The translations under genes and the position numbers were made by a program. From a virus: a DNA stretch of 48,157 bases. The stretch spans positions 1 to 48,157 of the IMG/VR virus record IMGVR_UViG_3300027754_000147. One strand, given 5' to 3'. The notes under the pieces were generated by a model. The model made no database searches. It had not been told where the DNA came from and saw only the letters and a program-made list of their open reading frames with translations. Below, one piece after another: positions 1-48,157 of the stretch (positions within the stretch are counted from its first letter, which is position 1; every line of letters starts with the position of its first letter).

Positions 1-2898
1 TATTTTACTTTTGGTTTAAAACCTTATATAAATAAGTCAGATAATGTAACTTATATTCATTGTAAAACAGAACGAGAGCTATTTACTAAATTTATAGAGT
101 ATTTAGCTGATGATTATCCTGATGTAATAACTGGTTGGAACTGTCTCGAAGAAAATCAGCATATCTGGCTCAAAGATAGAATTATTAAGATTAAAGATTT
201 ATCAAATAATTACGAGAGTAAACCACTTAAAACCCATGGTATTTGTATAAATAATTTTATGAATACAGGTAATAAAGATGAATATAAACTTACTACAGAG
301 CATGGAGATCAAATAAGATGTTCTATAGATCATAAATTTATGGTATATACCTTAGAAAAAGGAAAATATAGTTGCTATAATGTGTTAACAAAAAATTTAC
401 AAACGCTAAGTGTTAAAGAAATAATAAAGCTTCAAGATACACATTATGTATATTTTACAAAATATCTTAATAACAATAAAAATAAAGATTTAACTTATCG
501 CGATTTAATTGAAAATAGTGAACGGCTTAAAAAATATATTGTATCTACCAACCTTAATGTATATACATTTAATTTTACAAAAACAAAACGAATAAATAGT
601 AGTTTTGATATTAATATAGATGAAATTATTAGTCCTGATATTTTAAAATTATTAGGTTTTATTTTTACAGATGGAACATTTTCCAAAACTGAAAATACAT
701 TTCGTTACACTAACAAGTATAAGAATGTTGTAGATAGTTATACAGAGATTTATAATAAAGAACACAATACAGATTTAAGTCTTTCACTAGAATGTAATAC
801 TGTCTTTAATGGTAAAGAGTTTCAAGCATATAGTAAACAAGTCCATAATAATAATAAATTAGGCATACTTTTTGAAATAATTTATAATGAAAGTTTAACC
901 AAACAGCCTAATATTGAGTTAATATCCCGCCTTTCTTATAACCAGTTTATGTTATTTCTTAGTGGTATGATAGATGGTGATGGTTCCATTACTGCAGATG
1001 CTGTGCTATTATGTAATTATGATTGTGTAAAATATAGCTTTTTAAATGATTTACAAGAACTCTTATTGTGGAACGGTATTCAATCAAGTGTAAATACAGA
1101 TACAACAATATTACGTATTGCTGCAAATACCTTAAACAAACAACACATCGAAACATTAAATTTATTTCAGCAAGAACGTAAAACTAGATTATCACAATTA
1201 AATTATAGACAAATAAAAAATACAGCATCTAATAATATCTCTTGGTATTCAAAGGATGATAAAGTTGTAGTAAGACTCAAGCCAGTACTAAAAACAGGCA
1301 ATATTGTACAAATGTATGATATTACTACAGAGACACATACATTTTTATGTAAAGGCATACATACTCACAACTGTTCTGGCTTCGATATTCCATATATTGT
1401 TAATAGATGCGAACGTATTCTTAGTGAAGAGTATGTTAATATGCTATCTCCTCTCGGTAAAGTGCATTATCGTACGTTTATGGGTAAGTTTGGTAGGGAA
1501 CAAAAGAGATACTTTTTGGATGGTATATCTGTAATTGACTATCTTGATATTTATCGACGTTTTTGTCTTAAATTGCGCGAATCCTATAAACTTGATGCAA
1601 TTGGCGAATTAGAATTAGGTCAACGTAAGATTGATTACGGTGATATTGACTTAGCTACTTTATCTGATACTAATTGGCAGACATTTGTCGATTATAATAT
1701 ACAAGACGTTAATCTTGTTATTAAGTTAGAAGAAAAACTTCAGTATATATCCTTACTTCGTATGTTATCGGTTGTAGGTTTAACTACTCTTGAAGGAGCT
1801 ATGGGTACTCTATCAGTTATTAACGGAGCTCTTGCAATTAAAGCGCGAGCTCGAGGCGAAATTATTTCAACGTTCATTCGATCTGAGAAACCTGGTCAGA
1901 ATCCTGGTGCTTATGTTGCTACTCCTAAAAAAGGGTTTAAAACTAGTGTTGTATCGTTTGATGCTAACTCTCTATACCCGAATGTGATGATTTCCTTGAA
2001 TCTATCGCCTGAAACGAAGATTGGTAAGATAGAGAAGACTAATACCGGTAATATTAATATATATCATGTATCTGGTAAGTGTTTTGAGTTATCCCCTGCA
2101 GCTTTTAGTACTTATATTAAGCAAGAGCAATGTGCGGTAACTAAAGCAGGATTTCTCTTTAGTCAGAAGAAGAGAGGTATTATTCCTGAGTTTCTTGACT
2201 ACTATTACAATGAACGAGTATTAGTAAAGGAGTTATTGTTTAAAGCCAAGACGCAATTAAGTACTACTCCTAAAAATACTCCTGCTTATACTGAATTACA
2301 GTATGAAGTAGAGAGACTTAATACTAAACAGATGGTTATTAAGGTGCTTGTTAATAGTTGTTATGGATATATGGGTAATAAGCAAGCTCCTATAGGAGAT
2401 GACGATATTGCATCGTCAGTTACCTTAACTGGTCAAGCTATTATTAAGCAAGCTGGTAAGATTCTGCAAGATTACTTAAAAATTAACTTTAATGTACTAG
2501 ATGAAAAGGTACTAGATGAAAGTTGGGTATATTCTGATACAGATTCTTATACGGGTGATACTCAAATAGTTACTAATAGAGGGACATTTGACGCAGCAGC
2601 TCTATGGGATGAATTTATAAGTACATCAGTAAATCTTACAACTTTTGGACATGAAGTTCAAAAAATAAACGATTTAAATGTTTTATCATACGATAAAACT
2701 GAAGATACCATTAAGTTTAGAAAGGTTAAAAACCTAATTAGACATAAAGTGACTAAAGGTAAATATAAAATAACCGTTAATAATAAAAATATTACAATGA
2801 CTGAAGATCACGGATGTATTGTAATTCGAAATGGTGATTTAGTTAGAGTGTCTGCTAAAGAAATACAAAAAGGTGATAAGATGATAGTACGTCGCTAA
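1..2898 (+). CDS. 43: DNA polymerase (gp43-like), N-terminal fragment with a LAGLIDADG intein and a split N-intein; 5' partial
   Basis: Frame 1 is open from base 1, so the start and roughly 160-170 residues (judging from T4 gp43) lie upstream. The product is the replicative family-B polymerase with 3'-5' exonuclease. Visible host motifs are Exo II (DVITGWN, interrupted, then CSGFDIPYI), Exo III (YNIQD), motif A (SFDANSLYP, about 1954-1980), motif B (KVLVNSCYG, about 2341-2367) and motif C (YSDTD, 2530-2544). The host sequence is interrupted by a contiguous intein at 142-1371. It ends after motif C by running into an N-intein (2545-2895) with its own stop. The rest of the polymerase is encoded at 3836-4810 and must be joined by trans-splicing. 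The middle extein is 391 codons, close to the corresponding T4 segment. An ATG at 259 lies inside the intein and is not a real start. Polymerase assignment is very secure. Confidence 0.96.
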   Translation, partial: YFTFGLKPYINKSDNVTYIHCKTERELFTKFIEYLADDYPDVITGWNCLEENQHIWLKDRIIKIKDLSNNYESKPLKTHGICINNFMNTGNKDEYKLTTEHGDQIRCSIDHKFMVYTLEKGKYSCYNVLTKNLQTLSVKEIIKLQDTHYVYFTKYLNNNKNKDLTYRDLIENSERLKKYIVSTNLNVYTFNFTKTKRINSSFDINIDEIISPDILKLLGFIFTDGTFSKTENTFRYTNKYKNVVDSYTEIYNKEHNTDLSLSLECNTVFNGKEFQAYSKQVHNNNKLGILFEIIYNESLTKQPNIELISRLSYNQFMLFLSGMIDGDGSITADAVLLCNYDCVKYSFLNDLQELLLWNGIQSSVNTDTTILRIAANTLNKQHIETLNLFQQERKTRLSQLNYRQIKNTASNNISWYSKDDKVVVRLKPVLKTGNIVQMYDITTETHTFLCKGIHTHNCSGFDIPYIVNRCERILSEEYVNMLSPLGKVHYRTFMGKFGREQKRYFLDGISVIDYLDIYRRFCLKLRESYKLDAIGELELGQRKIDYGDIDLATLSDTNWQTFVDYNIQDVNLVIKLEEKLQYISLLRMLSVVGLTTLEGAMGTLSVINGALAIKARARGEIISTFIRSEKPGQNPGAYVATPKKGFKTSVVSFDANSLYPNVMISLNLSPETKIGKIEKTNTGNINIYHVSGKCFELSPAAFSTYIKQEQCAVTKAGFLFSQKKRGIIPEFLDYYYNERVLVKELLFKAKTQLSTTPKNTPAYTELQYEVERLNTKQMVIKVLVNSCYGYMGNKQAPIGDDDIASSVTLTGQAIIKQAGKILQDYLKINFNVLDEKVLDESWVYSDTDSYTGDTQIVTNRGTFDAAALWDEFISTSVNLTTFGHEVQKINDLNVLSYDKTEDTIKFRKVKNLIRHKVTKGKYKITVNNKNITMTEDHGCIVIRNGDLVRVSAKEIQKGDKMIVRR
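142..1371 (+). other. Contiguous intein with LAGLIDADG homing endonuclease, in polymerase Exo II motif
   Basis: This is a 410-residue in-frame insertion between GWN and CSGFD of the Exo II motif. It begins with Cys1 (CLEENQHIWLKD) and ends in HTHN before a +1 Cys. Block B is seen as TTEHGDQIRCSIDHKF and block F as MYDITTETHTFLCKGIHTHN. Two LAGLIDADG-type motifs, LLGFIFTDGTF (about 649-681) and FLSGMIDGDGSI (about 955-990), show a dodecapeptide-family homing endonuclease inside it. All splicing residues (Cys1, block-B His, terminal His-Asn, Cys+1) and both acidic endonuclease residues are present, so both activities look intact. Insertion in an exonuclease catalytic motif means unspliced polymerase should be non-functional for proofreading. 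Function is inferred from motifs. Confidence 0.95.
2545..2895 (+). other. Split N-intein (Ser1) of polymerase motif-C intein
   Basis: After YSDTD the reading frame enters SYTGDTQIV, a class-1 intein block A with Ser1 in place of Cys1. It continues for 117 codons to a stop at 2896-2898. Block B is recognisable as YKITVNNKNITMTEDHG. Archaeal polymerase inteins use the same motif-C site and often Ser1. The matching C-intein is at 3836-3982. The junction restores YSDTD-SLYF, in agreement with family-B motif C followed by an aliphatic and an aromatic residue. Confidence 0.92.
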
Positions 2899-2905
2899 TC
2901 TTGAA

Positions 2906-2956
2906 TATAAATAATTAGCTGTATCTGTATATAAATAAGCTGTATCTGTATAAATA
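2906..2956 (+). promoter_or_regulatory. Three tandem T4-type late promoters (TATAAATA) in a short direct repeat
   Basis: TATAAATA occurs at 2906-2913, 2930-2937 and 2949-2956. The copies are separated by repeats of the element AGCTGTATCTG. The last copy ends 5 nt before the ATG at 2962, so its transcript would start at or near the start codon of the homing endonuclease. The consensus matches T4 late promoters recognised by a gp55-type sigma factor with gp33 and the clamp. Promoter activity is inferred from the motif. Confidence 0.75.
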
Positions 2957-2961
2957 TTTAT

Positions 2962-3846
2962 ATGACTACTAATATTCAATGCCAAGTATGCTTACGAACA
3001 TTTAAGAGCCTTTCAACTACACATTTAAAAACACATAATATGAGTTTTGATGAGTATAAAGTTAAATACCCTAATGCAATCATCAAAAGTGAATTAACTA
3101 AGAGTAAAATGACATGTACACTTGAGAATATGATAAGAGTTCATGGTGAAATTAAGGGACCTATTGCATTTAATATATATAAACAAAAGCAGGCTTATTC
3201 TAACTCGTTTGAATATAAACAACAACGTTACGGCTGGACTAAAGAAAAATATGATGAATATAACAGCAGTAGAGCTAATACAAAGAAAAATAGTATAAAT
3301 CGATATGGTAAAGAGTTAGGAGAAAAAAAATGGAGTGAATATTGTAATATTCAAAGATATGCAGGCGTCTCATACGAGTATTTTATTGTTAAATATGGAA
3401 ACATTGAAGGAGCTGAGAGATATGAAAAAATGCTTGATAAAAAAATGCATCATAACTTTGCTGGTCATAGTAAAGTATCAGCTGAATTATTTGCGTTAAT
3501 AGATATTGACGGTAATGGTTATTATGCACCAAAAACAGCTGAATATAAATTTAAAACATCTGCTATAACTAGACGATCTTTTTTTGTTGACTATTACAAT
3601 CCAATACAGCGACGAGCTATAGAATTTTACGGTAATTATTGGCATAGTAATCCAGCAATATATACAACTGACTTTATAAATCGAAGTAAGCGTACCGCAA
3701 AAGAGCAGTGGGAATTTGATTCAAATCGTATTAGTAGTATTGAAAAAGAATTTAATATAAAAATACTAGTAATATGGGAGAATGACTTTAAAATGAAAAG
3801 AGAATTTACAATTGAGCAAGCTAAAGCATTTATATATGATAGATAA
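2962..3846 (+). CDS. Free-standing homing endonuclease, Vsr-like EDxHD type, between split-intein halves
   Basis: A 294-residue protein. The N-terminus has a MucR/Ros-like zinc finger, C7-x2-C10-x10-H21-x3-H25. The middle contains YGKELGEKKWSEYC and KYGNIEGAERYEKML segments, typical of DNA-binding repeats in phage endonucleases. The C-terminal third has the Vsr-fold pattern: E175 (SAEL), D210 (FVDYYN), E221-H228 (EFYGNYWH) and a late IWENDF strand. Such enzymes are known from fractured phage genes, where they sit between the two halves of a split-intein gene and are thought to spread the arrangement. It lies between polymerase fragments, with late promoters directly upstream. Its last codons overlap the start of the downstream C-intein gene, suggesting translational coupling. 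All family residues are present, so it is probably active. Confidence 0.88.
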   Translation: MTTNIQCQVCLRTFKSLSTTHLKTHNMSFDEYKVKYPNAIIKSELTKSKMTCTLENMIRVHGEIKGPIAFNIYKQKQAYSNSFEYKQQRYGWTKEKYDEYNSSRANTKKNSINRYGKELGEKKWSEYCNIQRYAGVSYEYFIVKYGNIEGAERYEKMLDKKMHHNFAGHSKVSAELFALIDIDGNGYYAPKTAEYKFKTSAITRRSFFVDYYNPIQRRAIEFYGNYWHSNPAIYTTDFINRSKRTAKEQWEFDSNRISSIEKEFNIKILVIWENDFKMKREFTIEQAKAFIYDR

Positions 3847-3982
3847 TATTAAAAATTACGATATAGTTGAAGTTACATGTGTAGAACAGTTAGAAGATTT
3901 TGTAGATGAATATGTATATGATCTTGAAATGGAAGATAGTAATCAACCCTGGTTTTTTGCTAACGATATTTTAATTCATAAT
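3836..3982 (+). other. Split C-intein of polymerase motif-C intein
   Basis: Forty-nine residues with block F as YVYDLEMEDSNQPWFFAND and block G as ILIHN, followed by Ser+1. Penultimate His and terminal Asn are present. It pairs with the Ser1 N-intein at 2545-2895. N- and C-inteins together are about 166 residues with no internal endonuclease, a normal minimal intein size. Confidence 0.92.
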
Positions 3983-4810
3983 AGTTTATACTTTTCGTTA
4001 GGTTGCATAGAAGATAAGCTAAAACTAAAGAAAGATGATGTAATTACTGAAGAATTCTATAAAGAGGTAGAAAATATTGAGAATTACCTTAATACAGAGA
4101 TAACTTCGTGGTCTAAGAAAGCTTTCCGTACTTTAGATAGTAGATTCGTATTTAAACGTGAGTGTATTGCTGATGTTGGCTTATTTTTACAGAAAAAACG
4201 CTATGTTTTGCATATCTTAGATGAGGAGGGTATTAAAGTTAATAAATTTAAGTATACTGGGGTAGAAGTCGTAAGAACTACTATGCCTAATGCAATTAAA
4301 CCGTTTGCTAAGCAAATTATTGAGACTATGCTTATGAGTCAATCACTTAAGCAAACAAATGATATCCTAACTAGCGCATACAATGCGTTTAAGAACTTAC
4401 CTGCAGAAGATATTGCTTTTGTTATGGGTATTAAGGGATATGAGAAGTATGCACCTAAATGTAAAGACTTTAATATAGCGACTCGTACTCCTATTCATGT
4501 TAAAGCAGCTTACTTGCATAATCATATTAATAAAATGCTTAATATTAGTACTAAGTATGAAGAGATTAATTCAGGAGATAAGATTAGATATGTATATGTT
4601 CAAAAACCGAATAAATATCAGATTGATGTAATTGGGTTTAAGTATACTTTTCCAGAAGAGTATATTGGGCTGTTAAAAATTGATTATGAGCTAATGTTTG
4701 AGAAAATCCTGTATAGTTCTATCGAAAGATTCTATGATAGTGTCAGCTGGCAAATTCGTAAGCCGTCGGATAACGTTACTTGTGAATTATTTGACTTATT
4801 TAGCCTTTAA
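3836..4810 (+). CDS. 43: DNA polymerase (gp43-like), C-terminal fragment with split C-intein
   Basis: I chose ATG 3836, which overlaps the endonuclease stop (ATGATAGATAA). A TTG 24 nt upstream in frame is less likely. Residues 1-49 are the C-intein, ending DILIHN. The C-extein (275 residues) starts SLYFSLG, completing polymerase motif C, and continues through the KKRY motif into the thumb. Its length equals the portion of T4 gp43 after the catalytic YGDTDS. The C-terminus ends CELFDLFSL, resembling the clamp-binding tail of T4 gp43, so it probably docks on the gp45 clamp encoded at 16155-16880. A functional polymerase requires association with the N-fragment and trans-splicing. Confidence 0.94.
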   Translation: MIDNIKNYDIVEVTCVEQLEDFVDEYVYDLEMEDSNQPWFFANDILIHNSLYFSLGCIEDKLKLKKDDVITEEFYKEVENIENYLNTEITSWSKKAFRTLDSRFVFKRECIADVGLFLQKKRYVLHILDEEGIKVNKFKYTGVEVVRTTMPNAIKPFAKQIIETMLMSQSLKQTNDILTSAYNAFKNLPAEDIAFVMGIKGYEKYAPKCKDFNIATRTPIHVKAAYLHNHINKMLNISTKYEEINSGDKIRYVYVQKPNKYQIDVIGFKYTFPEEYIGLLKIDYELMFEKILYSSIERFYDSVSWQIRKPSDNVTCELFDLFSL

Positions 4811-4847
4811 ATATTGCATTTTAGAAAAAATATATTAAAATAACTAT

Positions 4848-5210
4848 ATGTCAAACATGTTAACATTCGTAGACCAAATCGGCCGTACCGTAATCGGTAA
4901 ACTAGTATCTGAGGACCAAAATACTATTGTAATTAATAATCCTGTTATTGTATTTGTCAATCCTAATCAAGAAACTGGACAAATTCAAGTTCAATCTTTT
5001 CCATATCTGTTTATGGAATTTATTGATAAGGATAGTAGGGATAAAAACAATTGGACCTTCCATAAGAGTGCTATTGCTATCTCAGACGTCACACTCGATT
5101 CATTAATTGTCAATCAATATAATAATATTAATTCTGCTGCAGTTGGTGCTCCGCTACAGTCTGGAGTCCCGCAGGGAGAAGCTGAAGTAATTCGCTTGTT
5201 CGAAGATTAA
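4848..5210 (+). CDS. Hypothetical protein, possibly Sm/LSM-like
   Basis: A 120-residue protein, not recognised with certainty. The first half (GRTVIGKLVSEDQNTIVINNP) has the alternating beta pattern of an Sm-like fold: a Gly-Arg start, a G-K-L turn, then a polar turn and a hydrophobic strand. The second half is polar with a low-complexity Gly/Pro stretch and an acidic C-terminus (RLFED). There is no signal peptide or membrane segment. It lies 37 nt downstream of the polymerase C-fragment, preceded by an AT-rich stretch ending TATTAAAATAACTATATG that may hold a promoter, and is followed by a strong terminator. That context suggests an early gene of the replication cluster. The Sm-like idea is an inference from pattern only. 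Confidence 0.7.
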   Translation: MSNMLTFVDQIGRTVIGKLVSEDQNTIVINNPVIVFVNPNQETGQIQVQSFPYLFMEFIDKDSRDKNNWTFHKSAIAISDVTLDSLIVNQYNNINSAAVGAPLQSGVPQGEAEVIRLFED

Positions 5211-5219
5211 TAACACCTC

Positions 5220-5252
5220 AACCTTGTGTAATTAATTACACAAGGTTTTTTT
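5220..5252 (+). terminator. Rho-independent terminator
   Basis: A perfect 28-nt palindrome (14-bp arms, left arm AACCTTGTGTAATT) at 5220-5247 is followed directly by a run of T. It lies 10 nt after the stop of the Sm-like gene. It should end the polymerase transcript. Confidence 0.9.
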
Positions 5253-5282
5253 ATGGTTAAAAATATATCAGTAGTTATAATA
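5235..5282 (+). repeat. Intergenic module copy A (terminator arm plus promoter)
   Basis: This stretch matches 5970-6016 at about 42 of 48 positions by my hand alignment, with one single-base gap. The shared parts are the right arm of the terminator with its T-run and the promoter-like CAGTAGTTATAATA. Copy A retains a full terminator hairpin. Confidence 0.8.
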
Positions 5283-5288
5283 TAAATA
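5276..5288 (+). promoter_or_regulatory. Overlapping early (TATAAT) and late (TATAAATA) promoter elements
   Basis: TATAAT at 5276-5281 and TATAAATA at 5281-5288 share one base. The late element ends 11 nt before the ATG at 5300. Both should drive the phosphoesterase. No clear -35 box was found at the standard distance. Confidence 0.6.
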
Positions 5289-5299
5289 TTAAACATATT

Positions 5300-5956
5300 A
5301 TGCATATCTTAACTATTAGTGATGTTCATTTAGGAAGTCCTGTCAGTCAAAAGGATAAAGTCCTGCAAGTATTGAACTTCGACTTTAATACTTTAATTAT
5401 TAATGGTGATTTATTTGATAGTTATTCGTTTAAAAGATTTGATAAAAAAGATTGGGCAATTCTAAGTAAAATCCGTAAATTAAGTAAATCACATGAAGTC
5501 ATCTTAGTACATGGCAACCATGATGCTAATGCGGAATTTTTATCAGCTATTACAGGAATGGATTTTGTAGAAAATCATCTTTCGATTATTAATGGAACGA
5601 AATATTTCTTTGAGCATGGCGATAAATACGATCACTGGATTAAACACAAGCCATTTATTACGTGGTTTTTTACAGGACTGTATTATCAAATTCAAAAAAT
5701 TGATAAAAACCATAATACTTCCCGAATGCTCAAACGAATGAGTAAATCGTGGGTTAAAGCAAAAGATATTGTCTGTAAAAAATTCGTAGAGAAGTATGGT
5801 GCTAAATATGATGTGCTTTTAGCAGGACATACTCATCATGCTGAAGTTAAATACATGAACAATTGCACTTACATTAATAGCGGGTCATTTTGTGAAGAAA
5901 AGTGTTCTTATGTGGAAATTTATGAGGATGGAACATTTTCTTTAAAATATCTTTAA
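5300..5956 (+). CDS. Calcineurin-like metallophosphoesterase
   Basis: A 218-residue enzyme with all metal-binding motifs of the family: D8 and H10 in SDVHLG, D37 in NGDLFD, N73-H74-D75 in GNHD, a His in FEHGDKYDHW, and GHTHH near residue 176. The C-terminal INSGSF strand is also typical. The arrangement is closest to small bacterial LpxH/YfcE-type phosphoesterases, which hydrolyse phosphodiester or pyrophosphate bonds with two divalent metals. The substrate cannot be told from sequence. It could be a nucleotide, a phosphorylated end or a lipid intermediate. It lies between two copies of an intergenic terminator/promoter module, so it is probably transcribed as its own unit just ahead of uvsX. 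Confidence 0.88.
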   Translation: MHILTISDVHLGSPVSQKDKVLQVLNFDFNTLIINGDLFDSYSFKRFDKKDWAILSKIRKLSKSHEVILVHGNHDANAEFLSAITGMDFVENHLSIINGTKYFFEHGDKYDHWIKHKPFITWFFTGLYYQIQKIDKNHNTSRMLKRMSKSWVKAKDIVCKKFVEKYGAKYDVLLAGHTHHAEVKYMNNCTYINSGSFCEEKCSYVEIYEDGTFSLKYL

Positions 5957-5969
5957 ACCTACTCAACCG

Positions 5970-6016
5970 ATTACATAAGGTTTTTGATGGCCAAAAATAT
6001 AACAGTAGTTATAATA
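5970..6016 (+). repeat. Intergenic module copy B
   Basis: The second copy of the 5235-5282 module. The promoter part is conserved but the left terminator arm has been reduced to CTCAACCGATTACATAAGG, so the hairpin is weakened. It lies directly before uvsX. Read-through from the phosphoesterase may therefore be possible here. Confidence 0.8.
6010..6015 (+). promoter_or_regulatory. TATAAT promoter element for uvsX, 6 nt before ATG
   Basis: TATAAT is followed by six bases (AGATAT) and then the ATG at 6022. A sigma70-type start about 7 nt downstream would fall on the start codon, so the mRNA would be leaderless. There is no Shine-Dalgarno sequence. Confidence 0.6.
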
Positions 6017-6021
6017 GATAT

Positions 6022-6270
6022 ATGGATAAAGATATTAGAAGCGCACTAGATTCAATTAATGAAATTAACCCTTTTGCTACATGGTTAGATGATAATGCTC
6101 TAAGTACTGTTAATGGGTGGATTGATACTGGTAGTTATGTGCTAAATGCTATTATCTCTGGCTCAATTCATGGAGGTATTCCGAAAGGAAGAGTAACAAT
6201 GTTAGCTGGAGAATCAATGTGTTTAACAAAAGATCAAAAAATTAAAGTATATGAAATGAAAACACTCTAA
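6022..6270 (+). CDS. uvsX: UvsX/RecA-like recombinase, N-terminal fragment ending in a 16-residue N-intein
   Basis: A short 82-residue product. Residues 1-66 are the UvsX N-terminus, reaching the first half of the Walker A loop (GRVTMLAGESM). At residue 67 the sequence switches to CLTKDQKIKVYEMKTL and stops. The remaining Walker A, TGKS, is found after an intein C-terminus at 7003 in the next gene. Joining them gives GESMTGKS, a proper GxxxxGKS P-loop. The fragment cannot bind ATP alone. It is only useful as a trans-splicing partner. Total host sequence after joining is 365 residues, close to T4 UvsX (about 391). Confidence 0.9.
   Translation: MDKDIRSALDSINEINPFATWLDDNALSTVNGWIDTGSYVLNAIISGSIHGGIPKGRVTMLAGESMCLTKDQKIKVYEMKTL
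6220..6267 (+). other. Extremely short (16-residue) split N-intein
   Basis: Cys1 follows GESM of Walker A, and the reading frame ends 16 codons later. Block A is present but block B is not. Block B (NGCEIQCADEH) is instead encoded in the C-fragment gene at about 6769-6801. The intein is therefore split between blocks A and B rather than at the usual endonuclease position. Atypically split inteins with very short N-fragments (AceL-TerL, VidaL) are established precedents. Confidence 0.85.
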
Positions 6271-6485
6271 TAATAGAATATAACGACGTAATATTTCATC
6301 CGAGAGAAACAGATACGTGGGCAACAACAGTTGCAGAAAGTATAAAGAAAGATAATCAAAAATTAACTGTAGCTAAAAATTTAGGTTTTGAATTATTTTA
6401 TATTTGGGAAAAACGAGATATGGATATAGATTTATCAAATATTGTTAATATAATTAGACAAAGATATGACAATAAATCAAATTAA
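6270..6485 (+). pseudogene. Remnant of Vsr-like EDxHD homing endonuclease
   Basis: A frame without a start codon here encodes a segment with IIEYNDVIFHP, then AKNLGFELFYIWEKRD, ending in a stop at 6483-6485. It aligns with the C-terminal part of the intact endonuclease at 2962-3846: E-x6-H spacing matches EFYGNYWH, and IWEKRD matches IWENDF. Everything upstream, including the zinc finger and the counterparts of E175 and D210, is gone. The remnant abuts the 16-residue N-intein and overlaps the start of the C-fragment gene. It should not be an active nuclease. A start in an unusual codon cannot be fully excluded. Confidence 0.82.
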
Positions 6486-7002
6486 AGCAGAACTTCTCTA
6501 TTTTTACGAATATACTGAATTAGCGAAACTTGTTGGTATAAGCAAGAGTACATTAGAAAAACTCAACGATAATACAGCAACAAATATAACAACTAAATTA
6601 ATTACTGATTTTTTTAACACTCACTGTGACACTTTTAGTATAGAAACAACAATACCTAATATCAATCTAACAAATAAACAGTATTTAGTCGATACGCCAG
6701 ATGGATATCAGCTATGTACGATGTTTATAACTAAGCCTAATAAACCATGTGTGCATATTATTGCAGATAATGGATGTGAAATACAATGTGCAGATGAACA
6801 TCTAATACAACTGCAGACTAATAATAATACTGATTTAGGGTGGGTTATGGCTAATACATTAAAAGTAGGAGATATTGTAGATACAAAAAACGGTATAACT
6901 ACTATTAAACAAATAAATAGACTAGAGGTTCAAGATGTGTATGACTTTAGTGTTAATCACTCAAATCATAGATATTGGGCTGGAGGATTTAGTAACCATA
7001 AT
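6466..7002 (+). other. Long split C-intein of UvsX (blocks B, F and G) with N-terminal HTH extension
   Basis: The true intein part probably starts near YLVDTPDGYQ (about residue 75). Block B is IIADNGCEIQCADEHLI, followed by a conserved LKVGDIV turn, block F VYDFSVNHSNHRYWAGG and block G FSNHN, then Thr+1. Penultimate His and terminal Asn are present. Together with the 16-residue N-intein it would make a complete splicing domain. Thr at +1 is allowed but less common than Ser or Cys. Confidence 0.85.
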
Positions 7003-7902
7003 ACAGGAAAAAGTCTGTTTGTACAAAAAATTCTTGCTAATGCACAGAAAGAAGGCTTGATCCCTGTTATATTTGATACAGAAAACTCTATTGACGCTAC
7101 TGGTGCTACTAGACTAGGTCTTGATATTTCAAAGATTAAATATGTACCTTGCGTTACTATTGAACAAACACGAAACGCTATTTTTAAGTTTTTAACTGCA
7201 GTTAAAGAGAAAGGTCTTGAAGGTAAATTTATTGTAGCTATCGATTCTTTAGGTAATCTTCAATCTGAACTTGAACTTTCACGAATGGATAAAGAGAGTA
7301 CTTCATCTGATATGGGATCTAAAGCTCGTGCAATTAAGTCCTTAATGCAAACTTGTACTAATTTCGGTGCTATTACAAGAACTACTATTATTTGTACAAA
7401 TCATGTGTATGATGATCCAACTGCAATGTATCCTACAATTGAAAAGATGATGCCTGGTGGTAAATCAGTTATATTCTTACCATCAGTAACAGTTCAGCTT
7501 GCTCGTAAACCTATTAAGGATGATGGAGGTAAAACAAACGATGGTGTTCTTGCTGTTGGTCAGAAGAACTACTCTGGTATTGTTATTAGAGCATTAACTC
7601 GTAAAAATCGCTTTATTAAGCAATACCTTGAAGGAGAAATGTATCTATCTTTTGCATCAGGACTTGATAAGTACTATGGTCTACTTGATCTCGCTGTAGG
7701 TCTTAAAGTTATCATACAAACAGGAGCTACTTATACTCTTGAAAATGGTACTAAGCTCGGATATGCAAAAAGCTTTAGAAAAGATACTAAACTTTGGGAA
7801 GAAACTATTTTACCTGTACTTGAATCACGTATTGCTAAGGAATGGAACTACTCTAATATAGAGGAAGAAATACCTCTTGAAAATACCTTAATTACTGAAT
7901 AA
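6466..7902 (+). CDS. uvsX: UvsX/RecA-like recombinase, C-terminal fragment with HTH-bearing split C-intein
   Basis: A 478-residue protein. Residues 1-179 precede the splice site and the C-extein (299 residues) begins TGKSLFVQ, completing Walker A. Walker B is visible as FIVAIDS. The rest follows the RecA/UvsX core through PGGKSVIFLPSVTVQL. UvsX forms filaments on single-stranded DNA, displaces gp32 and catalyses strand exchange in recombination-dependent replication. The N-terminal 60 residues contain a helix-turn-helix-like segment (LAKLVGISKSTLEKLND) that belongs neither to UvsX nor to canonical intein blocks. ATG 6466 is the first ATG and overlaps the endonuclease remnant. No Shine-Dalgarno sequence. 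queC follows after one base. Confidence 0.93.
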   Translation: MTINQIKAELLYFYEYTELAKLVGISKSTLEKLNDNTATNITTKLITDFFNTHCDTFSIETTIPNINLTNKQYLVDTPDGYQLCTMFITKPNKPCVHIIADNGCEIQCADEHLIQLQTNNNTDLGWVMANTLKVGDIVDTKNGITTIKQINRLEVQDVYDFSVNHSNHRYWAGGFSNHNTGKSLFVQKILANAQKEGLIPVIFDTENSIDATGATRLGLDISKIKYVPCVTIEQTRNAIFKFLTAVKEKGLEGKFIVAIDSLGNLQSELELSRMDKESTSSDMGSKARAIKSLMQTCTNFGAITRTTIICTNHVYDDPTAMYPTIEKMMPGGKSVIFLPSVTVQLARKPIKDDGGKTNDGVLAVGQKNYSGIVIRALTRKNRFIKQYLEGEMYLSFASGLDKYYGLLDLAVGLKVIIQTGATYTLENGTKLGYAKSFRKDTKLWEETILPVLESRIAKEWNYSNIEEEIPLENTLITE

Positions 7903-7903
7903 T

Positions 7904-8662
7904 ATGATAGCAAAATTAGTCTTAACTCTATCCGGCGGTGCAGATTCATCTGTATTATTATATCTAGCAGCTGAATATAAGTATGATGAAATTCATACTA
8001 TTACCTTTGACTACGGTCAGCGTCATTCTCGTGAACTTGAATGCGTTGATAAACAGCTTATTAATGCACGTAAACAATATCCTAATATTGTCTTTACGAA
8101 TAAAGTAATTGATGTAAAATACATTAAAGATATCTCTCCTACATCTTCTTTAACTAACCTTACTATTGATAATCCTGATGTCCAAGCAATAGCTGGGGAT
8201 GCTCAGCCTGTATCTTATGTACCCTTCCGTAATATGATGTTCTTATCTATTGCGTGTGCATATGCAGAGAGTATAGAAGCTAATACCGTATGGTACGGTG
8301 CAGCAATGGTTGATTCTTTAGCTGGTTATTGGGACGGTGATACTACTTTTGTAGACGCTATCAATAACTTAGTAAGTCTTAATAGAAAAAATAAAATTAC
8401 AATTGAGGCACCCTTACTTACAATGTCTAAGCAAGCTATTATAAGTAAGGGTGTTGATTTAAATGTAGATTTTAGTAAGACATGGACTTGCTATTCTAAT
8501 AGAGAAGATGGTCTTGCAGATGCTACAACACCATCTAGTAGTTTACGGGTTCGCGGATTTATTGATAACTCTTATATAGATCCAATACAATATGTACAAC
8601 AGGATAAACTAAATGAAATGTATAAACAGCACAATTGCGTACCTATTAATTACATACCATAG
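7904..8662 (+). CDS. queC: QueC-like 7-cyano-7-deazaguanine (preQ0) synthase, zinc site degenerate
   Basis: A 252-residue protein with the PP-loop SGGADSS (residues 10-16), FDYGQRHSRELE, and GAAMVDSLAGYWDGD, all diagnostic of QueC. QueC makes preQ0 from 7-carboxy-7-deazaguanine with ATP and ammonia, feeding queuosine synthesis or 7-deazaguanine DNA modification in phages. The C-terminal zinc loop normally reads SCY...CGxCxSC. Here TWTCY is kept, but the next segment reads DATTPSSSLRVRGF, replacing three of the four cysteines while preserving length and flanks. The enzyme may be altered or may have found another way to stabilise the loop. No other deazaguanine gene (FolE, QueD, QueE, DpdA) is in the window. 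It is one base from uvsX and probably co-transcribed. Confidence 0.9.
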   Translation: MIAKLVLTLSGGADSSVLLYLAAEYKYDEIHTITFDYGQRHSRELECVDKQLINARKQYPNIVFTNKVIDVKYIKDISPTSSLTNLTIDNPDVQAIAGDAQPVSYVPFRNMMFLSIACAYAESIEANTVWYGAAMVDSLAGYWDGDTTFVDAINNLVSLNRKNKITIEAPLLTMSKQAIISKGVDLNVDFSKTWTCYSNREDGLADATTPSSSLRVRGFIDNSYIDPIQYVQQDKLNEMYKQHNCVPINYIP

Positions 8663-9630
8663 CGTCTTAATTCAGTCAATTGCCAATGTGTTTTTGGCTT
8701 AAACTTCTCTTTAAAGGATATACTAACTTCATTTGATTTGTGAGTTAGTTTATCCTTTTTTATTTGTTCACTAAGATAATGATATGTTGTGGATTCAAAT
8801 TGAGCTTCTACAGGTGGAACTTCTTCATTTTCAGCTGCTGGAGTCTCAGCTGGAGTCTTAGCAAACTTCATTGATTTCTTAACAGGCTTGATAGCACTAG
8901 ATAAATATGCGGCAATTAACTCATAACCAGGTTCTTTACTTATATTAGTAATAAATTGCTGTAAATCAGCTAAAGTTTTAATATGATCTGTAATATATTC
9001 TTCTACTCTAGATAGAACATCAGCGTCAATATCTACCCCCTCTTCTCCTAAATTACCTCTAATTTCCTGCATTACCTTACCTACAGAAGCAAGTACAAGG
9101 GATTGCTCAAGAGCTGCTTCAATTTCACTCGTCATAGAGTGACCAACTACATCAGCAACAACAGGATCTTTAATACCTCTCTCAAGTTCTTTTGCTTGAC
9201 GCTTCATCTCAAGTGCAGCTTTTTGATCACTATACTTTTCAACGCGGCCACCAAATCTATCTGCACCTCTATTAACTGAGACCGATTTTATATAACTAGA
9301 TATACCGCCTCTAATAGCTTCTTCTACTTCTTTACTTTGTAGAGCTATTTGATCTTTTTTAAGCTCAAGTAATTGCAATAAAGCAAGTTGTTTTGCTTTA
9401 AAACTACTTCCTGACTTTCTAATACTATCATACTCTTCATCATTTATAATATCAAGGCCATATAACTCACCTGCAATATATTTAATAGTATCATAAGGAG
9501 CGGAACTTAATCCACCTGACTGTAATTCTTTAGTAACACCGCCAAAAATGGGATTAAATTTTGCAAAAGGTGAAACTCTTGCTTCAGAGATTAAATTAAC
9601 TCTTTTGTACAAATCTGAAAAATTAAACAT
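8650..9630 (-). CDS. Hypothetical late protein with possible capsid-targeting N-terminus
   Basis: A 326-residue protein of unknown function, convergent with queC and overlapping its 3' end by 13 bases. The N-terminus (MFNFSDLYKRVNLISEARV) is an amphipathic helix ending in SEA. It resembles T4 capsid-targeting peptides such as MKTYQEFIAEA, which direct internal proteins into the prohead and are cut by the gp21 protease. The rest is highly helical and charged, with long Lys/Glu/Ala stretches, and the C-terminal part contains a proline/glutamate-rich linker. A TATAAATA late promoter lies 5 nt upstream. An internal head or scaffold-type virion protein is a reasonable guess, not established. Confidence 0.75.
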   Translation of the reverse strand: MFNFSDLYKRVNLISEARVSPFAKFNPIFGGVTKELQSGGLSSAPYDTIKYIAGELYGLDIINDEEYDSIRKSGSSFKAKQLALLQLLELKKDQIALQSKEVEEAIRGGISSYIKSVSVNRGADRFGGRVEKYSDQKAALEMKRQAKELERGIKDPVVADVVGHSMTSEIEAALEQSLVLASVGKVMQEIRGNLGEEGVDIDADVLSRVEEYITDHIKTLADLQQFITNISKEPGYELIAAYLSSAIKPVKKSMKFAKTPAETPAAENEEVPPVEAQFESTTYHYLSEQIKKDKLTHKSNEVSISFKEKFKPKTHWQLTELRRYGM

Positions 9631-9635
9631 ATAAT

Positions 9636-9643
9636 TATTTATA
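9636..9643 (-). promoter_or_regulatory. T4-type late promoter TATAAATA
   Basis: On the minus strand TATAAATA is followed by ATTAT and then the ATG of the 9630-8650 gene. The 5-nt gap implies a leaderless or nearly leaderless late transcript. Confidence 0.75.
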
Positions 9644-9687
9644 TAAATTATTTTTTTTATAAGGTAAAAGTAGTATTTTTAAAAGGT

Positions 9688-9698
9688 TATAATATAAT
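9688..9698 (+). promoter_or_regulatory. Tandem TATAAT elements before the amidotransferase gene
   Basis: TATAAT occurs at 9688-9693 and again at 9693-9698, sharing one T. The second ends 7 nt before the ATG at 9706. It is similar to the early-type element before uvsX. No Shine-Dalgarno sequence follows. Confidence 0.55.
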
Positions 9699-9705
9699 AG
9701 TATAT

Positions 9706-10371
9706 ATGTGTGGAATATCCGGAACAAACAATCTAAGTAAATTAGAAGTATTATATCAAGCTAATCAGGATAGGGGCAGCTTTGCTAGCGGCTTAATATG
9801 TCTTAAAGAAGGTAACAGTCAAACAATAATTAAACAGCCTGGAACGTTTAATTTTGATAAGTTACAATTAACTGATAAGTATGATTATTTTATTAGTCAT
9901 AATCAAGCGCCTACCTCTGTAAATCGAGATTTTAAGCTTGAAAATGCTCATCCTTTTGAAACATTGTCATGGGCTGTTGTGCATAATGGTGTAATTACTA
10001 ATTGGAAAGAACTTAAAGAAAAGTATATTCCTCGTAGTACTAATACAGTAGATACATCAATTATAACAGGACTACTTCAACACTTTACTGAACAAACGGA
10101 CGGGTATTTTTACGCACCTCTCATTATACGTAAAGTATTAGAGTTACTTGAAGGTACTTTTGCTCTCGCTATCGTAGATACAGATGCAAATGATGTTTAC
10201 CTTGCTAGACAAGGATCTATTTTACACTATAATGACAAGTGCGACTTCTCTACAATACAGGGTAAAGGTTTTGAGCTATTACCTGAAGGTCAAATTATGA
10301 TGCTTCGAGATTTTGAAGGCTGGGAACCAATTGAAGAATTTAAAACCAAATCACCATTTCTTTTCGTATGA
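9706..10371 (+). CDS. Class-II glutamine amidotransferase
   Basis: A 221-residue protein that begins MCGISG, so Cys2 would be the N-terminal nucleophile after Met removal, as in GlmS, PurF and asparagine synthetase. Other family signatures are RGSFASGL, HNQAPTS, HPFE followed by VVHNGVITN, and VDTSIITGLL. The length covers only the glutaminase (Ntn hydrolase) domain. No synthetase or isomerase domain is fused, so ammonia must be used by another protein, or the enzyme acts as a free-standing amidotransferase. It overlaps the next gene, a glycosyltransferase, by four bases (ATGA), so the two may act together in sugar metabolism, for example amino-sugar or glycan modification. That link is inference from context. 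Confidence 0.88.
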   Translation: MCGISGTNNLSKLEVLYQANQDRGSFASGLICLKEGNSQTIIKQPGTFNFDKLQLTDKYDYFISHNQAPTSVNRDFKLENAHPFETLSWAVVHNGVITNWKELKEKYIPRSTNTVDTSIITGLLQHFTEQTDGYFYAPLIIRKVLELLEGTFALAIVDTDANDVYLARQGSILHYNDKCDFSTIQGKGFELLPEGQIMMLRDFEGWEPIEEFKTKSPFLFV

Positions 10372-11039
10372 GCAGTTTCCTATTCTCCGCAACTAAGGGT
10401 AAAAAAGAAGATACACTTTTATACCAAAACCGCAAAGCAACATTCTTTTTTAAAGAAGATAATACTGATGCACTAGCTGTAGTATATAATAAAGCTATAG
10501 ATTTTGCCATTCAAGAAAATGTAGACTATCTAGTATTATGTCACGATGATGCTATTATTGAATCTGCTGATTTTGAAGAACGTTTAATACACTTACATAC
10601 GCAATATGATGTCTTAGGAGTAGCTGGTACAACAGAATGTAAATTACAAGCGCCTGCGCTCTGGCACTTATTAGGTGGAGGTAGAGAAACATTTAACAAC
10701 TTAAGAGGTGCTGTAGCACATGGTGATGCTAATTTAAAACGAATGACAAGCTTTGGAGAATACCCTGCTCGTGTATTATTACTTGATGGAGTATTTTTAT
10801 CTATTAAAAAGGAAGTATTTACTAAAGTCAGATTTGATGAATCTTGTCCAGCTAAGTTTCATTTTTATGATTTAAACTACAGTTTAGAATGTAATAAAGC
10901 AAAGTTTAAACTTGGTGTTAGTGATATTTTAATTACTCATAAATCTCCTGGTCTATCAGCATTTACTCCTGAGTTTAACGAAGGTCAAGAATGGTTCCTT
11001 AACAAATGGAAACCTAATACTGAAAAAATTAAAGACTAA
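10368..11039 (+). CDS. GT-A glycosyltransferase, family-2/StrF-like
   Basis: A 223-residue protein. The segment DYLVLCHDDAIIES gives a DD-type metal-binding motif typical of GT-A glycosyltransferases. It is followed by YDVLGVAGTTE, VLLLDGVFLSIKKEVF and a HFYDLNYSLECNKAKFKLGV region, with a final ITHKSPG, as in StrF-like (glycosyltransferase 2-type) proteins. Such enzymes transfer sugar from a nucleotide sugar. The acceptor is unknown and could be DNA, a virion protein or host glycan. There is no membrane segment. Start codon overlap with the amidotransferase indicates translational coupling. Confidence 0.8.
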   Translation: MSSFLFSATKGKKEDTLLYQNRKATFFFKEDNTDALAVVYNKAIDFAIQENVDYLVLCHDDAIIESADFEERLIHLHTQYDVLGVAGTTECKLQAPALWHLLGGGRETFNNLRGAVAHGDANLKRMTSFGEYPARVLLLDGVFLSIKKEVFTKVRFDESCPAKFHFYDLNYSLECNKAKFKLGVSDILITHKSPGLSAFTPEFNEGQEWFLNKWKPNTEKIKD

Positions 11040-11050
11040 ACGAACCCTAG

Positions 11051-11056
11051 TATAAT
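11051..11056 (+). promoter_or_regulatory. TATAAT element 5 nt before gp41 start
   Basis: TATAAT, then AAAGT, then the ATG at 11062. Transcription should begin at or within the start codon. It has the same geometry as the uvsX promoter. Confidence 0.55.
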
Positions 11057-11061
11057 AAAGT

Positions 11062-12495
11062 ATGGTTAAACTGGATTTAGACTTTTTTGAAAACGTTATC
11101 ATTTATAAATCTCTAACAGATGCTGGTTACTTAGCCTCTATTCTTGACTTTGTTAATCCGGAGTACTTTAAATCAGCAAATATTGCTGATGTTTTTAATA
11201 TTATTAAAGAGTTTTATGTAAAAAGACAAAAAGTACCTAATATTACAGAAATTAAATCATATTTAATAACTGAAGAATTAAAAACCGCTTTCAAAAATAT
11301 TGTATATTCATTTAGTGAAATAGATAAAAACTTAAATAAAGACGAATTATATCATAATACAGAAAGATTCTTAAAAGAGAAAGCTGTATATCATACTATG
11401 CTTAATATTGCTACTGATATTGCTAAGGGTAATGTCGATACTACAAAAGCATTAGATAAATTTGAAAAGGCATGTAATATCAGTTTAATAACTGATAAAG
11501 GGCTTGATCTATATAATAATATTGAAGCTATTATTACTGACCTAAGTACTGTTAATGGAACTATACCTTCTACCTGGGAGTGGCTTGATGAAACTCTTGG
11601 AGGTGGGTTTCTTGAGCAAGGTAAAGCGCTTTATGTATTTGCAGGTGAAACGAATATTGGTAAATCTATCTTTCTCGGTAATATAGCCACTAATATTGCA
11701 AATCAGAATAAGAACGTTTTGCTAATTACTCTAGAGATGTCTGAACTTCTCTATGCTAAGCGTTTATGTTCTAATATTTCAAAAATACCTCTTAAAGATC
11801 TTGCAAATAATCCGCATGCTTTACGTACTGCTATTAAAGAAAATAGAGAGAAGACTAATGGTACTATATTAATTAAGGAATTTCCTCCTGCTACCATTAC
11901 TGCTAATCAAATTAGTGCATTCGTAAAGAAGATTACTGATACAGGATGTAAAATAGATGCTATTGTATTAGATTACTTGAATCTATTGCATACTACTGTA
12001 GGGAGTAATTCATATGAGAGAATTAAGCATATTACAGAGCAAATTCGAGCATTAAGCTATGTCTTTAATTGTCCTATTATCTCAGCTACCCAGCTAGGTC
12101 GAAATGCGTATGGTCAAACTGATCCGGGTATGGAAACTATCTCTGAATGTATTGAAGTTAATCAGCTAGTACGGCTAAGAAATGGTTTAGAGGTGTCCAT
12201 TGGTAATTTGAAGCCAGGTGATCAAATAACTGCTAATGATGGGTATAAAACTATTAAGCAAGTACATCATAAAACAGTTAAAGAATGTTACAAAATTACA
12301 ACTAAAACAGGTAAAACTATAATAATAAGTAGCAAGCATAAATTTCCTACTATAAGAGGTCGTATATCTATTCAAGAGGGGTTAAATGTAGGCGATAAAA
12401 TTCATACAAAATCAAGTGTATCTGCCAGCCCTACTATAAATGTATGGTCAGATTCGCTATTAACAATAAAGCAATTAGAAAAAGAAATATTATGA
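11062..12495 (+). CDS. 41: Replicative DnaB-type helicase (gp41-like), N-terminal fragment with split N-intein
   Basis: A 477-residue product: 362 residues of helicase followed by a 115-residue N-intein. Helicase motifs are a DnaB-like N-terminal helical domain, Walker A GETNIGKS (about residue 194), LLITLEMS, and Walker B IDAIVLDYLNLL (about residue 299). The host part ends PGMETISE. gp41 is the hexameric 5'-3' fork helicase that works with gp59 and gp61 primase. The remaining 77 host residues are in the following gene. The two fragments together give 439 residues, near the T4 length of 475. The fragment ends in an ATGA overlap with the C-fragment gene. Confidence 0.94.
   Translation: MVKLDLDFFENVIIYKSLTDAGYLASILDFVNPEYFKSANIADVFNIIKEFYVKRQKVPNITEIKSYLITEELKTAFKNIVYSFSEIDKNLNKDELYHNTERFLKEKAVYHTMLNIATDIAKGNVDTTKALDKFEKACNISLITDKGLDLYNNIEAIITDLSTVNGTIPSTWEWLDETLGGGFLEQGKALYVFAGETNIGKSIFLGNIATNIANQNKNVLLITLEMSELLYAKRLCSNISKIPLKDLANNPHALRTAIKENREKTNGTILIKEFPPATITANQISAFVKKITDTGCKIDAIVLDYLNLLHTTVGSNSYERIKHITEQIRALSYVFNCPIISATQLGRNAYGQTDPGMETISECIEVNQLVRLRNGLEVSIGNLKPGDQITANDGYKTIKQVHHKTVKECYKITTKTGKTIIISSKHKFPTIRGRISIQEGLNVGDKIHTKSSVSASPTINVWSDSLLTIKQLEKEIL
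12148..12492 (+). other. Split N-intein of gp41
   Basis: It begins with Cys1 (CIEVNQLVRLRNGLE) and shows LKPGDQI and block B YKITTKTGKTIIISSKHKF. The canonical N-intein ends near VGDKIHTK. About 24 extra residues (to KQLEKEIL) follow, helical at the end. It belongs to the same general type as the metagenomic gp41 split inteins. Confidence 0.93.
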
Positions 12496-12761
12496 TAGAA
12501 AAACTCAAACGCATTATGACTGAACGAGTTAAGTTGATGCAAGTACTCGAAGTGGTTGATAAAGAATCAACAACAGAAGAGCTTGTAGATGTTCTGATGA
12601 AGGTATATTATGAACAAGAAGATAAAAATTTACTAACAGATAGTCTTATAGATTATAATGATGAAATTATATCTATCGAAAATGTAGGTGATTGTGAGAC
12701 CATTGATATATCAGTAACAGGTGATAGTTTATTCTTTTGCAATGATATACTAACAAAAAAC
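12492..12761 (+). other. Split C-intein of gp41 with helical N-terminal extension
   Basis: The C-intein proper is the last about 37 residues: IISIENVGDCETIDISVTGDSLFFCNDILTKN in two blocks, then Ser+1. The penultimate residue is Lys in place of the usual His. About 50 preceding residues are charged and helical (ERVKLMQVLEVVDKE, ELVDVLMKVYYEQEDK), longer than known gp41 C-inteins. The extension may help the two halves associate. Confidence 0.88.
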
Positions 12762-12995
12762 TCAATCGGATTAGCCGCAACTGCTGACGTTATTGTATCG
12801 ATCTTCCAAAATCCTGAAGATCAAGAGTTAGGTGTTATTCGTTTAGGTATGATGAAGAATCGTTATGGTTCAAGAGGTCATACTCAACCCATGCGAATTG
12901 ATTATACTACACTTACAGTAACGCAAGCGGACGACCTCGTGAGTCTTGATGATGAAGATGATTCATATAATGCTTTATCTGCATTCGCTCGTTGA
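12492..12995 (+). CDS. 41: Replicative helicase (gp41-like), C-terminal fragment with split C-intein
   Basis: ATG 12492 overlaps the stop of the N-fragment (ATGA). An in-frame ATG at 12444 also exists but lies inside the upstream gene. The protein has 167 residues: a 90-residue C-intein region and a 77-residue helicase C-terminus starting SIGLAATADVIVSIF and including RLGMMKNRYGSRG. The latter is the DnaB-family end with the RNG-like basic loop. No endonuclease lies between the fragments. The only host-gene activity would come from trans-splicing with the N-fragment to give ETISE-SIGLAATADV. Confidence 0.92.
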   Translation: MIEKLKRIMTERVKLMQVLEVVDKESTTEELVDVLMKVYYEQEDKNLLTDSLIDYNDEIISIENVGDCETIDISVTGDSLFFCNDILTKNSIGLAATADVIVSIFQNPEDQELGVIRLGMMKNRYGSRGHTQPMRIDYTTLTVTQADDLVSLDDEDDSYNALSAFAR

Positions 12996-13025
12996 TAAAT
13001 GATATATATTTGTTAAATACTATAA

Positions 13026-13910
13026 ATGAAAATCTGTATATGGACTGATAACGATCTTGATGGCGCTGGCAGTGCATTGATATTAAAAAAGATATATAAT
13101 GAAACTCATAAAGACTGTATAATTGAAATTAAAGAAGTAAATGATAATGAGTTTATATCCGCATTTTCAAGCTGGTCTTCAACTATTGGAGAATATCATA
13201 AAATCTATATTACTGATCATCATATTCCCGATGAGATATTACATTTAGTAGATCAACCGAATGTAGTTATTATTGATCATCACAAATCACATTATGATAT
13301 TAAGGATCGATATAAGCAAGCTAAAATTATTATTGAAGTTGATACCTCAACCGTATCTATTTTAACTAAAGTGTTTAAACTAGATACTAAATCCTTTGCT
13401 ACACCAGAGTTTCTTGACTTAATTGCTGCTATCGATGATTATGACTGCTATAAATTGAATCACGAACATTCATTAAGTTTAAATGCTATTTTTGGATCTT
13501 ATCGTAAACCTAGATCTGAATCATTAATTGCTAATTTTGCTAATGGTTTACGACCATTTACAATTCTAGAAAAAAATACTGTTAAGCTATATTTTAATAA
13601 ACTTAAAGATCAGTTACAAACAACTGAGTATTTTAAAGGTACTATAAAAAACTATTCTGTTATAGGTTGTTTTGCTACTCATGCTATTAATGAAGTAGCG
13701 CACTTTACTTTAAAAAAGTATAAGACAGATATTGTAATTGTAATTAATCCTAATACTAAAAATGTGTCTTTTAGACGATCTCGCGACAGTGATGTTAAGT
13801 TAAATATTATTGCAGAAAAACTCTGCAATGGTGGCGGCCATGAAGCTGCTGCCGGTGGTAAGATAACCGATACATTTCTTAAATTTACAACTACATTAAT
13901 ATCATGCTGA
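13026..13910 (+). CDS. DHH/DHHA1 family phosphoesterase (NrnA/RecJ-like)
   Basis: A 294-residue protein. Metal-binding motifs are TDNDLDGAGS (7-16), ITDHH (about 63-67), VIIDHHKS (about 81-88) and a conserved IAAIDDYD. The C-terminal DHHA1 domain has FRRS and the glycine-rich CNGGGHEAAAGG. Family members cleave phosphodiesters using Mn2+: RecJ degrades single-stranded DNA 5'-3', NrnA digests nanoRNA and pAp, and GdpP cleaves c-di-AMP. The size fits the small NrnA-like class. A role in oligoribonucleotide or cyclic-nucleotide turnover, or in counteracting nucleotide-based host defences, is possible. It sits between gp41 and a gp59-like gene, overlapping the next start. Confidence 0.87.
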   Translation: MKICIWTDNDLDGAGSALILKKIYNETHKDCIIEIKEVNDNEFISAFSSWSSTIGEYHKIYITDHHIPDEILHLVDQPNVVIIDHHKSHYDIKDRYKQAKIIIEVDTSTVSILTKVFKLDTKSFATPEFLDLIAAIDDYDCYKLNHEHSLSLNAIFGSYRKPRSESLIANFANGLRPFTILEKNTVKLYFNKLKDQLQTTEYFKGTIKNYSVIGCFATHAINEVAHFTLKKYKTDIVIVINPNTKNVSFRRSRDSDVKLNIIAEKLCNGGGHEAAAGGKITDTFLKFTTTLISC

Positions 13911-14200
13911 TTATTAACCAAGCAGAACAACCATCTAAGAATATAATTCAAGATGAAACAGAACATCTTTTATTATCTTTCTGTACCTTATGTAGTTTGA
14001 TAAAAAATAAAAAATTAAGCATACAAAATATTTTTTTAATTGTACTACAAGAAGAACGCTTGCGTAATATACTTAAGGAGCTATTATGTATAGATACTAA
14101 TTATGAATTAGTTATGCTATTTATAAAGTACGACCCTTTAATTTCAGTTAGTAAATACGTAACTAGATTCTTGAATGTGAATACAAATCTTAAACTATGA
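13904..14200 (+). CDS. Hypothetical protein in replication cluster
   Basis: A 98-residue, helical and hydrophobic-rich protein with no recognisable motif, not membrane-spanning. It overlaps both neighbours: ATG inside the DHH gene end, and its TGA overlapped by the next ATG (ATGA). It is therefore translationally coupled to a gp59-like protein. In T4 the small late-transcription coactivator gp33 is encoded near 59 and 32, so by position this could be a gp33 equivalent. It lacks the hydrophobic clamp-binding C-terminus expected for gp33, so that idea is weak. Confidence 0.65.
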   Translation: MLIINQAEQPSKNIIQDETEHLLLSFCTLCSLIKNKKLSIQNIFLIVLQEERLRNILKELLCIDTNYELVMLFIKYDPLISVSKYVTRFLNVNTNLKL

Positions 14201-14844
14201 TTAGCGAAAAGCAAAAACTAATATATAATTTCTTTCAAACAGCTTCTCGTAAAAGCCAAAACAAACCATATAAACTAAGAGAAGATTTTACGAAAATAGA
14301 TGATACAACTCTATTATGTCTCCAAAAATTAGAGTCTTTCTTTAATTCAAATCATAATATTAATTACACTGATTTCTTTATCGCACCGTATAAAATATTC
14401 ACTGATACAACATACTTCGATATTAAATTTTATACAACTCGCAAAGCGATTATATGCTATACGGAATATAAAAAAAAGAAAGAATTTGAGAATCCTGATA
14501 ATATAGATGTAATAAATAACTGTAAAGATGTTTGCTCTTTTATCTATAAATTCTGTAAACTTAATAACTTAACTCTCGATGATTATAAAACTCGTTATAA
14601 TGGGTCAACTCCTGTTGTAATACAACATTTAAAAGATCATAAAATTAACTTTTATGTACTTCAAGGATTAGCAATTGATAGCATTATCAATAAATATGAT
14701 AAAAGTATAACTAATTTTATTATTAACGATTTCTTTAACACATACAATACTACTCGCTCATTATTTATTAAATCAAATAACTTAAAAACAATCGTTCGAA
14801 CAGCACTTCAAATAGTAGAAAAGAAACTATTGAAAAGCGAATGA
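14197..14844 (+). CDS. Putative gp59-like helicase loader
   Basis: A 215-residue basic protein directly upstream of gp32, the same place as 59 in T4, and of the same size (T4 gp59 is 217). The C-terminal half shows a pattern similar to T4 gp59: a P, then a hydrophobic helix, then I-x-F, then LDS- or IDS-like, then DKxD (here HLKDHKINFYVLQG followed by IDSIINKYDK). gp59 binds gp32 and forked DNA and loads gp41. Overall identity looks low, and I have no alignment to confirm it. Overlap with the previous gene by ATGA. A non-homologous protein of the same locus is the alternative. Confidence 0.55.
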   Translation: MISEKQKLIYNFFQTASRKSQNKPYKLREDFTKIDDTTLLCLQKLESFFNSNHNINYTDFFIAPYKIFTDTTYFDIKFYTTRKAIICYTEYKKKKEFENPDNIDVINNCKDVCSFIYKFCKLNNLTLDDYKTRYNGSTPVVIQHLKDHKINFYVLQGLAIDSIINKYDKSITNFIINDFFNTYNTTRSLFIKSNNLKTIVRTALQIVEKKLLKSE

Positions 14845-14861
14845 ACTGCTATATAATTTAT

Positions 14862-14928
14862 ATATATCAATTGATATATTAAAACCAAAAAAAAAAACAA
14901 AAAACCAAAAAACCAAAAAAACAATAAT
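14862..14928 (+). promoter_or_regulatory. Palindrome plus unstructured A/C-rich leader upstream of gp32: candidate autoregulatory operator
   Basis: A 9-bp-arm palindrome (ATATATCAATTGATATAT, 14862-14879) is followed by 48 nt made almost only of A and C (14881-14928) leading to the gp32 start. T4 gp32 represses its own translation by binding an unstructured A/U-rich leader next to a pseudoknot. The geometry here is analogous: a structured element followed by an unstructurable single strand. It is an inference from composition. Confidence 0.5.
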
Positions 14929-15771
14929 ATGCTAAATACAACAATGTTTCAATCAATTAAAGCCGCTCTAAATAAAAATAATGATAAGAGCGGCGGTGGT
15001 CTTTATAATGAAATTATGAAAACTGCTGTAGGTAATACATATACGGTTAGACTACTACCTGATAGTAAGTCTCCTGCTGATACCTTTCTTCACTATTATG
15101 TACATGGATGGAATTCCTTTGCTACTGGTGCTTATGTTCAAGCTATTAGTCCTCAAACCTTTGGTGAGAGAGATCCGATCTCTGAAGAACGCTTTAGAGC
15201 TAAGCGTACTGGAACTGATGATGAAAAGTCAAAAATGGAAGCTGTACGTCGTTCAGAGAAATGGCTTGTAAATGTATATGTTATTGAAGATCCAGCTAAT
15301 CCTGAAAATAACGGTAAGGTTAAGATTCTTCGTTATGGTAAACAACTTCAGAAAATTATCCTTGAAGCTATTGAGGGTGAAGATGCTGAAGAGTATGGTG
15401 TTGAGCGAGTATTTGATCTAGGACCTGAAGGAGTTAATCTAAAGATTAAAGTAGAGCAACAAGGCGATTATCCGTCATATGTTTCTTCCCGCTTTACTGC
15501 AGCTGGTAAACTAAAGTTATCTGAAGATGAGCAGCAAAAGATTTACGATAGTGTAAATACTCTTAAAGATGTATTTACTGTTAAGTCTTTTGATGAGCTC
15601 AAGCAAATGGTGGATGAGCATGTCTATGTTAAGCTTGATAAACCTGCAGCTCCTGCTGTAACGACTCCTACTGCATTTACTAATCCTACTAGTCAATCAA
15701 CAAGTGACTTTAAGGATCTAAATGAATACAATATTGACGACGATCTCGATAACCTCCTAAAAGACCTCTAA
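14929..15771 (+). CDS. 32: Single-stranded DNA-binding protein (gp32-like)
   Basis: A 280-residue protein. The core contains TVRLLPDSKSPADTFLHYYVHGW, shown here in part, then TFGERDPISEERFRAK, WLVNVYVIEDPANPENNGKV and YGKQLQKII, the gp32 OB-fold signatures. The N-terminus holds a basic Lys/Asn-rich segment for cooperative binding. The C-terminus is acidic (YNIDDDLDNLLKDL), the domain that in T4 contacts gp59, UvsY and the primase. The T4 zinc ligands (one His, three Cys, including CPVC) are not visible. The corresponding region reads RDPISEERF and the protein appears to have no cysteine. gp32 protects ssDNA and organises the replisome. Confidence 0.94.
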   Translation: MLNTTMFQSIKAALNKNNDKSGGGLYNEIMKTAVGNTYTVRLLPDSKSPADTFLHYYVHGWNSFATGAYVQAISPQTFGERDPISEERFRAKRTGTDDEKSKMEAVRRSEKWLVNVYVIEDPANPENNGKVKILRYGKQLQKIILEAIEGEDAEEYGVERVFDLGPEGVNLKIKVEQQGDYPSYVSSRFTAAGKLKLSEDEQQKIYDSVNTLKDVFTVKSFDELKQMVDEHVYVKLDKPAAPAVTTPTAFTNPTSQSTSDFKDLNEYNIDDDLDNLLKDL

Positions 15772-15772
15772 T

Positions 15773-16195
15773 ATGACCCCAGAAGAAAAACAGACTTTAC
15801 TCCAGTTTATGGGAGTAACATACGGACAAGCACTTAAAACTGATCGTGATATTGTTGCTCATGCTGGTAATTTACGACCTGTAAGTGAACAGTTAAAGCA
15901 GCAATTTGAGCAAGTAATGGCAACGCCAGTAGACAATAATACTACATCTCCTGCTCAATGGTCTCCTCCTCAGGTACAAAATATCCCTATTGTAGCTGAG
16001 GTTGCTGCTGCTTATATTCCACCAATTATTAGTACTCCTCCTGTAGTACCTATTATTAATAATGACGATAGTAAAAAGTTAATTAAGGTTTTAACAAATA
16101 TACAAGTAGCTTTAGAGAATATTGCTACTATACTTGATAAACAACCAACATCTAATGTCAAAGCAGCGAAACCTAAAGCTAAAGAGCAGGGCTGA
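15773..16195 (+). CDS. Hypothetical protein between gp32 and gp45
   Basis: A 140-residue protein, not recognised. It has an N-terminal helical region (EEKQTLLQFMGVTYGQALK), a central proline-rich linker (about residues 55-95) and a C-terminal helix (KVLTNIQVALENIATIL) with a basic tail. It starts one base after the gp32 stop, so it is coupled to it. Its 3' end overlaps the gp45 start by about 41 bases. A small accessory protein of the replisome is plausible by location only. Confidence 0.7.
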   Translation: MTPEEKQTLLQFMGVTYGQALKTDRDIVAHAGNLRPVSEQLKQQFEQVMATPVDNNTTSPAQWSPPQVQNIPIVAEVAAAYIPPIISTPPVVPIINNDDSKKLIKVLTNIQVALENIATILDKQPTSNVKAAKPKAKEQG

Positions 16196-16880
16196 ATTTA
16201 TAAAGTTTATAGATTCTTTTGCAAAAGTAAATGATTCATTTATTGCAGAAGTAACTACAGATAAAATATCAGTTATCACATCCTCTCCGGATAATACTTT
16301 AATATTATTCGGAGAGCGTGAATGCTCTTCAGAATATAATACTAATCTAAATATACCTGATAGTAAAAAGTTAGTGCGAGTTCTAGATACGCTTAATTGC
16401 GCTGATCTAGAGTTTACTCTTAATAATAACAATCTTGAATATAAAGATTCCAATATTAAGTTTAAGTATCATCTCTTCGATGATGGATTTTTAAGTAAGC
16501 CTGCTCTTAGTATAGAAAAAATTAAAAACTTTACCTTCGATGTTAGCTTTAAATTAACTAAGCAGCAAATACAAACTATTATAAAAGGTAGTACTTTTGC
16601 GACTGAAACTAATAAGGTTTATTTGTATACTGAAGAGGGTCGATTAGTAGCTGAGTTAACTGATAAAGCAAGACATAATACTGATTCATATGTAATGTCG
16701 TTAGGTGAAACAGATATTACTCTTGCTCCAATACCAATTAACTTTGAAAATATTAGACTTCTAACATTGCTTAGTGATGAGGTTTCTGTAAATATCAATA
16801 CTAAGCATGGTGTTATTATTATCAATACAGCGGTTAATACTACTAAATTGTCTTATGTTATTACTTCTCTTACTCAATGA
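16155..16880 (+). CDS. 45: DNA polymerase sliding clamp (gp45-like)
   Basis: ATG 16155 gives 241 residues (T4 gp45 has 228). A longer form starting at a TTG (16122) is less likely. Pattern of clamp: FIKFIDSFAKVNDSFIAEV, VITSSPDNTLILFGE, a middle FDVSFKLTKQQIQTIIKGS and C-terminal VSVNINTKHGVIIINTAV, alternating beta strands of two clamp-type domains. The trimeric ring tethers gp43 to DNA and, in T4, activates late transcription with gp33/gp55. Location beside gp32 and an overlapping downstream hypothetical fits. Sequence similarity to T4 gp45 is weak, but pattern and context agree. Confidence 0.78.
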   Translation: MSKQRNLKLKSRAEFIKFIDSFAKVNDSFIAEVTTDKISVITSSPDNTLILFGERECSSEYNTNLNIPDSKKLVRVLDTLNCADLEFTLNNNNLEYKDSNIKFKYHLFDDGFLSKPALSIEKIKNFTFDVSFKLTKQQIQTIIKGSTFATETNKVYLYTEEGRLVAELTDKARHNTDSYVMSLGETDITLAPIPINFENIRLLTLLSDEVSVNINTKHGVIIINTAVNTTKLSYVITSLTQ

Positions 16881-17191
16881 ATAAACATACAAAAAATAAA
16901 TTATCAACGCCTGGTTATTTCTTAAAGCGACTTAAAGACAATCAATTTACTACCTTTAAGATCTTTCAAAATTATTCTAGTGCTGATCCTCGTAAATGGA
17001 CAGTATTAGTAGATCCGGGAGGAGCTTCAATTTATATCACTTGTTATGAAAATAAAACCCATGCTAATGAAATATTGTTTGAGTTTTCTGATGGTAATCA
17101 ACTCTTTAATAAAAATATTTTTATTAAAACCGATTCTATAGAAGTAATAGTAACTATGTTGCTTGAAGCAGGCGTACAACAGCGTCAATAG
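16877..17191 (+). CDS. Conserved-looking hypothetical downstream of gp45
   Basis: A 104-residue protein overlapping the gp45 stop by four bases (ATGA). Segments PGYFLKRLKD, DPRKWTVLVDPGGASIYITC and ILFEFSDGNQLF give a compact alpha-beta fold with a repeated G-rich turn. No catalytic motif is evident. It does not look like gp62, the clamp-loader small subunit. It may be a clamp-associated small protein by location. A strong terminator follows. Confidence 0.72.
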   Translation: MNKHTKNKLSTPGYFLKRLKDNQFTTFKIFQNYSSADPRKWTVLVDPGGASIYITCYENKTHANEILFEFSDGNQLFNKNIFIKTDSIEVIVTMLLEAGVQQRQ

Positions 17192-17204
17192 CCTATCTAC
17201 ATAA

Positions 17205-17240
17205 AACTGCTACAATATTTTTTATTGTAGCAGTTTTTTT
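17205..17240 (+). terminator. Rho-independent terminator
   Basis: A 12-bp stem (AACTGCTACAAT with ATTGTAGCAGTT) around a T-rich 7-nt loop, followed by a T run of 7. It should end the gp32-gp45 transcript. Confidence 0.9.
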
Positions 17241-17251
17241 TGCTTAAAAAT

Positions 17252-17548
17252 ATGTTAAATAAAATATCTAAAAAAATAATACCAGCACAAAAAAACATCT
17301 TTGCATGTCTTCATGGTGATTATGTAGGAGAGATGTTTATATACATAGATAAAAAAGATGATAACTATTTATTTTTATCTGTACCTAAAAATATTAATCG
17401 AATTATTCCAATAAAATCCTTTGATTCCGGAATGAACTTGGGTATACTTGAGTTTGTAGAAGTTACTCTTAAAGAAATTTATGATGTAGCAAAAGCTCAA
17501 TATATATACAACGAAACAAATGAAAACACTACTGATAGATGCAAATAA
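17252..17548 (+). CDS. Hypothetical protein upstream of RNase H
   Basis: Ninety-eight residues from ATG 17252. A TTG at 17240 in frame lies in the terminator T-run and is unlikely. Basic N-terminus (LNKISKKIIPAQK), then a small beta-rich core (GDYVGEMFIYI, YLFLSVPKNINRIIPI). No motif recognised. Its 3' end overlaps the RNase H start by 29 bases, so the two are probably coupled. Confidence 0.6.
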   Translation: MLNKISKKIIPAQKNIFACLHGDYVGEMFIYIDKKDDNYLFLSVPKNINRIIPIKSFDSGMNLGILEFVEVTLKEIYDVAKAQYIYNETNENTTDRCK

Positions 17549-18380
17549 TTTAATTCATCGCACATATTGGATCGCTAAAAATAGATCATCTGAAACTCCA
17601 GAACAAGTTAATAATTTTCATATCTTTTTAACTCTAAATGCTATTTTTTCATATGCCAGCGCGTATGTTCCGGATGCTATTTACGCAGCTTGGGATGAAA
17701 AACCTGATTACGAAGCTAATGTTCGTAAGACAATGCTTACTGAATATAAAGGTAATCGATCTAATGATATTTCTCCGCATCAAAATAATGAGATTATTAA
17801 ACTATTATTTAGCTGCCTATCTATTAAATCTATCTTTCCACGAGAGTTAGAAGCAGATGATGTTATTGCATATATTTGTAATGAGACTCCTGGACATAAA
17901 AAGATTTTGTCTGTAGATAAAGATTTCCTTCAGTTAGTTAATGAAAATATTGTTTGGTTCGACCCTATTCGTAAAGAAGAGATTAATATCCATAATTTTG
18001 CTGCAAAAACAGGGTATCCTAATACTAAAGAATGGATGGCAGCTAAATGCTTAAGTGGTGATAAGTCAGATAATGTATCAGGTGTACCTAAATTTGGTAA
18101 AGTAACCATTCAAAAATATCTTAATGGATCTATTGAACTAAATGAAGAGCAAAAAGAGATCTTTCATAGAAATCAAGAAATTTTCTCATTATCTAAATAC
18201 TCTACTATGGAAAGAGAGATGACATACTATGCAGACCAGCTTAAAGATGGAATTGATCCAGATTGGGATAAATTTATGGATCTTTGTAATGAAAGAGAGC
18301 TATTTAGCATTACAAAAAATAAAACTAAATGGTATAACTTGTTTTTCTTAAAGTCTAAGCTATCATCAATGTTTAGCTGA
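17520..18380 (+). CDS. rnh: RNase H / 5'-3' exonuclease (FEN-1 family, T4 Rnh-like)
   Basis: A 286-residue protein (T4 Rnh has 305). Metal-site residues: LLIDANN (D7), WDEKPDYEANVR, ELEADDVIAYI, SVDKDFLQL, and the helix-hairpin-helix LSGDKSDNVSGVPKFG. It removes RNA primers and short 5' flaps during Okazaki fragment processing. The C-terminus SKLSSMFS is a short hydrophobic tail that could bind the clamp, though this is speculative. The stop overlaps the start of primase by one base, forming a lagging-strand gene pair. Confidence 0.93.
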   Translation: MKTLLIDANNLIHRTYWIAKNRSSETPEQVNNFHIFLTLNAIFSYASAYVPDAIYAAWDEKPDYEANVRKTMLTEYKGNRSNDISPHQNNEIIKLLFSCLSIKSIFPRELEADDVIAYICNETPGHKKILSVDKDFLQLVNENIVWFDPIRKEEINIHNFAAKTGYPNTKEWMAAKCLSGDKSDNVSGVPKFGKVTIQKYLNGSIELNEEQKEIFHRNQEIFSLSKYSTMEREMTYYADQLKDGIDPDWDKFMDLCNERELFSITKNKTKWYNLFFLKSKLSSMFS

Positions 18381-19444
18381 TGTTACCTAAAGATTATGTT
18401 ATTTTAAAGTTTTACGAGCTTGGTTACTACCCTAAGTATAACAAGTTTAATAATACTTATCAATGTGGCTGTCCGATATGTAGAGAAGGTACATCATCTG
18501 GTAAAAAGCGTCGCTGTTATTATCTGCCAGAAAAGGATAATATCTTTTGTCATAACTGCGGATGGTCAAGTAAACCTACTAAATGGATTTGCGAAGCTTC
18601 TGGCTGTACTCCTGCTGAAGTATATGAAGAAGCTAAAGAGTTTGTACCAACTCTGACTGACTCTCCGGCTGCAGTAATACAAAAGGTTAAGAGTGAGACC
18701 TTACCTCAAGATAGTATTAACTTATCAGATAGTAATCAGCTTGAATACTATAAAGATAATGATACTTTGCGTGTATGTCTTCAAATTATTAAGCAAAGAC
18801 GATTAGATGTAGCTATAAATCGACCTGATAACTTGTATATCTCTTTAACAGATTATACTCATAAAAATAGACTAGTGATACCATTTGTAAATGAGCATAA
18901 TGACATAGAATTTTATCAGTCTCGTACAATACTATCATACGATAATAAAAAGAAGCCTAAGTATCTATCAAGAATCAATGCTGAGAAGACCTTATTTAAT
19001 ATTAATAAGGTTGATATCAATAGTGACTTTGTTTATATCTTTGAAGGTCCTTTAAATGCGTTCTTTACTAAAAATAGTGTAGCTGTTGCAGGTATTACGG
19101 AAGGTAAGAACACTTTTACTCCGCGGCAACAAGAACAACTCGATACAGTTCTTAAATTACAGAGTAAAATATGGGTTCTTGACTCGCAATGGATAGATAA
19201 TGCGAGTTTTACTAAATCGAGAGTATTACTTGATCAAGGTGAAAGAGTTTTTATTTGGCCTGAAAAAATCGGAAAGAATTTTAAGGACTTTAACGATATA
19301 GCTATCAGAGGTAAATTAAATGAAATAAAAGAAGAATTTATACAAAAAAATTCCTACAGCGGTATTGTAGGAATTTTAAAGTTAACAGAGATTGCTAAGT
19401 TTAGAGATTTAACTAATGTTAAATACCTTTCAACTGAGTACTAG
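18380..19444 (+). CDS. 61: DNA primase (gp61-like)
   Basis: A 354-residue protein (T4 gp61 has 342). N-terminal zinc-binding domain: CGCPIC near residues 33-38 and IFCHNCGW near 56-63. TOPRIM-type motifs follow: FEGPLNAFF with a Glu at the metal site, and KIWVLDSQ with an acidic residue. gp61 makes RNA primers at the fork with gp41. The start overlaps the RNase H stop (TGATG). The 3' end overlaps the convergent late gene by 26 bases. Confidence 0.92.
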   Translation: MLPKDYVILKFYELGYYPKYNKFNNTYQCGCPICREGTSSGKKRRCYYLPEKDNIFCHNCGWSSKPTKWICEASGCTPAEVYEEAKEFVPTLTDSPAAVIQKVKSETLPQDSINLSDSNQLEYYKDNDTLRVCLQIIKQRRLDVAINRPDNLYISLTDYTHKNRLVIPFVNEHNDIEFYQSRTILSYDNKKKPKYLSRINAEKTLFNINKVDINSDFVYIFEGPLNAFFTKNSVAVAGITEGKNTFTPRQQEQLDTVLKLQSKIWVLDSQWIDNASFTKSRVLLDQGERVFIWPEKIGKNFKDFNDIAIRGKLNEIKEEFIQKNSYSGIVGILKLTEIAKFRDLTNVKYLSTEY

Positions 19445-19853
19445 TAGGTGCGAGAGCAACCTGGGAGTGAAGATCTTGCACAAAACTAGATAAATCTCCA
19501 GCTATAGCTGCAAGGTCTCCTGCAGATTTAGTCTTTATTACATCCATGATAGTCTTAGATTCTGCTCGTCCTAATACGTTGGTAATAGCGTTTGGATTAT
19601 CTCCATTTAAATATGCAATAAATCTATTACACTCTTCTATCCATTGCTTCATCTGAGCAATCATCTCTCGAGTTTGTGCAGCTGCCGCTTGTGCAGCTTG
19701 TTGAGTTAGATCTGCATATTCATTTTCTGCTGGCACATTATCAACATCAAAATCAGCTGGATTTGTATCTTTATCTAAAGAAGCTTCCATAGCCGCTCGT
19801 TCATTGTCTTGCTCCATGATGTGCTGGAAAAATCTATTTTGAAACTTATTCAT
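19419..19853 (-). CDS. Small late protein, candidate internal head protein
   Basis: A 144-residue, acidic, helical protein. The N-terminus MNKFQNRFFQHIMEQD is an amphipathic helix, again like a capsid-targeting peptide. An alanine/glutamine-rich segment (QQAAQAAAAQ) is in the middle, and a C-terminal helical region follows. No enzymatic motif. It is embedded between plus-strand replication genes with a late promoter 5 nt upstream, so it is expressed late. Scaffold or prohead-core function is a guess. Confidence 0.7.
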   Translation of the reverse strand: MNKFQNRFFQHIMEQDNERAAMEASLDKDTNPADFDVDNVPAENEYADLTQQAAQAAAAQTREMIAQMKQWIEECNRFIAYLNGDNPNAITNVLGRAESKTIMDVIKTKSAGDLAAIAGDLSSFVQDLHSQVALAPTSTQLKGI

Positions 19854-19858
19854 ATGAA

Positions 19859-19879
19859 TATTTATTCTTAAGATAAATA
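19859..19879. promoter_or_regulatory. Divergent pair of late promoters
   Basis: On the minus strand AATAAATA (19866-19859) is 5 nt from the ATG of the 19853 gene. On the plus strand GATAAATA (19872-19879) is 5 nt from the GTG of the 19885 gene. Both are one-base variants of TATAAATA. The -10 boxes are separated by only 5 bp, so simultaneous use may be exclusive. Confidence 0.6.
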
Positions 19880-19884
19880 ATTAT

Positions 19885-20211
19885 GTGAATATTTCTCAAA
19901 ATCCCTATAGTATATCTAAAGCTAGTAACCCTATCTTTAAACAGAATATTTCTCCAGATAGTTTTAAAATTATGCAGGATGAAGAGAATAAAAGTAAAGC
20001 TCCAAAAACTTTACCTGAACCACTTCCTAAGCTAACAGATATACTAGGTAATGTATATGTATCTATGCTACAAGCAAAAGGTATAGTTAGTCAAACCGCC
20101 AGCAATGTTACTTCAAATTCTAAAAAATTAGATATTATAAAAAGCAAAATTGATAATATCAATAAAGAGATAGTTGATTTATCATATCATCTATCTATAA
20201 TGTCATTATAA
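19885..20211 (+). CDS. Hypothetical coiled-coil protein
   Basis: A 108-residue protein starting at GTG. An ATG two bases earlier is immediately followed by a stop (ATGTGA). The N-terminal half is polar. The C-terminal half (VSQTASNVTSNSKKLDIIKS and KIDNINKEIVDLSYHL) has heptad-like spacing. The stop overlaps the next ATG by one base (TAATG), coupling it to a membrane protein. It may be a late accessory protein. No function assigned. Confidence 0.65.
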   Translation: MNISQNPYSISKASNPIFKQNISPDSFKIMQDEENKSKAPKTLPEPLPKLTDILGNVYVSMLQAKGIVSQTASNVTSNSKKLDIIKSKIDNINKEIVDLSYHLSIMSL

Positions 20212-20636
20212 TGACTTTTATTTTTAAATCTTTACTAATTACGCTCTGTATTAGTATAACAGCTGGTTTTGCACTTCGTACTATTTTAGGATTTACTGAA
20301 ATATTTTTATTAGCTACGATTATACAGTTTCTTCTTTTTTACTACCTTAATTTATTTTTTAATAAACAAACTTTAGCTGAATCTCTTTCAGCTGAGTTAA
20401 CTGAATTAACAACTAACATGGATACTTTAGTATCTAAGCAAGAAGTTCAAATTGAATGTCCGTGTGGTAATAATACAATACCTGTTGTGTTGTTTATGGA
20501 TGAGGAGCTAGTAGTTAAATGTACTAAATGTAACAATAAACTTAAAATTGTACCGGAAGTTAATGTATCGTTAATAACAGAACCAATTAATCTCGAAAAT
20601 ATAGAACCTATATTTAATAAATTAAAAACGAACTAA
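20211..20636 (+). CDS. Membrane protein with C-terminal zinc ribbon
   Basis: A 141-residue protein. Two hydrophobic segments (about residues 5-25 and 29-50) form a membrane hairpin. A helical linker with Ser/Glu/Leu repeats follows, then a C-terminal C-P-C-G and C-T-K-C pair (about 84-108) forming a zinc ribbon. Topology would place the ribbon on one face of the membrane. Such small proteins occur in phages, but I cannot assign a role. It is translationally coupled to the coiled-coil gene upstream. Confidence 0.72.
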   Translation: MTFIFKSLLITLCISITAGFALRTILGFTEIFLLATIIQFLLFYYLNLFFNKQTLAESLSAELTELTTNMDTLVSKQEVQIECPCGNNTIPVVLFMDEELVVKCTKCNNKLKIVPEVNVSLITEPINLENIEPIFNKLKTN

Positions 20637-20638
20637 TA

Positions 20639-20644
20639 TATAAT
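20639..20644 (+). promoter_or_regulatory. TATAAT element 6 nt before ATG
   Basis: TATAAT, then ATCTAT, then the ATG at 20651. The same leaderless geometry as at uvsX and gp41. Confidence 0.5.
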
Positions 20645-20650
20645 ATCTAT

Positions 20651-20893
20651 ATGAAACAGTTTAGTTTTGATTTAAAAGATGGTACTACAAAAGTAATGGA
20701 ATTCGATGAGTTTACTCGGTGGATGTGTTTAGTAGAGGGATTAGATGTTATTTCTAGAGCGTGTGAAGATCGTAATATTAAAGCTAGTAATGATGATTGG
20801 ATTAAGCCTCTTGCTATTCAAAACTATATTGATGAACGTTTCCACTCTATGAAGCATGACTTAACTGTTGAAACTTTACTTGGTAATATTTAA
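20651..20893 (+). CDS. Small hypothetical protein
   Basis: Eighty residues, soluble, charged: MKQFSFDLKDGTTKVMEFDEF then WMCLVEGLDV and a helical C-terminus. No motif recognised. It has its own TATAAT promoter element. Eight bases separate it from the GT8-like gene, so the two may be co-transcribed. Confidence 0.65.
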   Translation: MKQFSFDLKDGTTKVMEFDEFTRWMCLVEGLDVISRACEDRNIKASNDDWIKPLAIQNYIDERFHSMKHDLTVETLLGNI

Positions 20894-20900
20894 TATAGTT

Positions 20901-21719
20901 ATGAAATTTGTTACTGTTACCGATGACAATCAGTGGCGCTATAGTTTAGTTAATATTTTTGCTTTGTATGCTTTAAAATTAAAGTATACTTTTTACATAT
21001 ATACAACAACTCAGTATGCGAAAGAGTGTATATTAGATACACTGAGTAAGTTTCCTCAGCTGTTTAACTTTTTTGGTCAAGTACATGTAAATGTAATACC
21101 TAGTTTTCAGGAGACATTTAATATTGAAGTAGCTAGCACTAATCATGAATGGATTAGTATTGCTACTTTAGATCGACTAGTAATACCTACATTGGAGCGA
21201 CATAAAAATGATCGACTTGTCTGGCTAGATGTAGATACACTAATTTTTAATTCTGATATCGGTAATCTTTACTTTAATACTAAAACCTCAGATAAAGGAA
21301 TTGCAGCTGTTCCTACGGCAAATTTATTACATAAGCATATACTAAATTTTAGTAATTCTCCGAATCTTTTAAGTCTTGCTAATGCAAATAGAAGTACATT
21401 TAATGCTGGAGTATGTGTATACGATATAGATAAATTTAATATTCCTGAATATACTCAGCTTATAAGAGATATATTCGAGCGTAATAATGGTGAATATATC
21501 AATGATGAACTTATTTTAAATTTATACGATCAAGAGTATATATCTCTTCCTGGTAAATATAACTGTCAACCACACATTAAATATATACCAGCACAACAAT
21601 CTATTATTCATTTTACAGGAGCTGAATATAAGCCATGGAATAAAAACATATATACATCTGGTGTATATCTTAAATATTACAAACTTTGGGAATATTACTT
21701 TGCTTGCTTATTTTCTTAA
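20901..21719 (+). CDS. GT8-like glycosyltransferase
   Basis: ATG 20901 gives 272 residues; the in-frame TTG 33 bases upstream is inside the previous gene. Motifs: VTVTDDNQW, then the DxD metal site LVWLDVDTLIF (near residue 108), FNAGVCVYDI, INDELILNLY and LPGKYNCQPH followed by IIHFTG and KPWN. This order matches retaining glycosyltransferases of family 8. It transfers sugar from a nucleotide sugar in the cytosol. The acceptor is unknown. Convergent with the fibre gene at 21716, overlapping by four bases. Confidence 0.85.
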   Translation: MKFVTVTDDNQWRYSLVNIFALYALKLKYTFYIYTTTQYAKECILDTLSKFPQLFNFFGQVHVNVIPSFQETFNIEVASTNHEWISIATLDRLVIPTLERHKNDRLVWLDVDTLIFNSDIGNLYFNTKTSDKGIAAVPTANLLHKHILNFSNSPNLLSLANANRSTFNAGVCVYDIDKFNIPEYTQLIRDIFERNNGEYINDELILNLYDQEYISLPGKYNCQPHIKYIPAQQSIIHFTGAEYKPWNKNIYTSGVYLKYYKLWEYYFACLFS

Positions 21720-22762
21720 GCTTCAGACCAACTATAATTTATATAGTAATTAAAAAAGTTTATTAAGCTTGAAACTCCTATATAGCTTGTGTTTCCTGAA
21801 TATATATCACTTGACTCACAGCATTCGCAGTTAATATTAAGGCTACTTACAGCGTTAATGGGTGTACGATATAAAACAAGCGGAAATTTTAATCTTGATA
21901 TAAAGAATTTACTTGTTCTGTCTATCGTATTATCTCTTGTTAGTATTAAAGAGTTAATATCTTTATAAATCCCTAACGGAGTAGAAGATATATTATAAAA
22001 AGCTGTAGAAACTGTATAGGTACGTGTATTATGGTTAATAGAATTGCCTAATTCAGTAGAATTGAAAGTAGAATACGACTTATTTATTATACCATAAATT
22101 ATAGGATCAGGATAATTACGTCCAAATTGTGGTAAACTTTCATTATTTTTACAAAGAATTAAAGTACTACCTGATTTATACGTTCTATCATTATAAGGCA
22201 CTTGATATACTTGACTTGTAATAGGTACATAGTATGTATAATTATCTAGAGTATTAAATTGTAGTGATGTTTTACTGTTTGTATTCCAATTTAATTTAAG
22301 CCTATATGTAAATTCTAAACTATCGTCTTTACTTATTAAAATAGGGTTAGTAAACACATTTCTTGCAAACGAGCTAGAATTTATATCTCGTTTAATACCA
22401 AATTCATTTAGTTCTAAATCTGTAGTTGCTCGATAGGTATTATATACATTATAATGTATAACTGTACTTAAGTTTTCATAAGATGTATTCGCTGTACTCC
22501 GTTGAACATTAAGAAAATTACTATCTAATTGAGGCGCAATGACGCCAGAAAGTTTATATCCTAAAGAACCTTTTAAATCAGTACTCGTACCAAAATCTAC
22601 GTACGTTAAAAGATCAGTAATATTATTATTATATAAAGAAGCTAATCCTCCAGAAAGAATAGTATTTTTACACCATGCACTTTCATATTTTACAGTATTT
22701 TTATTGGTAATTTTTACCTTATACTCACCTAATAATCCTATGTTAAAATTTAATTTATTCAT
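21716..22762 (-). CDS. Putative tail fibre / virion structural protein
   Basis: A 348-residue beta-rich protein. N-terminus (LGEYKVKITNKNTVKYESAW and NTILSGGLASLYN) resembles a domain often found in phage fibre or tail proteins, in which a Trp is followed by N-x-I-L-x-x-G-L. The remainder is rich in Ser, Thr, Asn and Tyr. It is the distal gene of the long minus-strand late block. The start overlaps the upstream lectin-like gene by 8 bases. Structural assignment is from composition and context. Confidence 0.65.
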   Translation of the reverse strand: MNKLNFNIGLLGEYKVKITNKNTVKYESAWCKNTILSGGLASLYNNNITDLLTYVDFGTSTDLKGSLGYKLSGVIAPQLDSNFLNVQRSTANTSYENLSTVIHYNVYNTYRATTDLELNEFGIKRDINSSSFARNVFTNPILISKDDSLEFTYRLKLNWNTNSKTSLQFNTLDNYTYYVPITSQVYQVPYNDRTYKSGSTLILCKNNESLPQFGRNYPDPIIYGIINKSYSTFNSTELGNSINHNTRTYTVSTAFYNISSTPLGIYKDINSLILTRDNTIDRTSKFFISRLKFPLVLYRTPINAVSSLNINCECCESSDIYSGNTSYIGVSSLINFFNYYINYSWSEA

Positions 22763-24005
22763 TTGCGTATGTAATAGTAAAAGCTGTTAATAAAGTAGTC
22801 GCACTTGAATATATACCCACTGGTCTAATATTATTCTCACTATAATATATACCTGTCTTAGTTACTAATTGCCACTTACTACCCACATCTAAACTAGATA
22901 GAGACAATAGTAACGAATTATCTACAGACGCATAATTAAAATAATCTGTTCTATATAAAGCAGTATTTGTACACGGTCCAATTATATTTAATTTATACCC
23001 GTAATTAAAATAGTCATGAGATGTAGTATAAACAACTGTATTTTCAGTTATACCATAACTACCATTTATAGCATATTTAAACTGCAGAGAAATATTAGCA
23101 TTATCTGCTGCCTGCTCTATATTATCGTTATTAACTACAGTACTAGGATCTACAATCAATAATTTAGGTAGAGCTGTTGGTGTTACTAATATTGGATCAA
23201 CATACGGGCAGCCAGATATTAAACAAGCTGTAGTATTTAAAGAAAATGTTGTTAGCGGTTGAAATGTATTAATATACTGTATTTCAGGACTTTCATATTT
23301 ACCTTCTACCGTTAGATTTCCAAAAAAGACTCTAGTCACACTACTACTGCCAGAGACCTGCGTAGCGAAGGTTATTCCGGGTCTTATCCTACTGCTAGGG
23401 GCAATTGTAAAAGTAACATCTTGTGTTAAAATGTTTATAAAATCCTCGTTAGCAGAATACCGATAGTCTATATATAATGTTCTACCTACATTACCTAAAC
23501 GCGCTCTTATTGTTTTTTTATTGCTATCAACAACATTAAAATTATAAGCTGATAATCTCCGATTAATGTTATATTCACTATATTTATAATATGGAGCAGC
23601 ACCTCTTATAGAAATAGAATTGCTAATACGCTGATTATCCGATACACCATCACGTACTGCAGACAAGCTAGAAGTAGCTGATACAGCAAAACAACCCGTA
23701 CTATCAAAGCCAACACCTATTAAAGCTCCGGATAAACCTGCACTTAATGACGAAGCAATCGTCCATGATGTATTTTTAGCTGATAACCCTGAATAACCTA
23801 AATCTATTGTTCTATTACCACCTAAATACGCTGAAAGAGGTAAATTATAAGCATCTTGCAGGAATATGCAGAATCCTAACTGAGTATCTGCTGCTATATT
23901 TGCGACATAGTAATCAAATGACCAGACGATATCAGAATACGGTGTAAAGTCTTTTTCAAAGAATTGAATGACTTTCGTATTAGAATTGCTAATCGGATAC
24001 TCCAT
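22755..24005 (-). CDS. Virion protein with L-type lectin-like domain
   Basis: A 416-residue protein. Residues about 20-240 look like a legume/L-type lectin (ConA-like) jelly roll: SFDYYVAN, GFCIFLQDAY, LSGALIGVGFDSTGCFAVSA, and RTLYIDYRYSA. The second half is beta-rich with Ser/Thr linkers. Lectin-like modules on phage tails bind host surface glycans. It is in the fibre cluster directly before the structural gene at 21716, so an adsorption role is plausible. Domain identification is by pattern only. Confidence 0.68.
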   Translation of the reverse strand: MEYPISNSNTKVIQFFEKDFTPYSDIVWSFDYYVANIAADTQLGFCIFLQDAYNLPLSAYLGGNRTIDLGYSGLSAKNTSWTIASSLSAGLSGALIGVGFDSTGCFAVSATSSLSAVRDGVSDNQRISNSISIRGAAPYYKYSEYNINRRLSAYNFNVVDSNKKTIRARLGNVGRTLYIDYRYSANEDFINILTQDVTFTIAPSSRIRPGITFATQVSGSSSVTRVFFGNLTVEGKYESPEIQYINTFQPLTTFSLNTTACLISGCPYVDPILVTPTALPKLLIVDPSTVVNNDNIEQAADNANISLQFKYAINGSYGITENTVVYTTSHDYFNYGYKLNIIGPCTNTALYRTDYFNYASVDNSLLLSLSSLDVGSKWQLVTKTGIYYSENNIRPVGIYSSATTLLTAFTITYANE

Positions 24006-24019
24006 ATATCATATTTAAT

Positions 24020-24232
24020 TTAAGAATCTTTTATAAACACACATGTAACAGTATTAGATTCAGCAAAGCTACTAGAGTGTACTAATTTATAATTAAGTTT
24101 TTTATACTCTTTAACTAAAGTCTTTAATAACTCCGTCTTTAAATTAATCACAATACTACCTCGCTTAGGATCTACAATAAGAGAATCAGTAAATTCTTCT
24201 CCTAAGGCTACTATGCGACTTTTAACTTTCAC
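24020..24232 (-). CDS. Small hypothetical protein
   Basis: Seventy residues, starting at GTG. As at 19885, an upstream ATG is immediately stopped (ATGTGA). Predicted beta-alpha-beta content (SRIVALGEEFTDSLIVDPK and SIVINLKTELLKTLVKEYK). No motif. It lies in the late fibre block, between the 53-residue ORF and the lectin-like gene. Confidence 0.55.
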   Translation of the reverse strand: MKVKSRIVALGEEFTDSLIVDPKRGSIVINLKTELLKTLVKEYKKLNYKLVHSSSFAESNTVTCVFIKDS

Positions 24233-24240
24233 ATAGTTAT

Positions 24241-24402
24241 TTAATAATCAAAACAGCTTATAACTTCTTCTAATTTTTTTATCAATTTTGTAACATCATT
24301 TAATTTTTGATTATCATGTACAGTAAACGTCATATTTGATAGACATTCATGCATTAATAAAAAATCTGCCTTCTCAATACCCTCAACTATTAATTCATTC
24401 AT
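24241..24402 (-). CDS. Small 53-residue hypothetical protein
   Basis: A 53-residue minus-strand frame. Its ATG overlaps the stop of the tail-collar fibre gene by ATGA, the same coupling used throughout this genome. It begins MNELIVEGIEKADFLLMHEC and ends LIKKLEEVISCFDY, mostly helical. The stop is 8 bases from the GTG of the next gene. Overlap geometry supports it being real. Function unknown; perhaps a fibre-assembly helper. Confidence 0.6.
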   Translation of the reverse strand: MNELIVEGIEKADFLLMHECLSNMTFTVHDNQKLNDVTKLIKKLEEVISCFDY

Positions 24403-26141
24403 AATGTATAACCTACTATTCTTATTTTAGCTGTAATCAGATGATTTAAATTCATTCTTAATCCAAATATCAATTTTCCAGAACTATCTCCTGAAAGAGG
24501 TATAAATGTTTGTGTTAGGTTTGCTTGATGATCAAAGTTACCTTCTGCCCAACCAGTAGCTAAACCATATTCATCATCAGTTGGACTTCCAGTATTTCCA
24601 CTATCTAATAAATCAAAATTTGGAGCCGCTACAATATATAATTGAGAGGGTGGCCCCCAAGCATCCTTACGAATGCTTGTTTCAATAATTAAATTCTTTG
24701 CATTATATGGTACTGATGCTGCAGGCGTAACAGATAGACCAGTAACGAGTGTAGTATTTACACCCATAGGATCCGTTATCCCTGTAATATATGGATATGC
24801 AGTAACTGCAGTCTTAAACGAGTAATATGTTTCCACTGGTGGGGGAAATCCTGCGTCTTTGTTATATATAGTAACCGGATTTTTAAAAAATACTATAGGT
24901 GATGTTTGATTAATAACTTGAGTATTTTGTGGTAATACTGTAGTAATCTTACCTGCAGAACTAACATCTTGTGATACAACCTGAGTTACTCTACCATAAG
25001 TATCGACTAAAAAATCATCAGTTTTACAATGTACTGTAACCGCTGAAAGTAGAGGTGGCAGCCCAACAGCTAAATTACCGGTTAGTGTAGATACTGTAGA
25101 TCCGGTAGATGCTACATTATTTACTGTCGCTGTTAAACCATTACTAATTGTTATGGTTGACTGTACAATATTATCAGGAACCGCTTTGATAATATACAAC
25201 ATACCTGTTGCACTTAATGCTCCTGTAGTTGTTGTGCTCGCGCAAAGTGTATATACAGTTGAACTACCAGGGTTGTTCGACACTCCATATATTGTCTTAT
25301 TAATTAAATTAGGAACATTAAAACTTGCACCACTACCACCAAATGTCGTTTTAATTACAGCAGATAAATAAGGATATGCTGAACCTAATACTAATTGACC
25401 GTTACATAATAACCAACCGGTTGGAGCATTAGCGGCTGACACAAACGGCATTATAGTACCTACTGGTATTTGACCTGCAGTACCCGCAACAAACAATGTT
25501 GTATTAACTAATGATGGTTTCCATGATAAATTACCTGCTATATCAGTAGTTAATACTAACTCTGTGCCAACACCACCGGTAGGCCAGTTATAATTAATTG
25601 AATTAATCGATAAACCTGCAGGTAGTGTCAGATAAGACGAATCATATGTAGATATACGGTTTGTCTTAATATTAGTAGAACTTAAAGATATTTTATTGTT
25701 AGAATCAAGTTCAAGTGAGTTACCTAACGCATTTGAAGAAAAATTACCTGCAGATAGAGTACCTACACTAATACTATTAGCGGAAGATATAACAATACTA
25801 TTATTAGCTTTTGAATAAACACCACCTACTTCTTCCCAATTTGCTAAAATAGCACTATTGGAATTTTTTAATCTGTATAACTTGTTTGTACTTGTAGAGT
25901 ATGCTAAATCTCCTATTAAAACATTAGCTAATAATGTAATATCTGCAACAGAACCTTTAAAAAGGTTACCTACAAGATTACCGCCAGGATTTTGATTATC
26001 TCCTACATACAACCGTTCTGTATCAGTAGTATAACCTAATTCACCTTCTGATAATACAACTTGCTGTCTGTCTGCATCGGAACCTCGCCGTACAAGTAGT
26101 TTTAATAAAGTATTTTCAAGAATTTCTATTTTTTTCGCCAT
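24399..26141 (-). CDS. Tail fibre protein with phage tail collar domain
   Basis: A 580-residue protein. The N-terminus (LVRRGSDADRQQVVLSEGEL and GYTTDTERLYVGD) is an attachment-type domain also present in the neighbouring 26153-27244 gene. The central part includes a tail-collar domain: GWLLCNGQLV, YPYLSAVIKTTFGGSGA and FNVPNL. The C-terminal region is beta-rich. Tail collar domains occur in short fibres such as T4 gp12. Likely a fibre or baseplate spike. Stop overlaps the start of the small 53-residue ORF. Confidence 0.82.
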   Translation of the reverse strand: MAKKIEILENTLLKLLVRRGSDADRQQVVLSEGELGYTTDTERLYVGDNQNPGGNLVGNLFKGSVADITLLANVLIGDLAYSTSTNKLYRLKNSNSAILANWEEVGGVYSKANNSIVISSANSISVGTLSAGNFSSNALGNSLELDSNNKISLSSTNIKTNRISTYDSSYLTLPAGLSINSINYNWPTGGVGTELVLTTDIAGNLSWKPSLVNTTLFVAGTAGQIPVGTIMPFVSAANAPTGWLLCNGQLVLGSAYPYLSAVIKTTFGGSGASFNVPNLINKTIYGVSNNPGSSTVYTLCASTTTTGALSATGMLYIIKAVPDNIVQSTITISNGLTATVNNVASTGSTVSTLTGNLAVGLPPLLSAVTVHCKTDDFLVDTYGRVTQVVSQDVSSAGKITTVLPQNTQVINQTSPIVFFKNPVTIYNKDAGFPPPVETYYSFKTAVTAYPYITGITDPMGVNTTLVTGLSVTPAASVPYNAKNLIIETSIRKDAWGPPSQLYIVAAPNFDLLDSGNTGSPTDDEYGLATGWAEGNFDHQANLTQTFIPLSGDSSGKLIFGLRMNLNHLITAKIRIVGYTL

Positions 26142-26152
26142 AAAATTATATA

Positions 26153-27244
26153 TTAATATTTAAAGATGGGTATAGCTACTCTGCCCATAGGAGTAAGTAA
26201 TGACATAAATCCTGCTGAGCTTAATGTTATAGTAGACGATATCGCTGGATTAACAGGATTTGCAGACATTGCAGTTAATAATGTTTGGTTACTATATACT
26301 AACTGATCTATATGTCCATTAAATATTGACAATGGTGATGATAGATTTTTACCTGATAAATTTGCATATATTAACGATGATTTACCTGTTATTTGTCCGT
26401 ACTGATTATAGGTTACATTATCAAAGAGCGTTCCGCCATTAGTAATGATTTGTTTTAACTTAACGGCATTTGATGCAAGCTCAATAGTTACACCATCTAC
26501 AGCTTGTAAATTAGTTACAAGCTTATTACTAGATATAGATAAGCCAGCTCCAATCATTCCGCTACTTAATGAGGTTGTTGTTACAATACCCGCAGGTAAA
26601 GCTGTTAATGTAAGTTGATTAGAGCCATTATAACCAAATGTAGCGGGATCTTCGTTAATTTGCACAACACTACCACTACCACCTTCTAACCCTCTGCCTA
26701 AAATTGAATTAGGTATATTACTTGCATTTATAGAGCCAACCGCTAATTTATATTGGTTACTAGAGTTTAATACAATAGTACTATTATCAACATTTGCAGA
26801 TAAGCCATTAGTTTTAGTAGCAACTAAGCCACCAGATGCATAAGCTGCAGTACTTGCAAATTTAATTCCGCTTATTCCATTATCCTTAATAATTAACTCA
26901 TTATTACCGTTATATTGTAGTGATATATTATCAGTAATTGGGCTTAAGATAGTCCATGAGCCCGTCTGAGTATAATCTGGACTTGTAAGCTGATATAATA
27001 TATTTTGATCTTTCACTATATCGCCTAATACAGCAGATGTAAGCGTCAATCTATAATTAGGAGTTGTACCTGGTAAGTATGCAATATTACCTACTGCAGT
27101 ACCACCTGGTAATAAACCATCTCCCACAAATACTCGTTTTGTATCTGTAGTATATCCTAATTCGCCCTGCTCTAATATAACTCCCTGACGTTGTGCATCA
27201 GATCCGCGTCTTATTTTTAACTTTACAATTGTTATGTCTGGCAT
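26153..27244 (-). CDS. Tail fibre paralogue
   Basis: A 363-residue protein. N-terminus LKIRRGSDAQRQGVILEQGE then GYTTDTKRVFVGDG is nearly the same as in the downstream 580-residue fibre: the same RRGSDA, EGELGYTTDT/EQGELGYTTDT and VGD core. The rest is Ser/Asn/Leu-rich beta sequence without a collar domain. A TATAAATA late promoter is 7 nt upstream. The pair may form alternative or stacked fibres sharing an attachment site. Confidence 0.78.
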   Translation of the reverse strand: MPDITIVKLKIRRGSDAQRQGVILEQGELGYTTDTKRVFVGDGLLPGGTAVGNIAYLPGTTPNYRLTLTSAVLGDIVKDQNILYQLTSPDYTQTGSWTILSPITDNISLQYNGNNELIIKDNGISGIKFASTAAYASGGLVATKTNGLSANVDNSTIVLNSSNQYKLAVGSINASNIPNSILGRGLEGGSGSVVQINEDPATFGYNGSNQLTLTALPAGIVTTTSLSSGMIGAGLSISSNKLVTNLQAVDGVTIELASNAVKLKQIITNGGTLFDNVTYNQYGQITGKSSLIYANLSGKNLSSPLSIFNGHIDQLVYSNQTLLTAMSANPVNPAISSTITLSSAGFMSLLTPMGRVAIPIFKY

Positions 27245-27251
27245 TTATATT

Positions 27252-27259
27252 TATTTATA
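27252..27259 (-). promoter_or_regulatory. T4-type late promoter TATAAATA
   Basis: On the minus strand TATAAATA is followed by seven bases (AATATAA) and the ATG of the 27244 fibre gene. It marks an internal promoter in the fibre block. Confidence 0.75.
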
Positions 27260-27749
27260 AGCTTAATGGTGGTTGCATTAAAGATAAGGTTTTTTCTTCT
27301 TGTTCTGTTACAAATAACGTCTCAGGATCATCTTTATATTCTACAATTGTGTCTTTTAGGTGATTTAGCTCTGCTGTTATAGTCGTATGCATTTTTTCAA
27401 AAGCTGGAGTAGATAGAGAATTAGGTGCTTTTAAGTTAAATAGAGCTTCTCTAATAATATTAAGCTGAGTATACACATCATAACCGTGTTTTTGAATAAT
27501 ACGCTCATGAGTTTTTTGCTTTAGTTCTGATTCATGTATAATAGCTATATTTGACTGAATTATTTTCGCATATTCATCAGTCTTTACATTATATAGCTGA
27601 CCTGTGTCAAAATCACCTATGTAATCATACAGAGTTAAATCAGTATGTTCTGGATATTCTTTAATTAAAAAATTAGTACTAATATGCCAATCTGCTTTTT
27701 CTGTAAAGAACAAAAATTGCTTATCTGATGAATTAAATACACCTACCAT
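27255..27749 (-). CDS. Hypothetical protein in fibre cluster
   Basis: A 164-residue protein. N-terminal half mixed (FLFFTEKADWHISTNFLI), C-terminal half strongly helical (SELKQKTHERIIQKHGYDVY and HTTITAELNHLKDTIVEY). No signal or membrane segment. Its position between fibre genes would suit a fibre chaperone such as T4 gp38/gp57A, but no similarity is visible. Confidence 0.6.
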   Translation of the reverse strand: MVGVFNSSDKQFLFFTEKADWHISTNFLIKEYPEHTDLTLYDYIGDFDTGQLYNVKTDEYAKIIQSNIAIIHESELKQKTHERIIQKHGYDVYTQLNIIREALFNLKAPNSLSTPAFEKMHTTITAELNHLKDTIVEYKDDPETLFVTEQEEKTLSLMQPPLSL

Positions 27750-27766
27750 ACATCTATTTAGTACAA

Positions 27767-28243
27767 TTAATTAACAAGTCCAATAACTAAAGTATATCTG
27801 ACTTCACCTCTTGTAGGGTGTACCCAATGATATGCGTTTCTATTAAATTTAATTTCACTTCCAGCTATATCTTCATAGAATTTATATGCATCTTTTTCTT
27901 GGATTGTTAATCCATTGAGCGTATTAGTACTTAATTGAAATAATCTTAGCTTAGATAAATAGTTATCCTTATGAGGTAAGATATAATCACCTTCTTGATA
28001 ACGTTGTATTTGCATAAAATCAAATACAACGCGTTCACTGTCAGAAAAATTAGAGTTTATTAAATTATATAGCGTATCGTCAAAATTAACCGATCGAAGA
28101 GAGGAAAATCTACTAGATCCAAAAACATCTTTAAATTCGAGTCTTTTTTCTTCGTTTACTTCTCTATTATCAAATATAAAATCTTTAGAATTAATATATT
28201 TGATAATATCTTGACTATTTTTAATTACATTATTAATTCTCAT
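27767..28243 (-). CDS. 2-oxoglutarate/Fe(II)-dependent oxygenase (prolyl-4-hydroxylase-like)
   Basis: A 158-residue protein. The iron triad reads H91-K-D93 in DYILPHKDNY and H139 in AYHWVHPTRGEVRY, with R149 suited to bind the 2-oxoglutarate carboxylate. The strand before H91 (FMQIQRYQEGDYI) matches the usual IQRY-x-x-G-D pattern of P4H-type enzymes. These enzymes hydroxylate proteins or small molecules with O2 and 2-oxoglutarate. It is encoded inside the fibre block, between a hypothetical protein and a fibre, with the next stop overlapping its start (ATGA). So hydroxylation of fibre residues is a plausible role, though not shown. Confidence 0.85.
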   Translation of the reverse strand: MRINNVIKNSQDIIKYINSKDFIFDNREVNEEKRLEFKDVFGSSRFSSLRSVNFDDTLYNLINSNFSDSERVVFDFMQIQRYQEGDYILPHKDNYLSKLRLFQLSTNTLNGLTIQEKDAYKFYEDIAGSEIKFNRNAYHWVHPTRGEVRYTLVIGLVN

Positions 28244-29085
28244 GATATTAAATAATTTGTAGCTGAAAAAGTAGTAGTAGTAGCAAATGTTTGATAAGTT
28301 GTATCTGTATAATAATTTGTATTTGCATAACCATTATTCACCCAATCAGTTGCCAAATTTGAACTACCTGTTCTTTTAAATACGGCAGTGGATATGTATG
28401 TTTCAAAATCATAAAAATAGAAACTAATTCTACTTTGATTATTTACTTTCTTGCCGTACTGAGTGACAATAGCTATATCACCCACAGTTCCAGTAATGTT
28501 TGGAGAAACTCCTAATGGCCAAACACTATGTAAGAATGTCTGCAGACTTGCTGTCTGAACATCTCCTTCAATACCAGGAATACCATCAACGGTGCCGTCA
28601 GCGAAATACGGATACACAGCGCCAGGAGCACGCGGAACAACTCTCCAAACATAATTACGTACTGCTCCACGACTTTGAATACTAGTAATCAGTCCATTAG
28701 AGACAGTAATTCGAGGATTTATATATGTTCCATCTGGTAAACTACTATTTACAGCATTAAATACATCATTAAAATTAGCTAAAGCAAGAGTACCTGCACC
28801 AGACCGAATTACAATATGGTTATCAACTCCAGTATCTATTCTCGGCATAGTCAATTCATTAGCAACCAATGAATTTCCTTTAATAATCGCATTACCGGAG
28901 AGCAATCCTGTTATACTTGCTCCCTGATTTTGTCTGCCTAAAGATAATGCTGATACCTCACCAGAACCGTCATGAATTTTTGTTTGCCCTGTAGCTGATA
29001 GAGGTACTCCTCTTGCGTGTAATACGCCTAAATACGTATCACTAATGTTAGTATTGGTAAGTTGCGGTGTGTTAATGGTTGCCAT
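28240..29085 (-). CDS. Putative tail fibre protein
   Basis: A 281-residue protein. N-terminal segments include TYLGVLHARGVPLSATGQT and GEVSALSLGRQNQGASITG, then a typical fibre central region (LPRID-like and YVWRVVPRAPGAVYPYFADG). Rich in Ser, Thr and Asn. It lies in the same block as the other fibres. Its stop overlaps the oxygenase start, so the two are translationally coupled. Likely short fibre component. Confidence 0.65.
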   Translation of the reverse strand: MATINTPQLTNTNISDTYLGVLHARGVPLSATGQTKIHDGSGEVSALSLGRQNQGASITGLLSGNAIIKGNSLVANELTMPRIDTGVDNHIVIRSGAGTLALANFNDVFNAVNSSLPDGTYINPRITVSNGLITSIQSRGAVRNYVWRVVPRAPGAVYPYFADGTVDGIPGIEGDVQTASLQTFLHSVWPLGVSPNITGTVGDIAIVTQYGKKVNNQSRISFYFYDFETYISTAVFKRTGSSNLATDWVNNGYANTNYYTDTTYQTFATTTTFSATNYLIS

Positions 29086-29102
29086 ACAGTTATTTAATAC
29101 AT

Positions 29103-30989
29103 TTAATCTATTACTAATGTTCCTGCTAATGTGAATACAGGTGTAAGTTTATTACCGTAATCAGTATTAGTTATATTAACTAGTGCATACTGCAACTTAT
29201 AAATATTTGATAATATTCGATTTACTACACCTAATATATTTTTTTCATTCTCATGGATATAATACTGATTTTGTTCTATAATCGGTAAGTCTTTTAAATT
29301 TACATTGTAATTATAATCTGTTAAGGTAAATATATTACGAGAATCATAATTACCGGTAAATCTACCTACTAGGTTGTTTTGAATAGTTAATAAGTCGCTT
29401 ATAATTTTATAAACTTCTTTATTTATTGTAGATGCTTGAATATATTCATTTGTTGATAGTGAAAAATTATTAATTCCATAGTTTTCATAATTTTCAGCTT
29501 TTGTTACTCGTTTAAATACATAAGGCTCTTCAAAAATATAAATTCTTGAGGGAGTAAGCAAGATTACATTGTCATAGCTTGCAGATGTCTGCATAATGTT
29601 AAGACTTTTAAAACTATTACTTAAATAAGCTGAATCTTCTACATTTCCACCTGGTGATAATTTATTCCATATAAAATTAGCGGTTTTAAACGGTATTTCT
29701 ACATAATTCCATATATTAGTAGTTTCAGTCGTATCACCATCTTCCGCTAACAGTCGTTTAGCTTGATATCTACCTACAATTTTATCAGGCCGATTTTTTA
29801 AATGCTGGTAAACATTAAAGTTAGTACATATATGCCAATAGTTATTATTACTATTAGAAAAAGCTATGTTATTAACTTTTTCATCTTGTACTAGCTTTTC
29901 TTCTAATACATATGTTTCCTGTAACTTATACTCACTATCATAAATATAGACTTTTAGAGTATCTTTATAATACGTTAAGACGTAGAGTCTATTTTCTAAC
30001 TTATCAAACTCTGCTGCTGCTAAAGGTTCACTCTTAAATCGAGGACCAGCTAACCGTAACTTATAATTAAAGTTTATACTAAATATTTTACATACATAGT
30101 TACCAGAATCATATACTAACAGATCATTATTATTACAGCATATAAAAGTAGGTGTGTTAAATCTTGACGGATCTGTACTACTACCTGTACCTCCTATTAA
30201 TTCTATTAAGTTTCGTTTATTAGCTAACGCTTTATCATTGTTATAATATCCAGCGACCTCATACTTAATAATTACATTATTAGCTGAGTCAGATATAAAT
30301 ACATGAGTATCATTTAAGCATATATTTTCTAGCTTACCAAATGTTAGTTCGTTTTCTATGGTCTCTATCTTATTTGATATCTCTATATAGTTTGTTTCTA
30401 CACTATTAGTAGATAAACTTACAAAGCTACTACTTGTTATACCAAATATAGTAAAAGTATCTGTATTATCATCATACTGCTTTGATACACAATGTGTAAT
30501 ATTACCAAGATCTATAAAATTAGGATTTTTATTAAACCGACTCGCTTGATTGTAGTTGTCATATAGATCTAACTTTGTGGCGGAAAGCTGACTATCACCT
30601 ATTCCCGATAGACCTATAAATTTAACATTATTAGAAGAAGGTAAATCGTTGTTGGGAATAAACATTCTAGAGTAAACATATGAATTATTTATGTGTAGCT
30701 TCTTTAATTTATCACTTATAAGATTATAAGTTAAATAATCATTAGCACTTACATTTATATCATGTAATGTATAAGGTAGTGAAATTATATCTGATATTAA
30801 TCTATCATAGGTTAATTCAGATGCTAATATATCTGATGCAAATGATTGTTGAATAGTTAACGGGTAATTAGTTATATATGTGTGTATATCTCCATCATTT
30901 ATCTCTACTTCACCTATATAATTCTCATTATTTAGTAAAAACTCTCCGCCATTAGTGTAGAATTTTTTGTATTTAGTATAATTTATCAT
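29103..30989 (-). CDS. Large virion protein, possibly beta-propeller
   Basis: A 628-residue protein. Residues about 170-300 and 340-420 show NHL-like repeats (ICLNDTHVFISDSANNVIIK, PTFICCNNNDLLVYDSGN, LYVLTYYKDTLKVYIYD), consistent with a beta-propeller that could bind a surface ligand. The C-terminal region is beta-rich. No signal peptide. It overlaps the upstream large protein by four bases, forming a coupled pair. Probably a tail or baseplate-peripheral protein. Confidence 0.65.
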   Translation of the reverse strand: MINYTKYKKFYTNGGEFLLNNENYIGEVEINDGDIHTYITNYPLTIQQSFASDILASELTYDRLISDIISLPYTLHDINVSANDYLTYNLISDKLKKLHINNSYVYSRMFIPNNDLPSSNNVKFIGLSGIGDSQLSATKLDLYDNYNQASRFNKNPNFIDLGNITHCVSKQYDDNTDTFTIFGITSSSFVSLSTNSVETNYIEISNKIETIENELTFGKLENICLNDTHVFISDSANNVIIKYEVAGYYNNDKALANKRNLIELIGGTGSSTDPSRFNTPTFICCNNNDLLVYDSGNYVCKIFSINFNYKLRLAGPRFKSEPLAAAEFDKLENRLYVLTYYKDTLKVYIYDSEYKLQETYVLEEKLVQDEKVNNIAFSNSNNNYWHICTNFNVYQHLKNRPDKIVGRYQAKRLLAEDGDTTETTNIWNYVEIPFKTANFIWNKLSPGGNVEDSAYLSNSFKSLNIMQTSASYDNVILLTPSRIYIFEEPYVFKRVTKAENYENYGINNFSLSTNEYIQASTINKEVYKIISDLLTIQNNLVGRFTGNYDSRNIFTLTDYNYNVNLKDLPIIEQNQYYIHENEKNILGVVNRILSNIYKLQYALVNITNTDYGNKLTPVFTLAGTLVID

Positions 30990-33900
30990 TTAAAATCTAC
31001 AAAGTTTATGTTGTTTATTGTTACCCCAATAGGTAGTAAGGAGGTTGCTTGCGCTAAAATATTATTTATAATATTATTACGAAAATCAATATTAGTAATA
31101 TTTAAGTTCTTAATATATATATCAATAAGCTTACTTGAATTAGTTTGTGAAAATTTAAAAAATCTTTCTATCTGTTCAAGATTATTACGCTGACCTGCTG
31201 GCATTGATAACACTAACTGATCAATTTTCTTACCTAATAATGTAAGAGCAGCAACTATATCATTAGATACCGGTCGATTATATATTAAAAGATTCTTTAT
31301 TCTAAAATCTTTAGTATAGTAATATCCTGGTTGTCTAAGATATGTTGCAAGATCAATACCATTAAAGAATCCTGTAGTTCCAATAAATAAATCATCGTTA
31401 AATATATTTTGTATTTTATATTTACCAGGTGTTACATTTACTGTTTTATAACTAACTCCATTTACAAATAATGTAATGTTACCTTGTAAAGAATCAAATC
31501 TATATGTCAGAGTATGATAACCTGTATCAATATTTGATGTATCAAAATTAATACTAGTGTCTAATATATCTTCGCTTGATAGATAATTAGTTAATGTTAA
31601 TTCAAAGCTAATATTTTTAGGCTTATATATATTATTAAAGTAGTTATAATTAGTTTGAGTATATCTTCTTGCCGTTAAGCTGTTATATTCACTATACTTA
31701 CCTGTACCGCTTAATTTAGCAAATCCGGCTGATGCGTTACCAGAAGTGATGTACTTAATAACATTTAAATTATTATTAGTGTCTGCTACTAAGTTGGTAA
31801 CATATGTATTAGTTGAAGTAGAAGTGTATTCTTTACCAAAATCAATATTTAAAACTTTACCGCCAGCCGATAATGCTGGTATATAAGCTGATAAAGGATA
31901 AGAAGATACAAACTGCCTTAACGTAGTATATACACTAATCTTATTATTATGTCCTATATAAATATTTTTATTACTATCTATGTTAAAGTCAGTAATTCCA
32001 GCCTGACTAATAAGAAATACCTCAGATTCATTATTGAGCAAATTATGCTTTATAAGATTTACATCGCGTATTGTATAATATATATAATTTGAACCATATC
32101 CCTCATACTTTAACTTTTCACCGGGCAAGTATAGTAAAGTATCATTATATCTAATTAAACTTTTTGCATAATCATACTTTGTATCTTTATATTTGTCAAA
32201 CGGTACAGCATTTGTTACATTAGTAGGTTGCAATGTCTTAAGATTGACCTCTATACAGCTACCTGAACTCGAAGTTAAAAATGTAATTCTATCTGCTTCT
32301 TGTAAATAATTAATATAATTATTAAGATTAGGGATTGTTTCTAATTTTATTTTATTTGCTTGTGCATTTAGCTTATATATTTCGCCCGCAGAACACACTA
32401 CAAAAAAGTCTTGTAGCGGTTCATATATAATAATATCTTTTATATCTGAATTAAATACACTGGTTGTTATTAAAGTATAATCGCTATTATATACATATAA
32501 AGTCTTACCACTATATGTATATATAAACGGCGTTATAATTTGATTATTTCTAACGCCAAACCCCGCGTTAGTTTTATTACCAAGGAGTTGAAATCCATAA
32601 TCTTTATTAGGTTGAATATATATATCAAACGATATTGTAAATTGGTTAGTTTGATTTACTTCCGCTGCAATTAAATATTTGCTATAGTTTGTACCATCGT
32701 ATACTACCTCTGTATCCGTATACGCTGTTTGAACATTGTTTATATCATATATAAATGGGAACCCGCTAACGATAGGGTTACTATTATTAATAAAATTATT
32801 AATATCTGCTTCGCCTAAGCGTTCGTATTTATATGACGCATTAGGTTCTATTGCTAATGAGCTTTTATAATCTATTATTGGAGTATCTATATTTGTATTC
32901 TCATCATAATATCTATCAACCCACAAACCAGCTGATCCGGGATTATCAGCCGATAACCAAGTGCACATGTATCTACCATTATTATTCTGTGTACTATACT
33001 TTTGATTTATATAAATTTTGTCTGATACAAATGGTGACGTACCTCCTAAGCTTCCATTTTGCACAAAATCTGTGTCATTTATATTAAGTTTATCATATGG
33101 ATATATACTAGATGGTGCTTTAAAAAATGTATCTGTACCGTTCTGTATTATTATATCTTTATTATAAAAAACATAATTTAATGCTATCTTACTATTTCCT
33201 CCCTCCTGATTATTGCCTGTAAATATATTAGTATATTCACGGAAATCTACATCAGGATGATTTACATTACCTATAAGCATGTTTGTACCACTCTTTATAT
33301 AATTTTTCTCTGAACGTTGATTGTTTAATGTAATATAATTTAAATCAAAAGAACTTAAACAAGTATTATAATTAGTATGTAGTAAATACTGTGACTTTAA
33401 GTCATAAACACTTTTTTCCTCGTTAGCTATTAAATCATTTAAACGTTTAGTATCATACGTTATCCAACTTGTTCCTGTTTTATACTGTATATCTTTATAG
33501 TTATAATCTATTTTAATTAGACTACTAACTCTAGAAATTGTCTGCCCTGCTTTAACAGGACTAAAAAATAGTTTATCGTTATCATATATTAAGACGCGCG
33601 TATCACCACTACTAATATTTTTATATAATGTTAAATATCCTATATCATCTATTTCATACGTAAACATGTCATTTCTTTCGTATGTTATCGTTCGTGGATC
33701 ACTTTCATAATTATAAAAACAAATCCTATTACTAGTATAATTTAAATAGTAATCTGCTGTTCCGTTATTATGTTTTATTCTGACATATTTACCGTTTATA
33801 AACTCTAATTCAAAAATAGCGCTATTATCAAAAATATTAACAGGTATAGTATATATACCTGCTGGTTTAATATCATTGCTATATGATGAATTGCTCTGCT

Positions 33901-34222
33901 TAAATGTATATAAATACTTGTTAAATTGTAAATTTCTAGATGAACTTAAACTCGCAAAAATTAATGACGTTGTTAACGTATTAATTGTGTTTTCTTTTGT
34001 AAGTATTTTAAAGACATCACTAATACTCTTTTTACCTGTTAAATAATGTGATGTATAGTTATTTATAGAACTATCATAGATTCCAGACAGTGCATCTATC
34101 TCTGTAAATTTAAACCCACTATCATAAGAGATACTTCTTTGATTATAAGTAAAAAATGGATCGCTATATACAGCAGAAGGCGTATATATAGATGCAACGC
34201 TATATTTTTGAAGAGTAGTCAC
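30986..34222 (-). CDS. Very large virion protein with propeller-like and LamG/ConA-like regions
   Basis: A 1078-residue protein, the longest in the window, Tyr/Asn/Ser-rich and beta-structured. The middle has propeller-like strands (KTLYVYNSDYTLITTSVF, DFFVVCSAGEIYKLNA). The C-terminal part has a LamG/ConA-type segment: DTGYHTLTYRFDSLQGNITL, LFVNGVSYKTVNV, FIGTTGFFNG and FRIKNLLIYNR. Such domains usually bind carbohydrate. A large adhesin or fibre-associated protein is likely. Domain assignments are pattern-based. Confidence 0.65.
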   Translation of the reverse strand: MTTLQKYSVASIYTPSAVYSDPFFTYNQRSISYDSGFKFTEIDALSGIYDSSINNYTSHYLTGKKSISDVFKILTKENTINTLTTSLIFASLSSSRNLQFNKYLYTFKQSNSSYSNDIKPAGIYTIPVNIFDNSAIFELEFINGKYVRIKHNNGTADYYLNYTSNRICFYNYESDPRTITYERNDMFTYEIDDIGYLTLYKNISSGDTRVLIYDNDKLFFSPVKAGQTISRVSSLIKIDYNYKDIQYKTGTSWITYDTKRLNDLIANEEKSVYDLKSQYLLHTNYNTCLSSFDLNYITLNNQRSEKNYIKSGTNMLIGNVNHPDVDFREYTNIFTGNNQEGGNSKIALNYVFYNKDIIIQNGTDTFFKAPSSIYPYDKLNINDTDFVQNGSLGGTSPFVSDKIYINQKYSTQNNNGRYMCTWLSADNPGSAGLWVDRYYDENTNIDTPIIDYKSSLAIEPNASYKYERLGEADINNFINNSNPIVSGFPFIYDINNVQTAYTDTEVVYDGTNYSKYLIAAEVNQTNQFTISFDIYIQPNKDYGFQLLGNKTNAGFGVRNNQIITPFIYTYSGKTLYVYNSDYTLITTSVFNSDIKDIIIYEPLQDFFVVCSAGEIYKLNAQANKIKLETIPNLNNYINYLQEADRITFLTSSSGSCIEVNLKTLQPTNVTNAVPFDKYKDTKYDYAKSLIRYNDTLLYLPGEKLKYEGYGSNYIYYTIRDVNLIKHNLLNNESEVFLISQAGITDFNIDSNKNIYIGHNNKISVYTTLRQFVSSYPLSAYIPALSAGGKVLNIDFGKEYTSTSTNTYVTNLVADTNNNLNVIKYITSGNASAGFAKLSGTGKYSEYNSLTARRYTQTNYNYFNNIYKPKNISFELTLTNYLSSEDILDTSINFDTSNIDTGYHTLTYRFDSLQGNITLFVNGVSYKTVNVTPGKYKIQNIFNDDLFIGTTGFFNGIDLATYLRQPGYYYTKDFRIKNLLIYNRPVSNDIVAALTLLGKKIDQLVLSMPAGQRNNLEQIERFFKFSQTNSSKLIDIYIKNLNITNIDFRNNIINNILAQATSLLPIGVTINNINFVDFK

Positions 34223-34257
34223 TTTAATTATTTAATAACTAAAACCTAAAACACAGG

Positions 34258-34338
34258 GTACTCTATAAATTATAAGATAGAATAAACTTATAATAAATTT
34301 AACTTTACAAAGCTGGATGCAGGATCTCGATAGAGTAC
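34258..34338. repeat. Spaced inverted repeat in fibre/spike intergenic region
   Basis: GTACTCTAT (34258-34266) is inverted as ATAGAGTAC (34330-34338), 63 bases apart. It is between the large adhesin gene and the spike. The 153-base gap holds no gene I can support. It could form a weak structure on the minus-strand transcript; no T run follows. Confidence 0.5.
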
Positions 34339-34375
34339 ATTAAGAGTAATGATATTATATGAGTATACAGTTAGG

Positions 34376-37228
34376 TTAGGAATACGGAGTGCATAGTACC
34401 TTGTATGCAGTCCCGGTCGAGTCATACAAGGTGATAAATCCAGTGGCGCTCAGTCCCGGAACGGCAGAGAAAGCGTTGTCGGTGGTGAGTTTGCCCTTAA
34501 TTGAATTACTTACATAGACACTACCGCCTGCTGAAAGAGAACCTTTTAACGTAATTGCTGAAAATGATGGACTATCAGTCGTTCCCAGCCCAATATTAGT
34601 ACGTGCACCTGATGCTGTCGGTGAGCCAGTACCTCCTGCTGATAACGGTAATATGTATGTATCTGCTGGAATAGTATCAGTACTAATCATTAAGGAGTTT
34701 CCGCGTCTCCACAGCGTTCCGGGTGCTCCTAAACCGGGATCGGCAGTTAGAATAGCAGCAAGCGATAGATTAATAGAGTTACTACAAAGTGATACGGTAG
34801 TGGTTCTATTTGGTCTTAAATACATAGGTTTATTCTCAGCTGTTCCAATGCATAAACTATCTGCGTTTCCTGCTCCATCGATATAATTATTACTTCCTGG
34901 TGCCGCAAACATTTGTAGAACAGAATCATCAGACCCTATTACAGGATAGCTATATATTAATGTATTATGCCGCATACCTCTTAATACTAAAGTCTTTACT
35001 GCGGCAATTGATACATTACCCGTTCTACTTTCAAAAGATCCATCAGTGAGAAAACTAACACGATCATCCAAGCGAGGGACATTAGAATATTTGCCTATAG
35101 CAGATCCTAATAAACTGCCTACTATATTATAAGCTGTATTTGTTTTATTAAAATATGCCCATGTAGAGGAACCGATATGTAAACCAAGTTCAATCATATC
35201 ACTATCTACATTTAATACTCCTGCATTATTACCAGGAAGATAAACACCTCCTCCAGTGTATGCAGCATTACCAGATAATCCAGTTAATGCAAATGTATTG
35301 ATATCTATAGCACTAATAGATGCATTAGTCACATTTGCATTAGTATTCCCTTGAACTCCAGTAATTGTTACCTTATCACCAGTAGATCTTCCGTGACCAG
35401 ATGCTGTTACAAACATGGTAGAGGTGTTTGTGACGTTAGTAATTGCTGTGGTGTATTTACCTGCCTGAAAAACCGGTATATTTACCCCATTACAATTTAC
35501 AAATTGTGCTCCGTTGACTGCATCTTCTGCCTGAAATGCTTGAATATTAGTTCCTTGACAATTTTTAGCATAGAGTGCAGGATAATAATCCCCATTACTG
35601 TCCTTTGCCCATTGGTATCTGTTAATAAATGATGAAACTATTTGATTCGCTGAAAAATTATAACATGTATATAAACTTATTCCTGGACCACGAGTAATAC
35701 CCTCAACGTTTAAGTATCCTACATCGATAGAACCTCCGTTAATTTCGGTCACAAATCCTCTTAGACTACATTCATAAACTCCTAACCATTCAATTACCCC
35801 TCTTTGCGCACATGAAAATCTTAATCCACTACTGTATGCGTTATAGTCTCTATTACCCCTAATACTTATGTTATTGATATATGCATTAAATGTATTTGCA
35901 GCACCAGGACCGTGTGATTCATTAGATAACATATACACTACATATTTTTCAAAAGCAGTTGCAACATTATTTTTAAAGTTAATAAATACATGTTTGTTTT
36001 CTCCTATTAACCCAACTCCACCGTAAATATACCAAGTATCTGAAGTGTAATAAATAGTGCTTACACAAGATTTTGCAGGAAAATATATAGTTCCAAGACG
36101 AAGAGGGGTACCCTGACCTTTTATATATACTACCGCATTAGGCGGAATAGCCTGTATTAAACCGGGAGAAGCGATGGTAATAGTTCCTGGTGCAGATACT
36201 CCAGCGGTCACAGTATATTCATAGCTGTCACTATTAAAGGTAATAATATCACCAACAAGAACATTGCCAGTACCTGCGATAACAGGAATAGAAGTCGTAC
36301 CTGCTGCAAATCCCACTGCTGTAGTAGTATATTCTGTTCCATTTCCTTTAAGTGGTGGAGGAGTTTCCCCAGACCATGTACCGGTGATAGGCTTAGGATT
36401 ATCTCCATCTAAATAACGTGGTAACGAATTGTATGCAGATTTAAGAGCAGATAAACAGTCGACAGCCGTAGCACCTGCATTAAAATCATCAGAAGTCGGC
36501 AATGCTCCAAAATTCAATACATTTCTAGGACCTGTGTAAAATGCATAATCTGATGTAGCATCTTCTGGATTTTCATAATCGACAAAAGAACCTTCACTAA
36601 ATTCAATTACCGTATTTGATACATATGTGGATAAAGGAAATCCTGAAGGAATTCTAAAACCCCCTTGTGACAGTTCTGCAACAGCAGGAATTGATGGAGT
36701 AAGTTGTGCATATTGTAATGCCTTTTTCAATGCATCCATTCTAGCAACATTAGTATCAGCAGACGATTCGAATTTTTTGACATTGTTACCTTGTTTCAAT
36801 AATACATATCCATACTCCGGAGGATTAAAGTCTGATACCCACTCATTCAATCCATTACTATTTAAACTTGGAGATGCATATGGTATGTTTATAACTTTAC
36901 TAGAAGCTCCATTAATAGTAGCAGCACCAGCATATAAAGTAGCATAATTGGTAGTATTTAACAGACCATTAACATCTGAAAATATTAATGTATTTCCATT
37001 AGGATAACTAGCAGGGCTAGGTAAAGTATATATTCTAGGTTGTGTTAATGTTGCAGTTAATCTTGCTATAGTAGTACCAGCAGCAATAGTTGCATTAGCA
37101 TCTCCAAGGTTTTGTATTTTAATAGGAAGTAGCCCGAGTCTGGTTTGTCCCCATGCTTGATCACTACTAGTTGGTGTTAGACCTTCGACAAAAAGTCTAT
37201 CTGCTTCTGGTTTTAAGTATGTACTCAT
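34376..37228 (-). CDS. Tailspike-like protein (probable right-handed beta-helix)
   Basis: A 950-residue protein. About residues 235-290 (NVLNFGALPTSDDFNAGATA and LSALKSAYNSLPRYLDG) match the usual start of pectate-lyase-type beta-helices, in which an N-F/Y-G-A-x-x-D-D segment is followed by an Ala-rich helix. Repeated short strands with Asn/Gly turns follow (SIRGNRDYNAY, FVTEINGGSIDVGYLNVEG). Near the C-terminus is a fibre-type segment, ASGARTNIGLGTTDSPSFSA. Such spikes often degrade or bind capsule. The last about 120 coding bases are clearly GC-richer than the surroundings, suggesting exchange. Confidence 0.75.
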   Translation of the reverse strand: MSTYLKPEADRLFVEGLTPTSSDQAWGQTRLGLLPIKIQNLGDANATIAAGTTIARLTATLTQPRIYTLPSPASYPNGNTLIFSDVNGLLNTTNYATLYAGAATINGASSKVINIPYASPSLNSNGLNEWVSDFNPPEYGYVLLKQGNNVKKFESSADTNVARMDALKKALQYAQLTPSIPAVAELSQGGFRIPSGFPLSTYVSNTVIEFSEGSFVDYENPEDATSDYAFYTGPRNVLNFGALPTSDDFNAGATAVDCLSALKSAYNSLPRYLDGDNPKPITGTWSGETPPPLKGNGTEYTTTAVGFAAGTTSIPVIAGTGNVLVGDIITFNSDSYEYTVTAGVSAPGTITIASPGLIQAIPPNAVVYIKGQGTPLRLGTIYFPAKSCVSTIYYTSDTWYIYGGVGLIGENKHVFINFKNNVATAFEKYVVYMLSNESHGPGAANTFNAYINNISIRGNRDYNAYSSGLRFSCAQRGVIEWLGVYECSLRGFVTEINGGSIDVGYLNVEGITRGPGISLYTCYNFSANQIVSSFINRYQWAKDSNGDYYPALYAKNCQGTNIQAFQAEDAVNGAQFVNCNGVNIPVFQAGKYTTAITNVTNTSTMFVTASGHGRSTGDKVTITGVQGNTNANVTNASISAIDINTFALTGLSGNAAYTGGGVYLPGNNAGVLNVDSDMIELGLHIGSSTWAYFNKTNTAYNIVGSLLGSAIGKYSNVPRLDDRVSFLTDGSFESRTGNVSIAAVKTLVLRGMRHNTLIYSYPVIGSDDSVLQMFAAPGSNNYIDGAGNADSLCIGTAENKPMYLRPNRTTTVSLCSNSINLSLAAILTADPGLGAPGTLWRRGNSLMISTDTIPADTYILPLSAGGTGSPTASGARTNIGLGTTDSPSFSAITLKGSLSAGGSVYVSNSIKGKLTTDNAFSAVPGLSATGFITLYDSTGTAYKVLCTPYS

Positions 37229-37869
37229 TGAATTTTAGTTTGTATTTTTAAATTAGTCGTAGGACTATAAATGATTTGCTCATAGGATGGACTATAAAGA
37301 AATTGATAACCATTATCCGGATTTATTAATTCAATACTAGTTGGCAACTGTAGAATACTGACGTATGTTTGTTTATTTATCTTGCCTTCTAAGTTAACAA
37401 ATGTATTATTAGTAGATAAAGGAGATATCTGACTGCTTATTATACTCAATTCACCGATTTCATCATAATATGATGAATTATATATATTAAGAGGCTGTAT
37501 AAATAGAGTTTTACTACCGTCTTTAAATGTAATTAAAAACTGTACCGTTATAGGCTTATTAAAATTTGCCGTATCATTAGAATATGTATTTGTATACATA
37601 CTCATTATTGTCCCGCCAGTCTTATTAAAAAGAACTTCATTAAAGATACTTTTATTTTTATAATCGTATATTAAATCCTTTTTTATATGTATATTATTAG
37701 CCGAGTCTCCGTAATTAATAATAAGATAAGTAGCATAATTACTCGTTTCATTTATACCAGTAAGTACAAAAGTGATTGAAGTCTTACCTTTAACAGAGAC
37801 CGTCGGCAGTATTTTCTGCATATCTCCTGTAGTACTCGTTAAATTGTAATATATACTAATATTTTTCAT
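37225..37869 (-). CDS. Hypothetical virion protein
   Basis: A 214-residue beta-rich protein (KTSITFVLTGINETSNYATY, PITVQFLITFKDGSKTLF), overlapping both neighbours by four bases (ATGA). A single immunoglobulin- or fibronectin-like sandwich would fit the pattern, but I cannot confirm it. It lies between a baseplate-region protein and the spike and could connect them. Confidence 0.6.
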   Translation of the reverse strand: MKNISIYYNLTSTTGDMQKILPTVSVKGKTSITFVLTGINETSNYATYLIINYGDSANNIHIKKDLIYDYKNKSIFNEVLFNKTGGTIMSMYTNTYSNDTANFNKPITVQFLITFKDGSKTLFIQPLNIYNSSYYDEIGELSIISSQISPLSTNNTFVNLEGKINKQTYVSILQLPTSIELINPDNGYQFLYSPSYEQIIYSPTTNLKIQTKIQ

Positions 37870-40823
37870 ATTATGATTTGATTTCCAGATAATGTATATG
37901 TACCCAAGTTAGATTTTATAGTTGCAAAAGTATAATTAACAAAATCTGACGTCCTTACAGTATTATTGTGATTAAAATATTTACAATCAATAAACGTGAC
38001 AACTTTATTTTGATCTATATTAAAGCTGTAGTCGAGTAAGTGGAAAAGATTATTATTATCAGTGCATATATAGGTTAACTTATATATATCGTTTAATGAG
38101 TTATAAGTTATTATAGGTTTTTGAATTTTTACTATATTAAAGTTAGTATCGCTATTAAACACAGCAGATAAAGTAAACACACTTGATATAATAGGTATTT
38201 GAGAAGTAATTGGAAATATTTTCTCAGTAATATTATCAGTAATATTATATTGGTATATATCCGGTATAAAGATTTTATTATTATTATTATAAATTTTTAT
38301 AATATTATCTGCAGTATTTTCTGTTATAAGACCTGTTGAAGACTGAATCCTCGGATACATAACACAGAATGTAACTGTTTTATCTTTTTCGATAAATAAT
38401 CTATTAGAAAAAGCTTGTAGAGTAGAGCTTGAGCTAATAGTATAAACTAGATTAGAAGTAGATGGTTTTTGGAAACTTCCATCTTCATACAGAACTTTAT
38501 CAAAAACAAGATAATTAGGAGTTTCTATACATATTGTATTATAAAAAATCTCTAAGTTTTTAGCTGCTGTATATACTTCCGTTTGTACACCAGCATTATA
38601 CTTACTAAACGTACTAGTAAGTGCAGTAGATAAAGGAATAGACAGTGTACTTGTGCCTTGCTGTATAAAAATACTACCTTGGAGTCGATCTTTTACAGCT
38701 TGTGACTTTAATTCATTTACACCTGATAGAGTAGATAGAGTTGTAAGACCATAATCGTAAACTGTATTATTAAAAGGAATTTGATCTTTATAAATATTAT
38801 CATTTGGTATCACTATTTCATCACTATAGTAACCACAGTTATACTCTTCAACATTAGCAGCAGATAAGACAGATCTTACATCATAAACAAAAGATGCAGT
38901 TAAACTCGGTGTTATAGATAGATCTATTGCCCGGGTTACAGGATTTAAACTCGAAACACCTGCTTCAGCTAATTCATTATAGTAATAAGTACCGTTACCA
39001 TAATCATCTGGCCACAAAGTAGCATAACTATCAGGCAATGCCATATTATCTGCGAACGTAAACTCACCCCCGTCTTTAATTTTAGGTATTATATTTCTCG
39101 AGTTCTGTATTAATTCTGTATATGGTGTAAATTCTCTAAAGAATAAAGTAAGATAAGATGAACTAAGAGATGAAAATCCACTAGCACTTAAACTATTAGT
39201 AGTAATAGTAGATAGACCGCTTCTAAAAGTATTACCAACTACAGAGGCAGTACTATAGTTAAAATTTATACCTTCTACTTCATCGCGAAATACGTGACCA
39301 TCTAACAGTAAACTCTTAATAGCTTCATCTTCTAAAGTTTCTACAGATTTAAAAGTGTGTCCTAATTTATCCTTAAATAGTGCATAACTATTACCATATA
39401 TATCATACTGTAATGCAGTTATATAGCCTTTATTATATAAATCACTAAAGTTTAAATTTATATCATTTGTTATAGATTGAGTATATGATTGCTCAGAAGC
39501 ATAATAAGGTGCAAATGTTTGATCGCTACTGTTTATTTTAGGAGTACCACTCGCAAATCCACTCGATACGTTTTTTACATCAAATCTATAATCATAAATA
39601 TATACTAAAGGATAATCTAATTGGTTATTAATAGTTACGTTACCATATTTATTTGGATCTGGAAATATATAAATTTTGTTAGGTTCAAGCTTAGTATAAT
39701 CAATACTATATGTAAAATTATTAGCATTTAACTGAAATATACCTTGACTGTCTGTATTAAAAAATAAACCTAAATTTCTGAGCAATATCGCTTCGTTAGA
39801 CTGTACTGTAGCTGTATTTGCTTGCTGTAAATTATTAATATTATTAAAAGGCGTCTCCGCTCTAACTAATATACCTGTAACAGTGGTGTTATTACTAGTA
39901 TCTATATAATGTAGATCTGCACCCAAATATTTCTCGAGAAGTTTCTTTCTATATACAATAACATCACTTGTAGATATTCCACTTATGTCATTATTTTGTA
40001 GTAAAGCTAACGGATTATCAGTATTACATATTGCGTCAAACTTTAACGTAACGTTTACTATTAGAGGTATTTCATTTAAAAATGCAGTACTACCAAATAT
40101 TTGCTGGTAACTATCACTTAAAAATAAAGCTGTATCTACTTCATTTATATTTGAAGTATAGTAATTTATTCTTTGCAGGCTTGTTTCTGTAGATTTAGGT
40201 AGATTTGGAATATCAAAGTAATTACCGTATACATCTACATATTCGAGTATATCAATATTAAGAGACTCTCTTATACTTGCTAACGATTTACCTAGATCAG
40301 AATATTGCGGTTGATCTTGAGCTGCAAATAGGTAATTGTATATACTATCAAATAATCCCTTCTCAATTGATGTAGAACTACCTTTTATTTTATTTCTATC
40401 AATAACGTACTTTGCATCATCACGCTTTGATTTATAAAAGAGAATAATTTGTCTAATTTTGTCTGTAAAGAAAGGTATTGCTACGTCTAAATCAGCTGGA
40501 TCATCAAAGTTAATAGTAGATAAAAATTTACGTTCTTGGTTTGTTGCGTATGTTAGAACAATCTCTTTTAAGAACTCTACATAATACTCAACAAAACTTT
40601 TTTGTTCTGTTGTGCTACTGTTGTTCTTTATTTTCGACCAATCTTTTAAATATGATATATAAAAGTTATTATACTCTTCAGGAGTATAATCTACACGCGT
40701 TATTGTTATAAACTGTAAAAATGAATAAGGACTACTATTATCTGCAGCAGCTGATTTATCTACATCTGGATTAGTAATCGAGTTACTAATTATAGCAGAA
40801 TTATATGTTATTACTGATGACAT
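37866..40823 (-). CDS. Large structural protein of baseplate region
   Basis: A 985-residue protein. The N-terminal helical region (YTPEEYNNFYISYLKDWSKI, LDVAIPFFTDKIRQIILFY, then KRDDAKYVIDRNKIKGS) looks like that of structural proteins encoded near baseplate genes in T4-like phages of marine bacteria. The later parts are beta-rich. T4 has gp7 (1032 residues) after gp6. Size and place would allow a gp7 role, but no diagnostic motif is seen. Its start is near GAATAAATAAATTAA, a late promoter variant. Confidence 0.6.
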   Translation of the reverse strand: MSSVITYNSAIISNSITNPDVDKSAAADNSSPYSFLQFITITRVDYTPEEYNNFYISYLKDWSKIKNNSSTTEQKSFVEYYVEFLKEIVLTYATNQERKFLSTINFDDPADLDVAIPFFTDKIRQIILFYKSKRDDAKYVIDRNKIKGSSTSIEKGLFDSIYNYLFAAQDQPQYSDLGKSLASIRESLNIDILEYVDVYGNYFDIPNLPKSTETSLQRINYYTSNINEVDTALFLSDSYQQIFGSTAFLNEIPLIVNVTLKFDAICNTDNPLALLQNNDISGISTSDVIVYRKKLLEKYLGADLHYIDTSNNTTVTGILVRAETPFNNINNLQQANTATVQSNEAILLRNLGLFFNTDSQGIFQLNANNFTYSIDYTKLEPNKIYIFPDPNKYGNVTINNQLDYPLVYIYDYRFDVKNVSSGFASGTPKINSSDQTFAPYYASEQSYTQSITNDINLNFSDLYNKGYITALQYDIYGNSYALFKDKLGHTFKSVETLEDEAIKSLLLDGHVFRDEVEGINFNYSTASVVGNTFRSGLSTITTNSLSASGFSSLSSSYLTLFFREFTPYTELIQNSRNIIPKIKDGGEFTFADNMALPDSYATLWPDDYGNGTYYYNELAEAGVSSLNPVTRAIDLSITPSLTASFVYDVRSVLSAANVEEYNCGYYSDEIVIPNDNIYKDQIPFNNTVYDYGLTTLSTLSGVNELKSQAVKDRLQGSIFIQQGTSTLSIPLSTALTSTFSKYNAGVQTEVYTAAKNLEIFYNTICIETPNYLVFDKVLYEDGSFQKPSTSNLVYTISSSSTLQAFSNRLFIEKDKTVTFCVMYPRIQSSTGLITENTADNIIKIYNNNNKIFIPDIYQYNITDNITEKIFPITSQIPIISSVFTLSAVFNSDTNFNIVKIQKPIITYNSLNDIYKLTYICTDNNNLFHLLDYSFNIDQNKVVTFIDCKYFNHNNTVRTSDFVNYTFATIKSNLGTYTLSGNQIII

Positions 40824-40843
40824 TTAATTTATTTATTCATTCA

Positions 40844-42898
40844 TTATTGTATTAGCTGTAAGCTTTTGTATAATTGATTTGATAGAATGTTTGAAATCAC
40901 ACCATTTTCTTTCGACCAGTCATTGTATGAAGATGTATTAAAACTAAGTGTGTTATTTTGATCTGTAAAATTTATAACACTATCATATATAGTGCCCTCT
41001 GCGCCTGTTATATATTTATAAAAAGTATAATACTCATTGAGTCTTCTACCGCTCGCTGTTGGATCTACTACAAGTCCCCATCCCCAGGTATTATTATATG
41101 CACTTATAACATAAGTTTTAGACATCACTCCAACAGCACTAACGGGTTGATAGGTGTTTAGTCGTTTATATGTGTTACTATATTTTTCATAAGCAACAAT
41201 ATCCTGTCCTGCAGTAATCTTATCATAAATTGATAGTTCAGCTCCTAAATTAAAGCCATATATATTACTATTAACATATCCATAATTATTAAAGTTCTCT
41301 GCATACTGATTTTGTGAACCATAAAGTCTACTTTTGTTTATAGATAGTATATCTATAAGTCTAGTTAACTCAGCTGGATAGTTATAGTTAGAGGAATTAT
41401 ATCGCTGATAATCAATATTATATTCTTGAAGAATTGATATTAAATTACTAATATTAGCGTAATCTAATACACTATTATTAGATATAAAGTTAGTAATCTT
41501 TTCATACGTAACTTTACCTAAACTAGATTGATCTGAGGAGATAGTTCCAACAGCATAGTCTAAAAACTTATTGTATAGATTATAATTATCATTAAATAAG
41601 GGTTGAATAGATATCTCTCTAAATTTCTGACCCATATCTATATCCTCTCCATGTTTCGCAATAGTATAAACTCCGCCAGATGGATATATGGTAAATGTGC
41701 TTGATCTACCTGTTAAGGCACTCCCATTAATAGTAGTTCGCGCTGATAAAAATAAATTAGCTGTAGTCTGGGTTGTGTTATATTTAAACGTACCTTTTAA
41801 TACGCCACTTAAATTAAAATTAGATGAATATAAAAACTGAGCCGAAAATATACTCGCACCATTCGTTAGTACAACCGTTGTATTAGAGCTATTAAGAGAT
41901 AGACTATTTTTTATAGTGTAGTTTTCTGTATCTTTTACTTTTATAACAAAACTAATAAGAGAATTACTAAATTTTATAGGATTAATATCAAAAGACGTAC
42001 TTGTATTACCTTCCGCATCTACGCCATTAGAAGTAATAGATAAATGATTGTAATCCAGATTTTTAACTACTTTTGCAGTTACAGAAGCTGTTGCTGTATT
42101 TGTATATGGTAAAAGTTCACTAGGCGAATAACCAAAACAAAGTTTAACAGAACTTAATGGCATATCACTTTTAAAGTATACTAAAGCATCGCCTGATGTA
42201 CCGTATAAAAATGAATCTTCATCTGTTTCTAAACAATTTATAATTACTTTACCTGCTAACTTACAATATAATTTTTCTGACGTTGTCTTAAATGAAGTTA
42301 TCTCAACAAACTCTGTTAAATTTTTTAACCCTGTCTCTAATGTATAGAATGATGAGTATGGATATAAATGATTATAATAAGTATTGTCAATATTAGTATC
42401 AAAATAGTTATCTGTAGCACCGTCTGCAAAAGGTATTATATCTAGATTATTTAAAGTATTATATGATTGATAAGAAGTAGATCTTATAACTTTAACTGGA
42501 TTAGTAATTTTACCTGCTGTTAATATCAAATTACTACTCGTAGATAATGTTATATTATTTGTAAGATAATTGTATACCGTAACATGCTGAGAAAAGGAAT
42601 CTATATAAGATTCACCTACTCTATCATATAAATAGCATGTTACTTTATACTCTCCAGGTAGTAAGTAAGCGTGTCGACCAGTTACAGACTCTGATATTGT
42701 ACCATCACCATAATCCCACACTATACGCTTACTTGAAAATACATCATCAATACCCTGTAATCTCGGTACAAAGACAAACTCTGCAAATGGCAAAGCGTAA
42801 CTTGATAAGGCTAAATTACCTGTGTAGTTATATGTATAAAAATACGAGTACGTTGTATTTATAATTCCATAATCTTGATATATAGAGGTACTCGCCAT
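40844..42898 (-). CDS. Baseplate-region protein with PKD domain
   Basis: A 684-residue protein. Residues about 45-115 form a PKD fold: RIVWDYGDGT, then HAYLLPGEYKVTCYLYD and a final HVTVYNYL. The WDYGDGT and L-P-G-x-Y-x-V motifs are diagnostic. PKD domains mediate protein or glycan contacts in surface proteins. The remainder is beta-rich without known motif. Late promoter TATAAATA lies 7 nt upstream. It follows gp6 in transcription order. Confidence 0.72.
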   Translation of the reverse strand: MASTSIYQDYGIINTTYSYFYTYNYTGNLALSSYALPFAEFVFVPRLQGIDDVFSSKRIVWDYGDGTISESVTGRHAYLLPGEYKVTCYLYDRVGESYIDSFSQHVTVYNYLTNNITLSTSSNLILTAGKITNPVKVIRSTSYQSYNTLNNLDIIPFADGATDNYFDTNIDNTYYNHLYPYSSFYTLETGLKNLTEFVEITSFKTTSEKLYCKLAGKVIINCLETDEDSFLYGTSGDALVYFKSDMPLSSVKLCFGYSPSELLPYTNTATASVTAKVVKNLDYNHLSITSNGVDAEGNTSTSFDINPIKFSNSLISFVIKVKDTENYTIKNSLSLNSSNTTVVLTNGASIFSAQFLYSSNFNLSGVLKGTFKYNTTQTTANLFLSARTTINGSALTGRSSTFTIYPSGGVYTIAKHGEDIDMGQKFREISIQPLFNDNYNLYNKFLDYAVGTISSDQSSLGKVTYEKITNFISNNSVLDYANISNLISILQEYNIDYQRYNSSNYNYPAELTRLIDILSINKSRLYGSQNQYAENFNNYGYVNSNIYGFNLGAELSIYDKITAGQDIVAYEKYSNTYKRLNTYQPVSAVGVMSKTYVISAYNNTWGWGLVVDPTASGRRLNEYYTFYKYITGAEGTIYDSVINFTDQNNTLSFNTSSYNDWSKENGVISNILSNQLYKSLQLIQ

Positions 42899-42905
42899 TT
42901 ATTTA

Positions 42906-42913
42906 TATTTATA
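42906..42913 (-). promoter_or_regulatory. T4-type late promoter TATAAATA
   Basis: Minus-strand TATAAATA, then TATAAAT, then the ATG of the PKD gene: a 7-nt gap. A second overlapping TATAAAT is present immediately downstream. Confidence 0.75.
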
Positions 42914-42926
42914 GTCGGATGAGGTA

Positions 42927-44747
42927 TTAGCCGTTCTCAATAATTATATTATTAACTATATCAGACACTTTATAAAAATATGCATATTGAAAGTCTTCTA
43001 ATTTATAGTCCTTTGATGTTATCATTATATCATTATACTGATATAATGGGTTCCAAACAATAAAACTTAGTAACGGTGTTTCATAGGTCACACCTGCAAC
43101 AACACGTCTTGTACCTACTCTTTTTACACCGTAGATATTTAAAATATTGTTTTGTATTTCACTTACATTAACTGTCGAGCCTAATAATATTTTATTAAAA
43201 GCAGATTTAAAAATACCCTGTATATTAGATTTTAAATTAGATACATTAACAACATTATCACGGTCTTTATATATAACTAATTTTGTTTCTGCTAATACTT
43301 CAGTTAATACAGTTTCACTATTAGATGCAACACCTAAAGCAAATGCTTTAAAAATCGGATCTGCAAATACTATATTGTGAGTAATGTCCTTAATATTATT
43401 ACACTCACTAAGAATTAATTGTTTTTGCGTAGGATTTGTATAGTTTGGAATTTGTTCGTTAATAATTGAATTCTTAGGTACAGAAAATAAGTTTACATTA
43501 TTAAATGAAGTCGAATTTGCATATCTTACTTGGTTGAATAGTACTCTACTATCTTCGTTAGGTCTATTGAGACCTATATCATAGTAATATTTTAATACTT
43601 TATTTGTATAAATATCATTTGATATTGCTTTTACAGATTGAATAAATCCATTAAACTTTTTAGTTATGAAATTCTCATAGTCTACACTTGTAACTAATCT
43701 ATTTTGTAGGGAAAATAATTTTGGCGCGTTATTTTTAATTTCTTCCGCCGTTTCAGCGCTAGATACGGCTATAGATTCATTTAAGTTATTAGCTGTTATA
43801 TATGATGTATTTAAAGAGCTTATAAAATTATTATCCGCACTATATATATTTGAACTTATTTCACTAAATGTAGGTGTATTATAGATGATAAAGTTGCTAC
43901 CGTTTAAACCATTAGCAGAAACATATCCTATGGTATCATCAGATTTAATATAAAATATTTGAACTTTATCATCAACTTGAAGTTGTTTACCATTTAAACC
44001 ATTACCAAATTTAAATTCATAATTACCATTCTCATTATAACGTTTTTCAAACTTTAAACTTCCAGCTGACTCCAAGAATAAAGAAGATGTTTCCGTCCAT
44101 TCCTGCCAAGTGTCCGTATTCCGACTTTTAACAAATATAGTAAAAGTATTATCTGCAATAAATTTATTATCTGTATTAGTTTTAATATCAGTATTCCTAT
44201 TAATTATTTTAATAACTTCAAAAGGTTCTCCAATAGATGTATAAACTGGATGCTCTATAATATTTCCTTGATAAAGCATACTATTACTAATAGATAATCC
44301 TTCATTACTTGCAGTTGTTTTCTCAAATGATATGTCTTTAAGTGTCGTGTAGCTAACACCGTCTTTAGACAAATATGAAAACCGCTTAATGCTATATTGA
44401 CCTGGTCCTAATGAAGATGATCCAGTCAAATCTATATTAACGAGCGAGGTTTGTTTACCGGTGGGCTTATAGCCAATATTGGATACTAGTTTATTTATAT
44501 TTTCATATAATTCTGCTGTTGTAAATGTAGATTCTGATGCAGTTGTATTCAAATAAAATAATAATACATGATACATGTACGCTACTATATCTATAAAAGA
44601 ATTTATATTTGAACCTTCAAAATTTTGATCTCTAAAAACTTCAGATTCATTTAATTTATTTATAATTAAAGCCTTTAACGTTGTTGCGTCAAAAGTCGCA
44701 TACGCTTCTTGAGGTAAGTTATACTCAGTAAAATTTTTAACACTCAT
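42927..44747 (-). CDS. 6: Baseplate wedge protein gp6-like
   Basis: A 606-residue protein (T4 gp6 has 660). The N-terminus shows the gp6/baseplate-J signature: FDATTLKALIINKL, NFEGSNINSFIDIVAYM, FYLNTTASESTFTTAELYEN, then NIGYKPTGKQTSLV. gp6 links wedges around the baseplate hub. Immediately downstream of gp25 in transcription, three bases apart, which is the usual relation of the two proteins in many contractile systems. Likely transcribed from TTTAAATAATT, a late-type box, before the ATG. Confidence 0.9.
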   Translation of the reverse strand: MSVKNFTEYNLPQEAYATFDATTLKALIINKLNESEVFRDQNFEGSNINSFIDIVAYMYHVLLFYLNTTASESTFTTAELYENINKLVSNIGYKPTGKQTSLVNIDLTGSSSLGPGQYSIKRFSYLSKDGVSYTTLKDISFEKTTASNEGLSISNSMLYQGNIIEHPVYTSIGEPFEVIKIINRNTDIKTNTDNKFIADNTFTIFVKSRNTDTWQEWTETSSLFLESAGSLKFEKRYNENGNYEFKFGNGLNGKQLQVDDKVQIFYIKSDDTIGYVSANGLNGSNFIIYNTPTFSEISSNIYSADNNFISSLNTSYITANNLNESIAVSSAETAEEIKNNAPKLFSLQNRLVTSVDYENFITKKFNGFIQSVKAISNDIYTNKVLKYYYDIGLNRPNEDSRVLFNQVRYANSTSFNNVNLFSVPKNSIINEQIPNYTNPTQKQLILSECNNIKDITHNIVFADPIFKAFALGVASNSETVLTEVLAETKLVIYKDRDNVVNVSNLKSNIQGIFKSAFNKILLGSTVNVSEIQNNILNIYGVKRVGTRRVVAGVTYETPLLSFIVWNPLYQYNDIMITSKDYKLEDFQYAYFYKVSDIVNNIIIENG

Positions 44748-44749
44748 AA

Positions 44750-45238
44750 TTATTTAAATATATATCCTCCATTATTTAAGGCTGTTTTTAAAGATACCCC
44801 ATAAACGTTTAAGGAGGGTACAGATAGATTTATATCAATATCATATTCCATTTCATCTATTAAAGCTACAACATTAATATACTCTATTACTACTCTTGGT
44901 TCTTGTGCTGGTAAACCAAATAAGATTTTTTGAGCTAAAAAATATGCCTTTACTTCTGATACTGTTTCAAATAAATAATCACGTAAATCGAGACCAAAAG
45001 TTGGATTTAAAAGCTTTTCACCAGGTGATGTGGTAAGTATATTTTTTAAAGCTGTAATAACTGCATTAACATCATATATTGCTTCTAAATCTTTTACACT
45101 ACTTGATCGTAGTAGCTCACCTCCTTTTGCACCGTATGATGTTTTTAAGTCAAACCGAATATCTTTATATAAGTATCCTGCTTTACGCGCTGTTTCTACT
45201 GCTGTTGTTGGTTTAACTATATCTAATCTTATAGCCAT
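44750..45238 (-). CDS. 25: Baseplate wedge protein gp25-like
   Basis: A 162-residue protein with GEKLLNPTFGLDLRDYLFE (73-91) and EPRV (113-116), the conserved features of the gp25-like family (T4 gp25 has 132). gp25 sits in the core wedge bundle and helps begin sheath assembly. An N-terminal extension of about 30 residues is present. The upstream sequence GTTGTTATTAAATAATTATAAATG is a late-like box. It is the first gene of the minus-strand structural block. Confidence 0.9.
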   Translation of the reverse strand: MAIRLDIVKPTTAVETARKAGYLYKDIRFDLKTSYGAKGGELLRSSSVKDLEAIYDVNAVITALKNILTTSPGEKLLNPTFGLDLRDYLFETVSEVKAYFLAQKILFGLPAQEPRVVIEYINVVALIDEMEYDIDINLSVPSLNVYGVSLKTALNNGGYIFK

Positions 45239-45306
45239 TTATAATTATTTAATAACAACATCAGGCATACTATATAAATTAATTGTTAGTTTTAAACGAA
45301 CTAAGA

Positions 45307-45312
45307 TATAAT
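45307..45312 (+). promoter_or_regulatory. TATAAT element 6 nt before ATG
   Basis: TATAAT, then TAAATT, then the ATG at 45319. The same leaderless geometry as at other early-type genes. Confidence 0.5.
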
Positions 45313-45318
45313 TAAATT

Positions 45319-45609
45319 ATGAAAATTCCGGTTACCTATATTGAAAAGAAAGATATTACTGTTGAAGTCACTCCTATCTCACTTGTAAAGTATCTTGATG
45401 AGTATATAACTAACTCATTTAATATGACTATTGGAGCATTTATAACGAATGTTAATTCTATTCCTTGTTGGGTAAGAGGTGTCTATAGTTCGCATGGTCA
45501 TGATGAATTTGTTCAAACTGCAACAGCAGAAGAAATTAAAATTATGGAAGCTCTAAATATCGTTAGAAGCTATGTACGGAGTAAGCGTATATTACCAGTT
45601 AGCGCATGA
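45319..45609 (+). CDS. Hypothetical protein
   Basis: A 96-residue protein. Beta-rich N-terminus (IPVTYIEKKDITVEVTPISL) followed by helical segments (KYLDEYITNSF, EEIKIMEALNIVRSYV). No motif recognised. Transcribed against the flanking late genes from its own early-type TATAAT. Overlaps the basic late protein's 3' end by 18 bases. Confidence 0.65.
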   Translation: MKIPVTYIEKKDITVEVTPISLVKYLDEYITNSFNMTIGAFITNVNSIPCWVRGVYSSHGHDEFVQTATAEEIKIMEALNIVRSYVRSKRILPVSA

Positions 45610-45864
45610 TAATGCTTTAGCAGTACCTGGTTTAGCAGAAGAACACTTATGTCTAGCCCTGAAAGCCTTGCGCTTTTTAGGGTTAGATTTTTTTATTCTT
45701 AAATTTGGGTCACCGTAATGTACACGTTTAAGCTTACCGTCTACTCTAACACATCTCATATATTTTTTATCAGATCTAGTAGATGATTGTTGCTTTGTAA
45801 CTTTTGTACAGCGCGATCCTGCTTTTTCTAGTAAAATCTCTGCTACTAGTTTATTAAATTCCAT
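45592..45864 (-). CDS. Small basic late protein (GDPNLRIKKSNPKKR family)
   Basis: Ninety residues. A conserved-looking basic core, RVHYGDPNLRIKKSNPKKRK then AFRARHKC, which I recall from small or composite phage virion proteins. Four cysteines (CTKV, MRCV, HKCS, LSCA) could bind a metal. The N-terminus MEFNKLVAEILLEKAG again resembles a capsid-targeting helix. It may be a DNA-binding internal head protein. Upstream box TAATAAATAATTAT is a late promoter variant. Confidence 0.7.
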   Translation of the reverse strand: MEFNKLVAEILLEKAGSRCTKVTKQQSSTRSDKKYMRCVRVDGKLKRVHYGDPNLRIKKSNPKKRKAFRARHKCSSAKPGTAKALSCANW

Positions 45865-45883
45865 ATAATTATTTATTATATGG

Positions 45884-45891
45884 CATAAATA
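45884..45891 (+). promoter_or_regulatory. Late promoter variant CATAAATA
   Basis: CATAAATA ends 5 nt before the ATG at 45897. It is divergent from the late box of the 45864 gene. One base differs from TATAAATA. Confidence 0.6.
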
Positions 45892-45896
45892 AAGTT

Positions 45897-46481
45897 ATGG
45901 GGAAAAAATATTTAACTTTAGTTGAGACGTACTTATCTAGATTTGAGAGAGGAGGGTTTCTTGTTGGTGATGTGTTTAAGTTTAACGATAACTTTAAGTC
46001 ATCTGAAGGTTATAAAAAGCTTGGCTATAATAGTCAAGAGCTTATAGATCAAATGATAGAAACTGGTCTACATGTCAGAGTGGTCGGAATAAAAGACACC
46101 ACTTCTCCTAGATTTCCCGGCAATCCTCAAACCTCCTCTGCTGATGTATCTTTAACACTCGCTGTTGATAATGGTGGAGGCCGTTATTCTCATTACGTTA
46201 ATATTTCTCCAGAGTTAGGTACTCCTGTTTCTTACTACCCTAATTTACCTCCCATTCCTGACGCTATGCGGCGCCCTAATGATGTTAATGTTAAACCTAA
46301 AGAACTTGAAAAGCAAGACCATATCTCAAATAAAACAGATAAAGGTAATGGTAAACTTAGTGATACAAATATTAGTCTCGCTATGTCTAACACAGACATT
46401 AAATCTAGTTCAACTTCTGCAGATCCGGCTGTAAGTGCAAATAACCACGAATACTTAAAAGGTTTACAAGATTATAAATAA
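45897..46481 (+). CDS. Hypothetical late protein
   Basis: A 194-residue protein. N-terminus MGKKYLTLVETYLSRFERGG is an amphipathic helix, then VGDVFKFNDNFK and a beta-rich centre (SADVSLTLAVDNGGGRYSHY), followed by a Ser/Thr/Asn/Lys-rich tail. Late promoter 5 nt upstream. It could be a virion or prohead protein. No family is recognised. Confidence 0.65.
   Translation: MGKKYLTLVETYLSRFERGGFLVGDVFKFNDNFKSSEGYKKLGYNSQELIDQMIETGLHVRVVGIKDTTSPRFPGNPQTSSADVSLTLAVDNGGGRYSHYVNISPELGTPVSYYPNLPPIPDAMRRPNDVNVKPKELEKQDHISNKTDKGNGKLSDTNISLAMSNTDIKSSSTSADPAVSANNHEYLKGLQDYK
46473..46480 (+). promoter_or_regulatory. T4-type late promoter TATAAATA
   Basis: Exact TATAAATA inside the end of the previous gene, 9 nt before the ATG at 46490. 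Confidence 0.7.
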
Positions 46482-46489
46482 ATAATAAT

Positions 46490-46945
46490 ATGATTAATCA
46501 TAAACTAGATGAACAAAAATTAATAGGAGCTTACGATCAAATCCTTGAAGAGGGATTGTTCGATAGATTAAAAGCAAGAGGATCTCAAGCCATGGGTGCC
46601 GTACAAGGTGCCGGACAACAACTTAAAGGTAAATTAAAACAAAAAGCAGGTAGTGCAATTACTGGTGCTGCTACTGGCGTCGCACGAGGTCTTGGCATTG
46701 ACCCTACTGCAGCAACAGGACCTGGTACATTAGCAGCAAAAGGTGCTGAGATGTCAGCCGCAGGACAAGAAGATATTGCTCAAGGAGCAACAAAAGGTAA
46801 CGACGCAAAATATGAATCTTATATTAAGAATTCAGCTAAAACGATTGTTAATGATTTAAAAAAACTTGGTATGCCAGTATATGATGAATTCGAGTTAGAA
46901 ACAGCTATTATTAATGCTGTACAATCAAATTTAAAACATTCATAG
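46490..46945 (+). CDS. Small late protein with Gly/Ala-rich core
   Basis: A 151-residue protein. The N-terminal helical segment (KLDEQKLIGAYDQILEEGL) is followed by FDRLKARGSQAMGAVQ and a Gly/Ala/Lys-rich region (about 30-95), then a charged C-terminal helical part. Such a composition is seen in internal head or membrane-active phage proteins. Late promoter upstream and terminator downstream. Function unknown. Confidence 0.65.
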   Translation: MINHKLDEQKLIGAYDQILEEGLFDRLKARGSQAMGAVQGAGQQLKGKLKQKAGSAITGAATGVARGLGIDPTAATGPGTLAAKGAEMSAAGQEDIAQGATKGNDAKYESYIKNSAKTIVNDLKKLGMPVYDEFELETAIINAVQSNLKHS

Positions 46946-46964
46946 TTAGTATTTTAAATTTTTT

Positions 46965-46996
46965 AAACCTCGTAATGATATATCATTACGAGGTTT
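46965..46996. terminator. Strong hairpin, probable terminator
   Basis: A perfect 32-nt palindrome with arms around AACCTCGTAATGATA at 46966-46980 and its complement at 46981-46995, with one added A:T pair. Short T runs flank both sides (TTTT at the right, AAATTTTTTAAA at the left), so it could work in either direction. Confidence 0.85.
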
Positions 46997-47030
46997 TGTC
47001 TATATTAGTTTCGAATATTAAATAATTATA

Positions 47031-47459
47031 ATGTATCAATATAAATGTACAATCTTAGAGGTAATTGATGGTGATACTGTAAAGGTTGATATTGATGCTG
47101 GTTTTAATATATGTATTAAAAATCTTAATATAAGACTCTTAGGTATTGATACTCCTGAGAGTAAAACAACTGATTTAATAGAAAAAGTCTTTGGTTTAGC
47201 TAGTAAATCAGTTGTGCAGCAACTCCTACCTGTCGGTAGCACTCAAATTGTTAAAACAACAATTGATGATAAGTATGGTAGGTTATTAGGTGATTTTTTA
47301 ATAGATGGTAAGTCACTATGTCAGTTATTAGTAACTGATGGATACGCTGTAGAGTATCACGGTCAAAATAAAACTGATATAGCTAGCTTACATTTATTAA
47401 ATAGAGAGAGACTAATTAAAGAAAATAAAGTACATCTACCTAGCACAGCTCCAAAGTAA
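47031..47459 (+). CDS. Staphylococcal-nuclease (thermonuclease) homologue
   Basis: A 142-residue protein. SNase motifs: VIDGDTVKVD near the N-terminus, IRLLGIDTPESK containing the catalytic Arg and Glu, and TIDDKYGRLLG with the second Arg. These are the calcium-dependent nuclease residues. No signal peptide, so a cytosolic role, perhaps degrading host or foreign DNA or RNA. A late-like TTAAATAATTATA box precedes it. Its 3' end overlaps the convergent gp44 end by 20 bases. Confidence 0.88.
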   Translation: MYQYKCTILEVIDGDTVKVDIDAGFNICIKNLNIRLLGIDTPESKTTDLIEKVFGLASKSVVQQLLPVGSTQIVKTTIDDKYGRLLGDFLIDGKSLCQLLVTDGYAVEYHGQNKTDIASLHLLNRERLIKENKVHLPSTAPK

Positions 47460-48157
47460 TAAAACAAGCAAAACAGTTAATTTCCTTATCAGTTACAAAC
47501 GAGCTCTTATACAAATGATCTGCAATAATTGATATCATCTTCTTCTTTCTTAGATCGTCAATATTTTGAGCATAGATATGCTCTAACAATTCTACAAGAA
47601 GATTATCATAATCACTATTAAATCTACTCTCATTTTCAATGAGATATTTACGCAAAGTAATAACGTCTTTATTCGTAATATGATTATAGATATTTTTTAG
47701 CAGCTCACTATCTACATGTATGTTTTCTATACAGAGCTCTTTGTCTACGCAGTTCTTTTGAAGTTCATTGATAGTCTTCCTAATATCAGGAAAATTGACT
47801 TTGACGAGCTCTATGAACTTCTTTTTCTGTTCTTCGCTAACAGTAATATCTTCACTTTTAAGTATAGAATAGCACCTACGTACAGCAGCTTCGATTACTG
47901 GCTTAATCTCAATCGATTGACATCTTGACTGAAGAGCTGGGATAATTTTATGCTTATAATTACCTGTTAAGATAAACCGAGTAGTCTTGGAATATGACTC
48001 CATAGTATTACGTAATGCAGCTTGCGCCGGTCCGGTCAAACCATCACAGTTTCCAGTTAATATCTGACTTTTACCTACAAAAAAATTGTTTGTCTTATTA
48101 ACACCGATATCATAAACTACGACAGACTCACTTAATTTTTTTATTGTTTTAATTTTT
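47440..48157 (-). CDS. 44: Clamp-loader ATPase large subunit (gp44-like), C-terminal part with intein; 5' partial
   Basis: The frame is open to the window edge on the minus strand. An alternate TTG start at 48039 is only an ORF artefact. The host part starts CDGLTGPAQAALRNTMES and continues FILTGNYKHKIIPALQSRCQ, which is the RFC/gp44 segment after Walker B with the SRC motif (sensor and arginine-finger region). The C-terminal helical part suits the gp44 collar domain. Upstream lies an intein C-terminus (48049-48157). gp44 loads the clamp together with gp62, which is not in the window. Strand differs from the other replication genes. Confidence 0.88.
   Translation of the reverse strand, partial: KIKTIKKLSESVVVYDIGVNKTNNFFVGKSQILTGNCDGLTGPAQAALRNTMESYSKTTRFILTGNYKHKIIPALQSRCQSIEIKPVIEAAVRRCYSILKSEDITVSEEQKKKFIELVKVNFPDIRKTINELQKNCVDKELCIENIHVDSELLKNIYNHITNKDVITLRKYLIENESRFNSDYDNLLVELLEHIYAQNIDDLRKKKMISIIADHLYKSSFVTDKEINCFACFITLELC
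48049..48157 (-). other. Intein C-terminal part in gp44, cut by window edge
   Basis: Thirty-six visible residues: SVVVYDIGVNKTNNFFVG (block F) and KSQILTGN (block G), followed by Cys+1. The penultimate residue is Gly, not His. The insertion is just before the D-G-L-T after the Walker B acidic pair, giving DE-CDGLT if the missing extein ends in DE. Whether the intein is contiguous or split cannot be told here. Confidence 0.85.

What the first reader, a model, noticed from the sequence alone, without database searches (positions are those of the whole stretch)
6022..7902. Atypically split UvsX intein with a 16-residue N-intein
Seen: the N-fragment leaves UvsX after GESM and adds only CLTKDQKIKVYEMKTL before a stop, while intein block B (NGCEIQCADEH) and all later blocks are in the C-fragment, ending FSNHN-TGKS. 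Joining restores the P-loop GESMTGKS. Known: splits between blocks A and B with short N-inteins exist (AceL-TerL, VidaL). A naturally functional 16-residue N-intein is small enough to be chemically synthesised, so it would be useful as well as rare.
Basis: partly seen in the sequence, partly recalled or inferred. Interest (0 to 1): 0.88.

Follow-up and report, generated by a model that had tools for sequence, protein, structure and literature searches.

The report
VidaL-type split intein in phage UvsX
A phage recombination gene is cut in two, and its halves are probably rejoined as proteins by a split intein whose first piece is only 16 residues; this is a divergent relative of the laboratory tool VidaL, unusual mainly because its large piece carries an extra DNA-binding-like domain.

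Summary
uvsX is split at its P-loop: 6022-6270 ends GESM|CLTKDQKIKVYEMKTL followed by three stops, and 6466-7902 ends its intein part at SNHN|TGKS. Sister contigs 94-96% identical (L004, L005) lack exactly 6220-7002 (783 bp) and read GESMTGKS. All catalytic residues are present, and AlphaFold docks the 16-mer into a Hint fold whose best PDB match is VidaL. Splicing itself is untested. The 'rare' claim fails. VidaL (6VGV) has a 16-residue N-intein at the same UvsX P-loop site, and of 36 non-redundant relatives with an assignable N-intein, 19 have 15-17 residues. That domain is absent from VidaL but marks the window's branch. Verdict: a new, HTH-bearing variant of the VidaL-type, atypically split 'fractured gene' intein, with its endonuclease eroded.

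The parts
6022..6219 (+). UvsX N-extein (66 aa), ends MLAGESM
   Evidence: phrog_97 positions 16-82, E 1e-11; contiguous in L004/L005
6220..6267 (+). N-intein, 16 aa CLTKDQKIKVYEMKTL (Cys1, beta1-beta2; S1 split)
   Evidence: 16-aa counterpart CITASQKIKVYEMKTM in L093; docks at pLDDT 97 over residues 1-10 in the read-through model
6268..6276 (+). three in-frame stops TAA TAA TAG
   Evidence: sequence
6255..6485 (+). open frame without a start codon: C-terminal remnant (~70 aa) of a Vsr-like (EDxHD-type) homing endonuclease; homology begins near 6274 and the frame overlaps the IntC start by 20 nt
   Evidence: profile E 1e-14; open frame of 70 codons, 2 of 1000 shuffles; aligned with whole HENs of L065, L091, L085, L089
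6466..6639 (+). IntC N-terminal extension, ~58 aa, Cro/C1-like HTH domain
   Evidence: AF2 helices 3-13, 16-23, 27-32, 40-57, pLDDT 96-98; HTH_26 E 0.002; profile hits in PDB almost all HTH regulators
6640..7002 (+). C-intein Hint part: block B (CADEHL, His112), block F (VYDFSVNHSNHRY), block G (FSNHN)
   Evidence: PF14890 E 9e-6; D79 G80 K90 H112 D160 H165 H168 R169 S176 H178 N179 invariant in 31 sequences; VidaL TM 0.70
7003..7902 (+). UvsX C-extein from Thr+1 (TGKSLF...) to stop
   Evidence: phrog_97 E 3e-43; 26 synonymous and 0 non-synonymous codon differences from intein-less L005
6220..7002 (+). whole inserted element, 783 bp, precise between codons ATG and ACA
   Evidence: absent without any other gap from L004 and L005

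Best explanation
This is a naturally and atypically split (S1 site, between blocks A and B) class 1 intein of the VidaL type, inserted in the P-loop of phage uvsX and arranged as a 'fractured gene'. The 82-residue N fragment and the 478-residue C fragment are made separately. The 16-residue IntN adds the first beta-hairpin to the Hint horseshoe of IntC. Cys1 makes the thioester with Met-1, Thr+1 takes over the chain, Asn179 cyclises with help from His178, and full-length UvsX (GESMTGKS) is released. The element once carried a free-standing Vsr-like homing endonuclease between the fragments; a deletion removed all but its last ~70 codons, so it can no longer home by itself. IntC also carries an N-terminal Cro/C1-like HTH domain, most likely an accessory DNA-binding module inherited from the homing system. 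Shown here: sequence, empty site, homology, predicted fold. Inferred: splicing, and the role of the HTH domain.
For: Precise empty site in near-identical sisters. All catalytic positions kept, invariant over 31 relatives. VidaL is the best PDB match by sequence (E 1e-14) and fold (E 1e-9, TM 0.70); adding IntN improves it to E 6e-12, TM 0.74 although no IntN rows were in the alignment. VidaL has the same site (ESG|...|SGK) and a 16-aa IntN. Relatives L065 (full HEN, 19-aa IntN) and L093 (16-aa IntN, HEN remnant) form a supported clade with the window (95/86). Purifying selection on the exteins. Same plan in isolated phage PA5oct, where the C fragment's product is noted as detected by mass spectrometry.
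Against: No splicing was measured. The extein substitutions relative to L005 could predate the insertion. The read-through model uses an artificial linker (translated gap, stops set to Gly/Ser) and a shallow alignment. The tree rests on 98 columns with many open forks. The MS note for PA5oct gp274 does not say whether the peptides come from spliced protein.
Confidence: 0.86

Rival explanations
1. The 16-residue IntN is an accident: the deletion that removed the endonuclease also cut off the end of a longer N-intein, so splicing is impaired and the element is decaying.
For: The deletion begins close to the IntN end; relative L065 has a 19-residue IntN and many HTH-bearing relatives have 24-33.
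Against: L093 ends almost identically (QKIKVYEMKTM against QKIKVYEMKTL) with a different deletion endpoint in its endonuclease. VidaL works with 16 residues (PMC13014065). AF2 places residues 1-10 at pLDDT 97.
Confidence: 0.08
2. The split gene is dead: uvsX is a pseudogene in this phage and recombination is supplied by another gene or the host.
For: The N fragment stops before the P-loop lysine, so neither half alone is active; the contig is incomplete, so a second uvsX cannot be excluded.
Against: No non-synonymous change in 299 C-extein codons against 26 synonymous ones, intact splicing residues, and the same arrangement kept in many phages.
Confidence: 0.05
3. A sequencing or assembly artefact, or recoding (frameshift or stop read-through), joins the two ORFs without an intein.
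For: The two ORFs lie in the same frame (444 nt between their starts).
Against: Three consecutive stops plus further TAA and TAG codons before IntC; element identical in a second contig; exact intein blocks at both junctions; no slippery heptamer seen by eye at the IntN end.
Confidence: 0.01

Closest known systems
VidaL split intein (PDB 6VGV/6VGW)
   Same: Same UvsX-type P-loop site (ESG|...|SGK), 16-residue IntN, S1 split after beta2, Cys1, C-A-x-x-H block B, H-N end.
   Different: 31-33% identity; only 3 of 16 IntN residues shared; +1 is Thr, not Ser; the window's IntC has an extra ~58-aa HTH domain and lies on the other side of a supported branch.
Fractured uvsX of Pseudomonas phages PA5oct/MIJ3 (L089)
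   Same: N fragment with a short IntN (17 aa), then a gene, then IntC-UvsX, at the same site.
   Different: Endonuclease whole (477 aa); IntC without HTH domain; annotated as hypothetical proteins, and the MIJ3 paper describes only the PolB split intein (PMC6892783).
Fractured genes with Vsr-like homing endonucleases (Dassa et al. 2009, cited in PMC10448857; content from my own knowledge, text not held)
   Same: Split gene, split intein, free-standing endonuclease in the gap (intact in L065).
   Different: Here only the endonuclease C-terminus remains, and the split lies near the N end of the intein.
AceL-TerL / GOS-TerL atypically split inteins
   Same: Short IntN, split between blocks A and B.
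   Different: Per PMC13014065 those split at S2, after the first helix (AceL 25 aa); here the split is at S1, after beta2.
PolB16 OarG split intein
   Same: S1 split with a 15-aa IntN (PMC10189870).
   Different: Ser1/Ser+1 PolB intein; here Cys1/Thr+1 in UvsX.
HTH accessory domains of LAGLIDADG inteins (TliVMA, PI-TkoII)
   Same: An intein carrying an HTH-like module (PMC8966425).
   Different: There it is nested in a contiguous endonuclease-bearing intein; here it caps a split C-intein and the endonuclease is a separate gene, now mostly deleted.

Membership tests
Class 1 intein (Hint splicing domain) | Cys/Ser1, block B His, block F/G residues, terminal Asn, nucleophilic +1 residue | tested here: met
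   C1, H112, D160, H165, H178, N179, T+1 present; the IntC ones invariant across 31 relatives; PF14890 E 9e-6, below Pfam's gathering score
Class 1 intein (Hint splicing domain) | Horseshoe Hint fold | tested here: met
   AF2 pLDDT 95; Foldseek hits to many inteins, VidaL first
Class 1 intein (Hint splicing domain) | Protein splicing activity | not testable with these tools
   needs expression
VidaL-type atypically split intein | S1 split giving an IntN of about 15-17 aa | tested here: met
   16 aa; VidaL chain shows 16 aa before the IntC Met
VidaL-type atypically split intein | Insertion in the UvsX P-loop between GxSx and [ST]GK | tested here: met
   GESM|TGKS, empty sites GESMTGKS
VidaL-type atypically split intein | Nearest solved relative and same clade as VidaL | tested here: inconclusive
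   VidaL is the nearest PDB entry, but the window lies outside the supported no-extension group that holds VidaL (95/92)
Fractured gene with Vsr-like homing endonuclease | Endonuclease gene between the two gene fragments | tested here: not met
   Only a C-terminal remnant in the window; whole in relative L065
Cro/C1-type HTH domain (IntC extension) | HTH fold and sequence profile | tested here: met
   Four helices at pLDDT 96-98; profile hits to CylR2, SinR, HipB, 434 repressor at E 0.009-0.7, weak singly but consistent
Cro/C1-type HTH domain (IntC extension) | DNA binding | not testable with these tools
   needs a binding assay

The most novel reading that the evidence does not exclude
The C-intein is a two-function protein: after splicing, the excised IntC, with the 16-mer bound, acts as a sequence-specific HTH DNA-binding protein (a regulator of the locus, or a homing-site binder that can work with an endonuclease supplied by related phages). 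This would explain why the HTH domain is kept in several lineages that lack an intact endonuclease (window, L093, L094, L096, L156). It would tie protein splicing to gene control.
Probability: 0.15. Interest if true: 0.7.

Novelty: new variant of a known kind. Interest (0 to 1): 0.45.

Why it matters
The window and its relatives supply a natural series of at least 17 distinct N-inteins of 15-16 residues with matching C-inteins, most from uncultured phages. These are candidate orthogonal tags for peptide-based protein labelling beyond VidaL. Endonuclease states run from whole through remnant to none, and contiguous versions exist, so the family is a dataset for asking how inteins split, lose mobility and stay split. 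The HTH-bearing C-intein is a form I found in no solved structure or readable paper, and it raises a testable question about what an intein does besides splicing.

Tried and rejected
The genome-contig scan returned no confirmed relative and the plasmid search none, so the family looks restricted to phages in the collections searched. Aligning contiguous relatives with the read-through window misplaced their IntN, so the model was made without IntN rows. An idea that the IntN tail EMKTL derives from the endonuclease was dropped when L093 showed the same tail. A link between IntC extension and longer IntN (p 0.0015, which also counts the mis-assigned rows L111 and L097) did not survive the tree: only one independent pair. 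Endonuclease presence does not track the HTH domain. A promoter-like motif upstream of uvsX is not above chance in the window. The primary VidaL and fractured-gene papers are not held; VidaL facts come from the PDB sequence and PMC13014065.

Full report
Observation. The uvsX gene in the window is in two ORFs. The first (6022-6270, 82 aa) ends MLAGESM|CLTKDQKIKVYEMKTL and is closed by three stops in a row. The second (6466-7902, 478 aa) begins with a C-intein ending GGFSNHN and continues TGKSLFVQK... into UvsX. The UvsX family profile is divided at the same position. Of the 80 nearest UvsX loci in viral contigs, 77 read GESMTGK without interruption, one is truncated there, and two (L003 and L065) carry an intein. 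L004 and L005 are 94-96% identical to the window in the flanks and lack exactly 6220-7002, 783 bp, with no duplication at the site.

What lies between the fragments. The frame 6255-6485 is open without a start codon. It matches, at E 1e-14, the C-terminal end of a Vsr-like (EDxHD-type) homing endonuclease profile built from relatives; an open frame that long turns up in 2 of 1000 shuffles. L065, whose C-intein is 55% identical, has the whole endonuclease (303 aa or more) in that place and a 19-residue N-intein, CLTANQKIRVYTLQSPANQ. L093 has a 16-residue N-intein, CITASQKIKVYEMKTM, and an endonuclease remnant with a different deletion endpoint. So the window's element is a fractured-gene intein whose endonuclease has been deleted down to its last ~70 codons. 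The remnant overlaps the start of the C-intein ORF by 20 nt.

The C-intein. All splicing residues are present. Over 31 relatives D79, G80, K90, H112, D160, H165, H168, R169, S176, H178 and N179 are invariant. Before the Hint part there are about 58 residues that VidaL does not have. AlphaFold2 gives the whole C-intein pLDDT 95, with helices 3-13, 16-23, 27-32 and 40-57 in front of the Hint strands. Pfam sees HTH_26 weakly. A profile of ten such extensions retrieves from the PDB mainly Cro/C1-type HTH proteins (CylR2, SinR, HipB, 434 repressor), each weakly, E 0.009 to 0.7. HTH accessory domains are known in contiguous endonuclease inteins, where they affect DNA recognition (PMC8966425).

Does the 16-mer complete the fold? 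IntN and IntC happen to be in the same frame, so the stretch 6220-7002 was modelled in one chain with the stops read as Gly/Ser. No other IntN row was in the alignment. Residues 1-10 came out at pLDDT 97 with strand 7-12, while the nonsense linker stayed between 35 and 55. The match to VidaL rose from E 1e-9, TM 0.70 without IntN to E 6e-12, TM 0.74 with it. This supports complementation but does not show splicing.

What is known. VidaL is the best match by sequence and by fold. The PDB chain reads ESG|(C1A)LPKEAVVQIRLTKKG|MIEEKK...SH(N to A)|SGK, assuming the two Ala residues are inactivating mutations. VidaL thus has a 16-residue N-intein and sits in a UvsX-like P-loop at the same place. PMC13014065 lists VidaL at 16 aa, PolB16 OarG at 15 aa, and natural short N-inteins of 15-37 aa.

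Relatives. A scan found 131 related stretches, 80 kept, nearly all in UvsX-like P-loops (GxxG|C...HN|[ST]GK[ST]), with a PhoH-like case (L091/L095); a TerL relative (L086) came. Of 36 non-redundant split cases with a reliable N-intein, 19 have 15-17 residues. The endonuclease is whole in 23, a remnant in 6 and absent in 7 (one mis-assigned row, L111, left out). Contiguous versions exist, including Salicola phage SCTP-2. Pseudomonas phage PA5oct has the complete arrangement (N fragment with a 17-aa IntN, a 477-aa endonuclease, IntC-UvsX), annotated as hypothetical proteins and a recombinase whose note is 'ESI-MS/MS'. In a tree of the Hint part, the window, L065 and L093 form a supported clade (95/86). 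The VidaL group, which has no extension, is separated from the window by a supported branch (95/92). Nearly all split members outside that group have the extension in full or shortened form; the two distant rows L119 and L153 do not.

Selection. Against L005 the C-extein has 26 synonymous and no non-synonymous codon differences, and the N-extein 12 and 1. Against L065 the HTH part has dN 0.28 and the rest of IntC dN 0.45, with dS above 1 in both. These fit a gene in use, although the extein changes may be older than the insertion.

Conclusion. The element is very probably a working, VidaL-type, S1-split class 1 intein that has lost its homing endonuclease. Two things go beyond VidaL: a C-intein with an HTH domain marking a distinct branch, and a wide natural set of short N-inteins. 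Splicing, and the function of the HTH domain, remain to be measured.

Noticed in passing
window 142-1371: Contiguous 410-aa intein with a LAGLIDADG domain in DNA polymerase B (GWN|CLEEN...HTHN|CSG).
   Followed up: partly
window 2545-3982: Second PolB intein, canonically split with Ser1/Ser+1 (YSDTD|S...HN|SLYFS), a 117-aa IntN, a whole Vsr-like endonuclease at 2962-3846 and an IntC from 3812: a candidate cysteine-less-type split intein.
   Followed up: partly
window 12148-12761: gp41-type helicase split by an intein (115-aa IntN; IntC ORF up to 106 aa); the two ORFs overlap by 52 nt with no endonuclease between them.
   Followed up: partly
window 48049-48156 (minus strand): The clamp-loader large subunit (gp44-like) begins with a C-intein end, FFVGKSQILTGN|CDGLTG, so a fourth replication gene carries an intein; cut off by the window end.
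   Followed up: partly
L089 (NC_071039 133532-139840): Fractured uvsX in Pseudomonas phages PA5oct/MIJ3 (gp276/275/274) is annotated as hypothetical proteins plus a recombinase; the MIJ3 paper mentions only the PolB split intein.
   Followed up: yes
L091 1767-5029 (LR756500, 462-kb uncultured phage): A PhoH-like ATPase gene fractured at its P-loop by an HTH-bearing member of the same intein family, with a 430-aa endonuclease.
   Followed up: partly
phage records H75-H101 (Salmonella/Escherichia phages such as Det7): Terminase large subunit genes give weak hits (29.5% identity, E 3e-4) to the C-intein, so these phages may carry a TerL intein.
   Followed up: no
window 5235-5300 and 5970-6037: A ~69-bp terminator/promoter-like stretch is repeated (83% identical) upstream of the phosphoesterase-like gene and of uvsX.
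   Followed up: no
L065 1497-1529: A strong terminator-like hairpin (accccct...aggggg) lies between the short N-intein and the endonuclease, inside the longer predicted ORF; the endonuclease may start after it at GTG 1535.
   Followed up: no
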